DNA of 64,000 nt, from assembly GCA_903844635.1 (NCBI GenBank), contig CAIMUF010000081.1:62001-126000 (forward strand). The letters run 5' to 3'. Below, one piece after another: positions 1-64,000 of the stretch. The translations under genes were made by a program, and so were the position numbers. Positions within the stretch are counted from its first letter, which is position 1, and each line of letters opens with the position of its first letter. This DNA comes from an uncultured Sulfuricurvum sp. GTDB lineage: Bacteria > Campylobacterota > Campylobacteria > Campylobacterales > Sulfurimonadaceae. The notes under the pieces were generated by a model. That model was not told the DNA's origin and ran no database searches. It saw only the letters and a program-made list of their open reading frames with translations.

Positions 1-40
1 TATCGCAATGATGAAAAAAAAGTAAAAATATGACAGTTTG

Positions 41-1060
41 TTATATTTTATCAATTCCTACGAGCTTAATTTCGCTCAAAATAGATTTGGATTCTTTGAG
101 TGCCTGAATAGTATCAGGGCGCGGATGACCGATGGCGATTGCACTTCCATTACGCTTTGCAATTTCAACGGCTTCACGTATTTGTTTTTTGATGTTTTCA
201 ACACCATCATGATGATCTAAAAATACATCGCGGCCTAGGTAACGCATTCCATATTTCGTATCAATCACTTTTACTTTGCTCTGTGCTGTGGTTCGACTAT
301 CCACAAAAATAAGCCCATTCTCTCTCATTACCGATACCAAACGATCCATGGCATCTTCATCTGCCGTAAACTTTGAACCGGTGTGATTATTAATATAGCG
401 AACGTCCGGATAAAGTTTTTTGATTTTTTGAATTTGTGAAGCTATCATCTCTTTCGAGTCACTTATCCGCAATGTCACCTGCTCTTCATCATTAAAATCA
501 ACCGCTTCAAGAGGTAAATGCACCATATAGCCATTTATTCCCTGCGCCAACGTTGCTGATTCATTATGGCGAGGACTCGGTGGTAAAAATGACATAACGA
601 GAGGTAATCCAACGGATCGAATTGCTTTTACATCATGTGCATACGATACATCATCCATGATGATAACTAACTTTGCAGTGCCTTGTATTACGGGATGAGA
701 GATTCTAGGCTCACTAGGTGGTGGTGCTGCTTTTTTGTCTTTGGGGGCGTATTCATGATGAGCACTAATCGATTCATGTTCCAGTAACTCTTTAAGAGCT
801 TTTTTAAGATGACCAATCTCGAGATTTTGCTCATTGGCTTTTAATGAAGCATTCGTATCTACTTTAGCAATCTCTTTAATTTGTCCCATGAGTAACTCGG
901 TCTGTTCACGTTGGCGATCTGTCTCATCTTGAGCTTGATTGAAACCAATAAAATAACCAATTAAAATAGCTACACAAATCATAATAAGCAATGATAAAAA
1001 AACGGCAATATGTTTTAATGAAAAAAGAGATCGAAAAGAAGAAGTGTGCTTATGCATCAA
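41..1060 (-). CDS. Divergent polysaccharide deacetylase family protein (YibQ-like)
   Basis: The 339-residue protein has one N-terminal membrane anchor (about residues 17-40), a glutamine/glutamate-rich coiled-coil stretch to about residue 95, and a C-terminal domain starting near 'KLVIIMDDVSYAHD'. The pair of Asp in 'IIMDD', the 'VMSFLPPSPRH' segment and the late 'AIAIGHPRPDT' are typical of the divergent polysaccharide deacetylase family (DUF610/YibQ), placed in the periplasm. The substrate is unknown; a cell-envelope polysaccharide is the usual guess. It lies 75 bp downstream of ilvC on the same strand, an order also known in Campylobacter, where dprA follows; dprA would be off the left edge. 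Confidence 0.85.
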   Translation of the reverse strand: MMHKHTSSFRSLFSLKHIAVFLSLLIMICVAILIGYFIGFNQAQDETDRQREQTELLMGQIKEIAKVDTNASLKANEQNLEIGHLKKALKELLEHESISAHHEYAPKDKKAAPPPSEPRISHPVIQGTAKLVIIMDDVSYAHDVKAIRSVGLPLVMSFLPPSPRHNESATLAQGINGYMVHLPLEAVDFNDEEQVTLRISDSKEMIASQIQKIKKLYPDVRYINNHTGSKFTADEDAMDRLVSVMRENGLIFVDSRTTAQSKVKVIDTKYGMRYLGRDVFLDHHDGVENIKKQIREAVEIAKRNGSAIAIGHPRPDTIQALKESKSILSEIKLVGIDKI

Positions 1061-1096
1061 GAAACATTTATGTTAAATTTGTATTTTAGAGCTGAG

Positions 1097-1114
1097 TTCC
1101 CGCCTTCGCGGGAA
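1097..1114. repeat. GC-rich intergenic hairpin 'TTCCCGCC..GCGGGAA'
   Basis: A perfect 7-bp inverted repeat (TTCCCGC / GCGGGAA) with a CTTC loop lies in the 75-bp gap between ilvC and the deacetylase gene. It resembles the hairpin at 49579-49598. It could act as a transcript-end structure for ilvC, but no T-run follows in the minus direction, so I class it as a dispersed GC-rich repeat rather than a firm terminator. Confidence 0.5.
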
Positions 1115-1135
1115 TAACGAGCTTAAAAGCAATTC

Positions 1136-2188
<1,053 letters not shown>

Positions 2189-2202
2189 TTAAAATTTGGC
2201 GA

Positions 2203-2208
2203 ATTATA
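2203..2208 (-). promoter_or_regulatory. -10 element of the ilvC promoter
   Basis: Read on the minus strand the sequence is GGTATAATTCGCC, a perfect TATAAT about 45 bp upstream of the ilvC ATG. No convincing -35 hexamer is seen, which is usual for campylobacterotal vegetative promoters. Confidence 0.5.
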
Positions 2209-2322
2209 CCCCACATTTGCAAAAAGAAAGATAAGTGTCCCCTTATAACTGAAAGCTAAATTTTCTCTTTAGCCAGTACGACAAATTGCATGCTACAATT
2301 CATCAAAAAATTAGGGGCCATT

Positions 2323-2979
2323 GTGAAAAAATTTAATTTATTTAAAGAGATTATTGTTGTCAATCGCAGCGATTTTATGCTTGGACTCAACTCTAACAAA
2401 CGTTTTGCCATCAGCTATGCAGGTGACGTTGTCTTTGAACCTTTTGCACCCGATCTCATCTCTATTTATGAGGGAAGTATCGCTCCTGTTTCCCCTCTAG
2501 CGACTAATTTGGCACGTCCTATCAGTGACATCCTTGGCAAAAATTACCGTATCGTTGAAGATGAAGATCGCATACTCATAAAAGCCACAGCTGCGTGGCA
2601 GTCTATCATCGGATTTAATCAACGTCGCGCCATGTATGATGATACTACAGGTGATGGTATTGCCGAGTTTTCAGACAAAACTCTCGAAACTATTGGATGG
2701 CATGCTACAGAATTTAATATCCGATATCGTGATATTGTTGATCAATTTGAAGAAAAATGTGAAGGAATTTTGATCTGTATTGAGCAAGAAGAACCTTATC
2801 AGTTCAGCGGTCTTGGATTCTTATTTGAGTTAGAAGCAGCACAAAAACTCGCATTTGACTATTGTGCCGATATTGTCAAAGACACAATAGCGAATGATAA
2901 AGATTTTGCTACATTGAGTGACGATGAAGAAGAGGCTAGAGACTATTTTTTAGCTGGCCTAAATATCTCTCTAAAATAA
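2323..2979 (+). CDS. Conserved hypothetical protein next to ruvX
   Basis: I do not recognise a functional family. The product is soluble-looking and acidic, about 218 residues, with no signal peptide, membrane helix or cysteine cluster. A GTG start at 2323 (reading 'MKKFNLFKEIIVV') is preferred because AGGGG stands 5-7 nt upstream; an ATG at 2290 in the same frame has no ribosome site. The last 37-44 bp overlap the convergent ruvX gene, so the two mRNAs are complementary at their 3' ends. The repeated aromatic and acidic pattern and the intact frame argue for a real gene. Confidence 0.75.
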   Translation: MKKFNLFKEIIVVNRSDFMLGLNSNKRFAISYAGDVVFEPFAPDLISIYEGSIAPVSPLATNLARPISDILGKNYRIVEDEDRILIKATAAWQSIIGFNQRRAMYDDTTGDGIAEFSDKTLETIGWHATEFNIRYRDIVDQFEEKCEGILICIEQEEPYQFSGLGFLFELEAAQKLAFDYCADIVKDTIANDKDFATLSDDEEEARDYFLAGLNISLK

Positions 2980-3343
2980 TCTTAGCCGAAAGGGAGTCAA
3001 TGCGACCGTCGCGTTTATAACGGATTTCACCTTTCATTAGTGCTTCTGCTTCTTGAGAGCTGTAAGATTCATCTTGATAGGCAATTTCACCTGCAAATTC
3101 AACAAGATTCATAAAATGATTAACGCGACGACGCATCTCGTCTTCCGTGGTGCTTCCCATTGGAATACCGACCACGACTGTCGTTGCCTCGTATTCATTT
3201 AACACTTTCTTAACGTCGTTAGCCGCTTGATTACGGTTTTTTCGCTCTACGGCCATTAGCGGTGTAACGATTCCTGCTCCTGCATATAATGCTAATCCAA
3301 TCCGTTTTAATCCTAAATCAATCGCAATTATTGCACCCATCAT
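2936..3343 (-). CDS. ruvX: Putative Holliday junction resolvase RuvX/YqgF
   Basis: RNase H-fold protein of the YqgF/RuvX family, involved in 16S rRNA 5'-end maturation and/or Holliday junction processing. The N-terminal 'AIIAIDLGLKRIGLA' carries the catalytic Asp; 'VVVGIP' and the C-terminal 'SLSAKIILERYL' with its Asp/Ser are conserved. The frame is open to a TTG at 3355, but the ATG at 3343, or the one at 3340, is the likelier start: it overlaps the mnmE stop as ATGA and follows GGGG. It is the last gene of the rpmH-to-ruvX run. Confidence 0.92.
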   Translation of the reverse strand: MMGAIIAIDLGLKRIGLALYAGAGIVTPLMAVERKNRNQAANDVKKVLNEYEATTVVVGIPMGSTTEDEMRRRVNHFMNLVEFAGEIAYQDESYSSQEAEALMKGEIRYKRDGRIDSLSAKIILERYLGQLKNSL

Positions 3344-4683
3344 TTCCCCAAACAAAATTGACCGAACATTTTATCAAACATCTCATCGAGTTCATAAGGT
3401 CGGGTAATCGAGGAGAGTGAACGGATAGCTTGATTGATATGAAAAGAGAAAAATTCTAACTCACCGCTTTGCAATGGCTCATAGGCTTCATCGATGGCTA
3501 CAAGAGTATCTGAGGTTGCACTAATCTGACGCTGTGAAATGAGCATCATCTCCTCCGAATCGTTATCATGATCCATCACATGACTCAATGCATCAATCAA
3601 AATATCAGTATCCTCTTTGCAACTAAGCGCTATCGGGGAGTATTTTTTTAAATTTTCATCGGGAAATATTTTGGGTAAGTCAACTTTGTTGAGAATACAA
3701 ATAAAAGGCTTCGATTGTGAATATTGATCGATTAAGTCAATAATAGCATTGTCTTCATCATCCATCTCTCGGCTGGAATCAAACAATGCAATCACCATAT
3801 CCGCATTATCAATCGCTGCGATAGATCGTTCAATCCCGATGCGTTCAATCTCATCATGCGCATCACGGATTCCTGCTGTATCAACCAAACGAATCAGATG
3901 CGTACCGATACGAACTTGCTCTTCAATCGTGTCGCGCGTTGTCCCTGCAATCTCACTGACAATGGCACGTTCATAATCAAGAAGTGAATTTAAAAGCGAA
4001 CTTTTTCCGACATTGGGTTTTCCTATGATCGCAACACGATACCCTTGCATCAAGCCGCTGCGTCTGCGACTGGATTCGAGGGTACGGGAAAGCTCATTTT
4101 TGATTTTTTCGAGCTTACCTACGATCTGATCAACAACATCACTGGGTAAATCCTCTTCGGCATAATCGATAACGACTTCAGAATACGCCAAAATTTCTAG
4201 CAAAGAATCACGAATACTCTCAACGTACTCACGTAATTCTCCCTTCATTTGACGGGCAAGAATTCGAGCGGCATCATCGCTTTTAGCTTCAATGAGAGAC
4301 GCAATTGCTTCGGCTTGCGTCAAATCCAAGCGACCGTTTAAAAATGCTCTCTTGCTAAATTCTCCCGGCTGTGCCAGACGCGCCCCTGCATCCACACACG
4401 CACGCAAAACACTTTGGGCAACGATCATCCCGCCGTGGCATTGAAACTCGACGACATCTTCGCCTGTAAAACTTTTTGGATTTTGAAAATAAATGACGAT
4501 AGCTTCATCGATGAGGATATCATTGGTATCATAAAGAGGTGTCAATGCAGCATAACGGGGGGATAGTTCTTTTTTTTGAGAAAGTTTAAGAGCAATAGCG
4601 AGGGCATCTTTTCCACTGAGGCGGACAATACTAATCGAACCAATGCTATGCGCAGTGGCAATGGCAGCTATGGTGTGGTACAT
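3340..4683 (-). CDS. mnmE: tRNA uridine-5-carboxymethylaminomethyl modification GTPase MnmE
   Basis: MnmE/TrmE, 447 residues, works with MnmG to modify the wobble uridine of certain tRNAs. Seen in order: the N-terminal folate-binding domain ('YHTIAAIATAHSIGSISIVRLSG'-like start), a helical domain, a GTPase domain with 'GKPNVGKSS' (G1) near residue 220, 'DTAGIRD' (G3) and 'NKVD' (G4), and the C-terminal Cys motif 'FCLGK', which replaces the usual CIGK. Its start overlaps the jag stop by one base (TAATG). Confidence 0.97.
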   Translation of the reverse strand: MYHTIAAIATAHSIGSISIVRLSGKDALAIALKLSQKKELSPRYAALTPLYDTNDILIDEAIVIYFQNPKSFTGEDVVEFQCHGGMIVAQSVLRACVDAGARLAQPGEFSKRAFLNGRLDLTQAEAIASLIEAKSDDAARILARQMKGELREYVESIRDSLLEILAYSEVVIDYAEEDLPSDVVDQIVGKLEKIKNELSRTLESSRRRSGLMQGYRVAIIGKPNVGKSSLLNSLLDYERAIVSEIAGTTRDTIEEQVRIGTHLIRLVDTAGIRDAHDEIERIGIERSIAAIDNADMVIALFDSSREMDDEDNAIIDLIDQYSQSKPFICILNKVDLPKIFPDENLKKYSPIALSCKEDTDILIDALSHVMDHDNDSEEMMLISQRQISATSDTLVAIDEAYEPLQSGELEFFSFHINQAIRSLSSITRPYELDEMFDKMFGQFCLGK

Positions 4684-5543
4684 TAATATTCGTGGTAACT
4701 GTTGATGATGATAAATTTACCACCATCACGGCTTGAACGAATCGCGACGTAACGATCAGGGTAACGGCTTCGAAGCTGCGTGAGAGCGATTTGAACCAAT
4801 ACGCCATCTAAGACTTTGGTTTGTGCACGTCCATCACGCTCAATATTTTCACATACACCTACCAAATAGCGCTCAATAGACTCTTCTTGGTTTTTCAAAA
4901 ATTCCGCAATCTCAAGACGCAACTGCAATCCGTACGTTGCATTAATCCAGTTGAATAGCATATACGAAAGTGCTTTATAGCGATAACCCTCTTTACCGAT
5001 CATCAGTGCTGAATCTGCTCCGCTTAACTCAACTAACAAAGTATGCTCATCATAAACACTGACTTCTATCTCATTGAGATCAAAACAGGTTGATTTAAAG
5101 AGGTCATTAATTTTTGCTTTGACGTCAAGTGCACAATCATCAATAGGCATTTCATCGTAAGCAACATCCATAGCGTAATCATCATAGTGCTCTTCTTCGT
5201 CATCATCATCATGGACTACAAATAACTCTTCATTTCGATCATCAAGATTGACATCTTCTTCTGGGAAACAATCCTCATCGTTACCATCATCCGAAGATAA
5301 GTCATCTGCAACAACATTAGTATCATTATCAAGAGGAATGCTGTTAACGACAGGGGGTACGACAGAAGGGGCGGCTGAGAAAGGAAGGTGAGCAACAATA
5401 ATTGCGGACTTTTTAAAAAGACCCAAAATCCCTTTGGTGGGAAATTGGATGATTTCAACTTGGAGTTGCGTAACCGAACATCCGAATGTACTCGCCGCTT
5501 GTGCGTAGGCGAGTTCTAGTGTATCAGCTTCAATCTTTTTCAT
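4683..5543 (-). CDS. jag: Jag/KhpB-type RNA-binding protein
   Basis: A Jag-N domain (about residues 1-50, 'GILGLFKKSAII') is followed by a long acidic linker rich in Asp and Glu, and then a KH domain with the GxxG loop 'IGKEGYR'. The C-terminal segment occupies the place of the R3H domain, but I cannot find a clear RxxxH motif there. The start at 5543 has GGAG 7 nt upstream and gives 286 residues; the frame extends 17 codons further upstream into yidC without a ribosome site. The yidC-jag-mnmE order is widely conserved. The family binds RNA and affects the cell envelope and division in other bacteria. Confidence 0.9.
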   Translation of the reverse strand: MKKIEADTLELAYAQAASTFGCSVTQLQVEIIQFPTKGILGLFKKSAIIVAHLPFSAAPSVVPPVVNSIPLDNDTNVVADDLSSDDGNDEDCFPEEDVNLDDRNEELFVVHDDDDEEEHYDDYAMDVAYDEMPIDDCALDVKAKINDLFKSTCFDLNEIEVSVYDEHTLLVELSGADSALMIGKEGYRYKALSYMLFNWINATYGLQLRLEIAEFLKNQEESIERYLVGVCENIERDGRAQTKVLDGVLVQIALTQLRSRYPDRYVAIRSSRDGGKFIIINSYHEY

Positions 5544-7158
5544 GGTGCTTCTCCGCAAGATGCGCTTCATGACGAGACACACGTGCCGCTTCAAATTGCT
5601 TGTTGACTAAATACTGTTGAGCAATCGAGAATATATTATTAATAAACCAGTACAACACAAGCCCTGCTGGGAACGTGAAGAAAAAGAACGTAAAGATAAT
5701 TGGCAAAAATTTAAAAATCTTCTCTTGCAATGGATCCGTAAAGTTACTCGGTGTAATTTTTTGCTGATAGTACATCGTAGCACCCATCAAGATCGGTAAG
5801 ATGTAATATGGATCCATACGTGACAAATCGGTTACCCAAAGAATCCATGGAGCTCCTTGAAGCTCAACGGCATTAAGTAATACACGATATATCGCAAAGA
5901 ACACAGGAATTTGAAGCAATAACGGTAAACATCCGCCCAATGGATTAGCCCCGTGTTTTTTGTACATCTCCATCACCGCTGCATTCATGCGCTGTGGATC
6001 ACCTTTGTATTTCTCTTGAACTTCTTTAATACGCGGTGCAATCTCTTTGATCTTTTGCATAGAGACCATGCCCTTTTGTGTCAAGGGATAAAGAACCATA
6101 CGAATAAGTGCCGTAAGAGCTATAATAGACCATCCCCAGTTACCAAAAATACCGTGCAACCACATCAAGACTTTAAAGATCGGAGCCGCGACAAAAGTGA
6201 AAAAACCAAATTCGATAGCGTTAACAAGAACAGGATCGATTGCATTAAGCACTTTATATTCTTTTGGCCCAATATAGCCTTTGAAAGTAAACGTTTGAGT
6301 ACCTTCTAAATAGCTGACAGGATTATCATTAATATCGCCCTCAACAATTACTTGCGTTGATTTGTCAAAACCATACATGATCGTTGCATAATACTGATCA
6401 AAGCCCGAAACAAGATGGACATCGCTAAAAATTTCGCGCTCTTTGACACCACCGTCTTTAAAAATCGTTGTTAACTTGTCACCTGCATAAACCATACCGC
6501 CGATAACTGTCATCATCTTGTCATTAATAGCTGGATGCTGGCCAAGATACAAGAAATATTTTTTATCTTCCGAAAGGTTAATATTTGCTTCATAGTGACC
6601 ATCAGCGAAGAAAGTTACTTTTTTTGTTATTGTCAAATTTGGTAAGATTTGAGTAAAAGTAACTTCTGCTTTACCATTTTCGCCTAAAACGATATCATCG
6701 GCATTACTGCTAAAAGGTGTTTTTTGTGCAAGAGCATCAACTGTCTCATCAGCAAAACGCATTTGTAATGGTTTAGCACCCTCTACCGGAATCAACTCCG
6801 ATAATTTACCATCTTTACCATCATGCTTAATGTTTTTCAAAACAACGGATGAAATACGCCCTAAAGTATCAACTTTTAGTGAAAACTCTTTGGCATTAAT
6901 ACTTGTCAGCGTATCGCTTGTAACTGTTTTAACTGCCGAAAAATCACTTTTATTAGCATCAGCACCATTTGTAACACTCTGTATCGTACTCCTTTGTGTA
7001 ACCGCTGCTGATGCTGCGGAAGTCGTTTTAACCGATTTATTCGTATCTGCACTGTTGGGTGCTTTGGGAGGAAAGAGCGTTGTATAGCCGATAAAGAACG
7101 CAAACGAAAGCGCGACAGCAAACAACAAACGCTGATTAGGAGACAATTTTTCTAACAC
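5530..7158 (-). CDS. yidC: Membrane protein insertase YidC
   Basis: YidC/Oxa1-type insertase, 542 residues, with the layout of Gram-negative YidC: an N-terminal anchor (about residues 8-27), a large periplasmic beta-sandwich domain (to about 320), and a five-helix C-terminal insertase core containing 'LIRMVLYPLTQKGMVSMQKI' (conserved Arg) and 'NPLGGCLPLLLQIPVFFAIY'. It starts with GTG, overlapping yidD by 7 bp, and its end overlaps jag by 14 bp, so the three are translationally coupled. The product inserts inner-membrane proteins alone or with SecYEG. Confidence 0.97.
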   Translation of the reverse strand: MLEKLSPNQRLLFAVALSFAFFIGYTTLFPPKAPNSADTNKSVKTTSAASAAVTQRSTIQSVTNGADANKSDFSAVKTVTSDTLTSINAKEFSLKVDTLGRISSVVLKNIKHDGKDGKLSELIPVEGAKPLQMRFADETVDALAQKTPFSSNADDIVLGENGKAEVTFTQILPNLTITKKVTFFADGHYEANINLSEDKKYFLYLGQHPAINDKMMTVIGGMVYAGDKLTTIFKDGGVKEREIFSDVHLVSGFDQYYATIMYGFDKSTQVIVEGDINDNPVSYLEGTQTFTFKGYIGPKEYKVLNAIDPVLVNAIEFGFFTFVAAPIFKVLMWLHGIFGNWGWSIIALTALIRMVLYPLTQKGMVSMQKIKEIAPRIKEVQEKYKGDPQRMNAAVMEMYKKHGANPLGGCLPLLLQIPVFFAIYRVLLNAVELQGAPWILWVTDLSRMDPYYILPILMGATMYYQQKITPSNFTDPLQEKIFKFLPIIFTFFFFTFPAGLVLYWFINNIFSIAQQYLVNKQFEAARVSRHEAHLAEKHHEKD

Positions 7159-7487
7159 TTGGACCCTTTGTACCTAAAATTTTTAATCAGAAAATAATTC
7201 TGTTTATAAGGAATATACCAATATTTTACCGTAATTAGTGAGAGATTGGATGGATTTATACTTGGTTTTTTTATAATCGGATAATCAATCCCACCACGGA
7301 AGAGTTGATTGCATCTACAAATTCGTAAAAATGTTGCACCAAAAGCTTTATGAAGGGAGTTTGTTTCGAACTGCCAAAGAGCATATTCTGAACATGAAGG
7401 GTAGTGACGACACGAACCGCGTGTCACCAAAGAAAAAGAGTGCCGGTAAAGCCAAAGGAGCTTAAGAAAGAGTTTTCTTATCATCAT
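7152..7487 (-). CDS. yidD: Membrane protein insertion efficiency factor YidD
   Basis: Short, basic family protein (111 residues) with the cysteine-containing signature 'GSCRHYPSCSEYALWQFE' followed by 'GATFLRICRCNQLFRGGID'. YidD aids YidC-dependent insertion at the inner membrane. The C-terminal tail after residue 75 is longer than in most homologues. The gene overlaps rnpA by 26 bp and yidC by 7 bp, the usual rnpA-yidD-yidC arrangement. Confidence 0.95.
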   Translation of the reverse strand: MMIRKLFLKLLWLYRHSFSLVTRGSCRHYPSCSEYALWQFETNSLHKAFGATFLRICRCNQLFRGGIDYPIIKKPSINPSNLSLITVKYWYIPYKQNYFLIKNFRYKGSKC

Positions 7488-7806
7488 TACTCACTAAAAT
7501 GGCATTTACCCGCTTTAAAACGTATTTAAAATCTCGTTGCACGTCCGAAAACTCATTGTTGTGAAGTGGCAATTTTGCTACCCACACATACAATCCATCA
7601 CAAAGTTGATCTGAATATTCTCGCATCAAAGCCCGAAGGCGTCTCTTACAATGATTACGTATAACGGCATTACCGACCTTTTTACTGGCGGTATATCCGA
7701 CTTTTTTTTCTCCCTCTAAGGGGAGATAAAATAACGCAATAGAAGTGCTGTGAGCACTTTTCCCGCGCTTATAAACTCGCTGAAACTCTGAGTTGAGCTT
7801 CAACAT
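7462..7806 (-). CDS. rnpA: Ribonuclease P protein component
   Basis: The 114-residue basic protein binds RNase P RNA and assists 5' maturation of tRNA precursors. The family signature is the RNR-type motif 'AVIRNHCKRRLRALMRE' near residue 48, preceded by 'KKVGYTASKKVGN'. It lies 11 bp downstream of rpmH and overlaps yidD. Length is normal. Confidence 0.96.
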   Translation of the reverse strand: MLKLNSEFQRVYKRGKSAHSTSIALFYLPLEGEKKVGYTASKKVGNAVIRNHCKRRLRALMREYSDQLCDGLYVWVAKLPLHNNEFSDVQRDFKYVLKRVNAILVSNDDKKTLS

Positions 7807-7817
7807 CGATGGACTGA

Positions 7818-7952
7818 TTATACAGCCAATCGCTTTCTACCTTTTGCACGACGAGCGTTTAATACGCGACGGCCATTTTTAGTCGCCATACGTGCACGAA
7901 AACCATGCGTACGTTTACGTGGCGTATTATGCGGTTGGTATGTTCTTTTCAT
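7818..7952 (-). CDS. rpmH: 50S ribosomal protein L34
   Basis: A 44-residue reading frame translates to the highly conserved L34 sequence: it begins '[18 protein letters not shown]', continues '[20 protein letters not shown]' and ends 'RKRLAV'. AAGGGA stands 7 nt before the ATG. It heads the rpmH-rnpA-yidD-yidC-jag-mnmE-ruvX run. Confidence 0.98.
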
Positions 7953-8056
7953 AGACATTCCCTTTGTGTATTTTTAGCTCGCAATGTTAGCTAAATCTTA
8001 CTTAAACTGCTATTAGATTTTATTCAGGCTTATTACATCTTCACTAAGTAGTGCCG

Positions 8057-8072
8057 ATATTGTCAATATAAT
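8057..8072 (+). promoter_or_regulatory. Palindrome overlapping a TATAAT box before the 8101 gene
   Basis: ATATTG-T-CAATAT (8057-8069) is a perfect 6-bp inverted repeat overlapping a TATAAT at 8067-8072, about 30 bp upstream of the ATG at 8101. A dyad on a -10 box looks like a repressor operator. No regulator is identified and no strong -35 is seen. Confidence 0.4.
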
Positions 8073-8100
8073 ACGCTATAAATACTATTAAAGGCCTGTA

Positions 8101-8625
8101 ATGATCTCTTCAACATCTCTAAATGCTTATCGTTCTCATGAACTTTCTATTGATATGAAAACCAGTAGCGGAGATACTTTATCCTTAAATTTTGAAAATA
8201 CGCAAGAGCTTTCATTGGATTCTCGTCAAAGCGATGCTTCAAAAGAAAGCAGCTTCTCGTTTTCATCCATGCAGGCGTTTTCTTTTAAACTTGACAGTAA
8301 CGGAATTAGTGAGCAAGATCAAAAAGAAATTGATACTTTTATGAAAAAAGCACAACCTTATATCGATAAGTTTATGAAAGAACTCGAAGATCAGACTCAA
8401 AATTCTCCGATCAATAAAGTAGCGTCGGATATTACTAAACTTATGGGTGATTTAAAAAATAGCGATGAAAATGTTAAAAATAATACAAAAAAAGGGATTG
8501 TAGATCTATTTGACAATGCTGTTAAAAATGTTAAAACAAACGAAAAGATGATAGATGAAGCTCAAAAATTCTTACAAAAAATTCTCGACGGGTTTAATAA
8601 AATTTTAGAACCCTTGTACGCTTAG
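8101..8625 (+). CDS. Hypothetical protein, helical, Ser/Lys-rich
   Basis: I do not recognise a named family. The 174-residue product has no signal peptide or membrane segment. The N-terminal half is Ser/Thr-rich with a repeated 'SFSF' pattern, and the C-terminal two thirds is predicted helical ('FMKKAQPYIDKFMKELEDQ', 'AQKFLQKILDGFNKILEPL'). This looks like a secreted or surface-associated helical protein of the sort seen across Campylobacterota, but that is a guess. The stop overlaps the convergent cytochrome gene by 4 bp. Confidence 0.65.
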   Translation: MISSTSLNAYRSHELSIDMKTSSGDTLSLNFENTQELSLDSRQSDASKESSFSFSSMQAFSFKLDSNGISEQDQKEIDTFMKKAQPYIDKFMKELEDQTQNSPINKVASDITKLMGDLKNSDENVKNNTKKGIVDLFDNAVKNVKTNEKMIDEAQKFLQKILDGFNKILEPLYA

Positions 8626-8981
8626 GGTTTTAGAAAATCTCTTAATGTAGTCTGTGATGATTGTCCTTTTGGAAGCATGTCTATGGATAGGGACGTTTTT
8701 AGCTTCATGTGACAATCACGACATTCACGGATAACGGCATGTTCTGCCACTCGGGCTGCTTCGATTTTAGCGACGGGATGACATGCGAAACAGTCACTTC
8801 CGCAATCTGCCATTTTTTCAGGGTTAGCACTGTGGCATTTGATGCAGGTGGTCATCGGTTTGTGCCGTTTGTCCGAATCGATATTTTTTAAAAGTGCAGG
8901 ATGACAGGTCATACAATCCCCCGTACATCCAAACACCTGTGTTCCAAAAATAAAAATAAAAGTAAGAATAATTTTTTGCAT
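8622..8981 (-). CDS. Small periplasmic tetraheme cytochrome c
   Basis: The 119-residue product has a signal peptide ('MQKIILTFIFIFGTQVFG') and four CxxCH heme sites: CMTCH, CIKCH, CFACH and CRDCH. Extra His residues between them could serve as distal ligands. It is therefore a small low-potential multiheme electron carrier of the periplasm; its partners cannot be told from the neighbours. The ATG at 8981 was chosen because the hydrophobic signal begins there; a longer frame to 9023 would run into the repeat at 9008-9074 and spoil the signal peptide. Confidence 0.88.
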   Translation of the reverse strand: MQKIILTFIFIFGTQVFGCTGDCMTCHPALLKNIDSDKRHKPMTTCIKCHSANPEKMADCGSDCFACHPVAKIEAARVAEHAVIRECRDCHMKLKTSLSIDMLPKGQSSQTTLRDFLKP

Positions 8982-9007
8982 AAATGAAATAGTACCACGT
9001 TCCGATC

Positions 9008-9074
9008 TGCCCTGCAAGGGCAAGCTTTAGCGCCTTAGCGGCTAGCGTAGAATCGAGGGCTTCGCTCCCGATTC
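9008..9074. repeat. 67-nt hairpin-core-hairpin intergenic element, copy 1
   Basis: Plus-strand layout: hairpin A (9008-9022, TGCCCT/AGGGCA with a GCA loop), a 28-nt core (9023-9050, containing CGC-CTTA-GCG), and hairpin B (9050-9074, GAATCG/CGATTC plus inner G-C pairs). The core matches that of copy 2 (14761-14827) at 25 of 28 positions, while both flanking hairpins differ in sequence but keep pairing. It starts 18 bp 3' of the clpB stop and probably shapes the 3' end of that transcript. Confidence 0.75.
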
Positions 9075-9091
9075 GTTTAAAACAAATGTTC

Positions 9092-11668
9092 TTATGCCAC
9101 ACTCACCGTTATCTCACCATCTTTTGCATCAAAAGCAACGGATGATCCCTCAGTCACTTCACCACCTAGAATCAAATCAGCCAAACGGTCTTCTACGATC
9201 TCATACAATGCGCGCTTAAGAGGTCGCGCACCGTATACTGGATCAAATCCGGCTTCTGCAACATACTGTTTTGCCGCATCACTTAGGGTTAGAGTAATAT
9301 CACGTTCTACGACTTTTGCCGCAATGTCTGCAAAGAAAAGATCGACGATGCTCAAAATTTGTGCTTCTCCCAACGGATTAAACACGACTACATCATCCAA
9401 ACGATTCAAAAACTCAGGCTTAAAGTGAAGCTTTAATTCACCCAATACCATTTCTTCCAAACCACTCTCTCCATGATGTGCCATAATCTTATCGCTGGCG
9501 ATGTTAGAGGTCAAAATGATGATGGTGTTGGTGAAATCAACGACCACCCCTTTATTGTCCGTTAAACGTCCGTCATCGAGCACCTGAAGCAATACATTGA
9601 AAACATCGGGATGAGCTTTTTCAACCTCATCAAATAAAATAACGCTGTACGGTTTACGGCGTACCGCTTCGGTGAGTTGTCCGCCCTCATCAAAACCGAC
9701 ATATCCCGGAGGCGCACCAACGAGACGCGATACCGCGTGTTTTTCCATATACTCCGACATATCGATGCGAATCATCGATTCGCTGCTGTCGAAAAGAAAC
9801 TTCGCCAACGTTTTTGCCGTCTGCGTTTTACCCACACCCGTAGGTCCTAGGAACAAGAACGATCCAATCGGACGGCTTTTATCGGAGAGTCCTGCTTTAT
9901 TTCGCTTAATTGCCCGTGCTACTGCATGGGTTGCTTTTTCTTGTCCTACAACATCACGATTAAGCTCATCTTCGATGTGAAGAATTTTTTCTTTTTCACC
10001 TTGGAGCATCTTGTTTACAGGAATTTTTGTCCAACGGCTGACAATGCCTGCAATCGACGCTTCATCTACACTGTTTTTAAGCAATGTTCCTTGAGACTGC
10101 ATCACTTTCCATTTTTCTTGCAGCTCTTTTTCATCATTGAGTAATTTAGGGATTTGCCCATGAGTGATCTCCGCGACTTTACTAAAATCGCCACTTTGTT
10201 GTGCATTTTCTGCTTCACGACGTTTCGATTCGATTTCACGCTTGATTTTTGAAACACGATCAAACTCTTCTTTTTCATGGGCGAACTGGGCTTCAAGACT
10301 TCTGCGTTCTTCACTCACATCAGCAAGTTCTTTGACAATTTCTTCGAGACGTTTTGTGTTTGCAACACTCTCTTCCATCTTTAATGCTTCATTTTCGACT
10401 TGCAACTGAGTCATTTTTCGTTTGACGCTTGCCAAAGCATTGGGTTCAGATTCGATTTGCATTCGTAATTCTGCTGCGGCTTCATCGATCAAATCAATTG
10501 CTTTATCCGGTAAAAATCGATCATTGATGTATCGATCCGATAATTTCGCTGCTGCAACCAATGCTGAATCGGTAATTGTAATACTGTGATGCGCTTCCAA
10601 GCGCTCTTTGAGTCCGCGTAAAATTTGTAACGTCTGATTCACACTCGGTTCTTCGACATGAACAGGTTGAAAACGTCGTTGAAGCGCAGCATCTTTTTCA
10701 AAATACTTACGGTACTCTTTAAGCGTTGTAGCACCTATCGTATGAAGTTCTCCTCGTGCAAGAGCGGGCTTGAGAATGTTGGCGGCATCCATGGATCCCT
10801 CAGCTGCCCCAGCTCCTACAATCGTGTGAATCTCATCGATAAAGAGAATAATATTGGCGCTTTTTTTAACCTCATCGATCACTGCTTTAAGACGATCTTC
10901 GAACTCACCTCGATATTTTGCCCCTGCGATAAGTGCGCTCATATCCAATGCAACCACTCGTTTGTTTTGTAAACTAAGCGGGACATCTTTAGAGATGATT
11001 CGTTGTGCGAGTCCTTCCACTAAAGCAGTCTTACCCACCCCTGGTTCACCCAAAAGAATTGGATTATTCTTCGTTTTACGAATCAGAATTTGCATCATTC
11101 GGCTAATCTCTTCATCTCGACCGATAACAGGAGAGAGTTTCCCCTCCACTGCCAGTTTTGTTAAATCGATTCCGTATTTAGCGAGAGATTCAAGATTTTC
11201 ATCCGCACTTTGTGATTCTATTTTTTGCCCTGCGCGCATGGCTTCAAGAGTTTTACGTAATTCAAAGACATCAACATATTTTCCTAAAATGTCTTTAAAT
11301 GGAGAATGACTGAGATTCCCCACTAGAAAGGTGTCAATCGCAATAAAAGCATCGCCATTGACTGCCATTTCTGCAGTAGCACGCTCTAATGCGTGTGCAA
11401 AATTACGTGATAGACGAATACTTTCTTTCGTTACACTCGAGACACTTGGGAGCTTGCTCGCAACACTTTTTACATCCAACTCAATGGCAGTTTTATCTAC
11501 ATTCATTTTCATCAGCGCTTGATTAAGCGGTGAGTTACTGTTCGCAAGCAGTGCCCATAAAAAATGGATAGGCTCCGCTTCACTGTTTCTATTGAGTAAT
11601 GCTAAAGAGATGGATGAATCGATCATCTCGGTCATTTGGTGGGTTAGTTTTTCAAATATATTATTCAT
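9092..11668 (-). CDS. clpB: ATP-dependent chaperone ClpB
   Basis: Hsp100 disaggregase, 858 residues, a normal length. Seen in order: an N domain with two Clp repeats (to about 145), the first AAA+ domain with Walker A '[13 protein letters not shown]' near 205 and 'ILFIDEIHT', the long coiled-coil middle domain (about 400-530), the second AAA+ domain with '[13 protein letters not shown]' near 605 and '[15 protein letters not shown]', and the C-terminal ATPase lid '[14 protein letters not shown]'. It cooperates with DnaK to resolubilise aggregates. The promoter carries an HspR-type HAIR operator (11708-11728), which fits heat-shock control. Confidence 0.98.
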
Positions 11669-11697
11669 AATAATTTCCTTATTGTTGAGTTGCTAGA

Positions 11698-11727
11698 ATT
11701 ATAATACTTTGAGTCACTTATTGTCAA
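11698..11727 (-). promoter_or_regulatory. clpB promoter, TTGACA-N18-TATAAT
   Basis: On the minus strand a consensus -35 TTGACA (11722-11727) and a consensus -10 TATAAT (11698-11703) are 18 bp apart. The clpB ATG follows about 30 bp downstream with a TAAGGA ribosome site. The -35 lies inside the HAIR operator. Confidence 0.8.
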
Positions 11728-11728
11728 G
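11708..11728 (-). promoter_or_regulatory. HspR-type HAIR operator
   Basis: CTTGACA-N7-ACTCAAA matches the HAIR consensus CTTGAGT-N7-ACTCAAG at 11 of 14 arm positions with exact 7-nt spacing. It covers the -35 and spacer of the clpB promoter, as expected for a repressor site. HspR control of clpB is established in Helicobacter and Campylobacter; hspR itself is not in the window. Confidence 0.7.
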
Positions 11729-11746
11729 TCTTTTGAGTAAAATCAT

Positions 11747-12448
11747 TTAGATTAAAAAAGCTGACACAATTCCTATCGCGCCTCCGAACACTCCACCCCA
11801 TACAACAAGCCATCCTAAATGCTCTTTCATAAGTCCATGCAACATCTCTTTCACCATTAGCGGAGTCAATTCGGCTAAACGTGTTTCAACGATTTCACCA
11901 ATCGTATCGGTCAAATGTCCTGCGCCTTGATGCAGATGGGTATTTAGTGCATTGATAAAGGATTCGCTTTGTGATATTTCAATCGTCGAGAGTTTGATTT
12001 TTTCCAAAAACGGTTCTTTGAGTTTTCCAATAACCGCTTCTCCCCCAAACATTCCTAACATTCCACCTAAACTTGACTCCATCACACTCTTTACCAAGGC
12101 ATTATATGCTGGTGTAAAATCAGTTACTTCAATAATAGGAGCTAAATCAATCGTGCGTTCTTGCGAAGCGACAAAGCTTTCAATCTTTTCAGGAGTAAAA
12201 AATTGTTCCATAATCAGTGTTTTCAATGCTTCTCTAATCGATTCAAAACGATCCAATATAATTCCTGATCCATACATAAATGGTACTTTTTCAAACAGCA
12301 TATGAATCGCAAGCTGATTGGTAACCGCTCCTGAAAGGGCAAATAGCCCTGCACTGCGAAGCATATCCGAGCCAATCCCGCTAAACGCATACGAGCTACC
12401 CACTAAACCTAACGAAATTGCATTTGTCATCCAACCTTTGTCCAACAT
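11747..12448 (-). CDS. DUF445 family membrane protein
   Basis: The 233-residue protein has hydrophobic segments at both ends: residues about 10-50, including 'LFALSGAVTNQLAIHMLFEK', and a C-terminal 'GWLVVWGGVFGGAIGIVSAFLI' helix. The 'GAVTNQLAIHMLF' motif is the DUF445 signature (G-x-x-TN-x-x-A-x-x-x-LF). The soluble part lies between. Function is unknown. AAAGGAG stands before the ATG. It is monocistronic by spacing, between clpB and a divergent hypothetical gene. Confidence 0.85.
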   Translation of the reverse strand: MLDKGWMTNAISLGLVGSSYAFSGIGSDMLRSAGLFALSGAVTNQLAIHMLFEKVPFMYGSGIILDRFESIREALKTLIMEQFFTPEKIESFVASQERTIDLAPIIEVTDFTPAYNALVKSVMESSLGGMLGMFGGEAVIGKLKEPFLEKIKLSTIEISQSESFINALNTHLHQGAGHLTDTIGEIVETRLAELTPLMVKEMLHGLMKEHLGWLVVWGGVFGGAIGIVSAFLI

Positions 12449-12514
12449 ATAATCTCCTTTAGTTAATACACATATTATACAAAAAAGGTTACAGTTCGGT
12501 AAAAAAGATTTCCT

Positions 12515-13003
12515 ATGACATTACATTCTATGCCAACACTGCTTGCAACAGGTAATTCAGCTGCTATTTTAGGTGCTATTTCTGCGACTTTAGAGCGAAG
12601 TGATGAAGCTCCTTTTTGGAGACAGAAAACGCTTCCTTTTGTAGAAGCTATTTTAAGTGTTCTTATTCCTTTGCAGGAGCAACACCTGCTTTTTGATCCG
12701 GAAGGGAATGCTCATGAGGTACTAACTCCTGCATTATTACTACGTTGGTGCGATTTGATGAGTCTTAAAACGCTCGCATTTACCCTTGCAAAAAGTAACG
12801 ATCAAGGAAAATTAGTCCGTACAAAAATTACGAATGAAACCTATCAGCCGATTGATTTAGAAATTTTGGGGAAATATTTGAGCAGTTATACGATCAATCT
12901 CGTCGATGAAACACTCGATTTTCCGATCCGAAATTACAATCTTCATATTGGTATTTCGGATCTTATTCGTAAAATTTTAAATGGGAATATTACCAATGTT
13001 TGA
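12515..13003 (+). CDS. Hypothetical protein
   Basis: I do not recognise the family firmly. The 162-residue, soluble-looking product contains 'FWRQKTLPFVEAILSVL' followed by a Leu-rich helical block and 'LLLRWCDLMSLKTL'; this faintly recalls the segment after the nucleotide-binding loop in TraD/IcmO-type coupling ATPases, but no Walker motif is present. It overlaps the next gene by 8 bp, so the two are co-translated. Confidence 0.65.
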   Translation: MTLHSMPTLLATGNSAAILGAISATLERSDEAPFWRQKTLPFVEAILSVLIPLQEQHLLFDPEGNAHEVLTPALLLRWCDLMSLKTLAFTLAKSNDQGKLVRTKITNETYQPIDLEILGKYLSSYTINLVDETLDFPIRNYNLHIGISDLIRKILNGNITNV

Positions 13004-13427
13004 AGCAAAACCTCTTAAGATCCATACGTATCTCTCAAAAAATGAAATTGAAAAACATCTCGAAAACGTAGAGTACATCATCATGGCAGCACCGTCACTG
13101 CTGACTGCGCCTAAACTTCCACTCCATTTTAGTATCTTTTTAAATACTGCAGACAAAATCCCTGAAGAAATAAAAGAGAAACTGTTGGAAAAATTTTGTC
13201 AAGAATACTCGATTACAGCAACGTCTCATGTTCTTAGTAATCGCGAACGTATTGCTTTTGCGCAAACTCCGCAAGATACCCCGATGCCTCGCCATATCAT
13301 AGACGATGCGGAAGCCCATACCATTCCATGGACTTTAATGCATATTATTGATTTTTTGGGTGAATCGGATGAATTTAAAGAAGCTAAAGACGGCTTGAGC
13401 GGGTGGAGTTATAGCTACAATAGCTAA
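12996..13427 (+). CDS. Hypothetical protein
   Basis: Soluble 143-residue product with no recognised motif. The ATG at 12996 is preferred over the one at 12981 because GGGA is 9 nt upstream and it overlaps the preceding stop by only 8 bp. The sequence alternates predicted strands and helices ('LPLHFSIFLNTADKIP', 'WTLMHIIDFLGESDEF'). It forms a two-gene unit with the 12515 gene and converges on pepP with a 4-bp overlap. Confidence 0.65.
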   Translation: MFEAKPLKIHTYLSKNEIEKHLENVEYIIMAAPSLLTAPKLPLHFSIFLNTADKIPEEIKEKLLEKFCQEYSITATSHVLSNRERIAFAQTPQDTPMPRHIIDDAEAHTIPWTLMHIIDFLGESDEFKEAKDGLSGWSYSYNS

Positions 13428-14728
13428 CTCCTGCACATCGATTCGATCTCCTCAACCGTTTTGGCAATCATAAAGGAGAGATTTTCACATCCGCTTTCGG
13501 TAATAAGAATATCATCTTCGATACGGATACCGATTCCTCGGTATTTTAGGGATACACTCTCATCGTCGGCTCGAATATAGATCCCCGGTTCGATAGTCAT
13601 TACCATTCCCGCTTTAAATACCAAGCTCTGCCCCTCATCGTCTGTATACGGACACGGATCATGAACGTCCAGCCCCATCCAGTGACCGATTCCATGAGGA
13701 GCATATTTTTTATGAGCTTTGGCTTCGATTAGTGCCTTTACCTCTCCTCTTAATATCCCTAAATCAATCAACGCTTGACACAGTAACTCTTCACTGTAGC
13801 GCTGCAACCAATCACGCTTAACATCGGGGTTCATAGCCTCAATCACACGTAACTGAACGTCCAGAACCTTTTCATATACCTCACGCTGTGCCTCAGTGAA
13901 TTTTCCATTGACGGGAAAAGTACGGGTGATATCACTAGCATAGAGTTCCCATTCACACGCAGCATCAATCAGTACCAGATCACCCTCTTTTAAGACGTCA
14001 CGGTTATCAATGTAATGCAAAGTGTTCGCATTATTCCCACCCGCTACAATTGCTCCGTATGCCTCATTCATTGCACCATTGGATAGAAATACATAAGTCA
14101 TACTCGCTTGTAATTCAAACTCTTTTAATCCATCTCGACATCGCTTCATCGCTTCATGATGTGCCAATGCGGTTAAAGAAATCGCGTGGCGTATTTTATC
14201 TATCTCTTCAGGTGATTTGATCAATCTCATCGATCGGGTCAAATGCGTTACGTCATGAAAACTGCGAATGGTTCGCTTTATACCTCGTACTTCTCGCAAC
14301 TCTTTTGCGCTTTGCTGCGCCAATTTTAAATTATTGGAGTCATCGTAAAAATCAAAATAAAGAGCAATGTGTTCACGCAAAATTTCTTTGATATGATTGG
14401 GGTATTCAAGGATACTATGAACTTCATCAACCTCAAAAAGCTTCATTGCACCCTCAACACCAAGACGCGCACCGTTCCACAATGCGAACTCATCGCTGTG
14501 GGGTTCAACGTATAAAATAACTCGATTGGATTCACGTGTTTTGACTAAAACAACAACACTGTTCGTTTCTTCAAATCCGGTAAGGTAATAAAAATCGCTG
14601 TTTTGTCGGTAAGGATATTCCGTATCATTGGAACGCGTTTTAAGGGGAGATGAGGAGAGGATTATAACTCCCTCTTCTATGCTGGCTAATAATGTTTGCC
14701 GTCTGGCTTGGTAATGTGTTTCGTTCAT
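13424..14728 (-). CDS. pepP: Xaa-Pro aminopeptidase (aminopeptidase P family)
   Basis: M24B metallopeptidase, 434 residues, removing N-terminal residues ahead of proline. The N-terminal creatinase-like domain ('NDTEYPYRQNSDFYYLTGFE') precedes the pita-bread catalytic domain. Metal ligands are visible as the first Asp in 'LIDAACEWE', the Asp in 'YASDITRTFPVNG', His in 'PHGIGHWMGLDVHD', Glu in 'MTIEPGIYI' and Glu in 'GIRIEDDILIT'. The protein is complete and of normal length. Confidence 0.94.
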   Translation of the reverse strand: MNETHYQARRQTLLASIEEGVIILSSSPLKTRSNDTEYPYRQNSDFYYLTGFEETNSVVVLVKTRESNRVILYVEPHSDEFALWNGARLGVEGAMKLFEVDEVHSILEYPNHIKEILREHIALYFDFYDDSNNLKLAQQSAKELREVRGIKRTIRSFHDVTHLTRSMRLIKSPEEIDKIRHAISLTALAHHEAMKRCRDGLKEFELQASMTYVFLSNGAMNEAYGAIVAGGNNANTLHYIDNRDVLKEGDLVLIDAACEWELYASDITRTFPVNGKFTEAQREVYEKVLDVQLRVIEAMNPDVKRDWLQRYSEELLCQALIDLGILRGEVKALIEAKAHKKYAPHGIGHWMGLDVHDPCPYTDDEGQSLVFKAGMVMTIEPGIYIRADDESVSLKYRGIGIRIEDDILITESGCENLSFMIAKTVEEIESMCRS

Positions 14729-14760
14729 AGATGCTATTGTGCCATAAATACAAAGATTTC

Positions 14761-14827
14761 TGTCTCTAAAGAGACAAGCTTCAGTGCCTTAGCAGCTAGC
14801 GTAGTAAAATGGATGTATTCATTTTAC
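14761..14827. repeat. 67-nt hairpin-core-hairpin intergenic element, copy 2
   Basis: Hairpin A (14761-14776, TGTCTC/GAGACA, TAAA loop), a 28-nt core (14777-14804, containing TGC-CTTA-GCA) and hairpin B (14804-14827, GTAAAATG/CATTTTAC with an 8-nt loop). Total length equals copy 1 at 9008-9074. One of the three core differences pair restores a base pair (C-G to T-A) in the core stem. It lies 7 bp 3' of the cheW stop, in the same orientation relative to its upstream gene as copy 1. Confidence 0.75.
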
Positions 14828-14834
14828 GTCTAGT

Positions 14835-15329
14835 TTAGAAATTTCGCTCTAATAATTTATGTACTTTCAAAATGGTTACAATGCGATCAGCTTGCTTACC
14901 AACACCGTCAATCATCGTTTCGCTTTCAGAAATCGTATCGGGTGCCGGTCCAATATCACGCTTGGGCATACGAATCGCCTCGGTAAGTCTGTCAATGACA
15001 AATCCTGCAACATCATCACCATTTTTCATCACGATAAAGCGAGTCTCATCCGTGTGTTTTTGTAACGGCAAGCCAAAACGAGCCCGTAAATCAATCAATG
15101 GAATAACGGATCCGCGTAGATTAAATACACCCAAAATGTACGATGGAATTTGTGGTACACGCGTCCAGCTAATAGGTTTAATAATCTCTTGAATACTCAA
15201 GATGGGAATCGAAAATTCCTCTTCCCCAACAATAAAGCCCACCAATTGAATCACTTCATCGACTTTCTGATCATCGCCGATGAGGGCTTGATTTTGTCTG
15301 TTAATGATTTGTTGTAATTTTTCGCTCAT
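14835..15329 (-). CDS. cheW: Chemotaxis coupling protein CheW
   Basis: A single CheW domain (164 residues) that links chemoreceptors to CheA at the inner membrane. Typical segments are 'QLVGFIVGEEEFSIPILSIQ', 'IPSYILGVFNLRGSVIPLIDLR' and 'VAGFVIDRLTEAIRM'. It ends the cheV-cheAY-cheW run, 2 bp after cheAY. Confidence 0.96.
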   Translation of the reverse strand: MSEKLQQIINRQNQALIGDDQKVDEVIQLVGFIVGEEEFSIPILSIQEIIKPISWTRVPQIPSYILGVFNLRGSVIPLIDLRARFGLPLQKHTDETRFIVMKNGDDVAGFVIDRLTEAIRMPKRDIGPAPDTISESETMIDGVGKQADRIVTILKVHKLLERNF

Positions 15330-15331
15330 GA

Positions 15332-17821
15332 TTATAGCCCCTCATTGAATTTAATATTACGTTTGACCACGTTCATCAGGTATTCAGGAGAATACGGTTT
15401 AGTAATGTATTCAATCATTCCTGATTCGACTCCGCGCATACGATCTGCTTTACCTGCACGTGAGGTTACTGCGATAAGAGGCAAGTTTTTATACTTATTG
15501 TATTTTTTGATTTCCAAAGCCAGAGAGTAGCCATCCATACGCGGCATCTCTATATCAATCAACATCGCATCAAAATAATGATCGCCCTGCTTCAAAATAT
15601 TGAGTGCTTCGACACCGTCAACAGCTTCAACGAGAGTCACACCAAGCGGTTCAAGTGATTTGCGCATAATCGTGCGATCGGTTTTTGAATCATCGACGAT
15701 CATAACACAATAATCGCTTGCACTATTTTTGATACCTAATTTTTTTGCATCTCCACTCTCGCTCCCGATAGTAGATTTGACGGATTTGGCCATCTGCATA
15801 AGTGCTGCGACATCAACGATCAATGTCACTCCTCCATCACCTCGAATGGTTGCTCCGGCTATCCCTTCGATTCCTTTTAGATACTCACCCAACGATTTAA
15901 TAACAATTTCTTCTTGTCCTATAAGGGTATCAACGATAAGACCGATCTTACTCTCAGCAAGACCAAGAACAACGACATACGCGTGTTCACTGCTATCAAA
16001 TACACGTTCTACTTCAAAAATATCTCCAATGTGTACCAGCGAAAGAACTTCATCACGAAGGCGCATTACTGAACGGTTTTCTACGGTATAAATGTCATCT
16101 TTGCTAATACGAACGGTCTCAAGTACGGATGCGAGTGGAATCGCATAATACTCTTCTTGGACTCCAACCAATAAGGCTTGAATAATCGCAAGTGTCAATG
16201 GAATTTTGAGCTTCATCGATGTTCCATGACCCACTTCGGAATCAATGTCAATCATACCGTTTAACTTTTCAATGTTAGTTTTTACTACGTCCATACCTAC
16301 ACCGCGACCTGAAACACTGGTCACTTGTGCTGCGGTTGAAAAACCAGGTCGGAAAATAAGACCAAATGCTTCTTTTTCAGACATTGCATCGGCTTCTTTT
16401 TCGGTAATAATCCCTTTTTCAATAGACTTTTGCTTGAGCATATCCGCATCAAGGCCTTTTCCATCATCGATAATCTGGATAACGATATGATTGCCCTCAT
16501 GATACGCTTTTAGCTGTATGGTTCCTACTTCAGATTTACCGGCTGCCATACGAACATCACCAATCTCGATCCCATGATCACATGAGTTTCGAATGATGTG
16601 CACTAGCGGATCCCCGATTTCTTCAACAATGGATTTATCCAGTTCTGTATCTTCTCCTGCGATTTCCAATTCGATCTTTTTATTGAGCTCACGCGACAAG
16701 TCACGAATCATACGAGGGAATTTATTAAACACTTTTCCAATTGGGAGCATTCTGGTTTTCATAACAGCTATCTGTAAATCAGTTGTGACCAATGAAACGA
16801 TGGATACGACTTGATTCAGCTCTTCTAAAAATGCTTCACCTTCATATCGCTCCTCGACGTCATCATTGATTTTAATCAAACGATTTTTACCCAGTACCAG
16901 TTCTCCGATGAGATTCATGAGGTGGTCAAGACGTTTGACATCAACACGAATGGTTTGCTCTACGCCGCCCCCTTTAGAATCTCCTTCTTCTTTTGGTTCG
17001 CTTCGTCTTGGTGCCGGGGCAGAAGGAGCTGCTTTAGCCACAGGCGCCACTTCCGTTTTAGGCTGTGGTGCTGGGGCCAAGACAACTGCAGGTGCACTTG
17101 GAGCAACAGGCTCTTGAGGTGCTGCATTTTGGCTTTTTTGCGCACGTTTGGCTGCATCTTGAGATTGTTTTTCAAGCAACAGTCGCTCGATTTCTGCTTC
17201 GACTTCTGCATCACTCATATTGGCATAATCAGGTTCAGCCACTTCTGCGCTAACGACGGCAACTCCCGCTCGCTTAGCAATAGCTTCCGCTTGATTTTGG
17301 GCTAAAAGACGCTCGATTTCTGCTTCGACTTGAGCATCACTCATGTTGGCATAATCAGGCTCTTCCTCGTTGGCCGTCGACACAACAGGCGCTTGCACCA
17401 TAGGGGTTTCGATTGCAACAGGAGCAGGTTCAGACTCGCCGTTTGCAACAACGTCCAATCTCGCAACACATCCTGAAACATCCAATCCGGAATCTTCACC
17501 ATGGTCACGAATACGAACCAAAAGGGCTTTCATCAAATCAATGGATTCAAGAATAACATCCATAACATTCGCATCAATAACAAGATCACCATGCCGTGCC
17601 ATATTCAACAGATTTTCCATATGATGCGTCAAATGCGTTAGGACATCAAAATTGAGGAATGAACTTGCACCCTTAATGGTATGAGCTACACGGAAAATAC
17701 GATTCAGTAAATCCAAATCATCCGGCCGTGTTTCCAATTCTACTAAATCTTGGTCAAGCTGTTCAATCAGCTCAAATGCTTCAATTAAAAAATCTTGTAA
17801 TATCTCTTCAAATTCATCCAT
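15332..17821 (-). CDS. cheA: Chemotaxis histidine kinase CheA with C-terminal receiver (CheAY)
   Basis: Hybrid CheA-CheY of 829 residues. Domains: HPt (1-110) with phospho-His47 in 'RVAHTIKGAS'; an Ala/Pro/Glu-rich linker (130-285); dimerisation helices (about 290-345); HATPase ('HIIRNSCDHGIE', 'IIDDGKGLD'); a CheW-like regulatory domain (about 545-680); and a receiver (about 706-829) with the Asp in 'LIDIEMPRMDG'. The fused receiver is typical of Campylobacterota, where it acts as phosphate sink or regulator. The linker holds two near-identical 20-residue units (154-173 and 196-215) in place of a normal P2 domain. It overlaps cheV by 8 bp. Confidence 0.96.
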   Translation of the reverse strand: MDEFEEILQDFLIEAFELIEQLDQDLVELETRPDDLDLLNRIFRVAHTIKGASSFLNFDVLTHLTHHMENLLNMARHGDLVIDANVMDVILESIDLMKALLVRIRDHGEDSGLDVSGCVARLDVVANGESEPAPVAIETPMVQAPVVSTANEEEPDYANMSDAQVEAEIERLLAQNQAEAIAKRAGVAVVSAEVAEPDYANMSDAEVEAEIERLLLEKQSQDAAKRAQKSQNAAPQEPVAPSAPAVVLAPAPQPKTEVAPVAKAAPSAPAPRRSEPKEEGDSKGGGVEQTIRVDVKRLDHLMNLIGELVLGKNRLIKINDDVEERYEGEAFLEELNQVVSIVSLVTTDLQIAVMKTRMLPIGKVFNKFPRMIRDLSRELNKKIELEIAGEDTELDKSIVEEIGDPLVHIIRNSCDHGIEIGDVRMAAGKSEVGTIQLKAYHEGNHIVIQIIDDGKGLDADMLKQKSIEKGIITEKEADAMSEKEAFGLIFRPGFSTAAQVTSVSGRGVGMDVVKTNIEKLNGMIDIDSEVGHGTSMKLKIPLTLAIIQALLVGVQEEYYAIPLASVLETVRISKDDIYTVENRSVMRLRDEVLSLVHIGDIFEVERVFDSSEHAYVVVLGLAESKIGLIVDTLIGQEEIVIKSLGEYLKGIEGIAGATIRGDGGVTLIVDVAALMQMAKSVKSTIGSESGDAKKLGIKNSASDYCVMIVDDSKTDRTIMRKSLEPLGVTLVEAVDGVEALNILKQGDHYFDAMLIDIEMPRMDGYSLALEIKKYNKYKNLPLIAVTSRAGKADRMRGVESGMIEYITKPYSPEYLMNVVKRNIKFNEGL

Positions 17822-18767
17822 GTTTTACCCCTAAAATATGAGCTTGCACGACTAGTGCGACTTCATCATAAAATATATTTGCATCAAATTTAACCAAATA
17901 GGCCTCAGCACCTGCTTCCTTACCCCGCATCTCACTAAAGTGATCACTGATTGAAGAGTTAAACACAATAGGGATCATTTTAAATCTTGGATCCTCTTTT
18001 ACCTTCGCAGCAAAGTGGAATCCATCCATGCGCGGCATTTCAATATCTGAAGCTATAAGACGTAACTTCGATGAAAGAGCATCGCCATGTATCTCATAGA
18101 GATCTTCTAGGATTTTTAATCCTTGCTCTCCATCACTGCCCTCAATAACGTGAAAGCCCATTTTTTCTAGCGCATCTTTAATAATATGGCGTGCAGTTGA
18201 ACTGTCATCAAGAAGTAAAACATAGCCGTCAAAATTGCTATTGTGCTCATTCATTGTCGCATGACCAGGCTGATATAATCCAAGCTGCTGAACGACACTT
18301 TCCAAATCTAAGATCAACAGTACATTATCATCTTCAATACGAGTTACACCCGTTATCTTTGACCCATCCTTACTGTTATCCAAAAAGGATGCAGGTTCTA
18401 TGTCTTTCCAGTTGATACGTCGAATACGTTTTGCTTCATGTACGACAAAGCCTATAAGGATGTTATTAAACTCCGTAATAATAACGCGAGCGTCCCGTTC
18501 CATCTCTTCAGGTGCATCGATTCCCATCCATTTAGCGAGATTAACAACAGGAATGACGACTCCTCGAAGGTCAAAAATCCCCTCTATAAACTCTGGCGTA
18601 CCAGGTAGTTCAGTTAATATCGGAAGACGAATTATTTCACGTACTTTGGCAACATTAATTCCATAAATTCCTTCATAGATTTCCTCACCTTCACGCTTAA
18701 AAATTCTAAAATCGACCAATTCCATCTCATTGCTACCGACCTTCAGAATATCTTTTTGTACCTTCAT
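17814..18767 (-). CDS. cheV: Chemotaxis protein CheV
   Basis: CheW domain (about 15-155, with 'FDLRGVVIPVVNLAKW') fused to a receiver (about 178-310, Asp in 'ASDIEMPRMDG'), 317 residues. CheV couples receptors to CheA and is tuned by phosphorylation. It overlaps the upstream metallophosphoesterase gene by 4 bp and cheAY by 8 bp, so the whole set is translated as one unit. Confidence 0.96.
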   Translation of the reverse strand: MKVQKDILKVGSNEMELVDFRIFKREGEEIYEGIYGINVAKVREIIRLPILTELPGTPEFIEGIFDLRGVVIPVVNLAKWMGIDAPEEMERDARVIITEFNNILIGFVVHEAKRIRRINWKDIEPASFLDNSKDGSKITGVTRIEDDNVLLILDLESVVQQLGLYQPGHATMNEHNSNFDGYVLLLDDSSTARHIIKDALEKMGFHVIEGSDGEQGLKILEDLYEIHGDALSSKLRLIASDIEMPRMDGFHFAAKVKEDPRFKMIPIVFNSSISDHFSEMRGKEAGAEAYLVKFDANIFYDEVALVVQAHILGVKHG

Positions 18768-19513
18768 CCGGGATCCTTGCTAAATAGTGTTTCATCTAAA
18801 ATGAGTTGGTTCTGAGATGATTTTACAACATAATATCTTTCATTACAAGCAAAAGCACCCAAGTTACAATAACGATACGTTTCAAAGTCAAAAGATTTGT
18901 TTTGGTGATAATGTCCTTCGACTACCATATCACACTCCTCAATCCATTTTTTGCCACTGTGTCGATGAGCAATTGACTCAAAGTTTTCAATTTTTTTGCA
19001 ATGGTTTTTTCGTTGCATATCCCGAGTAAGCCACTTGATGATAATCCCGCCAAAAATATTATTAATGATATTTAAACCATACAAAATAGGCCGATTACGA
19101 ATGATCGCCGTATAGACTTCATACCCCAAAGCAACCCGACTGTCACCGTGCAATAAAGCAATTTTTTGAGAACCATACAGCATCATAAAAGGCTGGTGAT
19201 GACGCGGGACAATGGTAATATTCGGAAAAACAGAGGCAAGTCTAAAGTCATGATTCCCTTCCAAATAGAGTATATCTATTTTTTTTGAGAGCACATTCAG
19301 AAGATCGATAAGTTCTTGATTTAAAAGAACCGTTTCACTAATCGGACCAAAAAGAAGGTCACAATTATCTCCCATCAAAATAAGCTGTGTGGTTTTAATG
19401 GTCTCATTTTCTACTGCTCGCAAAAAATCAATAAAAGGGATTCGCCACGGTGCATAATGAGAATCAGCTACTAAAATAGCCCCATCATGAAGTTGTTTAA
19501 GGGACATACGCAA
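18764..19513 (-). CDS. Metallophosphoesterase, LpxH-like (UDP-2,3-diacylglucosamine hydrolase)
   Basis: Calcineurin-type phosphoesterase, 249 residues. The metal-binding blocks appear in order: 'VADSHY', 'LMGDNCDLLFG', 'LEGNHDFRL', 'LLHGDSR' and 'VEGHYHQN'. The pattern with Asn-His-Asp followed by HGD and GHxH fits UDP-2,3-diacylglucosamine pyrophosphohydrolase of lipid A synthesis, and homologues in Campylobacterota carry that name. First block is DSHY rather than DxH-L, so substrate is less certain. It overlaps argC by 17 bp and cheV by 4 bp. Confidence 0.8.
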   Translation of the reverse strand: MRMSLKQLHDGAILVADSHYAPWRIPFIDFLRAVENETIKTTQLILMGDNCDLLFGPISETVLLNQELIDLLNVLSKKIDILYLEGNHDFRLASVFPNITIVPRHHQPFMMLYGSQKIALLHGDSRVALGYEVYTAIIRNRPILYGLNIINNIFGGIIIKWLTRDMQRKNHCKKIENFESIAHRHSGKKWIEECDMVVEGHYHQNKSFDFETYRYCNLGAFACNERYYVVKSSQNQLILDETLFSKDPG

Positions 19514-20510
19514 TCACAGGAATTCCGAGTGATTCATCCAACCCCATCATGATATTGGCATTCACCATAGCTTGTGAACTGGCTCCACGCATCAGGTTGT
19601 CGATCGCACACATAGCAACCAAAGCATTGCCGTGGCGTGTGGCGTATACATCTGCGAAATTCGTCCCTGCTGTCATTTTAGTGTGAGGCGGTGCAGTACG
19701 AACACGGACGAATGGCTGACCTTCATAAAACTTTGCCATACACTCATCTGATTGAACATCCGATTTTAACGTAGCATAGACACACGCCAACATTCCGCGA
19801 GTCATGGGGACGAGAGAAGGTACAAAAGTCACTTTAACATCGTTACCGCACAAGAGGCTCGCGTGTTGTTCTATCTCAATGGCATGACGGTGCTTTATGA
19901 TGTTGTAACAGTTAATATTATCATTGACATTCACATAATGAACGCCGGACGTAGGTGATTTACCTGCTCCCGAAACGCCGGTTTTAGAATCGACAAAAAT
20001 AGGCTGTGTCGTATCAATATGATTTAAAAAAGGAGCAAGAGCCATCAAGGTTGCAGTAACATGACATCCAGGATTAGCAACTAATCGTGCACCCTCTGCG
20101 ATACGTCCGTGCAGCTCCGGTATAGAATAAACGGCATGCTCCAGATTAGTGATATCTTCATGCTCACAATAAAATGTTTCGTAATTTTCACGATTTAGAC
20201 GATAATCAGCGGAAAGATCAACAATTTTTACACCGCGATCCAACAAACCTTTGGCGGTATTCATCGCAGTTTTGTGAGGAAGAGCTAAGAATATAAGTTC
20301 ACACATCTGCGCGGCGCGATCTAAATCAACCTTTTCAACACCCAAATCACATACACCAAAAAGGGCAGGATGAAGATTACTCAAGCTAGTTTCACCTTCG
20401 GTATTGGCACAATACGTCAAAATAAATCGAGGGTGGTTAAGGAGCATCTTAACAAGCTCTAAACCTGTATACCCGCTTACTCCAATTATCCCAACATTAA
20501 TGGCTTTCAA
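19497..20510 (-). CDS. argC: N-acetyl-gamma-glutamyl-phosphate reductase
   Basis: NADPH-dependent third step of arginine synthesis, 337 residues. The N-terminal Rossmann motif 'VGIIGVSGYTGLELVKML', the catalytic Cys in 'VANPGCHVTATLMAL' near residue 148, and 'SKTGVSGAGKSP' are all present. It overlaps greA upstream by 14 bp and the phosphoesterase downstream by 17 bp. Confidence 0.97.
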   Translation of the reverse strand: MKAINVGIIGVSGYTGLELVKMLLNHPRFILTYCANTEGETSLSNLHPALFGVCDLGVEKVDLDRAAQMCELIFLALPHKTAMNTAKGLLDRGVKIVDLSADYRLNRENYETFYCEHEDITNLEHAVYSIPELHGRIAEGARLVANPGCHVTATLMALAPFLNHIDTTQPIFVDSKTGVSGAGKSPTSGVHYVNVNDNINCYNIIKHRHAIEIEQHASLLCGNDVKVTFVPSLVPMTRGMLACVYATLKSDVQSDECMAKFYEGQPFVRVRTAPPHTKMTAGTNFADVYATRHGNALVAMCAIDNLMRGASSQAMVNANIMMGLDESLGIPVIAYVP

Positions 20511-20994
20511 AGACTATCTCCTGATATTTAACCTCTAAGACCTCGAATTTTTTTATGCCGCCAGGAAGTTTTGCATGTATATCATCTCCCTCTTCGCGTC
20601 CTAGTAGTTGCTTAGCTAAGGGAGAGTTAAACGATATAAGTCCGCGTGCAGGATTGCTCTCACATCCGCCGACTATCGTATACGTTACCTCTTCGTCGGT
20701 ATCAAGGTCACACAACACAACGGTTGAGCCAAAACTCACACGTGCATGCTCAAGTACACTGGGATCAACAATCTGAGCTATAGAGATAACTGCGCCTAAC
20801 TCTGCAATACGTGTGCCGATAAACGCCTGTTTTTCACGCGCTGCATGATATTCAGAATTTTCTTTTAGGTCGCCATACTCTTTGGCACGGTCTATTTCCA
20901 CATTAACTTCGGGAAGATCGATATTTTTGAGGGTGTTTAGCTCATCGGATAATCGTTGAAATCCGTATTTGGTCATTGGCTCTTTGTGTTCCAC
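20497..20994 (-). CDS. greA: Transcription elongation factor GreA
   Basis: GreA, 165 residues, rescues backtracked RNA polymerase by stimulating transcript cleavage. The N-terminal antiparallel coiled coil contains 'EYGDLKENSEYHAAREKQ' with the acidic tip, and the C-terminal FKBP-like domain contains 'GLISFNSPLAKQLLGREEGD'. The GTG start at 20994 ('MEHKEPMTKYGF') is chosen because GGAGAG is 4-5 nt upstream and because homologues share the PMT motif after a few residues. A TATAAT on the minus strand (21024-21029) is a likely -10 for the operon. Confidence 0.95.
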   Translation of the reverse strand: MEHKEPMTKYGFQRLSDELNTLKNIDLPEVNVEIDRAKEYGDLKENSEYHAAREKQAFIGTRIAELGAVISIAQIVDPSVLEHARVSFGSTVVLCDLDTDEEVTYTIVGGCESNPARGLISFNSPLAKQLLGREEGDDIHAKLPGGIKKFEVLEVKYQEIVFESH

Positions 20995-21040
20995 TGTTCT
21001 CTCCGCGTGAAGTAATAATAGGCATTATAGCGCGGAGAAA

Positions 21041-21688
21041 CTAAAGCTTTGTAATTCGACGCAACGCCAACGAGCACATTGCCAATCCAAAAGCGCCCGT
21101 CACGGCAACAAAGCTTCCTTTTTCTTTGATACGAGGGAGTTCACTGCTGCAAATACAGCTAAAATCACCGTTAAATTTCCGTTTACGCAACTCGTTACGT
21201 AGTTTGGAAGCAAAGGGGTCGCCTTCGGTTTTCCAGATGGAGCGTACTTCAATTTTGGTGGGGTCAAGTCGTTTTGCGGAGCCTACTGAGCAGATAAGTT
21301 TGGATGAACATTTTTGGATTAGAGCAATTTTGGCCCACATATCATCGATGGCATCAAGAATTAGATCGTAGGGTTCAAAGTTATAAGCATCCACCCACTC
21401 TGGAGTGATTTTTTCTGCGATGGCAATGACTTCCGGATAATGACTTTTGAGTGCATCGACTTTTAGGTCTCCTTCGTGCAGCTCTGAGTGCATCTGGCGA
21501 TTTTGATTGCTCGCATCGTAGCGATCAAAATCAATGATGGTGATGTCCCGAACACCCGAGCGATAAAGACAATCAAGACAAAAACTTCCCACACCACCGA
21601 CTCCAAGGAGAAGAATCTTAGCATTTTGAAGTTTCTCGTACGTCTCTTCGCCAAAAACGAGTTTGGTTCGAGCGTTTCTCACAGCCAC
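21041..21688 (-). CDS. ThiF/MoeB/HesA family adenylyltransferase (TcdA-like)
   Basis: E1-like ATP-binding protein, 215 residues. The nucleotide-binding motif 'ILLLGVGGVGSFCLDCLYRSG' type Rossmann loop is near residue 26, followed by 'IIDFDRYDASNQNRQ' and 'LILDAIDD'. This order fits TcdA (tRNA threonylcarbamoyladenosine dehydratase) or another ThiF-type activating enzyme. It lacks the C-terminal zinc cysteine pairs of MoeB. It overlaps surE by 10 bp. Confidence 0.85.
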   Translation of the reverse strand: MAVRNARTKLVFGEETYEKLQNAKILLLGVGGVGSFCLDCLYRSGVRDITIIDFDRYDASNQNRQMHSELHEGDLKVDALKSHYPEVIAIAEKITPEWVDAYNFEPYDLILDAIDDMWAKIALIQKCSSKLICSVGSAKRLDPTKIEVRSIWKTEGDPFASKLRNELRKRKFNGDFSCICSSELPRIKEKGSFVAVTGAFGLAMCSLALRRITKL

Positions 21689-22446
21689 TCTCGTAAGGTA
21701 TTCATCGATTTATAAGCCGTTAAATCCAATTTTATCGGACTCACCGATACCATTTTGTTCTCAATTGCTTCAAAATCACAGTACCCTTCACGGTTCGGGC
21801 GTGCTTTGTATTCAAGGGGATGCAATCCTAGCCAATAATATTCCAGACCTCTTGGATTATGGTGCAAGTGCGCATCATTGGCGTAAAATCGGTATCCGGC
21901 ATAGGTTGGACAAAAGTTCAATTCTTTCACATCCCATGGGATATTAACGTTTAAAAATTCTCGTTCTTTGAGAGGAAATTCACCCGCAAAAATCTTTTCA
22001 ACCAATGCTCGAATTGCCATTTTCGCCAATGCAAAATCCCCCACTGGTTGGGTAAAGTCCATCACTTGAGAGATTGCAATAGAGGGGATACCTTGCAATA
22101 CGCCCTCCATAGCTGCGGCAGCTGTTCCTGAATAGGTGATATCTTCCCCCATGTTTGAGCCTTTGTTAATCCCGCTGATAACAAGATCAGGCTTTTTAAC
22201 CTCAAATAACGAATTCAGCGCCAAATAGACACAATCGCTAGGTGTCCCGTCGTCAAGTTTGTAAAAATCATCCCCGACACTGATAAAAGAGAGAGGACGT
22301 GTAAGAGTGAGCGAATGCCCACATGCTGATTTTTCGGTGGAGGGGGCAACAACGGTAATGTGCCCAAGATCTTTAAGCGCATCAATCAGGGCTAGCAATC
22401 CTTCGGATTCGTATCCATCGTCGTTCGTGATGAGTATTTCTTTCAC
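21679..22446 (-). CDS. surE: 5'/3'-nucleotidase SurE
   Basis: Survival protein E, 255 residues, hydrolyses nucleoside monophosphates with a divalent metal. The N-terminal 'EILITNDDGYESEGL' supplies the two Asp ligands, Ser/Asn ligands follow in 'PSTEKSACGHSLTLTRPL', and 'VISGINKGSNMGEDITYSGT' is the most conserved block. It overlaps the upstream kinase gene by 4 bp and the ThiF-like gene by 10 bp. Confidence 0.96.
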   Translation of the reverse strand: MKEILITNDDGYESEGLLALIDALKDLGHITVVAPSTEKSACGHSLTLTRPLSFISVGDDFYKLDDGTPSDCVYLALNSLFEVKKPDLVISGINKGSNMGEDITYSGTAAAAMEGVLQGIPSIAISQVMDFTQPVGDFALAKMAIRALVEKIFAGEFPLKEREFLNVNIPWDVKELNFCPTYAGYRFYANDAHLHHNPRGLEYYWLGLHPLEYKARPNREGYCDFEAIENKMVSVSPIKLDLTAYKSMNTLREWL

Positions 22447-23738
22447 TTTCTATTTCCTTTTGGTTTTATGGGGACAAATATAAAACAATTAAGCGTATCG
22501 CGTCGCTCGTAAGCCAGCACATACCCATGCTCTCTCAAAATCGCATCGACAATGTAAAGACCTAAGCCAAAACTGTCTTTGGTCGGCTGATCTTTGGTAA
22601 AAGGTTCGATGTAATGGGCAAGAGGTTTTTTTAGAGGCTCACCAAGATTGGTAAAAAATATCTCATCATGTTCCATAAAAATAGACATTTTCTTCTCAGG
22701 AGAATACTTGATAGCATTGTCAATAAGATTTTTAACCGCCGTTACAAACAAGCGATAGTCCACTTCGATTTTAACCGAAGCATCGATATTGGAATCTACC
22801 GATTCATATTCCACCATTGCACTGTCAATCGCACCATCGATAATATCGATCAGACGATACTCTTTTTTCTCTAGATGCTGAGAACCGGAGCTGATCTCTT
22901 CAATCAAAGCAAATTCTCCAATTAAACCCTCAAGTCTTTCAAAAATACTGACAAATCGTCCTCGCTGTTTATCATCCGAAATCATGGTGGTAACAATACG
23001 CCCCTTGGCAATCGGTGTTTTAAGCTCGTGCATAATGTTGCGTAAAAAAAGCGTTCGAGATTCAATAAGAGAACGAATTTTATTTTGAGCCGTTTCAAGC
23101 TCATTGGCGATCAATGCAATCTCATCTTCTCCGTCTGTATGAAATCGAACACCCATATCCCCCTCACCAAAACGGGCAATTTGACGACGCAGCACTCGAA
23201 GTGGTGCGATACGAACAATAATCAACCCAAAAGAGAATAGTAAAATCAGTAAAATAGTTCCATAGGAATACAACAAATAGGAAAAATTATACGCTTGAAC
23301 TTTGCGATCTTCTAAAAGAATCGAGTGATGGTCGGATTGAACCAAAAAATATATTTTTCCCTCAAATTCGAGCATCCGGACATATACTTGACTCACGATC
23401 AAATCATTATAGGGGGCTTCAAACGAAATATGCTGCGATACTGATTGACCTTCTTCTTTGAGCACAACTGCATTTTCGGTAATATCATGATAGCCTGAAT
23501 CGCTCACAACATACAAATCATACACAGCCAGATTGGCTTCTAAAATAGGCAATGAGATTTGTTTGAGCAGAAAAGTGTTATAAATTTGGGAAATAAGCGA
23601 ATATTTATTAAAGAGATTATCGGTATGCTTGGTACGATTGGTTTGATACAGTTGATAAAATGTATAGCTAACGCTCCCTACCGTGACGGCAAGAGCGAAA
23701 AGAACCGTGAGCAAGACAGCATTACGTCTAATAATCAT
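22443..23738 (-). CDS. Sensor histidine kinase, ArsS-like
   Basis: Membrane histidine kinase, 431 residues: first helix about 10-30, a periplasmic sensor of about 120 residues, a second helix (about 150-172), HAMP, a dimerisation helix with phospho-His in 'NIMHELKTPIAKGR' and an ATPase domain ending 'FGLGLYIVDAILREHGY'. Together with the response regulator upstream (4-bp overlap) it looks like the Helicobacter ArsRS/HP0165-HP0166 pair, which senses acid there. The input signal in this organism is not known. Confidence 0.9.
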   Translation of the reverse strand: MIIRRNAVLLTVLFALAVTVGSVSYTFYQLYQTNRTKHTDNLFNKYSLISQIYNTFLLKQISLPILEANLAVYDLYVVSDSGYHDITENAVVLKEEGQSVSQHISFEAPYNDLIVSQVYVRMLEFEGKIYFLVQSDHHSILLEDRKVQAYNFSYLLYSYGTILLILLFSFGLIIVRIAPLRVLRRQIARFGEGDMGVRFHTDGEDEIALIANELETAQNKIRSLIESRTLFLRNIMHELKTPIAKGRIVTTMISDDKQRGRFVSIFERLEGLIGEFALIEEISSGSQHLEKKEYRLIDIIDGAIDSAMVEYESVDSNIDASVKIEVDYRLFVTAVKNLIDNAIKYSPEKKMSIFMEHDEIFFTNLGEPLKKPLAHYIEPFTKDQPTKDSFGLGLYIVDAILREHGYVLAYERRDTLNCFIFVPIKPKGNRK

Positions 23739-24397
23739 TTTAAGAGTTTATACCCGATACCGCGAATCGATTCGACGAGGGCTTTATCTCCTAGTTTATT
23801 ACGAATACGTCCCATCATCACATCGATACTTTTGTTTGAAGAATCTTCATTGATAGCACTCACGTTGTGAATCAAATCTTCACGAGACACCACCATCCCC
23901 TGCTTTTTAATCATGTGAGCTAAAATACCGTATTCTGCATTCGTAAAGTCCAAGGTTCTTCCCTTGTAACTGATCTGCATAGCAGATTCGTTGAGGTTAA
24001 AATCACTCTCATTCTCTGCTGCTGCCTGTGATGCCGCATCGTAACGACGTAACACTGAGTGAATACGCGCTTCGAGTTCTCGCGGGTCGTAGGGCTTGGG
24101 AAGATAATCATCCGCTCCCAATTCCAACGCGTTAATCTTATCTGTCACATCCGAACGTGCCGATGAGATGATAATCGGGATATTTTGACGAGAGCGAATC
24201 GCTTCACATACCTCCAAACCGTCCATCCCCGGTAACGTCAAATCTAGAATTACCGCATCAAACTTTTCAAGCTTGAGGATACTAAGCGCTTTGAACGGAT
24301 CGTCTTCCGTCGTCACTTTAAAATCATACTGCTCTAAAAATTCAGTCAAAATCTCGGCGAGCTCGAGATCGTCTTCTATCATTAATATTTTATTCAT
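23735..24397 (-). CDS. OmpR-family response regulator, ArsR-like
   Basis: Receiver (1-115) with phospho-Asp in 'VILDLTLPGMDGLEV', Thr/Ser in 'IISSARS' and Lys in 'YLPKPYD', then a winged-helix DNA-binding domain (about 130-220, 'SIDVMMGRIRNKLGDKALVESIRGIGYK'-type end). 220 residues. It is the first gene of a four-gene unit with the kinase, surE and the ThiF-like gene, and is divergent from the fecR-domain gene. Confidence 0.93.
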   Translation of the reverse strand: MNKILMIEDDLELAEILTEFLEQYDFKVTTEDDPFKALSILKLEKFDAVILDLTLPGMDGLEVCEAIRSRQNIPIIISSARSDVTDKINALELGADDYLPKPYDPRELEARIHSVLRRYDAASQAAAENESDFNLNESAMQISYKGRTLDFTNAEYGILAHMIKKQGMVVSREDLIHNVSAINEDSSNKSIDVMMGRIRNKLGDKALVESIRGIGYKLLK

Positions 24398-24499
24398 ACG
24401 CTAATTGTAGCCCACGAACAGTTAATAGTTTCCTAACTTAATCACTAGCGTAAGCGAAAATAGGATAAAATTGTTTTATTATACAAAAAAAGGATGATG

Positions 24500-24922
24500 G
24501 TGAAATTACTTATTATAATGATGGGATTTGTCCTTTTGGCTTGGGGTTCCCAGCCGGTAGCATTTATTAAAAATGTTCAGGGTAATGCCATTGTAAAACA
24601 TGACAATATTCCACACGCCATTCAAAAAGGGGAGCATCTTTTTAGCGGAGACAGCATACAAACAGCTAAAAAAACAACCATTGGAATCTCGTTTAACGAC
24701 GGAACTCGCATCGCCATTGGTCCTGAAAGTATCTTTATTATCGATGATTATATCTTTGAACCTGCGCAAAAAGATTTCCATTTTAATATGACGCTTCCAA
24801 AAGGGACGATCGTTTTTGAATCAGGGAAAATAGGGAAATTGGCACCTGAAAAAGTGACCATCAAAGTACCACAGGGCATTATTGGAATTCGTGGCACCAA
24901 ATTTATCGTGGAGGCTGAATAA
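24500..24922 (+). CDS. FecR-domain periplasmic protein
   Basis: Secreted protein of about 140 residues with a signal peptide ('LLIIMMGFVLLAWG'). The FecR domain covers 'GNAIVKHDNIPHAIQKGEHL', 'GDSIQTAKKTTIGISFNDGT' and the closing 'KVPQGIIGIRGTKFIVE'. AAAAAGG ends directly before an ATG at 24494, too close to use; the ATG at 24497 or the GTG at 24500 (6-nt spacing) is more plausible. Such stand-alone FecR domains often accompany CHASE2 proteins, as here. Confidence 0.85.
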   Translation: MKLLIIMMGFVLLAWGSQPVAFIKNVQGNAIVKHDNIPHAIQKGEHLFSGDSIQTAKKTTIGISFNDGTRIAIGPESIFIIDDYIFEPAQKDFHFNMTLPKGTIVFESGKIGKLAPEKVTIKVPQGIIGIRGTKFIVEAE

Positions 24923-24924
24923 TT

Positions 24925-25521
24925 ATGGAACCATTACTCATTTGGACTGCCCTACTTTTATCGTTACCTTTTTTGACACATGAACCTAAAACAACTGTTA
25001 TATTACTCGATAATGAATCTTCCCATAATGCTGTCGTCGTCAAAAGCGATGTTGGAAGCGTAATCGTAGATCAGCCTTATTCATATACAACATTGGCAGC
25101 TCAAGATAAACAGCCCTCGTCGATTGAAAAAGCTGATCCAGAGTCTATTCGTGAGAAATACGCTCAACAACTCAATATGCTTCCGACAAAGCCTGTTTCA
25201 ATGCTGTTTCATTTTGAACCAGGGACGGCTGATTTGACCGAATCTTCTAAAAATCAAGTCAGTGAATTGATCCAGCTCATTTCATCGCGTGAACCTGCTG
25301 CTGTTGATATTATCGGTCATTCTGATCGTGCCGGTGATGCTGATAAAAATTACCTATTGGCATTGGAACGCGCTAAAACGGTAGAACAATATCTTTTAGA
25401 ACGTAATGTGAAATTAGACCGTAGCTCCGTCACTTCGTATGGAGAAAATGATCCTATTATCCAAACAGAAGATGGTGTATCCGAACCTCAAAATCGTCGT
25501 GTTGAAGTGATTGTACGCTAG
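24925..25521 (+). CDS. OmpA-family peptidoglycan-associated protein
   Basis: Protein of 198 residues with an N-terminal hydrophobic segment (about 4-18) and a C-terminal OmpA/MotB domain (about 90-198). Signature residues: 'LFHFEPGTADLTESS', 'VDIIGHSDRAGDADKNYLLA' and 'QNRRVEVIV', with the Asp and Arg that bind diaminopimelate. It begins 2 bp after the FecR gene and its end lies 4 bp before the kinase start, so the three form one operon. Confidence 0.9.
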   Translation: MEPLLIWTALLLSLPFLTHEPKTTVILLDNESSHNAVVVKSDVGSVIVDQPYSYTTLAAQDKQPSSIEKADPESIREKYAQQLNMLPTKPVSMLFHFEPGTADLTESSKNQVSELIQLISSREPAAVDIIGHSDRAGDADKNYLLALERAKTVEQYLLERNVKLDRSSVTSYGENDPIIQTEDGVSEPQNRRVEVIVR

Positions 25522-25525
25522 TTTT

Positions 25526-27619
25526 ATGAAAAAAAACATGCTATTAATTGCGGGATCGTTGATTTTAACGATCCTGTTTTACCTTTTTTGGTGGCAAAAT
25601 CCTTTACTCACCTATCTTGATTACAAACTCTACGACCGGTTCACCCATTCAATGCCCTCTTCTCATGCTCCTGCATCAACCGTGGTTATAGAAATTGACG
25701 ATAAAAGCTTAAAAGCGCTGGGTCAATGGCCTTGGCCTCGAATCATCACGGCTAAGCTAATTGATACCATTACCAATTCTAAACCATCGGCTATCGTAAT
25801 GGATATGGTTTTTTCCGAAGAGGATCGAACCTCCCCAATCATACTTCAAAGCTTTTATAACAACGCTTTAGGAGTCAAGATAACCATTGACGGTCTGCCT
25901 AAATCTTTGCACGACAATGATGCTGTCTTATCCGATGCCATACATCGATCACCGATGGTCTTACCGGTATTTTCGAATACCGACAGACAAAGCAGTATTT
26001 GCATACTGCCAAGTACTGTAACCTATGACAATTTTCTTAAAAATACCAATCTGTACCCATTAAACAATTTGGTGTGCAGTTTGCCCCGTTTTCAGCAACC
26101 ATCCCAAGGAATCGGGCATATCCATGCAATGGCGGATGAGGATGGGATACTACGGCGTTTACCTTTGGTCATGCAGCATGAAGATGTATGGATACCGACA
26201 CTGGGTATGGCGGCTACGGCTTCTGTACATAAAGGAATTCAGTTTGATGCAGCTTCCCCATTTTTAGGTGGAATGGAATTAACCCAAAGCGGCAAGCGAT
26301 TCTTTGCTGACAGCCACAGCAATGCTCTTCTCTCTTTTTATCCCTTTGATCAGTATGAAAAAATTTCGGCAGTCGATATTCTCAATGGCAGTGTGAAACC
26401 TGAGAGATTAAACGGGAAATGTGTTTTCATAGGTTCTACGGCTCTTGGTTTGGACAGTATGTACACGATGAGTGACGGTTCGGTTCGTTCGGGTGTCTAT
26501 ATCCATGCGACTATGGTTGAAAATATTTTGAACGGTGATTTGGGAGTTCAGCCCTCTCTCTACCAACCTCTTAATATTATTCTTTCCTTTATCATTGGTA
26601 TTTTGCTATTAATGCAAATGATCCGAAAACAGTATTTAAGTGTTGTTATTTCCTATTTGACCATCTCTTTATTGGCAGGGATTATCACCGCCCTAGCGTG
26701 GCAATATCATCTCTATCTCTCCATTGGCTACCTCATCATCCCATTATCTGCTTACTTATTTATTTTGGCGTTACTAATGTTTTTTATCGATTATCGCAAC
26801 AAAAAGAGATTTATTGATGAACTCAATCGTTCTACTTTACAAAAACAACGATTACAAAGCGCCTTGAGTGCCAGTGAAAGTGAAATTGAGTATCAAAAAG
26901 CGATGCTATTTCAGCAATCAAAACTCGCAGCAATGGGCGAGATGATCGATAATATTGCCCATCAATGGCGCCAACCTCTCAATTTACTCGGTGTCATTAT
27001 CCAACATGCCGAATTTGCGTATTCAAAAGGAAAAGTGGATGAAAAGTACATCCAAAAAATGAATACAGACTCGATGGAACAGATTCTCTTTATGTCTCAA
27101 ACCATTGACGATTTTCGCAATTTTGTCAAACCTGACCGACAAAATATTCTTTTTGATCTTAACAAGTCTGTTGAAGAATCGATTCGTCTTCTATCGGGAA
27201 TATTCAAAGCCAACTCAATTACGATCATAGCAGAGTATTCAGATGAACCATTGATGATTATGGGTTCACCGAGTGAATTTAAACAAGTCATCATCAATCT
27301 GCTTCACAATGCCCGCGATGCATTGTTGGAAAATAACCCAATAAACCCCATGATTCATATTAAGCTAGTTGCAGATCAAAGCAATGTTGCCATTACCCTA
27401 AAAGATAATGGCGGCGGAATCGCATTGGCTGTCATTGATAAAATTTTCGAGCCTTATTTTACGACGAAAGACGAAACGAAAGGAAGCGGTATAGGTTTAT
27501 ATATCTCACGTGCGATTATAAAAACAAAAATGGGGGGAGAGATTACTGCTACAAATGTTGAGAATGGTGCGTTATTTACGATTACCCTTCCCTTAGATGC
27601 CCGAGAGTCGATAGCCTAA
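25526..27619 (+). CDS. CHASE2-domain sensor histidine kinase
   Basis: Membrane kinase of 697 residues. After an N-terminal helix (about 4-24) a periplasmic CHASE2 domain runs to about 340 ('VVIEIDDKSLKALGQWPWPR', 'VMDMVFSEEDR', 'CVFIGSTALGLDSM'), then three helices (about 345-430), a coiled coil, a dimerisation helix with His near 478 in 'NIAHQWRQPLNLLGV', and an ATPase domain ('KIFEPYFTTKDETKGSGIGL'). The ATG at 25526 is preferred to an upstream TTG inside ompA. The gene follows FecR and OmpA proteins in one operon and overlaps the convergent regulator gene by 27 bp, its likely partner. Confidence 0.9.
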   Translation: MKKNMLLIAGSLILTILFYLFWWQNPLLTYLDYKLYDRFTHSMPSSHAPASTVVIEIDDKSLKALGQWPWPRIITAKLIDTITNSKPSAIVMDMVFSEEDRTSPIILQSFYNNALGVKITIDGLPKSLHDNDAVLSDAIHRSPMVLPVFSNTDRQSSICILPSTVTYDNFLKNTNLYPLNNLVCSLPRFQQPSQGIGHIHAMADEDGILRRLPLVMQHEDVWIPTLGMAATASVHKGIQFDAASPFLGGMELTQSGKRFFADSHSNALLSFYPFDQYEKISAVDILNGSVKPERLNGKCVFIGSTALGLDSMYTMSDGSVRSGVYIHATMVENILNGDLGVQPSLYQPLNIILSFIIGILLLMQMIRKQYLSVVISYLTISLLAGIITALAWQYHLYLSIGYLIIPLSAYLFILALLMFFIDYRNKKRFIDELNRSTLQKQRLQSALSASESEIEYQKAMLFQQSKLAAMGEMIDNIAHQWRQPLNLLGVIIQHAEFAYSKGKVDEKYIQKMNTDSMEQILFMSQTIDDFRNFVKPDRQNILFDLNKSVEESIRLLSGIFKANSITIIAEYSDEPLMIMGSPSEFKQVIINLLHNARDALLENNPINPMIHIKLVADQSNVAITLKDNGGGIALAVIDKIFEPYFTTKDETKGSGIGLYISRAIIKTKMGGEITATNVENGALFTITLPLDARESIA

Positions 27620-28333
27620 TCCATAAATACTGGTAAGAGTATTTTCCGGAAGTTTTTTACGCAACCGCATCATCATTCCTCTCAGACTCTCAGAGCTTAT
27701 ATCGATCTCATGAAGAAAAAAGTGGTTTAAAATTTCATCCGTACTGCACACTTGCCCAAATTTTAGTGTTAAGACAATCATTAAATAGATTTCATATTTA
27801 GTCAAAGCGATACTCACCTCATCACACAGAAGCAACTGCTTCTCTTTATCCCAGATAACCTGATCATCCAATGAAAGAATATGAGCTGGCTGGATAGATT
27901 TTATTGGTGCTAAATTTATTTTTAGAGCTACGATATAGAGCGTCTCTAGCATCTGCTGATATTGAATCGGTTTTGTAATGAATTGAGCCACTCCAAGATT
28001 AATCAAGGCTATCAAATATTCGACTTCAGTGTGTGCAGAGATGATAACGATAGGCTGATCTTCACGTAAAGCATACAATTGCGCAGCAAGTTGGACGCCA
28101 TCCATTCGAGGCATTTGAATATCGGAGATGACTAAATCGTAGTAAGTATTTTTGACCCCATGATGGTGTTTAAATTTTTCAAGTGCATCGATCCCGTCTC
28201 TTGCGAAATCAACATGGTGAAAATATTCTTCGAGTATTTCAACGATTCGTACACCTAATAATGCATCATCTTCAACAAACAAAACAGACAAATGCTTTGT
28301 TTGCTCATACATTGTTTCCAAATTCATCATCAA
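27593..28333 (-). CDS. Response regulator with winged-helix output
   Basis: 246 residues. The receiver (about 14-130) has acidic 'LFVEDDALLG', phospho-Asp in 'VISDIQMPRMDGVQL' and Lys in 'FITKPIQ'; the output domain (about 150-246) ends 'LRKKLPENTLTSIYGLGYRL', an OmpR-type winged helix. No kinase lies on its own strand; its 3' end overlaps the CHASE2 kinase by 27 bp on the opposite strand, so the pair is convergent. Confidence 0.9.
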   Translation of the reverse strand: MMMNLETMYEQTKHLSVLFVEDDALLGVRIVEILEEYFHHVDFARDGIDALEKFKHHHGVKNTYYDLVISDIQMPRMDGVQLAAQLYALREDQPIVIISAHTEVEYLIALINLGVAQFITKPIQYQQMLETLYIVALKINLAPIKSIQPAHILSLDDQVIWDKEKQLLLCDEVSIALTKYEIYLMIVLTLKFGQVCSTDEILNHFFLHEIDISSESLRGMMMRLRKKLPENTLTSIYGLGYRLSGI

Positions 28334-28412
28334 CCTATTATCATTTCATTAGTCATAATTATATCATTTTCTTCTGTGATAATACGTATTATTTAAATAG
28401 CATACAATAAAA

Positions 28413-28910
28413 TTAGCTGAGGATTACAAGCGTCTCATCTTTTTGCATGAGTAAATGCGCTTCAAATTTTTCGAAGGATTCAATCAACATTACTGAAATT
28501 TTTTCAAGGCTTTGATAGTGATTCAGAGCTTCTAGCTGTTTTTTAGGTGGTACTTCTTTACGAGATTGGGTAACAAGGTTCATCATCCACGAACGTTTTG
28601 TTTCTAAAAAATAAATTTTATAAATTTTAAGATACATGTCGTGAAGATCACGATGGTCTTCTTCGATTTTATGGAGAGTTTCGGTCAGTTGCGGAATATT
28701 TTTGTATTTCATTGCATCATTGTAAAGCCATTTTCCAAAATGACATTCGGTCGAATCTAACGGTATCATTTTTTCATCTACCGGAAGATTTTCCACGAGG
28801 TGCTTTGCCCGTCGAACCCACTTGGTATGAGCAATATGCGCATCACGTATTTCTTTTAAAATTTGTCTTTTTATTGCAAGGCCGTATAAAGCGTTATTTG
28901 GTGATGTCAT
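28413..28910 (-). CDS. Soluble CZB (chemoreceptor zinc-binding) domain protein
   Basis: 165 residues without membrane segments. The CZB signature is visible: His in 'AHIAHTKWVRRA', the Cys of 'STECHFGKWLYND' and His in 'EEDHRDLHDMYLKIY', which bind Zn2+. CZB domains sense zinc or hypochlorite in chemoreceptors and diguanylate cyclases; here it stands alone, so it may act in trans on a receptor or enzyme elsewhere. Confidence 0.85.
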   Translation of the reverse strand: MTSPNNALYGLAIKRQILKEIRDAHIAHTKWVRRAKHLVENLPVDEKMIPLDSTECHFGKWLYNDAMKYKNIPQLTETLHKIEEDHRDLHDMYLKIYKIYFLETKRSWMMNLVTQSRKEVPPKKQLEALNHYQSLEKISVMLIESFEKFEAHLLMQKDETLVILS

Positions 28911-28993
28911 TTTTTTCCTATCATACTCGGTTTAAGATAGTGAAATTTTAATGACCAATTGTGCTCATACTGTTATAAAAGGTATTTTAATTG

Positions 28994-29440
28994 TTAGATT
29001 AACGTCATAATCCCATTAGTGCGTTCGTATTTTTCCGCATCCATCATATTCATATACAACTCTTTCATCTCTTCAAGGGTGAAATCGCCAGGCGGTTTTC
29101 TGACAGCAATATAGCCACATATTTTTCCATCATCATCAAATTTTGGCGTCACAACAACAATAACCCAATAATAGGCACCGTCTTTGCGAAGATTTTTGAC
29201 ATACCCTTCCCAATAATTTCCCGTATTAACGGCTTTCCACATCATCTCAAAACATTTTTTTGGCATATCAGGATGACGGATAATTGAATGGGGAGTGCCT
29301 ATTAATTCCTCTTTTGAATATCCGGTCATTTTTAAAAAGAGTCTATTGGCATAAACGATTTTACCTGTTAAATCGGTCTCAGTAATCATATTACCGCCTT
29401 CAAATTTAACTTCAATATCGGTAGGGGATGGGCGAAGCAT
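28994..29440 (-). CDS. PAS-domain protein, Aer/CetB-like redox sensor
   Basis: A single PAS domain of 148 residues with 'GKIVYANRLFLKMTGYSKEE', 'PHSIIRHPDMPKKCFEMMW' and 'GNYWEGYVKNLRKDGAYYWV'. This is the FAD-binding subtype found in Aer and in Campylobacter CetB, which signals energy taxis together with a membrane receptor lacking its own PAS. No such receptor (CetA) is next to it in the window. Confidence 0.85.
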   Translation of the reverse strand: MLRPSPTDIEVKFEGGNMITETDLTGKIVYANRLFLKMTGYSKEELIGTPHSIIRHPDMPKKCFEMMWKAVNTGNYWEGYVKNLRKDGAYYWVIVVVTPKFDDDGKICGYIAVRKPPGDFTLEEMKELYMNMMDAEKYERTNGIMTLI

Positions 29441-29524
29441 TCTGATATTCTCCTATATAGCAAGTGCATATTTCATATAGGGAATAGTAGTTAAAAATTG
29501 TATTTGAATTGTTCTAAATCTCTT

Positions 29525-31636
29525 TTAGGTCAACCAGAATGTCACATGATACGCTATGTACGCGAGTAAATAGGCTACTATCGTCGTAAAAGCAAAGAGA
29601 TAGAAAAAATATTTAATTCCCCCTGCTTCACGCGTGAAAACAACCGATGCAGCTAAACACGGAAGGTATGTCATTATCACTACAATAAACGCCACTGCCG
29701 AAGCCAATGGGATATGAGAACTAATCGCATGCATTAGTGAGTTATCTGATTCGGTAGCATCACTGCCCAGTGAATACAAGACTCCCAGTGTCGAGACGAC
29801 TACCTCTTTTGCGGCCAATCCCGTCTGTAATGCCACTGCCATTTTCCAGTCAAAGCCAAGAGGAGCAAACAAAGGCTGAATTGTATGCCCGATCACCCCT
29901 AAAAAGCTTTGTTCCAATTGTGCTTCAGAGAGCTGGTTTTCTAAATTTCTTACCTCTTCTTTTGATGTTGCTGCTTCGATTTTTACCGTATACACTGCAT
30001 CAAGGGAACTGTCTTTTGGATACGTACTTAAAAACCATACAATTAATGATGCGGCAGCGATAAAAGTCCCGGCTTTTTTGAGGTACATCGTCGTTTTTGT
30101 CACTACGGTATGCCATATCAGCTTCACCGATGGAAGCCGATACTTTGGCATTTCCATAACAAATGGCTCATCAATCCCTTTAAACGCAGTAATCTTTAAT
30201 ACTTTAGCTGCAACTAATCCAATCATTGCGCCGAGAATATAGATGCCAAACAATACACTTCCCGCCATCTCGGGACCAAAAAATGCTCCGGTAAAAAGAA
30301 CATAAACCGGCAAACGGGCCCCACAGCTCATAAATCCAATGACAAATAATGTCAGCAGCCGATCCCGATCATTTTTTAGAATCCGTGCCGACATATACGC
30401 CGGTATCGAGCATCCGAATCCTGTAACGAGCGGGATAAATGACTGTCCGTGCAATCCAAATTTATGAAAAAATCCATCCAATAAAAAAGCTACTCGTGAC
30501 ATATACCCCGTTGCTTCAAGCAATGCAATCCCCACAAACAATATAACAATGTTGGGGACAAAAAGTACCACTGCCCCAACTCCTGAGATCACTCCATCCA
30601 CTACAAGAGATCGGATTTCATCATTGCTGATCGTGGCTCCTATGGCCGCGCCGAACCAGCCGAAAAAACCATTGATCCAATCCATCGGTATAGACCCGAG
30701 TTCAAAAGTAAGCTGAAACAATCCCCACATAAAAAAGAGAAAAATCGGTATTCCGAATATCGGATGAATCAATACGGCATCAATCTTTTCAGTCGTTGTC
30801 TTCTTCATCTGAGATTTGCTGTTGACTTTTACCGCTTCGGCAATAATTCCCCGATTAAAAGAGAAATACTCTTCTGCAAACGCCTCTTTCATATCATCCG
30901 TATCGTGATGGAGCAATACATGACGATCTGCTTCGATCAACATCGGCTGAAGCTCTGTCCATATAGGGTTATCGCGAAGTGTTCGGTAGGTCTTTTTCTC
31001 TTGTTTCAACAAATTGATAGCAATATCACGGTTACTGATAGACGCTTTAAAATGGTGCCGATTTAGGTACTCTTCAAGTTGTCCTATCTCCTCTTCCACC
31101 GCTTCACTAAAAATAAGTTTAGGCACTTTAAAATCATTTTCGTAAATCTCTAAAATCTTTTTGAGCAGTTTCCCCAAGCCCGTCTGTTCAACCGCAGAAA
31201 CTTTTATCGCTTCTACCCCTAAAAGCTGAGAAAGCATCCCCTCATCGATAAAAATACCTTCCTTTTTCGCTTCATCATTCATATTCAGCGCCAGAACCAT
31301 CTTTTTATTCATACCCATAAGTTCAGCGGTAAGTTGAAGATTTTTTTCAAGATTGGTCGAATCAACGACATTTAAAATGATGTCATACTCTTCATTGCAT
31401 AAAAAATCGTGAGTGACCCGCTCTTCGATCGAATAGTCGCTAAAAGCATAGGTTCCTGGAAGATCCACAACCCTGATCGAATATCCCTTAAATTCAAAAA
31501 CAACTTCGCTTTTTTCAACCGTTACCCCTGTAAAATTACCGACTTGCAGGCGTGCATTACTGATTGAATTAATCAGCATACTTTTACCGACATTGGGCTG
31601 CCCTACTAAGGCTACTTTAATTTTTTTATCGGACAT
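29525..31636 (-). CDS. feoB: Ferrous iron transporter FeoB
   Basis: 703 residues, complete. The N-terminal G domain has G1 'GQPNVGKSMLINS', G3 'DLPGTYAFSDYS' and G4 'LNMND'; after a helical GDI domain the membrane core contains two Gate motifs, including 'FGCSIPAYMSARI' and 'PCLAASVVFTREAGG'. It imports Fe2+ across the inner membrane and overlaps feoA by 11 bp. Confidence 0.97.
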   Translation of the reverse strand: MSDKKIKVALVGQPNVGKSMLINSISNARLQVGNFTGVTVEKSEVVFEFKGYSIRVVDLPGTYAFSDYSIEERVTHDFLCNEEYDIILNVVDSTNLEKNLQLTAELMGMNKKMVLALNMNDEAKKEGIFIDEGMLSQLLGVEAIKVSAVEQTGLGKLLKKILEIYENDFKVPKLIFSEAVEEEIGQLEEYLNRHHFKASISNRDIAINLLKQEKKTYRTLRDNPIWTELQPMLIEADRHVLLHHDTDDMKEAFAEEYFSFNRGIIAEAVKVNSKSQMKKTTTEKIDAVLIHPIFGIPIFLFFMWGLFQLTFELGSIPMDWINGFFGWFGAAIGATISNDEIRSLVVDGVISGVGAVVLFVPNIVILFVGIALLEATGYMSRVAFLLDGFFHKFGLHGQSFIPLVTGFGCSIPAYMSARILKNDRDRLLTLFVIGFMSCGARLPVYVLFTGAFFGPEMAGSVLFGIYILGAMIGLVAAKVLKITAFKGIDEPFVMEMPKYRLPSVKLIWHTVVTKTTMYLKKAGTFIAAASLIVWFLSTYPKDSSLDAVYTVKIEAATSKEEVRNLENQLSEAQLEQSFLGVIGHTIQPLFAPLGFDWKMAVALQTGLAAKEVVVSTLGVLYSLGSDATESDNSLMHAISSHIPLASAVAFIVVIMTYLPCLAASVVFTREAGGIKYFFYLFAFTTIVAYLLAYIAYHVTFWLT

Positions 31637-31856
31637 TGCATACCTCGATCAGTTCGGCTTCTTCACGGCGAAGCGCCAAAGAGACATTTCCCACTTTGAT
31701 TTCAAACGTGCTTTTGGAAATTCCACACTCGAGCATTTTTACCTCACATCCCTTCATCAGCCCAAAAGAGATTAAACGTTGTTTTAACGGACCGGTTGCC
31801 TTAATTCTTGTCACTGTCGCCACACCACCTTTGGTGCAGGCACTTAAGAGTGTCAT
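31626..31856 (-). CDS. feoA: Ferrous iron transport accessory protein FeoA
   Basis: SH3-like protein of about 76 residues with 'ACTKGGVATVTRIKATGPLK' and 'RLISFGLMKGCEVKML', characteristic of FeoA. The ATG at 31856 is chosen because AAGGA stands 4-5 nt upstream and the length then fits the family; longer starts (ATG 31871, TTG 31877) lack a ribosome site. It is the first gene of feoAB. Upstream lies a remnant of an outer-membrane protein gene rather than a normal leader. Confidence 0.93.
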   Translation of the reverse strand: MTLLSACTKGGVATVTRIKATGPLKQRLISFGLMKGCEVKMLECGISKSTFEIKVGNVSLALRREEAELIEVCNVR

Positions 31857-31882
31857 CGTATCCTTGTTCATTCTCAAAACCT

Positions 31883-31999
31883 TTAAAATGTATCGTTTAT
31901 TCGTGCGAGAAAACGGCTATACCCAGCATCCTTCTCTCCATCAAAATTTTTATCTCGATCCTCTATTTTAGCATAACTCACATCTGTACTCAACTTCAC
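31883..31999 (-). pseudogene. 3' remnant of an outer-membrane beta-barrel gene
   Basis: Read on the minus strand, this stretch translates without stop to 'VKLSTDVSYAKIEDRDKN' then 'FDGEKDAGYSRFLARINDTF' and a TAA at 31883-31885. Two amphipathic strands joined by a polar turn and a terminal Phe are the hallmark of the last beta-hairpin of a barrel porin. There is no start or body: upstream the frame runs into the 143-residue membrane protein gene. I infer a truncated porin or receptor gene that once preceded feoA. Confidence 0.5.
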
Positions 32000-32004
32000 A
32001 CTAA

Positions 32005-32019
32005 TAATTTTGATTATCT
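32005..32019. promoter_or_regulatory. Weak Fur-box-like site upstream of feoA
   Basis: A 7-1-7 match of 10/14 to TGATAAT-n-ATTATCA, with right half ATTATCT. It overlaps the stop codon of the 143-residue gene about 150 bp from feoA. Low confidence alone; listed because four better sites lie in the next 4 kb. Confidence 0.25.
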
Positions 32020-32445
32020 GAAACCCTGTAGTGTTTGCTTGAAGAGTAAAGTCCAAATCCATAGCAGTCCAATCTGAAAGCCGAAAAACGCAAAGAGTTT
32101 AAGTACGGCAAAGGATCCCCAACCAATACTAATAAACAGTGGGCTGAACTGATCAAGGAAAAAAAGAGTAAAGAGGAAATAGGTAGCTTTTTTTGTAGTT
32201 TGGGGATCAATGGTTTTAATAAACGCCAAAAAATGAAGCACTGCCATAAGAGCAATAGAGATAAAAAGGGTATGGGGCAGAGTCACTTCCAACAACCCAT
32301 GCAATGATTTATTTCCATAATACACTCTCACATCATGAACGCTAAATCCGACCAATCGTCCAAAAAGCACTACCCCTAAAAAGGCTTGCAGTATCAACAA
32401 GGTGCTAAAGGTCAAAGCTATAAACTGTAAAACTTTAGAATTCAT
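32014..32445 (-). CDS. Small membrane protein with conserved-looking histidines
   Basis: I do not recognise the family. The 143-residue product has four hydrophobic segments (about 7-30, 53-76, 85-107 and 113-135). Histidines fall in and near helix 2 ('SLHGLLEVTLPHTLFISI' and 'LMAVLHFLAF'), which would suit heme b or metal ligation. It starts exactly where the 159-residue gene ends and is the last gene of the porin-FMN operon. A role as membrane electron carrier for the FMN protein is inference only. Confidence 0.7.
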   Translation of the reverse strand: MNSKVLQFIALTFSTLLILQAFLGVVLFGRLVGFSVHDVRVYYGNKSLHGLLEVTLPHTLFISIALMAVLHFLAFIKTIDPQTTKKATYFLFTLFFLDQFSPLFISIGWGSFAVLKLFAFFGFQIGLLWIWTLLFKQTLQGFR

Positions 32446-32924
32446 TAGAATTTTTTCCGTAGAAGCCCTATGAGGGAATCTAGCCCCCCCATAATCATCA
32501 AGCTATGAAATAGGATAAATGCACTCAAAGAAAGAATGACTCCCGCACTGCCAAGTAACGGAGAAAAAAGCATCCCGATAGGATAAGCGAGGAGTGAGAG
32601 CAAGGAAAGGGTTAAGAAACTAATCATCATAACACGGCTGCGTCCCATGCGTGCATAGACAGAAGCGATAAGAACAAACGTAATGATAAGCCCAAAAAGA
32701 TCCGTATGAATCCCCAAAAGAAGATCATTAAAGCTCATCGGATCGATAAACTCCGCTTCATTACCCAATACGGTAGTAGTCCATGCTTTTGGTGTCAATC
32801 CATAATCTATCCCTTTTGCGATCATACTAAGCACCATAGCAAGAATAAAAGAGAGAAGCATTCCCATAATGATAGAGCGCATCACACTGTTATCAGAGAG
32901 TTTTTTAGAGGCGATAAATTTCAT
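32445..32924 (-). CDS. Small membrane protein
   Basis: 159 residues with four predicted helices (about 15-38, 68-90, 96-118 and 122-145). A His sits at each side of the membrane core: 'LLLGIHTDLFGLIITF' and 'FILFHSLMIMGG'. No known domain is recognised. It lies 2 bp downstream of the FMN-binding protein gene and overlaps the next membrane gene by one base, so the three proteins are very probably made together. Confidence 0.7.
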   Translation of the reverse strand: MKFIASKKLSDNSVMRSIIMGMLLSFILAMVLSMIAKGIDYGLTPKAWTTTVLGNEAEFIDPMSFNDLLLGIHTDLFGLIITFVLIASVYARMGRSRVMMISFLTLSLLSLLAYPIGMLFSPLLGSAGVILSLSAFILFHSLMIMGGLDSLIGLLRKKF

Positions 32925-32926
32925 TT

Positions 32927-33442
32927 TCAGGGCTTTACAATATCGATTAGAGAGAGGGCTACACGAGCTCCGTCGGTAATCGCACGAGCGGACAATGTTG
33001 CCCCCGTTGTGGTTGGAATATCTTGATTGAGCCGTAGGGTATTGGTATTGCTTTTATTATCAAATCCATCCAACCATGTTTTAGTGGGGAGATACTCGAT
33101 TGGCTCATTGAATGCGACGATTTCGATTGACTTTATTTTACCGTTCATGTCAATGAGATAGAGGGAAATAGCCGTTTTAGTCCGCACCTTTTTATTCAAA
33201 AGCACTCCGTATCCCACTGTTTTCAAGTCATTTTTAGCGATATAGAGGCGATATATTTTCGTCTCTATAGGCTGTTGTGACGCTTTGACAAGCTGTTGCA
33301 TTTGCACGTCATTTAAAATAACGTTTTGTTGCTCCACCGATTTGGCACCGAATGTCCGTTGAGTCAAGGCTACAGGATCACCCAAAACCTGAGCGAACGC
33401 CAAAAGAGGCACTACTAAAAGAAATAAAACGGTTTTCATCAA
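32927..33442 (-). CDS. Periplasmic FMN-binding domain protein (flavinylation substrate)
   Basis: 171 residues with a signal peptide ('MMKTVLFLLVVPLLAFAQ'). The FMN-binding domain, as in RnfG/NqrC, ends in 'DIPTTTGATLSARAITDG'; TTGATLS matches the S/T-G-A-T-x-S/T motif whose Thr receives FMN from ApbE. ApbE is encoded divergently just upstream of the operon. It should act as an extracytoplasmic one- or two-electron carrier. The gene overlaps the porin gene by 4 bp. Confidence 0.88.
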   Translation of the reverse strand: MMKTVLFLLVVPLLAFAQVLGDPVALTQRTFGAKSVEQQNVILNDVQMQQLVKASQQPIETKIYRLYIAKNDLKTVGYGVLLNKKVRTKTAISLYLIDMNGKIKSIEIVAFNEPIEYLPTKTWLDGFDNKSNTNTLRLNQDIPTTTGATLSARAITDGARVALSLIDIVKP

Positions 33443-34779
33443 AATATAAATCCTAATCCAAACGAGTAGATACCTTCATTACTATAGTTGGCTGAGTCGG
33501 CATCATTTTTGTTATGACGCACTTTGTACTCCCCTTTTAAGACCACTTGTTCATGGGGGAAGTAATTCAGACCGTAGGTAAAGCTTTCTGTATTTCCAAA
33601 CGCAATCCCATTGACCATTGATGTGGCTAAATTGTAGTTTTCATATTGAAAAAAGATCGGTAATCGTGCATTTGCTTGTGTAAAATATGGTAAGACATTA
33701 TACTCTAAATTCACATAGCCTCCCCGTGCAGATTCGGGATGAAATGGAAAATCGAGAGTTGCATCACCGACTGTATGTGAACCAAGATAGGAATCCGCAT
33801 GGCTTAAATGAGCTTGGGTATAAAGTCCTTTGATTTTAAAGCCCTCGTTTTGGTATTGAGCATGAAGATCAGCAAGGGTCAAGCGTCCCACTTCTTTATC
33901 ATTCGTAGAGGGACCCGCTTCTCCCGTATAGAAGCTTGCACCTACGAGGAGACCGTTAATACCGGTGTAATCGAGACGAGCAACGGCAGCAAGATTGGAG
34001 GTTTGAGCGTTTCTCTCATATCCACCGCGACGACCGTTATTAATCCAGTTCTTTCCATAAGTATCCTCTTCAACGGCTCCGTCATGTTCAGCAAGACCCA
34101 TATCCAATGCGACGACTGCCCCTGCCGTATAGTTAAAATTCTCCGTTTTACCGTGGATGGTGAGACCGTTTTCATGCCAGGTAGAGGGAATAAGATAGGT
34201 TTCGACATCGGGACGTTTGACGGTATTAAATAAAACGGGTTCGTGATTTAGACTAACTAAGCCCATCGGGACGACTTGCTGCCCAATTCGGATATTGAAC
34301 GTCGGATCGAGTAAAAAATCGACATAAAGCTGTTCAACTGAAACTTCTTCTCCACCATGTTCAAACTCAATTTCAGAGTTTAGGATGATATTGTCACTAA
34401 ATTTATAACCTATATAAGGAACGAAACGGTTCACTTCGGTTTCATTAATACCGCTATTTTTATCGTGTGAGAACTGGATCTCTCCATAACCGCCAATGGA
34501 AAGAGGATTTTTAGAGTAATAGACCTTAGAAGCTGCCGCCCCCATGCCAGGCTCAGTTTTATCCATATCAACGGTGCCAAACGAGGTCGCGTTTTGAACA
34601 TTAATAAGCTCGGATGTGAGGGCATTGGTTTGTTCACCCTGTTTTTTATCATTCGCTTCTAGCGCACTGAGACGTTCACTTAGAATTTTAAGCTGTACTT
34701 TTAGGTCACTTAGCTCATCAGCCGATAATACTGTGCCAATCGCCAAAGCGGCTACAGTACTTAGGAAAAGTTTTTTCAT
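33439..34779 (-). CDS. Outer-membrane porin-like protein
   Basis: 446 residues with a signal peptide (to 'ADE' near residue 21), a short coiled coil ('DLKVQLKILSERLSALEAN'), then a beta-barrel rich in alternating aromatic strands and ending in Phe ('FGLGFIF'). It resembles the phosphate-selective or multi-domain porins annotated in related genomes; substrate unknown. First gene of the porin, FMN-binding, membrane, membrane operon. A Fur-like site (34795-34809) lies between its -10 box and the start codon. Confidence 0.85.
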   Translation of the reverse strand: MKKLFLSTVAALAIGTVLSADELSDLKVQLKILSERLSALEANDKKQGEQTNALTSELINVQNATSFGTVDMDKTEPGMGAAASKVYYSKNPLSIGGYGEIQFSHDKNSGINETEVNRFVPYIGYKFSDNIILNSEIEFEHGGEEVSVEQLYVDFLLDPTFNIRIGQQVVPMGLVSLNHEPVLFNTVKRPDVETYLIPSTWHENGLTIHGKTENFNYTAGAVVALDMGLAEHDGAVEEDTYGKNWINNGRRGGYERNAQTSNLAAVARLDYTGINGLLVGASFYTGEAGPSTNDKEVGRLTLADLHAQYQNEGFKIKGLYTQAHLSHADSYLGSHTVGDATLDFPFHPESARGGYVNLEYNVLPYFTQANARLPIFFQYENYNLATSMVNGIAFGNTESFTYGLNYFPHEQVVLKGEYKVRHNKNDADSANYSNEGIYSFGLGFIF

Positions 34780-34794
34780 TTGCGCATCCTTTTA

Positions 34795-34809
34795 TGATAG
34801 TGATTATTG
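34795..34809. promoter_or_regulatory. Fur-box-like site, porin promoter
   Basis: TGATAGT-G-ATTATTG matches 11/14 arm positions of the 7-1-7 Fur consensus. It lies 15 bp upstream of the porin ATG and just downstream of a minus-strand TATAAT (34818-34823), a position that would block initiation. Confidence 0.5.
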
Positions 34810-34817
34810 ATTGCGAA

Positions 34818-34823
34818 ATTATA
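34818..34823 (-). promoter_or_regulatory. -10 element of the porin operon
   Basis: CTCTATAATTTCG on the minus strand gives a perfect TATAAT about 38 bp upstream of the porin start. No consensus -35 is seen. Confidence 0.5.
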
Positions 34824-34852
34824 GAGCGGCAAGCTGAAAACAATATTAATAA

Positions 34853-34867
34853 TGCAAACAATTATCA
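34853..34867. promoter_or_regulatory. Fur-box-like site upstream of apbE
   Basis: TGCAAAC-A-ATTATCA: the right half is perfect and the left half weak (11/14 in all). It lies 11 bp before the apbE ATG at 34879 and upstream of the porin promoter, so it could serve both. Confidence 0.45.
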
Positions 34868-34878
34868 TTTAGGAAAAA

Positions 34879-35862
34879 ATGCCGTTCAAATGGTACACTT
34901 TCGGTATGAAAGCATTATTCTTTTTTTTATCTCTAGTAACTTTTCTTTTCGGCGATGAGCGGGTTCAGATGCATATGGGAACCCTCATCAGTATCAATAT
35001 CACTGACAGTGAAGAGGTTTTTATACCCGCAGGGGATGAAAATCTTACGGATGAGGTATTCGCACTTTTTAAAGATTTGGATGAGAAACTCTCAACCTAT
35101 AAAAGTGATTCGGAAATTTCACGATTGAATCGTGATCATGAAGCCAATCTATCGAATGTAACGCGTACTGTTTTAGAGCGGTCAATGGAAATGAATCACA
35201 AAACGCAAGGTGCTTTTGATATAACAATCGGTTCTTTAAGCCATGGGGCATACCATTTCGGAACACAGGAGAAACTTCCAACATCGGCTGAGATCCATCA
35301 TGCTTTGACATTTGTAGGTGGAAACCATATTTGGATGGATCACGAGAAAGTACGTGTGACAAAGGGAACGATTATAGATTTAGGCGGTATTGGCAAAGGA
35401 TACGCTGTTGATCTCTCTATCACTTTATTAGAACGCCATGGAGTCAAAAAAGCGGTGATTGCTGCATCGGGAGATATTGGGTGCTTAGGAGAATGTGAGG
35501 TACGTATCCAAGATCCTTTTCATTCTAAAGGTATCGTTGCAACCGTAACTTCAATTTTGCCTCGATTTGCCATCAGTACCAGTGGTAATTATGAACGCTA
35601 TATTCGTAATAAAGAACATAATCATCTTCTCAATCCGAAAACAGGAAAATCTGAGCAAAATTTTGCTTCAGTTACATTGTTTGGAAAAGGGGATAACACC
35701 GCGCTAGATGCAATCGCCACAGGTGTTTCTATTATGAGAGTAGATCAGGCAATCGCACTATTAGAGCGTGAAAATATCGGATATTTTTTGATTCAAAATG
35801 ATGGACATATATTTTATAGTAAGAAATTAGAAGGAGTGACGATAGAAAATAACGAACATTAA
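34879..35862 (+). CDS. apbE: FAD:protein FMN transferase ApbE
   Basis: 327 residues. ApbE moves FMN from FAD onto a Thr of exported flavoproteins. A signal-like hydrophobic segment ('MKALFFFLSLVTFLFG') follows nine extra residues; the ATG at 34879 is kept since AGGA is 5-6 nt upstream, though ATG 34906 would give a tidier signal. Family blocks are 'MGTLISINI' near residue 32, 'VDLGGIGKGYAVD'-type 'IIDLGGIGKGYAVDLSI', 'AASGDIGCLG' and the Mg2+-binding 'NTALDAIATGVSIM'. The obvious substrate is the FMN-binding protein of the divergent operon. Confidence 0.94.
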   Translation: MPFKWYTFGMKALFFFLSLVTFLFGDERVQMHMGTLISINITDSEEVFIPAGDENLTDEVFALFKDLDEKLSTYKSDSEISRLNRDHEANLSNVTRTVLERSMEMNHKTQGAFDITIGSLSHGAYHFGTQEKLPTSAEIHHALTFVGGNHIWMDHEKVRVTKGTIIDLGGIGKGYAVDLSITLLERHGVKKAVIAASGDIGCLGECEVRIQDPFHSKGIVATVTSILPRFAISTSGNYERYIRNKEHNHLLNPKTGKSEQNFASVTLFGKGDNTALDAIATGVSIMRVDQAIALLERENIGYFLIQNDGHIFYSKKLEGVTIENNEH

Positions 35863-35865
35863 ACA

Positions 35866-35880
35866 TAATAACGATTATCA
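35866..35880. promoter_or_regulatory. Fur box 1 of the peroxidase promoter
   Basis: TAATAAC-G-ATTATCA matches 12/14 arm positions of the 7-1-7 Fur consensus. It ends 3 bp upstream of the -35 hexamer at 35884. Confidence 0.65.
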
Positions 35881-35883
35881 CTA

Positions 35884-35912
35884 TTGACTTATAGTATCTC
35901 TTATGATATATT
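35884..35912 (+). promoter_or_regulatory. Promoter of the diheme peroxidase, TTGACT-N17-TATATT
   Basis: -35 TTGACT (35884-35889) and -10 TATATT (35907-35912) are 17 bp apart, near consensus. The two Fur boxes at 35866-35880 and 35915-35929 flank it on both sides, and the start codon is at 35944. Confidence 0.7.
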
Positions 35913-35914
35913 TC

Positions 35915-35929
35915 TGAAAATCATTATCA
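35915..35929. promoter_or_regulatory. Fur box 2 of the peroxidase promoter
   Basis: TGAAAAT-C-ATTATCA matches 13/14 arm positions of the Fur consensus. It lies directly after the -10 box and covers the expected transcription start. Confidence 0.75.
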
Positions 35930-35943
35930 TAAAGGATGTTCGA

Positions 35944-37059
35944 ATGAAAACATCAAGTTTCATAACCTTAGCACTCTCTACCACATTGGTTTTTCTCTTG
36001 AGTGGCTGCAATGAAGGTTCTACTTCCTCTGCACCCTCTTCTAGTGAAGTTGATTTAGCAACTCTAGGTGAGGCACTATTTTTTGATACAAATCTCTCCG
36101 AACCTTCAGGTCAATCGTGTGCATCGTGTCATACAGCGGCAAATGGATTCGCCGATCCTGATAGCAATTTGTCTACATCTGAAGGTGTTATTGCAGGACA
36201 ATTTGGAACACGAAACACTCCGACAGCTGCCTATGCAGCATTCGTTCCTGCTTTTATTTATGATGTTATAGAAGGACTCTATACGGGAGGACAATTCTTA
36301 GATGGTCGCGCTTCACTGCTTGAAGATCAAGCCAAAGGACCACCTCTAAATCCGGTAGAAATGCACAATCCCAATAAGGCATCGTATGTTTCCAAAGTAG
36401 CGGCAGCATCCTATGCTCCTTTAGCCAAAAAAATCTTCGGGCTAAATGTATTTGATGACCCAGAAACGGCATACGATAAAATTGCACGCGCTATTGCCGC
36501 GTATGAGCGGACGAAAGTATTTTCACCCTTTAGCTCAAAATTTGATGCATATATTAAAGGAACGGCAACGCTAAGTGCACAAGAGCTCGAAGGGTTATCT
36601 CTATTTGAAGGAAAAGCGCAGTGTGTCGCATGTCATCCGACCCGTCCTACCGCTGACGGTACACCGGGATTGTTCACTGATTTTACGTATGACAATCTAG
36701 GAGTTCCAAAAAATATGGCTATTCCTGCCTATGCCGCCGATGCCAACTTTACCGATATCGGTCTTGCTGGAAATATTAAAGTTATTGCCGATGGACGAGT
36801 GGCTGAAAATCGAGGAAAATTCAAAGTAGCAACATTACGTAACATCGCTATAACGGGACCGTATATGCACAATGGTGTATTTAAAACACTTAAAGAAGTA
36901 GTATCATTTTACAATACCCGGGATACAAACCAAAGCCGTTGGGGCGCTGCGGAAATTCCTGAAACAGTCAATCGCACCGAACTTGGGAATCTAGGACTCA
37001 GTGATGCTGAAGAAGATGCTATTGTTGTATTTTTACAAACACTTACGGATGGCTATTAA
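35944..37059 (+). CDS. Diheme cytochrome c peroxidase/MauG-family lipoprotein
   Basis: 371 residues. The signal peptide ends in a lipobox ('LVFLLSGC'), so the protein is a membrane-anchored periplasmic lipoprotein. Two heme sites CASCH (about residue 60) and CVACH (about 227) and the conserved 'LDGRASLLEDQAKGP', 'ATLRNIAITGPYMHNG' place it in the CcpA/MauG family. It reduces H2O2 with electrons from c-type cytochromes, or oxidises another substrate. AAAGGA before ATG 35944 decides the start. Fur boxes on both sides of its promoter suggest iron repression. Confidence 0.93.
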   Translation: MKTSSFITLALSTTLVFLLSGCNEGSTSSAPSSSEVDLATLGEALFFDTNLSEPSGQSCASCHTAANGFADPDSNLSTSEGVIAGQFGTRNTPTAAYAAFVPAFIYDVIEGLYTGGQFLDGRASLLEDQAKGPPLNPVEMHNPNKASYVSKVAAASYAPLAKKIFGLNVFDDPETAYDKIARAIAAYERTKVFSPFSSKFDAYIKGTATLSAQELEGLSLFEGKAQCVACHPTRPTADGTPGLFTDFTYDNLGVPKNMAIPAYAADANFTDIGLAGNIKVIADGRVAENRGKFKVATLRNIAITGPYMHNGVFKTLKEVVSFYNTRDTNQSRWGAAEIPETVNRTELGNLGLSDAEEDAIVVFLQTLTDGY

Positions 37060-37098
37060 GGGGAATACACTTCTCAAGATTTTCTCATCCAATATCCC

Positions 37099-37104
37099 TA
37101 TAAT
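37099..37104 (+). promoter_or_regulatory. -10 element before the metal efflux operon
   Basis: A TATAAT 30 bp upstream of the TolC-like gene start, with an AAAAGGA ribosome site between. No clear -35 or metal-responsive operator is seen. Confidence 0.4.
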
Positions 37105-37133
37105 TAGCCAATATATTATTAAAAAGGATTTGG

Positions 37134-38327
37134 ATGCGATTATTTTCCTTGTTTAGCGCTATTGTTCTCGTACCTGCATTCTCGTATGGGATGAGTTTTA
37201 ACACTCTATGCAATCATGCCTACAACGCCTCAAGTGACCTTATCCAAACAAATGGTCACCTATTGGCCAATACACACACTAAGGCTGCGGCTCTTGCGGG
37301 TGAGCCTTTATCGATTGAGGGAAGTGCAAGCAGTGTCACAGGAAAAGACCCTGTAGACAATGGGATGCGCTATGGTGCTATGCTCAATTACCAGCTCAAA
37401 CAATTCGGCGTCCAAGAAGCACAATCTAATTACTATGACCAAAATATGAAAAATCTTCAGCAAGAGATTCAACTTCAACAAAAAATTATCCAAGTCATTC
37501 TAAAACACGATTGGCTCATAGCCTTGATCGAACAAGAGAAAATTAAGATTTTAGGGGAGAAAGTCACTTTATCCAGGGATGCCGCCCTGATAGGTCAAAA
37601 AAAAGTCTCTGCCGGACGAATGTCACAAATGGAACTGTATCGATTGCAAAGCGATGAGCGTACGGCTGTTCAAGAGTTTGCTATGGGAGAAATGGAGCTT
37701 GAACATGCTCAGCACTCTCTTCAAGAAGCGGCAATGCTCCACGAAGAAATCGTTGTTGATGATTTACACTTCTCCTTCATTGCGGATGATAATGCTACGG
37801 AAGAGAGAATCAACAATGCCGCGATCCTGCAAACTCTCACCTCTCAAATCAACATTCTCGATACTCGCATTAAAAGTACCCATTACGAGGGGAAAGAATT
37901 CATATCACTGGGAGCCGGTGCGACGCATGAACCGGTACAAAACAGTATTGACTTTCGTGTTAACATACCCTTGAGTTTTAGTGAAAAAAATGATCAAAAA
38001 ATCGCTGCATTGATGGCAGAAAAAAGTGCACTTCTTCATCGACGAGACGTAACACACCAAAAATTGCAAATGAATATCCATACTCTTTTAGAGCATTTAC
38101 AAACGAGAGAAACGCGATATAAAGATTCCTTAACAGCGCAAAAGTACCAAAAAACGCTGATGGATATGGCTCAAAAAGGTTATGAGGCAGGAGTTGTCAG
38201 CCAATTTGAATATTTGTCAACGAAAAACAGTTTTTATGACATGCAATTGCGTGCGGTAGAACTTAAACGCGAATACATTCAAGAGATGAGTGCAATGGAA
38301 GAAAAATTAGGGAGAATTTGGTTATGA
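37134..38327 (+). CDS. TolC-family outer-membrane efflux protein
   Basis: 397 residues with a signal peptide (about 1-19) and long heptad-bearing helices, e.g. 'NLQQEIQLQQKIIQVIL' and 'YIQEMSAMEEKLGRIWL', typical of the outer-membrane channel of a tripartite RND pump. It is slightly shorter than average (usual 420-470). First gene of the efflux operon; its stop TGA overlaps the ATG of the adaptor gene. Confidence 0.87.
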   Translation: MRLFSLFSAIVLVPAFSYGMSFNTLCNHAYNASSDLIQTNGHLLANTHTKAAALAGEPLSIEGSASSVTGKDPVDNGMRYGAMLNYQLKQFGVQEAQSNYYDQNMKNLQQEIQLQQKIIQVILKHDWLIALIEQEKIKILGEKVTLSRDAALIGQKKVSAGRMSQMELYRLQSDERTAVQEFAMGEMELEHAQHSLQEAAMLHEEIVVDDLHFSFIADDNATEERINNAAILQTLTSQINILDTRIKSTHYEGKEFISLGAGATHEPVQNSIDFRVNIPLSFSEKNDQKIAALMAEKSALLHRRDVTHQKLQMNIHTLLEHLQTRETRYKDSLTAQKYQKTLMDMAQKGYEAGVVSQFEYLSTKNSFYDMQLRAVELKREYIQEMSAMEEKLGRIWL

Positions 38328-39364
38328 AATCACTATTACTATTACTGGCAATAACAACAGCTGCGATGGCGCAAATCACTATCAGTGATGCACAAATGAA
38401 AAAGCTTGGGATTACAACGAGTAATGTCAATATTAGCAACACTGCCCTTATTGGGCCACTAATCGCCAAAATCGATTATGACGAAGATAAATCCAAAAGC
38501 TACTTTTTAGATCAAGAGGCCTCTGTGATCTCGCTCAATGTCCGCCAAGGAGATCTTGTCCAAAAAGGCTCGACGTTATGTACGATTGCTTCACCTTCTC
38601 TTATGGCAAACAGTTTTGAGCTTAAAGAACTGCAGAATCGCTATAAAGCGATGCAAAACAACGCTAAAAAAGATGAAACACTCTACAAAGAGGGAATAAT
38701 TTCATATCGTGATTATCAGACCAGCGCACTCGAAGCATCAACACTTCGTTCTCGAATCTCTGTCCTGGAGAGTCAGTTCGCTATCGCAGGAGTTCGTGCT
38801 AACGCAAATGGTACTATGAATGTGATCGCTCAAAAAAGTGGTATTGTCACGAATGCCCCACTGGCTGTTGCCGAAAAAATCACCCCTTATCAGCCCTATT
38901 TTAGGATTTCAGACTCTAGCGCAATGATTGCCATGATTAATATCTCCCCAAGGCTTATCTCCTCTGTTTCCAAAGGCGACACTGTTTTGTCCAAAGACGC
39001 TCACCCTATTGGTACTGTTATTTCCGTCTCTCCTGCCATTAGCGGCTTGACAAACTCAGCCATCGCCATAGCAAAGATTCGTGGCTCACAGTTGCGCGCC
39101 GGAACGACCATCGGTGTATTAGTATCCGCACAAAAACCAACTGCCAGCATCCTAATCCCGTCGCATGCATTAGCACAGTTTGGTGGAAAAACCATCTGTT
39201 TCATTCGTAACACTACTGGATTTAGCGCTCAAGAACTCCTAATCGTGGCAACAAGCAAAGAGGGTGTTTTGGTACGACAAAAAGGGATTGATACAAATAC
39301 CAAAGTAGCCATCAGCGGTCTTATCATTCTAAAAGGCGCAATGAGCGGATTGGGGTTTGAATAA
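38324..39364 (+). CDS. Periplasmic adaptor (membrane fusion) subunit of RND pump
   Basis: 346 residues with a signal peptide ('MKSLLLLLAITTAAMA'). A barrel-sandwich hybrid domain ('EASVISLNVRQGDLVQKGST') is split by a helical hairpin (about 105-150), followed by a beta-barrel domain. It is shorter than CusB and lacks the N-terminal Met-rich metal-binding segment. It links the TolC-like channel and the CzcA/CusA-like pump. The ATG at 38324 overlaps the previous stop. Confidence 0.88.
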   Translation: MKSLLLLLAITTAAMAQITISDAQMKKLGITTSNVNISNTALIGPLIAKIDYDEDKSKSYFLDQEASVISLNVRQGDLVQKGSTLCTIASPSLMANSFELKELQNRYKAMQNNAKKDETLYKEGIISYRDYQTSALEASTLRSRISVLESQFAIAGVRANANGTMNVIAQKSGIVTNAPLAVAEKITPYQPYFRISDSSAMIAMINISPRLISSVSKGDTVLSKDAHPIGTVISVSPAISGLTNSAIAIAKIRGSQLRAGTTIGVLVSAQKPTASILIPSHALAQFGGKTICFIRNTTGFSAQELLIVATSKEGVLVRQKGIDTNTKVAISGLIILKGAMSGLGFE

Positions 39365-42300
39365 TGTTAAGCTCAATTATTGAGTTTTCACTCAAACAGC
39401 GGATTGTTATTTTACTCATGGCGGTGGGGATACTCATAGGAGGGGTCTATTCGTTTCTTAAAATTCCAATCGATGCATTCCCTGACATCTCATCTACGCA
39501 AGTAAAAATAATTCTAAAAGCTCCCGGGATGTCTCCTGAGGAGGTAGAATTACGAGTAGTACGACCACTGGAAGCTGAGCTCATGGGGTTGGAAAACCAA
39601 ACCATGCTTAAAAGTACCTCTAAATACGGTATCGCCGATATTACCATCGATTTCAAAGACGGTACAGATGTCTATCGTTCCCGCGCTCAAGTTTCTGAAA
39701 AACTTTCAGGAGCAATGAGTGCCCTTCCAAAAGGCGTTAACGGTGGTATGGCACCCATCACGACTCCATTGGGAGAAATTTTTATGTTCACCATCGAGGG
39801 AAATATCTCGCAGCAAGCCAAGCGCGAATTACTTGATTTTACTATCCGTCCTGCCCTGCGAGGTGCAAAAGGAGTTGCGGACATCAATGCTCTGGGCGGT
39901 GAAGCACGTACCATCACCATTGTTCCCGATGTTAGTGCCATGGGACGACTTGGAATTACCATCTCTACCCTTGAGCAGGCTTTAAGCGAAAACCTCAAAA
40001 ATGACGGTGCAGGAAGACTTGATAAAGGCGATGAAGGCTATTTGGTCAAAGTCCAAAGCGGTGTCAAGAACAAAGATGAAATCGGCAACATTACCATCCA
40101 TTCGCACAATGGACCGATACGTATCAGCGATTTTTGTGCCATTAACGAAGAATCTCGCACCCGCATGGGATTTGTAACCAAAGACGGACTCGGCGAAGCA
40201 ACCGAGGGTCTTGTTATGGCATTGCGAGGAGCAAATGCCAAAGAGAGCATTATTGAGATCAAAGAGCGTCTTGCCGTCCTTGCACCAACACTTCCGGAAG
40301 GAGTCACAATTGTCCCTTTTTATGATCGTAGTGAACTCACCCAAAAAGCGGTCGATACTGTCTCTAAAGCCCTCACGGAAGCAGTTGTACTGGTTATCAT
40401 ACTCTTGCTCCTCTTTTTAGGAGATGCTCGTGCGGCGATCAGTGTCGCTGTGATATTGCCATTGGCCATTTCAATAGCCTTTATCCTCATGCAAGCCACT
40501 GGAATTACTGCAAATCTCATGAGTTTGGGAGGATTAGCCATTGCCGTGGGAATTCTCGTCGATTCCGCTGTTGTTGTTGTGGAAAATACCTTTGCAGCAC
40601 TGGGTGAAAAAAATCAAAAACTTCCCAAACTCCATCTCGTTTATCGAGCTAGCAAAGAGGTGAGCCTCTCGGTATTCAGCGGTCTACTTATTATTTCTGT
40701 TGTCTTTTTACCTCTTCTGTCCCTTGAAGGTTTAGAAGGAAAGCTTTTTGCCCCTGTTGCCATGACGATTGTCTTTGCACTCTTAGGCTCTCTTGTCCTA
40801 TCTTTGACCGTCATTCCTGTTGTCGCATCGCTATTGCTAAAATCCACTCCTCATCATGAGACAAAATTGGATATGTTTTTTGCTCGTCTGTACAAACCAC
40901 TCCTTTCTTTTGCCCTCAACCGCACTAAAACACTTTTTACCGGAGCTATTATTTTCTTAATACTTAGTTTTTCACTCTACACACTCGTAGGTAAAACATT
41001 TATGCCCACACTCGATGAGGGTGATATTATTTTAGCCATTGAGCCCATACCTTCGATCTCTCTTGAAGCCTCTAAAGAGCTAAATCTCGCCATCCAAAAA
41101 GAGTTAATCAAAAATATTCCTGAAATTAAAACCATCGTTGCCCGTACAGGATCGGATGAAATGGGCTTGGATCCCATGATGCTCAACCAAACGGATACAT
41201 TTTTAGTTCTAAAACCAAAAAAAGAGTGGAAAGCCGCTTCTAAAGAAGAAATCCTCCAAAACATCACAACAGCCCTCAAACCTTTTGCAGGGGTTGGATT
41301 TAGTTTTACACAACCCATCGATATGCGTATCTCTGAAATGCTCACCGGTTCTCGCGGAGATTTGGCAATCAAAATTTTTGGTACTGACATCAACACGTTA
41401 AATGCGCTCAGTTCGCAGGTAGGGAAAATTTTAGAGGGAATTTCCGGCTCCAGTGAAGTTATCGTTACTCTCAATGCTGGAATCAACTATCTCACCGTAA
41501 CACCGGATCGTTTTGCAACCGCGAACACAGGGGTAAGCAGCGGTGAATTACAACAATTTTTAAAAGCCTCACTGGAGGGTATTATCGTCGATACTTTACC
41601 AGAGGGGAATATCCGAACCCCGGTTATGATCCGTTTGGACAGTGACATTGCAAAAGATTTTGATAAATTTAGCGCACTGGAGATCCCTCTTATGGAAGGG
41701 GGGAGTGTCCCTCTTGCAAGTATCGCAATGATTACCCAAAATGAAGGACCCGTACAAGTCATTCGTGAAAATAACGAACGACTCAGTGTTGTCCGATCAA
41801 ACGTTGAAAATCGAGATTTAGTGGGGTTTGTTGAGGAAGCAAAACAAAAAATAAACACTGATATTAAACTCCCAGATGGCTACCACATCACCTATGGAGG
41901 ACAGTTTGAAAATCAGCAGCGCTCTTCAGCACGTTTGATGGCGGTGGTTCCTGTCAGTATCGTGGTCATTTTCTTTATTCTCTTTTTCACGTTTCGCTCA
42001 GTGAGCAACACACTGCTTATTTTGCTCAATATCCCTTTTGCGATTACAGGGGGAATCATATCTTTGTTTATCAGCGGTGAATATCTCTCTGTACCTGCCT
42101 CGGTAGGCTTTATCGCCCTCTTTGGTATTGCAGTACTCAACGGTATTGTCATGGTGAGCTATTTCAACACCCTGCTGGCCAATGGCTATACCATCGATGA
42201 AGCAGTGGGTGAAGGAGCGCGCAGACGACTTCGTCCCGTACTGATGACGGCATTTATCGCGGCACTTGGATTGCTGCCATTACTATTTGCAACCGGGGTC

Positions 42301-42423
42301 GGAAGTGAGATTCAAAAACCGCTCGCAATCGTTGTACTGGGAGGATTGGTCACATCGACGATTCTTACTCTCCTGATTTTACCGCCTGCCTTTAAAATGA
42401 TCTACAATCGAGGTAAAAAATGA
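39364..42423 (+). CDS. Heavy-metal efflux RND transporter (CzcA/CusA family)
   Basis: 1019 residues, the inner-membrane proton-driven pump. Twelve hydrophobic helices with two large periplasmic loops are seen. Family marks: 'AFPDISSTQVKIILKAPGMS' near residue 37, 'GILVDSAVVVVENTFAAL' in helix 4 with the essential Asp and Glu, and 'GARRRLRPVLMTAFIAALGL'. The porter-domain 'QPIDMRISEMLTGSRGD' is nearer CzcA (divalent cations) than CusA (Cu+/Ag+), but the metal is not certain. It overlaps the DUF3240 gene by 4 bp. Confidence 0.93.
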   Translation: MLSSIIEFSLKQRIVILLMAVGILIGGVYSFLKIPIDAFPDISSTQVKIILKAPGMSPEEVELRVVRPLEAELMGLENQTMLKSTSKYGIADITIDFKDGTDVYRSRAQVSEKLSGAMSALPKGVNGGMAPITTPLGEIFMFTIEGNISQQAKRELLDFTIRPALRGAKGVADINALGGEARTITIVPDVSAMGRLGITISTLEQALSENLKNDGAGRLDKGDEGYLVKVQSGVKNKDEIGNITIHSHNGPIRISDFCAINEESRTRMGFVTKDGLGEATEGLVMALRGANAKESIIEIKERLAVLAPTLPEGVTIVPFYDRSELTQKAVDTVSKALTEAVVLVIILLLLFLGDARAAISVAVILPLAISIAFILMQATGITANLMSLGGLAIAVGILVDSAVVVVENTFAALGEKNQKLPKLHLVYRASKEVSLSVFSGLLIISVVFLPLLSLEGLEGKLFAPVAMTIVFALLGSLVLSLTVIPVVASLLLKSTPHHETKLDMFFARLYKPLLSFALNRTKTLFTGAIIFLILSFSLYTLVGKTFMPTLDEGDIILAIEPIPSISLEASKELNLAIQKELIKNIPEIKTIVARTGSDEMGLDPMMLNQTDTFLVLKPKKEWKAASKEEILQNITTALKPFAGVGFSFTQPIDMRISEMLTGSRGDLAIKIFGTDINTLNALSSQVGKILEGISGSSEVIVTLNAGINYLTVTPDRFATANTGVSSGELQQFLKASLEGIIVDTLPEGNIRTPVMIRLDSDIAKDFDKFSALEIPLMEGGSVPLASIAMITQNEGPVQVIRENNERLSVVRSNVENRDLVGFVEEAKQKINTDIKLPDGYHITYGGQFENQQRSSARLMAVVPVSIVVIFFILFFTFRSVSNTLLILLNIPFAITGGIISLFISGEYLSVPASVGFIALFGIAVLNGIVMVSYFNTLLANGYTIDEAVGEGARRRLRPVLMTAFIAALGLLPLLFATGVGSEIQKPLAIVVLGGLVTSTILTLLILPPAFKMIYNRGKK

Positions 42424-42707
42424 ACTTGAATAGAATGGATATATACTTTGATGTCGCGAATAAAGACACCTTAGTTGATTTATTATTGGAAGAAGGATAT
42501 GATGATTTTTATTTTTCTCCTTGTAAACGCTACGGGGCAGGAGCCTTTTTGGTAAGTTCTGAAGAACAAGTAAGTGCCAGACGGGATTTTGGGTTATTTA
42601 GCCTTTTTCTGCAAAAAGCAGAAGCTATCGTTCTGGCGGCAGCTATCAAAGAAGAACTAAAAGACAAAACGATTAAGATATTTATAAACGAGGTCAAAGA
42701 GCTTTAA
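42420..42707 (+). CDS. DUF3240 family protein of the efflux operon
   Basis: A 95-residue, ferredoxin-like (PII/CutA-size) soluble protein. 'DTLVDLLLEEGYDDFYFSP' and the C-terminal 'TIKIFINEV' fit DUF3240, a family known from metal RND operons. It may be a cytoplasmic metal or pump regulator; function unproven. Translationally coupled to the pump (ATGA overlap) and adjacent to the response regulator without a gap. Confidence 0.8.
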   Translation: MNLNRMDIYFDVANKDTLVDLLLEEGYDDFYFSPCKRYGAGAFLVSSEEQVSARRDFGLFSLFLQKAEAIVLAAAIKEELKDKTIKIFINEVKEL

Positions 42708-43355
42708 ATGCGATTACTAATTGCCGATGATGAAAAAGAGATGCTCGAACTGTTAAAGCTTTCACTCGAAAACAAAGAGTGGATTATAGATACAGCTTGC
42801 GATGTCGAAGAGGCAAAAAGCTACTTAGATGCGTACCATTATCAAGTTTTTTTGGTTGATCGAACGTTTCATGGAAAAGATCGTGTGCAAGAGCTGATTA
42901 TCTATGCAAAAACTAAAAACAATACGTTAGGCATTCTTGTACTGAGTGCACTTGGAAGCATCGATGAAAAAGTGCAAGGGCTAGAGTATGGCGCAGATGA
43001 CTATGTCGAAAAGCCGTTTGATATTAAAGAGCTCCGAGCCAGACTTGTCGCCCTTTCGCGCCGATTTTCACCAACGATCAAAATATTTCGAGGCATAGAA
43101 ATCGATCCTCACAATAAAACGATTCGAAAAGAAAAAAGCGAAATTCTCCTTAGTGCTAACGAGCATAAACTCTTTTTTTACCTTCTTGAACGCGCTAGTG
43201 TTGCTTCACGCGATGAAATCATGGATGCTCTTTACAATAATCCTCAAAACATTACCCCCAATGCTATTGATGAATTAGTGGGGCGCCTGCGTCGTAAACT
43301 TGACCCTGCTATTATAAAAACTGTCAAAACACGAGGATATGTCATTGAGCTTTAA
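42708..43355 (+). CDS. OmpR-family response regulator of the efflux operon
   Basis: Receiver (1-115) and winged helix (about 125-215). 'LLIADDEKEMLELLKLSLE' gives the acidic pocket; the phospho-acceptor is the Asp in 'FLVDRTFHGKD' and the Lys is in 'YVEKPFDIKEL'. The receiver's loop after the Asp (RTFHGKD) departs from the common LMLPxxDG. 215 residues. Probably controls the metal pump with the kinase that overlaps its end. Confidence 0.92.
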   Translation: MRLLIADDEKEMLELLKLSLENKEWIIDTACDVEEAKSYLDAYHYQVFLVDRTFHGKDRVQELIIYAKTKNNTLGILVLSALGSIDEKVQGLEYGADDYVEKPFDIKELRARLVALSRRFSPTIKIFRGIEIDPHNKTIRKEKSEILLSANEHKLFFYLLERASVASRDEIMDALYNNPQNITPNAIDELVGRLRRKLDPAIIKTVKTRGYVIEL

Positions 43356-44553
43356 TTGGAGCAAATCCCTTAAATTCAAGATTTCCTTTATCTTCGCCAT
43401 TCTCATGGCAATTGCCTTTAGCCTCAACTGGATGGTTGCTCTCCAGACGATGCGCAGTGAAAAAATAAGTGATATTCAAAAGGTTCTTAAACATTTATTG
43501 AACGAAAGTAACGATGAATACATTACGCAGCCGCTCACCCCAGATAGTTCCCTGACCTTTTTATACTCTATCCCTCACAATCAAATGATTCTTGATGACT
43601 CCGAAGTATCTGCTTTACGTTTTTTGGCCTCTAAGCATCCTTATATTCCGTACGATAATGAGATTGTCGCCTCCGTACAACAACCTAACAGTATCTATCT
43701 CAATGCCATTAGTAATTCACGAAAAATTGATACGGCACTCGATAAATACGGTGAAAAGCTCTTAGCGCGCTACCTCTTTTCATTGCTTGCTATTTTACTG
43801 ATCAGTATATTTTTACTCAACTACTACATGAAATCCTTAGCTGTATTAGCCAAAAAAACTCATGATTGGCAAATAGGTGATCCCTTTGATTTTTCACTGG
43901 ATAACGCAGGCAGCGAGATAAAAGAAGTATCGATCGCTTTTGAATCGCTTATTCGTAAAATAGAAGGATTTAGGAGAAAAGAAGGAGAACTGTTCAAAGA
44001 AGCAGCTCATGAGCTAAAAACACCTCTCGCACTTATGCGTTCACGCTTGGATGTGTACGAGTATACCCAAGGATATGATAAAAATAAATTTATCGTTGAT
44101 TTGGGACATGATATCGAGCGTTTAACAACGGAATTGAAAAATGTTCTTTTTTTAGAAAGTTCCGATTATGAAGACCCCATAGCCCTAGACATAACTACAG
44201 CACTACGAAATATCGTTCAGAAGGTAGACATTCTCGCAAAACGAAAACAACTCCTGCTTCAGCTTCCCTCTGAAAGTTTTATCGTTACAGCCCCTGAGCG
44301 ATTACTCAAAAAAGTTCTCTTAGCATTGATTGAAAATGCCATGACGTATGCTCCGGAAAATAGCCAAATTCATATAAAGATTGACCCTATCATACGAACT
44401 ATTACCATAACCAACGATTCCGGTCATGAAAAATACCTCTTCAGCTCCAAAATAGGACATAAAATGCTGCAAAGACTCAGCGAAGAGCTCAATTATACGT
44501 ATGAAATCACCCAACATGACTCTCAATACGCCATCACTCTTAAATTTTCGTAA
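43339..44553 (+). CDS. Sensor histidine kinase of the efflux operon
   Basis: 404 residues: helix 1 (about 12-34), periplasmic sensor (35-145), helix 2 (about 147-168), HAMP-like linker, dimerisation helix with phospho-His in 'EAAHELKTPLALMRSRLD', and an ATPase domain ('LLALIENAMTYAPENSQI') whose C-terminal half is short and lacks a clear GxGLGL box. It overlaps the regulator by 17 bp with an AGGAT site inside it. The metal-binding residues of the sensor cannot be named. Confidence 0.88.
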   Translation: MSLSFNWSKSLKFKISFIFAILMAIAFSLNWMVALQTMRSEKISDIQKVLKHLLNESNDEYITQPLTPDSSLTFLYSIPHNQMILDDSEVSALRFLASKHPYIPYDNEIVASVQQPNSIYLNAISNSRKIDTALDKYGEKLLARYLFSLLAILLISIFLLNYYMKSLAVLAKKTHDWQIGDPFDFSLDNAGSEIKEVSIAFESLIRKIEGFRRKEGELFKEAAHELKTPLALMRSRLDVYEYTQGYDKNKFIVDLGHDIERLTTELKNVLFLESSDYEDPIALDITTALRNIVQKVDILAKRKQLLLQLPSESFIVTAPERLLKKVLLALIENAMTYAPENSQIHIKIDPIIRTITITNDSGHEKYLFSSKIGHKMLQRLSEELNYTYEITQHDSQYAITLKFS

Positions 44554-44600
44554 GCACTTGTTATAATAACACTATTAATCTCTCACTAAATAGGAATTCA

Positions 44601-45149
44601 ATGAACTTTTTATGGCGCTCAACCAGTCACTTCAACCTTGCCAACTTGGTAACAATGGCAAACATCACCTGCGGTCTTCTTGCTACGTATTTTATTACTC
44701 AAAATCAGTTCATCGTAGCCGTAGTCCTTGCATGGATGGGGGGAGCGTTCGATATTATTGACGGTAAAATTGCCCGTAAATTCGGTCTCTCTAACGAATT
44801 TGGAATTCAGCTCGATTCATTTGCTGATTTTCTCAGCTTCGTTCTCGTCCCGACCTTCTTTATCTTCCAAGGAGTCTATACTCATCTTGAGGGGATTCCT
44901 CTTATCATTACGTCAATCGCTTCGATCTACTATGTCATCAGTGGTCTGCGCCGTCTGATTCAGTTTAACATTAATGCCGATGTCGGAGAAGTAGCTAAAC
45001 ATTTTACGGGAGTGCCTACACCACTTGGAGCAATTCTTTTATGGCTCGTATGGCTTGGATCAGGATTTATTGGATGGATGGGAGTACTTGCCCTGATGAT
45101 TATTATCGGAGCGCTGCTTAATTCTAAGGTGAAAATTCCACACCTTTAA
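44601..45149 (+). CDS. CDP-alcohol phosphatidyltransferase (PssA-like)
   Basis: 182 residues, membrane enzyme. The CDP-alcohol signature DG-xx-AR-x8-G-xxx-D-xxx-D is met by 'DGKIARKFGLSNEFGIQLD' followed by 'SFAD' (about residues 53-75). Sequence near it ('NLVTMANITCGLLATYFI') is most like CDP-diacylglycerol-serine O-phosphatidyltransferase, which makes phosphatidylserine. It is shorter than typical PssA of about 240 residues, lacking a C-terminal helical extension. AGGA precedes the ATG. Confidence 0.85.
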   Translation: MNFLWRSTSHFNLANLVTMANITCGLLATYFITQNQFIVAVVLAWMGGAFDIIDGKIARKFGLSNEFGIQLDSFADFLSFVLVPTFFIFQGVYTHLEGIPLIITSIASIYYVISGLRRLIQFNINADVGEVAKHFTGVPTPLGAILLWLVWLGSGFIGWMGVLALMIIIGALLNSKVKIPHL

Positions 45150-45170
45150 TATCTGGTTTCCAGCCGCGTA

Positions 45171-45192
45171 TTCCCACTTTCGCGATTGGGAA
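45171..45192. repeat. Intergenic hairpin TTCCCA..TGGGAA
   Basis: A 6-bp inverted repeat with a 10-nt loop in the 54-bp gap between convergent pssA-like and rmuC genes. It could terminate either, though T-runs are short. It is similar in kind to the hairpins at 1097 and 49579. Confidence 0.4.
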
Positions 45193-45203
45193 CGAGAGAA
45201 TAC

Positions 45204-46514
45204 TTAACTTTCAATATCTTCTTCACCATCATCTATTACCGACGATGGAAGCATCTTCTTAGGCTTCAATCCCAGCTTACGCATCGACTCTACCCGACGG
45301 ATCAAATTTCCTTTTCCGGTAGAAAGTTTATTCATGGCACCCTCATAGCTTTTTTGGGTTCGCCCGATCTGGTCACCGATTTTTTCCATATCTTCAACAA
45401 ACGCTACGAGTTTCTCATACAACGCTTCAGCGGATTCGGCAATCGCTTTAGCGTTACGTTCTTGATACTCACTTCGCCAAATATGTTCTATCGTGCGCAA
45501 TGTTACGAGAAGTGTGGAAGGAGAAACGACAACGATATTTTGCTCATAGGCTGTTTTGAAAAAGGTATTATCCTGTTCCAATGCGAGTAAAAATGCCCCT
45601 TCTATCGGCATAAAGAGCAGGACGAAATCAAGTGTCCGAACACCGCTGAGCTGTTCATACCGTTTGCCGCTCAGTCCTTTGATATGTCCGTGAATAGAAA
45701 CAAGGTGCTGCTTAAGAGCATGAGCACGATCTTCATCATTGTCAGCCCGGATAAAGGCATCATACGCGACCAATGAGACCTTCGAGTCAATGATAATATC
45801 TTTATTCTGTGGAAGATGAACGATGACGTCAGGTCTGAATTTTTTCCCCTCTTCATCACTGTATGTATTTTGGGTTTCGTATTCATGCCCCTCACGAAGC
45901 CCTGAATCTTCCAGTATCCGTTCCAGTACAATCTCTCCCCAGTTGCCTTGAGTCTTATTTTCACCTTTAAGGGCATTAGTGAGATTGATCGCATCTTCAC
46001 TGAGGCGTTCATTGAGAGATTTTAGACGAAGTATTTCGTCTTTGATACTCTGACGCTCTTTGGCATCATGGATAAACTGTTCTTTGCTCTGAGTCGCAAA
46101 ATTCGTGATCTGTTCACGAAACGGCTTGAGCAACAGATCAAGCCCTTTCGTATGCGCTTCATCAAAAGTTTTAGCTTTTTGGTCAAAAATTTGGGTCGCC
46201 AAATGTTCAAACTGCCCTTTCATCTGCAGTTTTGCTTCATCGAGTAGACGCAATTTCTCTTCAAAAGCACGTGCTGATTCCTCATGTCGCGTATGCAATA
46301 CCGCAAAATCCCGCTCAAGTGCATGATAATCATTGTTCTTGGCTTCAAATTTTGATTGAGACTCCATGCGTAATTGATGTTCTTGATTGAACATCTCTTG
46401 AATCTGTAAGGCACGTGATTCCAACAACGTGTATTCTTGGCGGGATTGATTCCACATCCACGCGAGTGTTCCTGCAGTTAGGGTAGCAATTAGGGTTGTT
46501 ATTTCATATATCAT
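45204..46514 (-). CDS. rmuC: DNA recombination protein RmuC
   Basis: 436 residues. N-terminal membrane helix (about 4-20), a long coiled coil (to about 170), and the RmuC nuclease-fold domain with 'GNWGEIVLERILEDSGLREG', 'FRPDVIVHLPQNKDIIIDSK' and 'VVSPSTLLVTLRTIEHIWR'. Implicated in limiting inversions at short repeats. Monocistronic, flanked by convergent and divergent genes. Confidence 0.94.
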   Translation of the reverse strand: MIYEITTLIATLTAGTLAWMWNQSRQEYTLLESRALQIQEMFNQEHQLRMESQSKFEAKNNDYHALERDFAVLHTRHEESARAFEEKLRLLDEAKLQMKGQFEHLATQIFDQKAKTFDEAHTKGLDLLLKPFREQITNFATQSKEQFIHDAKERQSIKDEILRLKSLNERLSEDAINLTNALKGENKTQGNWGEIVLERILEDSGLREGHEYETQNTYSDEEGKKFRPDVIVHLPQNKDIIIDSKVSLVAYDAFIRADNDEDRAHALKQHLVSIHGHIKGLSGKRYEQLSGVRTLDFVLLFMPIEGAFLLALEQDNTFFKTAYEQNIVVVSPSTLLVTLRTIEHIWRSEYQERNAKAIAESAEALYEKLVAFVEDMEKIGDQIGRTQKSYEGAMNKLSTGKGNLIRRVESMRKLGLKPKKMLPSSVIDDGEEDIES

Positions 46515-46577
46515 GGTGTGATTATAACCAACCGCCAGCTAAGGCGAAAAAAATATGGCATGGTGTAATATTTTTAG

Positions 46578-46976
46578 ATGAAAATATCTTCCAATACACC
46601 CTGCCCCTGTCACAGTGGTGAAAAATACAAAAAATGCTGTCAGCCCTATCATAAAGGGATATTTCCCTCCAATGCACTCAAGCTTATGCGCTCCCGCTAC
46701 AGCGCCTATTCTTTGAATTTAGCGGATTACATTCTAAAAACAACCCATCCTAACAATCCTGATTACACGGTTGAAACATCTTTGTGGAAACAAAGTATTT
46801 TAGAGTTTTCCCACAATACTCAGTTCTTAGGATTAAAGATTGGTGAATTTATAGATGGTGAAACGGTCGCGTATGTGACGTTTGACGCTATCTTGGACAG
46901 CGGCTCTCTCAAAGAGAAAAGCCGATTTTTAAAAGAAGATGGAAAATGGCTCTATGAAAGCGGGAGCTTCGATTAG
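46578..46976 (+). CDS. YchJ-family SEC-C motif protein
   Basis: 132 residues. The N-terminal 'CPCHSGEKYKKCCQPYH' is a zinc-binding SEC-C motif; 'LMRSRYSAYSLNLADYILKT' and the C-terminal 'SRFLKEDGKWLYESG' are the YchJ (UPF0225) NTF2-like pattern. Function unknown, possibly stress or translation related. It overlaps the convergent cupin gene by 4 bp. Confidence 0.93.
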   Translation: MKISSNTPCPCHSGEKYKKCCQPYHKGIFPSNALKLMRSRYSAYSLNLADYILKTTHPNNPDYTVETSLWKQSILEFSHNTQFLGLKIGEFIDGETVAYVTFDAILDSGSLKEKSRFLKEDGKWLYESGSFD

Positions 46977-47329
46977 CAGCCGACCATTTCAATGCAATCT
47001 TCCCCTTTAGGGATCAGGCACAAAAACACATACGCTTCCTCCCCAACCGTCTCATAACTGTGGGCAACACCTGCTGGAATAAAGAGAATATCCCCTGCAA
47101 CTGCTTCAAACGTCTTATCCCCACACTTCACGTTTGCTTTTCCGAATAGTACATATTGCTCATGCTCAACCGTATTCGTGTGATGTGGCATGAAACCACC
47201 CGCGTTTATCGTAAAGCATCGCATTGCAAAATTGGGAACTTCTTGTAAAGAAAGAAGCATCTGCATACTCACCCCAGATCCCGCTTTTTGAGGCATAGAT
47301 TCGATAGAGTTTAATTTTTTATGTATCAT
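46973..47329 (-). CDS. Cupin-domain protein
   Basis: 118 residues with both cupin motifs: 'GGFMPHHTNTVEHEQYVLFG' (His, His, Glu ligands) and 'GDILFIPAGVAHSYE'. A single-domain metal-binding beta-barrel, enzyme or sensor, substrate unknown. AAAGGG is 6 nt upstream of the ATG. Confidence 0.9.
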   Translation of the reverse strand: MIHKKLNSIESMPQKAGSGVSMQMLLSLQEVPNFAMRCFTINAGGFMPHHTNTVEHEQYVLFGKANVKCGDKTFEAVAGDILFIPAGVAHSYETVGEEAYVFLCLIPKGEDCIEMVGC

Positions 47330-47375
47330 TATTTACCCTTTTTTTTGACTGTATTATCGCATATTTACCTCAAAC

Positions 47376-47404
47376 TTGACAACCTATCCACCATTGATTA
47401 TAAT
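47376..47404 (+). promoter_or_regulatory. rho promoter, TTGACA-N17-TATAAT
   Basis: Perfect -35 (47376-47381) and -10 (47399-47404) hexamers with 17-bp spacing, the best match to sigma-70 consensus in the window. About 75 nt of leader separate it from the rho ATG at 47488; rho leaders are often sites of autoregulation. Confidence 0.85.
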
Positions 47405-47487
47405 GTCACTATTACAAAAAGACTCTCAAGCAATCTACGACTTTCTTCTATAGCACAAAATTCACATACCCTAAGGCTTCTTTCATA

Positions 47488-48819
47488 ATGAGCGATATCG
47501 CAAAAACCCCTACTCCTCGAAATAACTCCAAAAACCGTACTCATACCCCAGTAGAAGGGTTCACGATTGAAGCCCTTAGAACAAAAACACTTGAAACCCT
47601 CCTAGAGATTGCAACCTCACTCAGTGTCGAAGATCCCAATGAACTTAAACGTCAAGACCTGATCTTCGAAATCTTAAAAACCCAAGTACAGCAAGGCGGA
47701 TTTATCCTTTTTACCGGTATTTTAGAAATCATGCAAGACGGTTACGGTTTTTTACGTGCTGTCGACCAAGGTTTCAGCGATTCGATGCACGATGCGTATG
47801 TTTCCAGCACTCAAATTCGCCGTTTTGCTCTCCGTAATGGGGACATTGTTACAGGGCAAGTTCGTGCACCAAAAGATCAAGAGCGCTATTATGCTCTTCT
47901 AAAAGTCGAAGCGATCAACTATCTTCCGCCTGAAGAGTCTAAAAAACGTCCATTATTTGAAAACCTTACTCCTCTTTACGCACTCGAACAACTCAAACTT
48001 GAGTACCAACCAACGCATCTGACTGGACGAATGATGGATTTATTCTGTCCAGTTGGTAAAGGTCAACGCGGTCTCGTTGTCGCCCCTCCACGCTCAGGAA
48101 AAACAGAACTTTTAAAAGAAATTGCTCATGGTATTACCACCAATCATCCCGAAGCAGAGCTCATGGTATTGCTCGTCGATGAACGTCCGGAAGAAGTAAC
48201 CGACATGGAGCGATCTGTTAAAGGCGAAGTTTACAGTTCCACGTTTGATGAACCCGCAAAAAACCATGTCAAAGTAGCTGAAATGGTCATCGAGCGCGCA
48301 AAACGTCGCGTAGAACTTGGCAAAGATGTTGTTATCTTGCTTGACTCCATCACCCGTCTTGCCCGTGCATACAATACTGTCACTCCAAGCTCAGGTAAAG
48401 TCCTCTCAGGGGGAGTCGATGCCAACGCATTGCACAAGCCAAAACGTTTCTTTGGAGCAGCACGTAACATCGAAAATGGCGGAAGTTTAACCATCATCGC
48501 TACTGCACTGGTCGAAACAGGAAGCAAAATGGACGAAGTCATTTTCGAAGAGTTCAAAGGGACCGGTAACTCCGAAGTCGTACTCAGCCGTAAGATTTCA
48601 GAACGTCGAATCTATCCTGCTATTGATATTCTCAAATCAGGTACACGTAAAGAAGAACTTCTTTTAGGTGCCGATGTCTTGCAAAAAGTATTTGTATTGC
48701 GTTCTATGCTGCACAAGCAAGAAGATGAAGTCGAAGCATTGCGTTTCCTCTACAGCACCATGCTAAAGAGTAAAAGCAATACTGAATTTCTTGACAGCAT
48801 GAACGAGTCGGGTAAATAA
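47488..48819 (+). CDS. rho: Transcription termination factor Rho
   Basis: 443 residues, hexameric RNA helicase. N-terminal helical domain, a cold-shock-type primary RNA site ('[20 protein letters not shown]'), and the RecA-like motor with Walker A '[17 protein letters not shown]' near residue 203, '[14 protein letters not shown]' and '[15 protein letters not shown]', plus Q-loop/R-loop '[19 protein letters not shown]'. It ends where murI begins (TAATG). Confidence 0.98.
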
Positions 48820-49565
48820 TGCGCGTCGGTGTTTTCGATAGCGGGGTTGGAGGCTTAAGCGTCGTCAAATCCTTATTGGAACACCATCTTTTTGAAGAAA
48901 TCATCTATTTTGGTGATACCGCCCGTGTCCCTTATGGGGTCAAAGATCAAAATACCATTATCCGCTATTCTCTCGAAGCAATCGAATTTTTTAAAAACTT
49001 TGAGATCGATTTACTCATCACCGCGTGCAATACCGTCAGTGCCTACGCCCTAGATGAAATGCGTCTTCATAGCGATCACGATGTTATCGGTGTTGTGGAT
49101 CCCGGAGTCTTAGCACTCAAAAATGCGATCCCCGATACGAATGCCAACATTCTTATTTTAGGCACTAAAGCGACCGTAAAATCAGGCGCTTACACAAAAG
49201 GGCTCAATGCTCTTGGATATCAAAATCTAAGTGCCATTGCCACAGGGCTACTCGTCCCCATCGTCGAAGAGGGATTGTATGAAGGAGAAGTTCTCCAAAG
49301 CACACTGCACCATTATTTTGGTAATTTGACCCAAGCACCGGATGCGATTATCCTTGGATGTACCCATTTCCCCCTTATCGCCAATGCTATAGAGTCCTAC
49401 TTCGAGGGAAAAAGTACCTTGATCCACTCAGGAGAAGCAATCGTTGAGTATTTAGAAGCGCATTACGATTTTACGAAACGGTTTGAGCATACCCAACTGA
49501 AATTTTTCGCCTCTGAAAATCCAGAGGGACTTCGACGTACCGCAAAAGAGTGGTTACAATTATAA
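48819..49565 (+). CDS. murI: Glutamate racemase
   Basis: 248 residues. Makes D-glutamate for peptidoglycan. The two catalytic Cys are in 'ITACNTVSAYALDEM' and 'IILGCTHFPLIANAI'; the N-terminal 'GVFDSGVGGLSVVKSLL' is typical. Overlaps the rho stop by one base. Confidence 0.97.
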   Translation: MRVGVFDSGVGGLSVVKSLLEHHLFEEIIYFGDTARVPYGVKDQNTIIRYSLEAIEFFKNFEIDLLITACNTVSAYALDEMRLHSDHDVIGVVDPGVLALKNAIPDTNANILILGTKATVKSGAYTKGLNALGYQNLSAIATGLLVPIVEEGLYEGEVLQSTLHHYFGNLTQAPDAIILGCTHFPLIANAIESYFEGKSTLIHSGEAIVEYLEAHYDFTKRFEHTQLKFFASENPEGLRRTAKEWLQL

Positions 49566-49578
49566 AATTCAAAGCTGG

Positions 49579-49632
49579 ATTCCCGCCTACGCGGGAATGA
49601 CGCTCTACGTCATCCTCGGGCTTGACCCGGGG
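49579..49632. repeat. Double hairpin 'ATTCCCGC..GCGGGAAT' plus 'CCTCGGG..CCCGGGG'
   Basis: Two adjacent hairpins in the 96-bp murI-dnaX gap: an 8-bp stem (49579-49598, loop CTAC) and a 7-bp stem with one G-T pair (49614-49632). The sequence type is the GC-rich repeat widely scattered in proteobacterial genomes. The dnaX ribosome site AAGGAGAAG follows directly. Confidence 0.6.
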
Positions 49633-49661
49633 ATCCATCCCCTAAGTCACAAGGAGAAGAA

Positions 49662-51287
49662 ATGGCTGAACGTTCCGAAGTATTAGCATTAAAATACCGC
49701 CCAAAACGATTCGAAGAGCTTATCGGTCAAGAGAGTATTTCTCAAACCCTCAGCCTCGCTCTGGACTCCAAGCGTCTCTCTCATGCGTATCTTTTTTCAG
49801 GGCTTCGCGGATCGGGAAAAACCTCTACTGCACGTATTTTTGCTAAATCACTCATGTGCGAAAACGGTCCTACTTCCTCACCGTGTGATGTCTGTTCTCA
49901 CTGTGTGATGGCGAACGAAGGTCGTCATATTGATATCATCGAAATGGATGCTGCATCCAGTCGTAAAATCGATGACATCCGTGACCTCATCGAAAACACC
50001 AAATACCGTCCGGCAGCAGGGGCATTTAAAATCTTCATCATTGACGAAGTACACATGCTCACCAAAGAAGCGCATAATGCTCTTCTTAAAACGCTTGAAG
50101 AGCCTCCTGAATATGTCAAGTTTATTCTGGCAACCACTGATCCGCTCAAACTCCCGCCTACCATACTGAGCCGAACCCAGCATTTTCGTTTTAAACGTAT
50201 CAGTCATCCGAATATCGTTCATCACCTCAGCCACATCCTCCACCTTGAAAACATTGAGTTTCAACCAGAGTCCCTCGATATTCTGGCACGAAGCGGTTCA
50301 GGAAGCCTACGAGACACCCTTACTCTTCTTGATCAGGCAATCATCTATTCCAAAGGTTTTGTTGACGTAAAAACGGTTACGGATATGCTGGGACTTCTTG
50401 ATCCTGAATATATCTCGCTCCTCTTTGACGCCATTTTTGCCAAAAACCGTAATTCACTTATCGGTATGCTCAAAGAGCTCGAAGCCTATGAAGCCGAAAT
50501 GGTGGTCGATGAACTCATCGCCTTTCTCAAAGAAAAGCTTTACGAAGGAGACTATCGCTTTAGCCCTCTGGTTATTGAACGATTTTTTCGAATTCTCAGT
50601 GATGCAAAAACCCTCTTCGCCATCAATGCCGATGGCGGGTTTGTCATAGGACTCATCTTATTTAAGATGATTGAAGCACTGAAGATCAAAGAGATCGATG
50701 AAATGATCGAGTCCCTTGAATCACGTACACCGCTGCATTCAGTTCCCAATACAACACCGGTAGCAACAGCTCCTCAACCTGTTCAAAAAATCACAGTAAC
50801 CGCGTCCGAAGTCTCCCCTTTTGATCACTTATGCGCCAAAATCCGTGATCGTGATGCTACCCTTTCACGATGCTTTGAGAACAATATCACGTTTGTTTCA
50901 TTTGATGGAAGCACTCTAACATGGGAAAGTTGTGCTGAGGGAAATGATAGAGAGCTACTAAAACACGGATATTCCATTATCCGCCAATTTGTCCGTGAAA
51001 TCTACGGAATCGACACGGTGATAAAATCTCAAGGATGCACCAAAGAAGCAGTCGCAGAAGCTCCAGAGCCAACACCTGACCCTATCATTGAGCCAATCCC
51101 TGAACCTGTCACAGAACCAGCTTCTATGGTAGAAGATGTTGAAATTAGCGTCGGAAGCTGTGTCAGTCAATGCGATGAAGTCAGTGTAAAAGAATTTGAC
51201 GGTTCAGACGTCCTAAAAGAACCCATGATTGCCAAAGCCGCTGAACTCTTTGAAGCAACCAAGATTACGGTGCAATCGAAGGTATAA
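49662..51287 (+). CDS. dnaX: DNA polymerase III subunit gamma/tau
   Basis: 541 residues, clamp-loader ATPase. Walker A 'GLRGSGKTSTARIFAKS' near residue 45, zinc Cys set in 'CENGPTSSPCDVCSHC', Walker B 'IFIIDEVHMLTKEAHN', and sensor 1 'FILATTDP'. The C-terminal third has a Pro/Glu repeat stretch ('PTPDPIIEPIPEPVTEP'). No A-rich slippery site like that of E. coli dnaX was seen at the domain border, so a single product is expected. Confidence 0.96.
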   Translation: MAERSEVLALKYRPKRFEELIGQESISQTLSLALDSKRLSHAYLFSGLRGSGKTSTARIFAKSLMCENGPTSSPCDVCSHCVMANEGRHIDIIEMDAASSRKIDDIRDLIENTKYRPAAGAFKIFIIDEVHMLTKEAHNALLKTLEEPPEYVKFILATTDPLKLPPTILSRTQHFRFKRISHPNIVHHLSHILHLENIEFQPESLDILARSGSGSLRDTLTLLDQAIIYSKGFVDVKTVTDMLGLLDPEYISLLFDAIFAKNRNSLIGMLKELEAYEAEMVVDELIAFLKEKLYEGDYRFSPLVIERFFRILSDAKTLFAINADGGFVIGLILFKMIEALKIKEIDEMIESLESRTPLHSVPNTTPVATAPQPVQKITVTASEVSPFDHLCAKIRDRDATLSRCFENNITFVSFDGSTLTWESCAEGNDRELLKHGYSIIRQFVREIYGIDTVIKSQGCTKEAVAEAPEPTPDPIIEPIPEPVTEPASMVEDVEISVGSCVSQCDEVSVKEFDGSDVLKEPMIAKAAELFEATKITVQSKV

Positions 51288-51295
51288 CCTCGATT

Positions 51296-52045
51296 TTATC
51301 GTTTTTTCCACACCGACATTTGTGAAATCGTATGTTGAAACTTACGTGCAGTTTCACGGATAACGAACGGGATATCTTCGGTTACGATCAGCTCAAAATG
51401 GCTTTCTAATAGTTCTTTTAATCCCTCTAACGTCGAGACTTCTTTTCCCTTTTCGTCCACATAGCCGCCAATCCAAAACTTTTTCGCCGTGTATTCTTCT
51501 CTCCATGTATAAGGTGAAGTCAGTACCAAAATTCCATCATCATTAATCCGTTCATGAATGGTTGATAAAAACAATTTTGGCTGATACAATCGGTCAATAA
51601 GGTTGGTGGCCATAACCAAATCATAGCCGCTGAACTTTTCAGCCAAAGCGCACGCATCCCCTTGAGAAAATGCAACTTTGACACACGCATCACGGAAGCT
51701 GTACATTGTCATATCAACAAGTATTTGATTTTTAAGCTCACCTTCTCCATTTTGCGCATAGATTATCCGACCATTTTTTTGAAGCTCTGCTGCCGCATCG
51801 ATAAACGCCTGAGAATAATCAACACCATCCACATGATCAAACTCCAGTGCCAGCTCAAAAGACGCTCGCCCTGTTGCACATCCTAGATCCAATGCTTTGC
51901 CTTGTTGCGTATTTTTAGAATACCCAATGGCTTTTTGTGCACACACTTTAGCAAAGTTTTCAACACCAAAATAGTCATCTCCATATTGAAAATCACAATA
52001 TTGAGAGACCAATTCATCCGTTTCGTAAATATTTGTTTCTTTCAT
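51296..52045 (-). CDS. SAM-dependent methyltransferase, OvoA C-terminal type
   Basis: About 249 residues. SAM motif I is 'ALDLGCATGRASFELALE', with motif II 'VDGVDYSQAFIDAA' and 'YDLVMATNLIDRLYQP'. The N-terminal 'YETDELVSQYCDFQYGDDYFGV' is characteristic of the methyltransferase domain at the C terminus of OvoA (ovothiol synthesis, N-methylation of 4-mercaptohistidine). Here it stands alone without the sulfoxide synthase part. The ATG at 52045 follows AGGTGG at 5 nt. It starts 10 bp after the ADP-ribosylglycohydrolase gene. Confidence 0.85.
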   Translation of the reverse strand: MKETNIYETDELVSQYCDFQYGDDYFGVENFAKVCAQKAIGYSKNTQQGKALDLGCATGRASFELALEFDHVDGVDYSQAFIDAAAELQKNGRIIYAQNGEGELKNQILVDMTMYSFRDACVKVAFSQGDACALAEKFSGYDLVMATNLIDRLYQPKLFLSTIHERINDDGILVLTSPYTWREEYTAKKFWIGGYVDEKGKEVSTLEGLKELLESHFELIVTEDIPFVIRETARKFQHTISQMSVWKKR

Positions 52046-52054
52046 CATGTCCAC

Positions 52055-53119
52055 CTAGCTTTTTAATAATGGAAGTGTATTAAGTAAATTTTCACAATAT
52101 TGCCACTGATCCAATGTCTCTTTCCACTCAGAGGGAATCGCATTAACGCCTTTGTACGCACCCAAGACCATCCCGATGGCAATAGAACGAGAAGCATTAT
52201 CGCCTCCGACCATTGCATTTGCTTGTAATGCTTTCTTTAAACCCTCTGCTTCATTGGCATACTTGAGAATAAAATAAACCGCTCCCGGAAGCGTACCCTC
52301 CGTCGGGCTCGCCTTACCCACTTTTATCGGCTCTGAGCGTCCAATATCCCACAATCGTGCCATACTGGTCAATGCCAGATCATCTACGAAAGGTTCCTGC
52401 GACAATGGCGACTCAGGGGCAGTTGCTTCCGTAAATTTCGCAATCGCCTGCGCTACTTTACGCTCCACAAAACCTCCCATCTGTACGGCAACCGTTTCAA
52501 TCGCCTCTTGAGGAGACAACCCGTTTATAACACGATGTGTAACCCGGGCAAAAAATTCTCCTCCGCCAAGCGCTTCACTGTTTTTATGCGTAAACATACA
52601 TGCGCGAGCAACATTCGCCAGCTCTTCTTCGTTTTCATAATAGCCATGAGCCGCAACATGACGAATCGCCATTGCATTCGAAATTCCCCCTAAACGTTCT
52701 ACTGGGACACCCTGTCGTACTTGGGCATACGTTTCTTTAGTCATGGTACAAATCCATGAGCCCCATCCGTTTTCAAGACGATTCATCCAATGCCCAATCA
52801 TGGTACTCACATCAAAAGCTCTTGCCGGTACTGCAGTAGAGCTCAAATGTTCTAAAACAACGACATTGTAATCACCATAATCGGTAGTACCGCCCGCACT
52901 TTTCCCCGGATGGTAGTTACGCTCACCCCAACCAATACCATGGGTTTGACCACCCATCATTTCTCCGGGTGACATAAACTTTTCAATGGGCTTATCACCG
53001 TACGCTTTAAAAATCTTTTGTGCATCATATTCGTAATGGCTCCCTAAACACAGGGCATCACCCACTAAAGCACCGAAAAATGCCCCTCTAATTGCCTCTT
53101 CTTTTGTAACATTATCCAT
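52055..53119 (-). CDS. ADP-ribosylglycohydrolase (DraG/ARH) family protein, atypical metal site
   Basis: 354 residues. The N-terminal 'GAFFGALVGDALCLGSHYEY' and the C-terminal 'MVGGDNASRSIAIGMVLGAY' are the family frames. The usual acidic metal ligands TDDT and GGDTDT are replaced by 'TTDYGDYN' and 'GGDNASRS', so the di-magnesium site is altered and the substrate may not be ADP-ribosyl-protein. ATG 53119 was chosen over 53128 for its better ribosome spacing. Forms an operon with the OvoA-type methyltransferase. Confidence 0.82.
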   Translation of the reverse strand: MDNVTKEEAIRGAFFGALVGDALCLGSHYEYDAQKIFKAYGDKPIEKFMSPGEMMGGQTHGIGWGERNYHPGKSAGGTTDYGDYNVVVLEHLSSTAVPARAFDVSTMIGHWMNRLENGWGSWICTMTKETYAQVRQGVPVERLGGISNAMAIRHVAAHGYYENEEELANVARACMFTHKNSEALGGGEFFARVTHRVINGLSPQEAIETVAVQMGGFVERKVAQAIAKFTEATAPESPLSQEPFVDDLALTSMARLWDIGRSEPIKVGKASPTEGTLPGAVYFILKYANEAEGLKKALQANAMVGGDNASRSIAIGMVLGAYKGVNAIPSEWKETLDQWQYCENLLNTLPLLKS

Positions 53120-53180
53120 ACTATGCATCCAATTTTTTTACGAGTTTATCCGATTATAGTATTGAATTTAAATTGTTTTA

Positions 53181-53209
53181 TTGCTTTTTTACTTTTTTTC
53201 AGCTATACT
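53181..53209 (+). promoter_or_regulatory. Promoter of the cold-shock gene
   Basis: TTGCTT (53181-53186), 17 bp, TATACT (53204-53209) read as a plausible sigma-70 promoter. Transcription from about 53216 would give a leader of around 145 nt before the ATG at 53361. Confidence 0.5.
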
Positions 53210-53219
53210 TCAGATATTG

Positions 53220-53357
53220 AAAGATGATTTAGAGTTTCATCTTTAGCTAGCTCTCTATTGAAGACCTTTTGTTAACAGTACGGCCCGCTCTAAGAATACT
53301 CCACTTTATATTTTCGACCACCACGGTAACGCGGTGTATTTTTTAACAAAAAGGTCT
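53220..53357 (+). promoter_or_regulatory. Structured 5' leader of cold-shock mRNA sequestering the ribosome site
   Basis: Three foldings are visible. An 8-bp hairpin AAAGATGA/TCATCTTT lies at 53220-53244. AGACCTTTTGTTAA (53262-53275) pairs with TTAACAAAAAGGTCT (53343-53357) as 14 bp with one bulged A, burying the AAGG ribosome site. Inside this is a hairpin at 53319-53336 closed by a GTAA (GNRA) tetraloop. A temperature-responsive leader like that of E. coli cspA is the inference. Confidence 0.7.
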
Positions 53358-53360
53358 ACT

Positions 53361-53579
53361 ATGGCAGATGTAATCAACGGAACAGTAAAATGGTTCAATG
53401 GCGAAAAAGGTTTTGGATTTATCCAACAAGATAACGGAGACAAAGATTTGTTTGTTCACTTTCGTCAAATTAACCGTACTGGTTATGGTCGTGTTTCACT
53501 TGAAGAAGGTCAAAAAGTAACTTATACTGTTGGCCAAGGTGAAAAAGGTCCACAAGCAGAGAACGTTACAGCGCTGTAA
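53361..53579 (+). CDS. Cold-shock-domain protein (CspA family)
   Basis: 72 residues, one OB-fold. '[19 protein letters not shown]' carries RNP1 and 'DLFVHFRQI' carries RNP2. It binds single-stranded RNA or DNA as an RNA chaperone. The ATG at 53361 with AAGG 6 nt upstream gives the standard length. A 10-bp hairpin follows the stop codon. Confidence 0.96.
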
Positions 53580-53588
53580 CTTCTTCTT

Positions 53589-53611
53589 ATTGAGTAGGTT
53601 CCCTACTCAAT
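53589..53611 (+). terminator. Hairpin terminator after the cold-shock gene
   Basis: ATTGAGTAGG / CCTACTCAAT forms a perfect 10-bp stem with a TTC loop, 9 bp after the stop. The tail is T-rich but broken (ATCTTCTACTTC), so it may be an mRNA-stabilising 3' hairpin or a weak intrinsic terminator. Confidence 0.6.
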
Positions 53612-53714
53612 ATCTTCTACTTCACTCTTTTAAATCGTTTCATAACAACTTATTCATTCACCTTTCCAAATATAATATCAACCAACCCTATTCAAGATCA
53701 CTAAGGATCACCCA

Positions 53715-53900
53715 ATGGAAAGCAGAGAAGCCGTTTTAGAGGCCCTTTCAAAAGGCAAAAAACTCACTAGTAGCGTTACTGGCTTACAATACATTTACAT
53801 TGATGGTAAACTTCATGCGCGTCACGGAGAAAAAAATGACTGGAATCAAAGTGAACTTTGTTTCGATAATCCTCCATCATGGCTCAATCTAAGAGACTAA
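53715..53900 (+). CDS. Small hypothetical protein
   Basis: 61 residues, soluble, unrecognised. 'ISSVTGLQYIYIDGK'-like core strands and 'DWNQSELCFDNPPSWLNL' suggest a small beta-fold. AAGGA is 7 nt upstream of the ATG. It lies 9 bp before the YwbE-family gene, suggesting co-transcription after the cold-shock gene. Confidence 0.65.
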   Translation: MESREAVLEALSKGKKLTSSVTGLQYIYIDGKLHARHGEKNDWNQSELCFDNPPSWLNLRD

Positions 53901-53909
53901 GGACACAGC

Positions 53910-54101
53910 ATGAATGGAAACGAACGTAAAAATATTCAATCGGGTAAGCGAGTCACCATCGTCCTAAAGCAAGATCAATCTTCGGGAAAACTTACCGAGG
54001 GAATCGTACGTGACCTTCTTACTAACTCCTCTTCTCATCCTCATGGTATCAAAGTACGATTAATGAGCGGTGAAGTTGGTCGCGTTAAAGAAGTCTTTTA
54101 A
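53910..54101 (+). CDS. YwbE family protein
   Basis: 63 residues matching YwbE (DUF2196) closely: 'GKRVTIVLKQDQSSGKLTEG', 'VRDLLTNSSSHPHGIKVRL' and 'GEVGRVKEV'. Basic, probably nucleic-acid-binding; function unknown. The last 17 bp overlap the convergent vanZ-like gene. Confidence 0.92.
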   Translation: MNGNERKNIQSGKRVTIVLKQDQSSGKLTEGIVRDLLTNSSSHPHGIKVRLMSGEVGRVKEVF

Positions 54102-54468
54102 AAGACTCGCGTGACGAACAAATAACCCTGTAGACAATAACCCCTATTATAATTCCAATACTATCTGCGACAATGTCCATAAACGAAGAAGATCGTCCCG
54201 GTATAAAATACTGTGTTGCTTCGATTTGAAAACCAACGAGCAATAAAAGAGCAATTTTTTTACGTGTTGAGAAATGAGTGTACGTAGAACTTAGTAAAAT
54301 GAAAAGCACAAAAAAAGCAATAAAATGATTTTGCTTATCCCAAAGACCATCTAACACTTCAATATGTTGTGGTGTCAGTGCCAAATATTCAATAACTATA
54401 AAATTGATATACAATGCACTTTTAAAAAGATTTGTTATCATTGATCGCATTCTGGCAGATTTCCACAT
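54085..54468 (-). CDS. VanZ-like family membrane protein
   Basis: Up to 127 residues with four hydrophobic segments. 'DKQNHFIAFFVLFILLS' and 'QIEATQYFIPGRSSSFMDIV' with 'ADSIGIIIGVIVYRV' are the VanZ-like pattern. Start uncertain: ATG 54468 lies inside the upstream glycosylase gene, ATG 54441 would shorten overlap to 20 bp. Function unknown in this family outside glycopeptide resistance. Confidence 0.85.
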   Translation of the reverse strand: MWKSARMRSMITNLFKSALYINFIVIEYLALTPQHIEVLDGLWDKQNHFIAFFVLFILLSSTYTHFSTRKKIALLLLVGFQIEATQYFIPGRSSSFMDIVADSIGIIIGVIVYRVICSSRESFKRLL

Positions 54469-55090
54469 TCACCACTTTCCCTTTACTATTATTTTTAACA
54501 TACTCCACTATCATCCCATGAAAATGTGCAAACGTCCGCTGCAGCACTTCATCATCACAATGTTCCCGTATTCCACGTTCACACCACTCCTGCAAATCAT
54601 CATAACTCTCAAATTCGTAACCAAAAGCTTTTAAGAGACGTGCGGTATAGCTGTCTACGACCATAGCATCACGCATACAGGCATAACAAAGAATCGAATC
54701 TGCCGTCTCAGGACCAATCCCTTTTTGATTTAATAACCATTCCCTGCTCACATTCAGTGCAAATTCCTCAAATGATCCAAAATCTTTTAGTATCGCGCCA
54801 CAAAGGCGAATGATATTTTGAGATTTAGCTTTGATGAGTCCGCTTGAGTGAATCAGCTCCATGAGAATTTCTGGATCACACTGAGAAAGTGCTTCAAGCG
54901 TTAGAAAGTCATTTTTGGCAAGATTAGTGAGGGAAACAGTAACTCTTGCCCATTGAGTATTTTGGGTTAAAATTGCACCTATGACAACTTCAAATGTGCC
55001 GTGTTCTGGCCACCAAAGAGGCTGAGAGTTTTCAAGAAGATTGAGACATTCAAGGGCACAAAAAAGTTCCCATGAATCGGACAGTTCCAT
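54422..55090 (-). CDS. HhH-GPD DNA glycosylase, MagIII-like (3-methyladenine)
   Basis: 222 residues of the endonuclease III superfamily: helix-hairpin-helix 'LLNQKGIGPETADSILCYA' followed by the catalytic Asp in 'AMVVDSYTARLL'. The C terminus lacks the four-Cys iron-sulfur cluster, and the sequence matches Helicobacter MagIII, a 3-methyladenine DNA glycosylase. The stop of the upstream phosphodiesterase overlaps its start by one base. Confidence 0.9.
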   Translation of the reverse strand: MELSDSWELFCALECLNLLENSQPLWWPEHGTFEVVIGAILTQNTQWARVTVSLTNLAKNDFLTLEALSQCDPEILMELIHSSGLIKAKSQNIIRLCGAILKDFGSFEEFALNVSREWLLNQKGIGPETADSILCYACMRDAMVVDSYTARLLKAFGYEFESYDDLQEWCERGIREHCDDEVLQRTFAHFHGMIVEYVKNNSKGKVVNVEICQNAINDNKSF

Positions 55091-55899
55091 TAGGATTCAA
55101 TCCAGGCATCGGTTCTGAGACTTCTGCCGTCATCGAATATTTTGAGTTTAAATGCTTCAGTACATTTGCCTTCTTCGAGTGTCATGATAGCGATTTGTAA
55201 AATTTTACGGCATTTTTCTGGTACTTCAAAACGTCCAGCCATACCGGTAATAAATCGTTCCAAAGGGACTTTGGCATCCATTCCGATAACATTGTCTCGA
55301 CATCCGCTCAAACCCATATCTGTAAGATAGGCCGTACCTTTTGAAATTTGGAAATCATCACTTCCTACATGGGTATGCGTACCGATAATACCGCTTGCTT
55401 CACCTTGAAGCAACATCATCATGGCACGCTTTTCACTCGAGGCCTCTGCATGGAAATCGAGGAAGATATGGTTAATTCCTTCTTCTTTAAGTTGCGCCAC
55501 GGTATCACGAGCGCATCGAAATACATTATCAACGTACGGCATCCCATAATGTCCCATGACATTAAGTACGGCAAGCTTTTCACCTGCAACATCAAACACT
55601 CTGCATCCGCTTCCAGGTACACCTGCTGGATAATTGTGAGGGCGAAGCAAGGGCAGTGACTCAAGGAGAGGGAGTATATCTTTTTTATCCCATGTATGAT
55701 TTCCGCCGGTCATCACATCGATACCCGAATCAAAGAGCTCTTGTGCATTTTTTAATGTTAAACCAAAACCATGTGAGGCGTTTTCATAATTGGCAATGAC
55801 AAAATCTATTCCATATTCACGTTTAAGTTTTTTAACGTGTTCTTTAATCATCACTCGTCCCGGACGACCGACGACATCTCCTATAAATGCTATCTTCAA
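55090..55899 (-). CDS. YmdB-family metallophosphoesterase (TIGR00282)
   Basis: 269 residues. Metal blocks are in order: 'GDVVGRPGR', 'NYENASHGFGL', 'MTGGNHTWD', 'HAEASSEKRA' and 'GTHTHVGSDD'. Family members hydrolyse 2',3'-cyclic nucleotides with dinuclear iron. Length is normal. It is followed by the magIII-like gene with a one-base overlap. Confidence 0.95.
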   Translation of the reverse strand: MKIAFIGDVVGRPGRVMIKEHVKKLKREYGIDFVIANYENASHGFGLTLKNAQELFDSGIDVMTGGNHTWDKKDILPLLESLPLLRPHNYPAGVPGSGCRVFDVAGEKLAVLNVMGHYGMPYVDNVFRCARDTVAQLKEEGINHIFLDFHAEASSEKRAMMMLLQGEASGIIGTHTHVGSDDFQISKGTAYLTDMGLSGCRDNVIGMDAKVPLERFITGMAGRFEVPEKCRKILQIAIMTLEEGKCTEAFKLKIFDDGRSLRTDAWIES

Positions 55900-55959
55900 T
55901 CATTACCCTTTATATGCGTTATCGAAGTTTATCAAAACAATGCTTTTGTATAATACGAT

Positions 55960-56457
55960 ATGCTAAAGTACATCAACGGTTATAATCAAACCATTAAAAC
56001 TCAAATAGAATCTTTACTCCACCAAAACAAACTTGGCGAATATCTTCTTAATCGCTATCCCGATACGCACAGCTATACCACCGACAAGAGTCTATATGAT
56101 TATGTGATCGAACTTAAAAATGCCCATTTACGCAACGCATCTCCCATCTCAAAAGTCCTCTACGATACTAAAATCCGTGATCTGCAATCGGCACTTGGCA
56201 CGCACACCTTTGTCTCAAGAGTTCAAGGGGGAAAGCTTAAGGCTAAAAATGAAATCCGAATTTCACATCTCTTCAAAAAAACACCTGAGCCCTTTTTACG
56301 AATGATTGTAACCCATGAACTCGCCCATCTCAAAGAAAAAGAGCATAACAAAGCATTTTATAAACTCTGTATCCATATAGAACCCGAATATCATCAACTG
56401 GAGTTTGACGTGAGATTGTATTTGACACAGTGTGATTATTCTGGAAGTCTTTATTAA
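55960..56457 (+). CDS. YgjP-like (DUF45) metallopeptidase family protein
   Basis: 165 residues. 'TRMIVTHELAHLKEKEHNKA'-type segment holds the HExxH zinc motif (HELAH) with a third His in 'EKEHNKAF'. This fits the YgjP/WLM-type zinc metalloprotease fold, shorter than E. coli YgjP. Biological target unknown. No signal peptide. Confidence 0.85.
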   Translation: MLKYINGYNQTIKTQIESLLHQNKLGEYLLNRYPDTHSYTTDKSLYDYVIELKNAHLRNASPISKVLYDTKIRDLQSALGTHTFVSRVQGGKLKAKNEIRISHLFKKTPEPFLRMIVTHELAHLKEKEHNKAFYKLCIHIEPEYHQLEFDVRLYLTQCDYSGSLY

Positions 56458-56574
56458 TCTACCAACTGGAAATCGTTTGATTACAAAACATCATTTCCAC
56501 TTTGTTTGTGCCAAAGTTTTTCATTTTAATTAAATCTGCTACACTTTCAAATTGAATTGGCAAAAAGGTACTCA

Positions 56575-57441
56575 TTGTATTACAGTAAACTCGTGACATT
56601 CCTTACACTTCTTTTTATTACTCTTCATGCCTCAAATATAGATGAAATCAACACGTTAATTAAAAAAAATACCCTCGTAATTTATGGTATCAACAATCAA
56701 CCCAATCAATCTCCCTCTAGCTATGACAGCTTAGGCATATCCTATAATGACAACGATATCAAAATCAAAGTTGAAGGTTCTGATGACACTTTCAAGTCAG
56801 CAGGAGCTTTAACGTACAATCCATTTAAAAATCAGATGTATGTTGTTTTAGGTGCCAATTATATTACTCAAAATTTAGATAGTGTTTACCCCAATAATAT
56901 CAGCCAATATTCTGGCACACTTGGCGGTGGTTACAGGATTGAGAATGATCTCTATTTTGAAATGGGCAATTCTTTTACTCAGCTAAAAACTCCCGCTCTT
57001 GATGCTGAAGAGCAAGCTAAAGTCCAAACATTTAATGATACTTATTTGTCGATTGCGAAGTTTATAGAGTTACCTATAGGAACGGTTAACACAACCTTCA
57101 AAGGAGCAAAAATTTATGAAACGCTTTCGAAAAAAGAAACCAATTATGTCAGCACAATCAATTACTATTCAAATAATGATATTAATTTTGCGTATTCCTA
57201 TACCAATGCTTCAAGCAATATTTCAAACTACTACTCCATCAATTACGGCTACTTTATAACAGAATTCATGGATAATACATCTCTTGATATCTGTAATTTA
57301 AAAGTTGGTGTCAAAGCTAATTTCAAAGATATTACCAATTTGTCCAGCTATACTGCACCCAATCGTACGAAATCACACTTACCAAAATTGCATAAACTCA
57401 ACGATGTCATCTTAACCAATAATATGAAGCCAAGGCTGTAG
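56575..57441 (+). CDS. Hypothetical exported beta-rich protein
   Basis: I do not recognise the family. A TTG start at 56575 with AAAGG 7 nt upstream gives a clean signal peptide ('MYYSKLVTFLTLLFITLHAS'); the frame also opens at TTG 56557. The mature part (about 270 residues) is Asn/Tyr/Ser-rich with alternating strands ('YYSINYGYFITEFMD', 'GGGYRIENDLYFEMGNSF'), like a small outer-membrane barrel, but it does not end in Phe: the tail 'TNNMKPRL' is polar. Base composition is more AT-rich than its neighbours, and a 258-bp gap follows, so recent acquisition is possible. Confidence 0.65.
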   Translation: MYYSKLVTFLTLLFITLHASNIDEINTLIKKNTLVIYGINNQPNQSPSSYDSLGISYNDNDIKIKVEGSDDTFKSAGALTYNPFKNQMYVVLGANYITQNLDSVYPNNISQYSGTLGGGYRIENDLYFEMGNSFTQLKTPALDAEEQAKVQTFNDTYLSIAKFIELPIGTVNTTFKGAKIYETLSKKETNYVSTINYYSNNDINFAYSYTNASSNISNYYSINYGYFITEFMDNTSLDICNLKVGVKANFKDITNLSSYTAPNRTKSHLPKLHKLNDVILTNNMKPRL

Positions 57442-57699
57442 ATTATTGTTCTAAATTTCTTTAAATCAAGTCTTCTTTATTAATATCATTTATTTATAGA
57501 TATATCCTACTGCAATTATTAAATTTTCCTATAATATGTAAATCTCTATGGTACATTTTTGCTTGCTAATATTATGTTGAAAACATAAATTTCTATGTCC
57601 TAGTAAGTGTAGCCAGAGCATACTGCCTTACTCATTAATCCGAATCTTACACTTCCCGCGCATATCAAACCGGTAAACACTAGTTATTAAAAATTTTAA

Positions 57700-58332
57700 T
57701 TATAGGATTTTATTATTTTCAACGTGCTCTTTTGGATTAACAACAAAAATAGTGCGTAAACTGTAGCGGACAAGTAAAACAATGAGTAAACTCAAAATCC
57801 ACCCAGCCATAACATCAGCCGGAAAATGCGCCCCTAAACTTATACGTGAAACCCCTACTAAAATTACAAAAAAGACAGCAAGATATTTTTGCCAAGGTGC
57901 CACAAGTAATGGCCAGATACTGGCTGCTATCAGCATAGCGAATGAAGAGTGTCCGCTGGGTAGGCTATGATGATATTCCGCTTGTCCTATTATATGTATT
58001 GTTTCTATTGGAAAAACCAAAGGTGGTCTTGGAAAATCCAACAGGGGCTTCAATACTCCCAAAAGCCAGCCATCGGCTAAATAAGCAATACTAAATACAG
58101 TAATCGTACTTATCCAAAGCAACGCTTTTGTATCTACCTGATCACGAGAATTTTTCACAATAGCACTTGTCGCGCTTAGACACAATACTGCCAAATACCA
58201 AGTAAAAAGCTGATGAGAAGCTGCAGCCGTTACCCCAAGCATAATACTGTCTATCACACCATTATGAATATTATTGATTACATGAAACAACCAAACGTTT
58301 AATCCGCCCCAATCGTACAAATACCATTTCAT
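57700..58332 (-). CDS. PAP2-family membrane phosphatase
   Basis: 210 residues, about six membrane helices. All three acid phosphatase motifs are present: 'KPLLDFPRPP', 'SLPSGHSSF' and 'SRISLGAHFPADVMAGW'. It would dephosphorylate undecaprenyl diphosphate, phosphatidic acid or lipid A on the periplasmic face; which one is unknown. It overlaps the DUF4337 gene by 4 bp. Confidence 0.93.
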   Translation of the reverse strand: MKWYLYDWGGLNVWLFHVINNIHNGVIDSIMLGVTAAASHQLFTWYLAVLCLSATSAIVKNSRDQVDTKALLWISTITVFSIAYLADGWLLGVLKPLLDFPRPPLVFPIETIHIIGQAEYHHSLPSGHSSFAMLIAASIWPLLVAPWQKYLAVFFVILVGVSRISLGAHFPADVMAGWILSLLIVLLVRYSLRTIFVVNPKEHVENNKIL

Positions 58333-58892
58333 AACAATGCTTCAGCCCATAAAGCTATCCCACCGACAGCAGCGACAATGGCAATAGTAAAGAGCCATTT
58401 TTTACGTGTTAAGACAGTAATTGAGGCTAAAGAGATCGCGATTTGGATCAACGTCATCGATTGGGCTAAATGATGATGTGGAACCATAGACAGATCACTC
58501 TCTTTATTAGCTTTTTCAGATGCCGCTTCAAGTCCTTGTGCTTTATGTTTGATTACAGCTTTTTCTGCTTCATATTTTTCGAGCTGTTTTGAATAGAATT
58601 CTTTTTTTTCTTTCGGGGCGATATCCGACGCCAACTCCATTAAGTGCCCTTTATTGCTTTTGGCTTGATAAAAGTTCCATTGATCCGATGCTTGCGTTTT
58701 TAAAAGTACCGCTTCATTTTTAAACAGCATTGCTTCGTTTTGAGTAGCACCGCCTTGATAACTGACAACAGCCCCTATTGATGCTAAAATAGCTGTAAAT
58801 ATAGCCACATACTGACCTAATCCTTTTTCTTCACCTGCATGCTCAACTGCATGATCATGTGCGCCGTGTACGTGAAATTCGTGTCCTGACAT
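58329..58892 (-). CDS. DUF4337 domain membrane protein
   Basis: 187 residues. An N-terminal His-rich stretch ('GHEFHVHGAHDHAVEH') precedes a helix (about 27-47), a coiled coil ('KKEFYSKQLEKYEAEKAV') and two further C-terminal helices. The 'AIFTAILASIGAVVSYQGG' and 'SDQWNFYQAKSNKGHLMEL' segments define DUF4337. The His-rich tail could bind metal. Function unknown. Confidence 0.88.
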   Translation of the reverse strand: MSGHEFHVHGAHDHAVEHAGEEKGLGQYVAIFTAILASIGAVVSYQGGATQNEAMLFKNEAVLLKTQASDQWNFYQAKSNKGHLMELASDIAPKEKKEFYSKQLEKYEAEKAVIKHKAQGLEAASEKANKESDLSMVPHHHLAQSMTLIQIAISLASITVLTRKKWLFTIAIVAAVGGIALWAEALL

Positions 58893-58961
58893 TTGTGTCC
58901 CTTGAGTACGTATATTTTAACTATGGAATAAAAATAATTTTATTTTAATGCTATAAAAAAT

Positions 58962-59795
58962 TTACCACGAATCGTCACTGGAATCAGATAGGGTCTCAGA
59001 AGAACTATCATCCCATGAAGAGTTATCATTCACTCCAAAATCATTTCCACCCATATCATTAGTGGGCTCATTGTTCACAATCGGCGTATTATTTGTATTA
59101 TCATGAGTATTGGTTGAAGGTTCATCCATGAAATGGTGCATCAGGGCCTCTCCTGCCACAAAACCAGCTCCTGCAGCAGCACCGGTCGCTAATCCAGACA
59201 TGATGCCACCTCCTAAACCACTACTTTGTTGAGGATAAGGCTGTCCGCCTCCAAAACCTGACGATCCATTAGGATTATTTGGATTTGGATTGACTCCTGA
59301 TGTAGGATTCCCACCATTGTATTGAGCAGGATATCCATTTGTATTGCGTGACGAAAAAGCTCGAATGGCTAACCAAATCAGTAAAACAGCACCTAGAGCC
59401 ATAATGATCATCATCCAGGGAATAGAATGATTATTTGTTTGATTGGCTTCTACAATACTTGAATTTAATGATGAAGTAGAAGGTGATTGTAAATGCTGTT
59501 TTAAATTTTGAACGGATTGCGGTTTTGCAAAAGGTAAGCCTGGTGCTAGTTGTTCCGCTTTTGCAAGCTCATTTTTGGCATCGGATACATTGCCTTGGCG
59601 GACAAGTATCTCAGCATCCACAAAATGCGCCTTTGCACTTTCAGGATGAGCCTTTAAAACTTGTTCAACCATTTGGTGTGCGCCATTCAGGTCTCCAGAT
59701 TTTGCCGTTTGATATACTTGATGTATCGTTGGAAGATTTTCGGCAAATACCATTACCGTAGCAAACACAATGATGAGTAATTTAGAAAAAAACAT
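58962..59795 (-). CDS. TPR-containing protein with Gly/Ser-rich low-complexity tail
   Basis: 277 residues. Signal peptide (about 1-18), two to three TPR helices (about 25-95, 'GDLNGAHQMVEQVLKAHPES', 'AKNELAKAEQLAPGLPF'), one membrane helix (about 125-147), a Gly/Pro/Asn-rich stretch, a small Gly/Ala hydrophobic element 'GLATGAAAGAGFVAGEALMH', and an acidic Ser/Asp tail ending in Trp. The last two parts recall other tail-anchored scaffold proteins. Function unknown. Confidence 0.8.
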   Translation of the reverse strand: MFFSKLLIIVFATVMVFAENLPTIHQVYQTAKSGDLNGAHQMVEQVLKAHPESAKAHFVDAEILVRQGNVSDAKNELAKAEQLAPGLPFAKPQSVQNLKQHLQSPSTSSLNSSIVEANQTNNHSIPWMMIIMALGAVLLIWLAIRAFSSRNTNGYPAQYNGGNPTSGVNPNPNNPNGSSGFGGGQPYPQQSSGLGGGIMSGLATGAAAGAGFVAGEALMHHFMDEPSTNTHDNTNNTPIVNNEPTNDMGGNDFGVNDNSSWDDSSSETLSDSSDDSW

Positions 59796-59896
59796 TTATA
59801 TCCTTTGTCTCATTAGAGATGCAAAATCTTAATCAAATTTTCTAAACGAATGTGAAATGAGAATGATATAATTATCTCCAGAAGGAAGAGTTTATT

Positions 59897-60427
59897 ATGA
59901 TTCGTCGTATCCGTAATATTATTTTTATACTACTTATCATGTTGTACATCCTCTTTGAAGAATTAGTTTGGAATACAGCCGTCGTACCATTAATACAAAC
60001 CATATCTGCTTTTCATTTTTATCAACATTTTCTGGAATATATTCAGATGCGGGCAGGGCGAACTACCGTTTTGATTCTTTTTATTGTCCCTTTTCTTATC
60101 GGTGAAGCGATTGGGATTCTTTCAGGAATTCTTGCAGCCAAGCTTTATATTGTTAGCGCCATACTTTTATATGCCTGTAAAATTCCTCTCATTGTAGTTG
60201 CTCTTGCGATTTTACAAAACGGAAAGGTAAAGCTTCTCTCGATTGGATGGTTTGCACTCGCGTATAGATGGGTTACGCAGCAACTTGAAAAACTTCACTC
60301 CAGTGCACTCTATTTCCAAACTATCACTTTTATTCGCCATATACGTCAACGAGTGGCAAGCCGTTCTGGTCGAACCAAAGGATTGATTTTACATTTATAT
60401 CATCGTATTCGTAGAAATAGGAAATAA
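59897..60427 (+). CDS. Hypothetical membrane protein
   Basis: 176 residues, three to four hydrophobic helices (about 7-33, 57-80 and 83-108) and a strongly basic C-terminal tail ('GLILHLYHRIRRNRK'). No family recognised. AGAAGGAAGAG lies before the ATG and a TATAAT at 59867-59872 is a probable -10. Confidence 0.7.
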   Translation: MIRRIRNIIFILLIMLYILFEELVWNTAVVPLIQTISAFHFYQHFLEYIQMRAGRTTVLILFIVPFLIGEAIGILSGILAAKLYIVSAILLYACKIPLIVVALAILQNGKVKLLSIGWFALAYRWVTQQLEKLHSSALYFQTITFIRHIRQRVASRSGRTKGLILHLYHRIRRNRK

Positions 60428-60469
60428 GAAATAAGAAGTATTTCAGGGCTAATCAAATCCTTAAGATAC

Positions 60470-61588
60470 TTAACCTCTTACCAACTCCACTAAGGTTTCA
60501 TAATGCTCTGTATGCGGAAACATATCAAATAATTGCACTTTTTTAACACTGTACTGAGGTAAATACTCCAAATCGCGTGCTAAGCTTGTTGCGTTGCAGC
60601 TTGAATAGATAATCCGTGCAGGGGAACTTCGCTCAAGCCATTTGCATAACTGCTCACCTAGCCCTCTGCGCGGAGGATTTACAATGACAACATCCACATT
60701 TTTCCCTGATACAGCTGTAAAACTTGCTGTATCCATTGCCTCAAAACGAAGGTTTTCAAATCCGATTATTTTTGCCGAATCACGAGCGCAGGCAATGGCT
60801 TCACTCTCAATCTCAATACCGACAATTTCTCGATCCACTGCGGCGCAATGAAGGGCAAATCCACCTACACCACAGAAAAGGTCCCAGATCACTTTCGGTT
60901 TGCTTTCGCCTACCCATTCTGAAGCGGTTTTATACAGCTTAGCTGCAACATCCGTATTGGTTTGAAAAAAACTTTTGGGTCGTATAAAAAGAGGAATGCC
61001 GTTTAGCCGCTCTTCAAGACGAGTACTCTCCGTCAAAAAAATCTCTTCCTCACCCTCTAAAATTGCCATATGAATCGGTTGAATATTTGCAGTAACAACT
61101 TTTAGTTCGGGACACTGTGCAATCAATCCACTCAAACCATTTTGAAGCCGTGAAATCACTCCATGTGAACGTAAAACAAAGCGGAGCATCATAGAATTAT
61201 TGTGTCTGCTTCGCGTCAATAAAACGTATTTTAGTTCACCCTTTTTCAATCTCACATCATAAGCTTTGATACCCAAACTACGCAACCATACTTGTGTAGT
61301 TTCCAGTACATGCTGCATCGAGGCATCATACAGCGGACATTGAATCAAACTTACATCTTCTGATAGTCCAAGCACTACACCATCACGACTAGGGATTGCT
61401 ACCATCTTGGCCTTGTTTCGAAATCCTTTTAATGGACTTGGAGAGGGTTTCAGATATTCTTTAGGAGCAAATTTAAAAAGTAACTCATGTAAAAGCACAC
61501 TTTTTTGCTTTAACTGCTCCGCATAAAAAAAGTCAATCCACGAGCAAGAGCGGCAGACTTGTGCATCATAAAAAGAACAAAAACTCAT
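60470..61588 (-). CDS. rlmC: 23S rRNA (uracil-C5)-methyltransferase RlmC
   Basis: 372 residues, close in pattern to E. coli RumB/RlmC (U747). Iron-sulfur Cys are in 'FYDAQVCRSCSW' and 'IQCPLYDAS'; SAM motif 'DLFCGVGGFALHCA' near residue 240; 'VNPPRRGLGEQLC' and catalytic Cys in 'IIYSSCNATSLARDL'; ends 'DMFPHTEHYETLVELV'. One-base overlap with mfd. Confidence 0.94.
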   Translation of the reverse strand: MSFCSFYDAQVCRSCSWIDFFYAEQLKQKSVLLHELLFKFAPKEYLKPSPSPLKGFRNKAKMVAIPSRDGVVLGLSEDVSLIQCPLYDASMQHVLETTQVWLRSLGIKAYDVRLKKGELKYVLLTRSRHNNSMMLRFVLRSHGVISRLQNGLSGLIAQCPELKVVTANIQPIHMAILEGEEEIFLTESTRLEERLNGIPLFIRPKSFFQTNTDVAAKLYKTASEWVGESKPKVIWDLFCGVGGFALHCAAVDREIVGIEIESEAIACARDSAKIIGFENLRFEAMDTASFTAVSGKNVDVVIVNPPRRGLGEQLCKWLERSSPARIIYSSCNATSLARDLEYLPQYSVKKVQLFDMFPHTEHYETLVELVRG

Positions 61589-64000
61589 CAGAGAACCTTT
61601 GGCTTAGCAGTTCGTAAATAGTGTAATACCGTAGCAATCAAATCATCATCATCTTTGCTCTTACTCTGCAAACTCTCTTTTGAACCATTTAAATATTCGA
61701 TACCAATGTTTTGATTGTAATTACTCACTGTTTTAATTTTTTTCTCGATACACAACAGTTTCATGACCATAATCTCAAAAAACTGCTTTGTCGCAACGTC
61801 AGGCTTACCGAAACGGTCTTCGACCTCTTCGAGTATCTCATACACTTCACTGGGTGCTTCGCAATGACTTAGGCGACGATAGAGTTCAAGCCGCAAACGA
61901 TCCTCATAAACCACATCATCACTAATAAAGGCACTGATCGTGAGCTTGATATCCACTTTGGCGCGTACGGCAGTCGTTTGATTCGTGAGAATTTTAATCG
62001 CATCCTCCAACATCCGCAGATAGAGGGAATAACCGATATTTTTAATATGGCCGCTTTGAGCATCGCCCACGAGATTTCCGCCGCCACGGATTTCGAGATC
62101 ATGATACGCCAACATCGAACCGCTTCCCAAAAATGAATTCGATTCAAGGGCTATAAGCCGTTTCTTTGCCTCTTCGGTCAAATGATCTTTGTCATCAACG
62201 ATAAAGTACGCATACCCCTCTATATGACCTCGTCCTACACGTCCGCGAAGCTGATGCAAGTCTGCCATCCCAAAACGGTCTGCCCCGTCGATAATCATCG
62301 TATTAACTGTAGGCATATGGATGCCCGATTCGATAATCGACGTCGCAAGCAATACATCATACTCCCGATTAGCAAACTTCGCTAACTCCTCTTCGGTTTG
62401 GGTTGCACTGATTTGTGAATGAAGGATCAAAATACGTAAATTTGGCAAAATCGCTTTGAGCTCTCCTGATTTAATAATCATCGAATCAATCGAGTTATGG
62501 ACATAAAAGAGTTGCCCGCCACGGCGAAGTTCTCTTAATATTACTTCTTTTATAAGCTTCTCATCGTAATTTTTGACAAATGTCCGGACACCCAACCGCT
62601 CGCTTGGTGGAGTTAAAAGCTCTGACATTGTTTTGATCGAACTCATCGCTTGATTCAAACTACGCGGAATCGGTGTTGCACTCATGGAGAGGAGATGGAC
62701 GTTTTCATAGAGTGATTTGAGCTTCTCTTTTTGTTTTACCCCAAACTTGTGCTCTTCATCGATAATAACCAATCCAACCTTCGCACAACTCACACCAAAC
62801 AATGCATGCGTCCCAACGACGCAATCAAGCTCACCCATGGAGAGAGCTTTAAGCGTTGCAGTTTTTTCTTTGGCACTTACAAAACGGTCAAGCTTCGCAA
62901 CACGCAGACCAAATGCACCTAAACGCTCTTGCAAGGATTTAAAATGCTGTGAACTAAGAAGCGTTGTGGGGACAACAAGAAGGGACTGATATCCACCGCG
63001 AGCTGCGGCAAAAATAGCATTCATAGCTACTTCCGTTTTCCCAAAACCAACGTCACCGCTGAGCAATCGATCCATGATCTGTCCTGAGGATATATCATTT
63101 ATAATAGAGCCAATCGCACTGGACTGATCGGCTGTATAATCAAATCCTGCAGCTGCTTGAAAGCGCTTCAACTCGCCCACATCGACATTTAATTTTGGCG
63201 CTTTTATGAGCGCACGACTTGCCGCGATTCCCACAATTTCAGAAGCGATTTCAAAGAGTCGTGCTTTGACGGATTCTTTGAGTTTTCCAAAACTTCCTTT
63301 GCCCAATCTGTCCAGTACCGGAAGTGATCCCGAGGCAATATAGCGATCAATGGTATCAAGATTTTCGACGGGGAGTAGGAGCTTATCGTCCCCCATGTAT
63401 TTGATAACAACGAGGTCTTTAATACCGCCAAGAATTTCAGCTTGCTCAATCCCCTCAAATATCCCGACACCATATTCTTCGTGGACGACGTAATCCCCTA
63501 CTTTTAAATCATCAAGTAATATTGATGTCTTACGACGGCGACGTTTTTTCTCATGACGGTTTAGTGAAATTATTACCTCATCCGAACTGATAAGATTAAG
63601 AACAATTCCTGAGGTTTTAATCGTTAAGTCTTTAGTCTCAAAAATCCCTGCTGATTTAAGCTGTGTATCACTGGCGACAATAAGGGTGAATTTTTTGTTT
63701 TTATGAACGCTTTGCAATGTTTGAAAATTAGGCGCAATCAGCGATTTATAACGCACTGCATCAGGGATAATGTCAGCTTCTAAATGATCACGTGGAATAA
63801 GAGGAAAATCCAATCCATACGATTCGTCTAACAGTGATTTCATTTCATGAAGACGCAGAAGTGATTTCCCTAACGTAAAATCAGCTCCCTCTTCTCCCAA
63901 AACCCAAAATCCAAGGGATGCCATATCTTTGACAAAACTGTCACTTTGAGCATTTAAAATAGCCTTATCAAACCGTTTCCCCTGCTCATCATCCAGCGAG
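61588..64000 (-). CDS. mfd: Transcription-repair coupling factor Mfd, C-terminal part (runs off the right edge)
   Basis: About 803 codons of the 3' part; the frame stays open to base 64000, so the start lies outside the window and the ATG at 63924 is internal. Seen: the RNA-polymerase-interacting domain ('DYVVHEEYGVGIFEGIEQ'), the RecG-like translocase with Walker A 'GDVGFGKTEVAMNAIF', 'VIIDEEHKFGVKQK', 'MSATPIPRSLNQAM', 'QLRGRVGRGHIEGYAYF' and the C-terminal TRCF domain. It removes stalled polymerase and recruits UvrA. Confidence 0.96.
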   Translation of the reverse strand, partial: SLDDEQGKRFDKAILNAQSDSFVKDMASLGFWVLGEEGADFTLGKSLLRLHEMKSLLDESYGLDFPLIPRDHLEADIIPDAVRYKSLIAPNFQTLQSVHKNKKFTLIVASDTQLKSAGIFETKDLTIKTSGIVLNLISSDEVIISLNRHEKKRRRRKTSILLDDLKVGDYVVHEEYGVGIFEGIEQAEILGGIKDLVVIKYMGDDKLLLPVENLDTIDRYIASGSLPVLDRLGKGSFGKLKESVKARLFEIASEIVGIAASRALIKAPKLNVDVGELKRFQAAAGFDYTADQSSAIGSIINDISSGQIMDRLLSGDVGFGKTEVAMNAIFAAARGGYQSLLVVPTTLLSSQHFKSLQERLGAFGLRVAKLDRFVSAKEKTATLKALSMGELDCVVGTHALFGVSCAKVGLVIIDEEHKFGVKQKEKLKSLYENVHLLSMSATPIPRSLNQAMSSIKTMSELLTPPSERLGVRTFVKNYDEKLIKEVILRELRRGGQLFYVHNSIDSMIIKSGELKAILPNLRILILHSQISATQTEEELAKFANREYDVLLATSIIESGIHMPTVNTMIIDGADRFGMADLHQLRGRVGRGHIEGYAYFIVDDKDHLTEEAKKRLIALESNSFLGSGSMLAYHDLEIRGGGNLVGDAQSGHIKNIGYSLYLRMLEDAIKILTNQTTAVRAKVDIKLTISAFISDDVVYEDRLRLELYRRLSHCEAPSEVYEILEEVEDRFGKPDVATKQFFEIMVMKLLCIEKKIKTVSNYNQNIGIEYLNGSKESLQSKSKDDDDLIATVLHYLRTAKPKVL

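Follow-up and report, generated by a model that had tools for sequence, protein, structure and literature searches.

What might be the function of an operon that places an outer-membrane porin, an exported FMN_bind protein and two small membrane proteins (m159 and m143) between feoAB and a divergent apbE, with a gene for a di-haem enzyme close by? The genes lie in a 64,000-nucleotide stretch of DNA from an uncultured Sulfuricurvum species (the window), and all open reading frames of the initial annotation are found at the positions it gave (Table 1). The answer we favor, with a probability of about 0.57, is that the operon and apbE form an iron-starvation electron-export chain that reduces ferric iron for ferrous import.

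A conserved five-gene cassette

The operon reads porin, FMN_bind, m159, m143 on the minus strand, with apbE divergent. The porin stop and FMN_bind start overlap in TGATG, the m159 stop and m143 start overlap in TAATG, and 2 bp separate FMN_bind from m159; for the FMN_bind start, the ATG at 33439 is a better choice than the TTG at 33442 of the ORF listing.

Table 1. Positions of genes and Fur-like boxes within the window
Feature	Position	Strand	Remarks
feoB	29525-31636	-	ORF present
feoA	31626-31877	-	ORF present
Fur-like box upstream of feoA	32000-32018		14/19
m143	32014-32445	-	Four-helix membrane protein, m159 paralogue; invariant H58 and H71
m159	32445-32924	-	Four-helix membrane protein; H73 and R92 invariant, H140 nearly so
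FMN_bind protein, exported	32927-33439	-	TTGAT flavinylation motif; Pfam FMN_bind
Outer-membrane porin, distant Porin_O_P	33439-34779	-	First gene of operon; Pfam E 3e-4, slightly short of the cut-off
Fur-like boxes, divergent porin/apbE promoter	34790-34866		13-14/19
apbE, exported FAD:protein FMN transferase	34879-35862	+	Pfam ApbE, 212 bits
Fur-like boxes flanking sigma-70-like promoter of di-haem gene	35861-35934		Up to 15/19
MauG-like di-haem enzyme	35884-37059 (better ATG near 35944)	+	Two CxxCH

The porin, FMN_bind, ApbE, m159 and m143 genes recur as a unit in many Campylobacterota. m159 and the FMN_bind protein occur in an identical set of 23 out of 298 Campylobacterota genomes and are neighbors in all 23. 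In 50 further well-flanked loci, the two membrane genes are each present, and present together, in 48, apbE in 46 and a homologous porin, as the head of the operon, in 45; ribBA (riboflavin synthesis) lies beside apbE in 22. The 80 loci of the wider set were chosen with an FMN_bind alignment and are hence FMN-selected; searches begun from m143 and from m159 agree with them. The linkage of the two membrane families to FMN_bind and ApbE, which the initial annotation proposed as a check, is thus conserved, far beyond what the reading of a single sequence could show. A DNA similarity search found no m159 relatives on plasmids, and plasmid matches to FMN_bind led to the proteobacterial relatives described below.

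The link to feoAB, also part of the initial proposal, did not hold: none of the 50 loci has feoAB within 5 kb, and a distant feoA occurs in one (L112). A separate promoter-like site precedes feoA in the window (31993-31965), and feoAB is probably a transcription unit of its own. FeoAB was rejected as a component of the system, its adjacency being local; the span first drawn for the locus, from 31626, takes in feoA, which lies outside the conserved unit. The neighboring gene first read as a diheme peroxidase does encode a di-haem protein with two haem motifs (CASCH79 and CVACH247), but its closest match is MauG (E = 5e-67). Together with the two CxxCH motifs, a tyrosine that the printed alignment sets against Tyr294 of MauG places the enzyme in the MauG type, and it is only an occasional neighbor, lying within 5 kb of the cassette in 4 of the 50 loci.

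Fur-like boxes and a probable link to iron

Fur-like sites of at least 13/19 occur in all three intergenic regions, namely those of feoA, porin/apbE and the di-haem enzyme; the last also carries a promoter-like site at 35884-35912 (10/12). At 14/19 or better, the window holds 13 sites where about 4 are expected by chance, and five of the 13, in three clusters, sit within the few hundred bases of these regions. The boxes initially noted across the promoters are therefore present in the window; those of the porin/apbE promoter keep their position in relatives, and Fur-like boxes at the operon are conserved across genera. Of 44 loci, 40 have a box of at least 14/19 ahead of the operon, compared with 8 of 178 other promoters from the contigs of these loci, among them 1 of 33 low-GC promoters (Fisher p about 2e-31, with relatedness of the loci ignored); for operon-internal controls the count is 1/60. 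Conservation of the promoter box in relatives makes the cassette a predicted member of the Fur regulon, with the limit that PerR-type boxes resemble Fur boxes. Besides these boxes, an adjoining imelysin/di-haem operon in a few loci supports the link to iron.

An iron-regulated periplasmic electron supply could also serve a target other than iron, such as a MauG-like di-haem enzyme, a DHOR enzyme, peroxide defense or methionine repair, under a PerR- or Fur-type switch. Flavin and haem membrane chains can indeed serve repair, as in MsrQ systems, and a MauG-like gene adjoins the cassette here and lies within the operon in L123 and L142. We consider a non-iron target unlikely, in that the di-haem gene is so rare within 5 kb, most cassettes are without any such enzyme, and the two-imelysin/DHOR operons beside the FMN gene in L136, L137, L140 and L142 belong to an iron-uptake type whose Pseudomonas example is regulated by Fur (PMC3143127).

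Membrane proteins and the proposed electron chain

The FMN_bind protein, the only one in the genome, scores 26.9 bits against a Pfam FMN_bind cut-off of 22, and its family profile matches the solved RnfG (9eri_G, E 2.4e-9). The S/T-GAT flavinylation motif ascribed to it is confirmed in the sequence (IPTTTGATLSAR), and G147, A148 and T149 are invariant in 17 FMN_bind sequences. The domain, the S/T-GA-T motif and an ApbE, the combination of RnfG/NqrC-type proteins flavinylated by ApbE, are all found here, and the protein is predicted to carry covalent FMN.

Neither m159 nor m143 matches a Pfam model, and both families are without a Pfam name. The two are paralogues (hhalign 97.5%, E 6e-12), and comparison with unrelated membrane families gives no such score. 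AlphaFold predicts four helices for each, with pLDDT values of 90.8 (m159) and 95.4 (m143). A PDB fold search with these confident models returned only generic helical bundles (best Foldseek E 0.8; top VIA-align Z about 10, the range of helical bundles), and therefore no name could be given to either protein by fold. Their description as His-bearing is well founded: H73 of m159 is conserved in 80/80 sequences and H140 in 77/80, the other three having Asn, while H58 and H71 of m143 are each conserved in 77/77. Four conserved histidines are thus spread over two subunits, and histidines spaced as H-x12-H within a single helix fit b-haem. Homology to known cytochrome families is not significant: at E 0.5 the Pfam DUF4405 model finds no match among 74 m159 and 71 m143 members, and hhalign against DUF4405 sets reaches at most 1.1%; Ferric_reduct/MsrQ gives no Pfam match and an hhalign value of only 18% for m143; and in profile comparison neither these two sets nor that of Ni-hydrogenase cytochrome b scores significantly. 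Among other carriers, the NapH-like Fe-S type was rejected, as both translations lack cysteine and a Pfam match, and so was the PepSY-like type, with no Pfam PepSY match in any member. Judged by their sequences, m159 and m143 probably hold haem, and their layout fits a two-haem b-type cytochrome divided between two chains, which may pass quinol electrons to periplasmic FMN. Since the two families are unnamed in Pfam, the haem prediction is directly testable.

The iron-reducing chain that we propose would begin with the covalent attachment, by ApbE, of FMN to the periplasmic FMN_bind protein. m159 and m143 would form a heterodimeric b-type cytochrome, with one haem near the periplasmic side held by H58 (m143) and H73 (m159) and a second, deeper haem held by H71 (m143) and H140 (m159), through which electrons would move from the menaquinol pool to the FMN. 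NADH, offered initially as an alternative donor, is unlikely because the cassette contains no nucleotide-binding or Fe-S protein. The FMN protein would then reduce ferric iron, or a ferric chelate let in by the co-expressed porin, and the ferrous product may enter through a ferrous transporter such as FeoB, which would be encoded elsewhere in most genomes. When iron is sufficient, Fur would bind and repress the operon.

As paralogous four-helix proteins in which His, Arg and Lys residues are conserved, m159 and m143 might instead build an inner-membrane metal permease. Its histidines would conduct ferrous iron (or manganese), with reduction of the metal by the FMN protein immediately ahead of entry; MntP manganese exporters are neighbors in 9 of the 50 loci. 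This seems improbable to us, as the helices contain no invariant acidic residue, the H-x12-H pair fits b-haem and the proteobacterial counterpart has four histidines in the manner of DUF4405 and FezC. A respiratory or extracellular outlet (dissimilatory metal or flavin-shuttle reduction) is very improbable. Only 8 of the 50 loci have a multihaem c-type cytochrome within or close to the operon, and Fur-type repression under iron-replete conditions runs opposite to what respiration of iron would require, even though porins are known in such conduits.

Relation to known systems

None of the papers searched describes this cassette. The initial statement that no described system has this exact set holds only narrowly: a tie between flavinylation clusters and iron reduction is already described (PMC8238504), and similar porin-FMN_bind-ApbE-4TM loci exist on proteobacterial plasmids. 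The described clusters use PepSY-like, MsrQ-like, DsbD, NapH-like or NQR/RNF-like carriers, and some of the clusters adjoin iron transporters (Meheust 2021, PMC8238504). They share with the cassette an exported FMN_bind protein, ApbE, a dedicated membrane carrier, an iron-assimilation context and, in some members, Fur repression. Unlike theirs, the carrier here falls outside the five classes by Pfam and consists of two paralogous four-helix subunits with a fixed porin partner.

Haem b has been shown experimentally for FezC and for the flavinylation-associated DUF4405 cytochromes, and FezC is modeled as a homodimer with shared haem sites (Huang 2024, PMC11334425). They resemble m159 and m143 in their small size and membrane location, in a link to apbE or to iron and in having histidines as their most conserved residues. 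In contrast, the m159/m143 families show no profile relation to them (0/145 members with Pfam DUF4405), and the pair has two conserved histidines in each four-helix protein, whereas DUF4405/FezC proteins have four in one six-helix chain.

Plasmids of Ideonella, Bradyrhizobium, Methylocystis, Sphingomonas and Novosphingobium carry loci with a porin (or barrel), a homologous FMN_bind, ApbE and a 4TM protein. The Ideonella and Bradyrhizobium loci have a homologous porin (E 2e-55 and 4e-45) and a homologous ApbE, and the Ideonella operon includes a MauG-like gene. These loci encode one four-helix protein with four conserved histidines, in place of the two paralogues with two each, and have no Fur-like box by the consensus used here; their 4TM set aligns weakly to m143 (23%) and at 71% to DUF4405.

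Ferric reduction feeding a ferrous transporter is also the role of the diheme ferric reductase FrcB, which works with FeoAB. In Bradyrhizobium, FsrB is reported to reduce ferric iron and feed FeoAB (PMC10760861). Common to both and to the proposed chain is periplasmic or membrane ferric reduction that feeds ferrous transport. To our knowledge, neither FsrB nor FrcB is partnered by a covalent-flavin protein, by ApbE or by a porin.

Set against these systems, m159 and m143 may represent a new class of flavinylation-partner carrier, an idea whose odds we consider evenly balanced: a heterodimeric two-haem b-type cytochrome, derived by duplication and division of labor of a four-helix unit, each subunit giving half the haem ligands, that in free-living Campylobacterota feeds a ferric reductase with covalent FMN under the control of Fur. 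If true, sulfur-oxidizing Campylobacterota (Sulfurimonas, Sulfuricurvum, Sulfurovum, Hydrogenimonas) would have a defined periplasmic route of iron reduction, with a membrane carrier beyond the published partner classes that would be a natural split version of the single-chain four-histidine cytochrome.

The five-gene cassette and its neighbours

The window comes from a Sulfurimonadaceae genome; its nearest relatives in the genome collection carry the label Sulfuricurvum. The genes of the locus lie exactly where the initial annotation placed them (see table). The porin, the FMN_bind protein and two four-helix membrane proteins of 159 and 143 residues (m159 and m143) are encoded in a single tight operon, joined by a TGATG overlap, a 2-bp gap and a TAATG overlap. 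The apbE gene is divergent from this operon and is followed by a di-haem gene, while feoAB lies downstream of the operon with a separate promoter-like site. Pfam matches at the locus are to FMN_bind, ApbE, CCP_MauG, FeoA and FeoB; no Pfam model matched m159 or m143 of the window, and none matched consistently among 74 m159 and 71 m143 relatives. The di-haem gene is followed (window 37134-44553) by outer-membrane factor, membrane-fusion and CusA-like heavy-metal RND efflux genes, and then by a two-component system.

Members of the minus-strand operon in the window
Feature	Position	Strand	Remark
Porin	33439-34779	minus	operon member
FMN_bind protein	ATG 33439 to 32927	minus	exported; Pfam FMN_bind
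m159	32445-32924	minus	no Pfam model
m143	32014-32445	minus	no Pfam model

Three starting points (m143, an m159 profile and an FMN_bind profile) led to the same Campylobacterota genomes: m159 and FMN_bind are common to the same 23 of 298 and adjoin in 23/23, with one extra m159 match, a fragment in genome G293 (E 9e-4) without FMN_bind. A separate collection comprises 80 loci, all from Campylobacterota (Sulfuricurvum, Sulfurimonas, Sulfurovum, Hydrogenimonas and unnamed relatives). In the 50 loci with at least 4 kb on each side, FMN_bind is accompanied by m159 in 48, m143 in 48, apbE in 46, the porin in 45, ribBA in 22, a multihaem cytochrome in 8 and a MauG-like enzyme in 4; feoA or feoB occurs in 0/50. 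The conserved unit is therefore five genes, and the adjoining feoAB a local accident. Thus, the proposed link of the membrane proteins to FMN_bind and ApbE holds, as they clearly do not occur mostly without these genes, while the proposed FeoAB linkage falls away. The orientation of apbE varies: in the 15 Sulfuricurvum cases it is divergent from the operon, and in the 51 cases elsewhere it lies downstream and is convergent.

Genes for MntP-type manganese exporters are repeatedly present within 5 kb of the cassette (9/50 loci; for example, L028 11415-11966), in some loci on the same strand straight after m143. In some Sulfurimonas (such as S. indica), the operon continues after m143 with a multihaem c-type cytochrome of 367 residues (L029 2434-3537, and similarly in several other Sulfurimonas loci), a possible longer electron path. 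The di-haem gene is an optional neighbour; its product, initially called a diheme peroxidase, is MauG-like rather than a classical peroxidase and keeps the Tyr294 position of MauG in the alignment.

Fur-like boxes

Using the classical 19-base Fur box, the window contains 13 sites matching at least 14/19 positions (about 4 expected), five of them inside the three intergenic regions of the locus. Among relatives, 47/53 operon promoters carry such a site, as against 1/60 operon-internal and 1/50 convergent-apbE control regions. For intergenic regions only, a box is present in 40/44 operon promoters versus 8/178 promoters outside the cassette's intergenic region (1/33 for low-GC controls alone), the genomes being related and not independent. 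Between genera the letters of the box vary while the box itself persists, and in five loci with no porin ahead (L136, L137, L140, L145, L146) it stands before the FMN gene. The predicted iron regulation of the cassette is supported by these conserved boxes, from which PerR-type sites are indistinguishable by this test.

Some loci have an iron context other than feo genes. In L136, L137, L140 and L142 the FMN gene adjoins an operon with two imelysins, a DHOR di-haem protein, a fatty-acid-hydroxylase-like protein, a same-family porin and a MauG-like gene; L089 has such neighbours in part. The order in these four loci and L150 is imelysin-DHOR-imelysin-FA_hydroxylase-porin-MauG, divergent from or leading into FMN_bind. 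In L137 a FUR-family regulator gene adjoins this operon, and in genome G266 an FMN_bind copy beside it lacks its own m159/m143, the full cassette lying elsewhere. In Pseudomonas the imelysin/DUF1111 operon is under Fur control and has been given a role in iron uptake (PMC3143127).

Flavin protein and membrane pair

The FMN_bind protein is the only one in the genome; its family matches solved RnfG, and residues G147, A148 and T149 of the flavinylation motif are invariant across 17 relatives. Since covalent flavin attachment by ApbE is established biochemistry, covalent FMN is expected here. The window ApbE seems to have a signal peptide; the other ApbE of the genome, encoded elsewhere (L003, G000:C55:89971-90720), has no obvious one. 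The latter gene is preceded by that of an EF-hand protein whose C-terminus reads TTTAGATT; this protein could be a further target of flavinylation, one that lacks an FMN_bind domain.

The AlphaFold models of the two membrane proteins are confident (pLDDT 90.8 for m159, 95.4 for m143) and show four helices, the first of them followed by an amphipathic helix; from the charges we read both termini of each as cytoplasmic. Judging from hhalign (95.4% with 17 rows each; 97.5%, E 6e-12, with deeper sets; near zero against unrelated membrane families), the two are paralogues. In the widest sets, H73 and R92 of m159 are kept in 80/80 and H140 in 77/80, while H58 and H71 of m143 are kept in 77/77; neither protein has a cysteine or an invariant acid. 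One helix of m143 carries both H58 and H71, separated by 13 residues, as b-haem ligands are in ferric-reductase/NOX-like and bc-type cytochromes. Most simply, m159 and m143 would form a heterodimer, for which we infer the pairing: one haem would lie between H58 and H73 and another between H71 and H140. Overall, the initial interpretation is supported in part: its flavin chain and its iron regulation hold. Haem binding by the pair and ferric reduction by the chain are predictions. In L074, L119 and L141 Asn replaces H140, and these species may therefore have lost or altered the presumed second haem site.

Relation to known systems

The gene set, initially thought undescribed, is not strictly unique: flavinylation tied to iron reduction has been described (PMC8238504), and like loci occur on proteobacterial plasmids. 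In Ideonella and Bradyrhizobium the order is porin-FMN_bind-ApbE-4TM, the first three being homologous to those of the cassette, and the Ideonella operon begins with a MauG-like gene. In Methylocystis, Sphingomonas and Novosphingobium, FMN_bind-ApbE-4TM follows the gene of a barrel or unnamed protein; in Methylocystis heyeri (L250) these genes are flanked by multicopper oxidase genes on one side and a ferritin-like gene on the other.

Whereas the Campylobacterota cassette has a pair, the proteobacterial loci encode one 4TM protein with four conserved histidines, two on helix 2 and two on helix 4. Its second half is DUF4405-like (71%), and its match to m143 (23%) is suggestive only. These four-histidine relatives make a haem role of m159/m143 more likely, and the comparison suggests single-chain and split forms of one device. 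Binding of b-haem has been proven for DUF4405/FezC proteins, which have links to apbE or to iron (PMC11334425). In membership tests m159 and m143 fell outside DUF4405, PepSY and NapH, yet they appear to work like these carriers.
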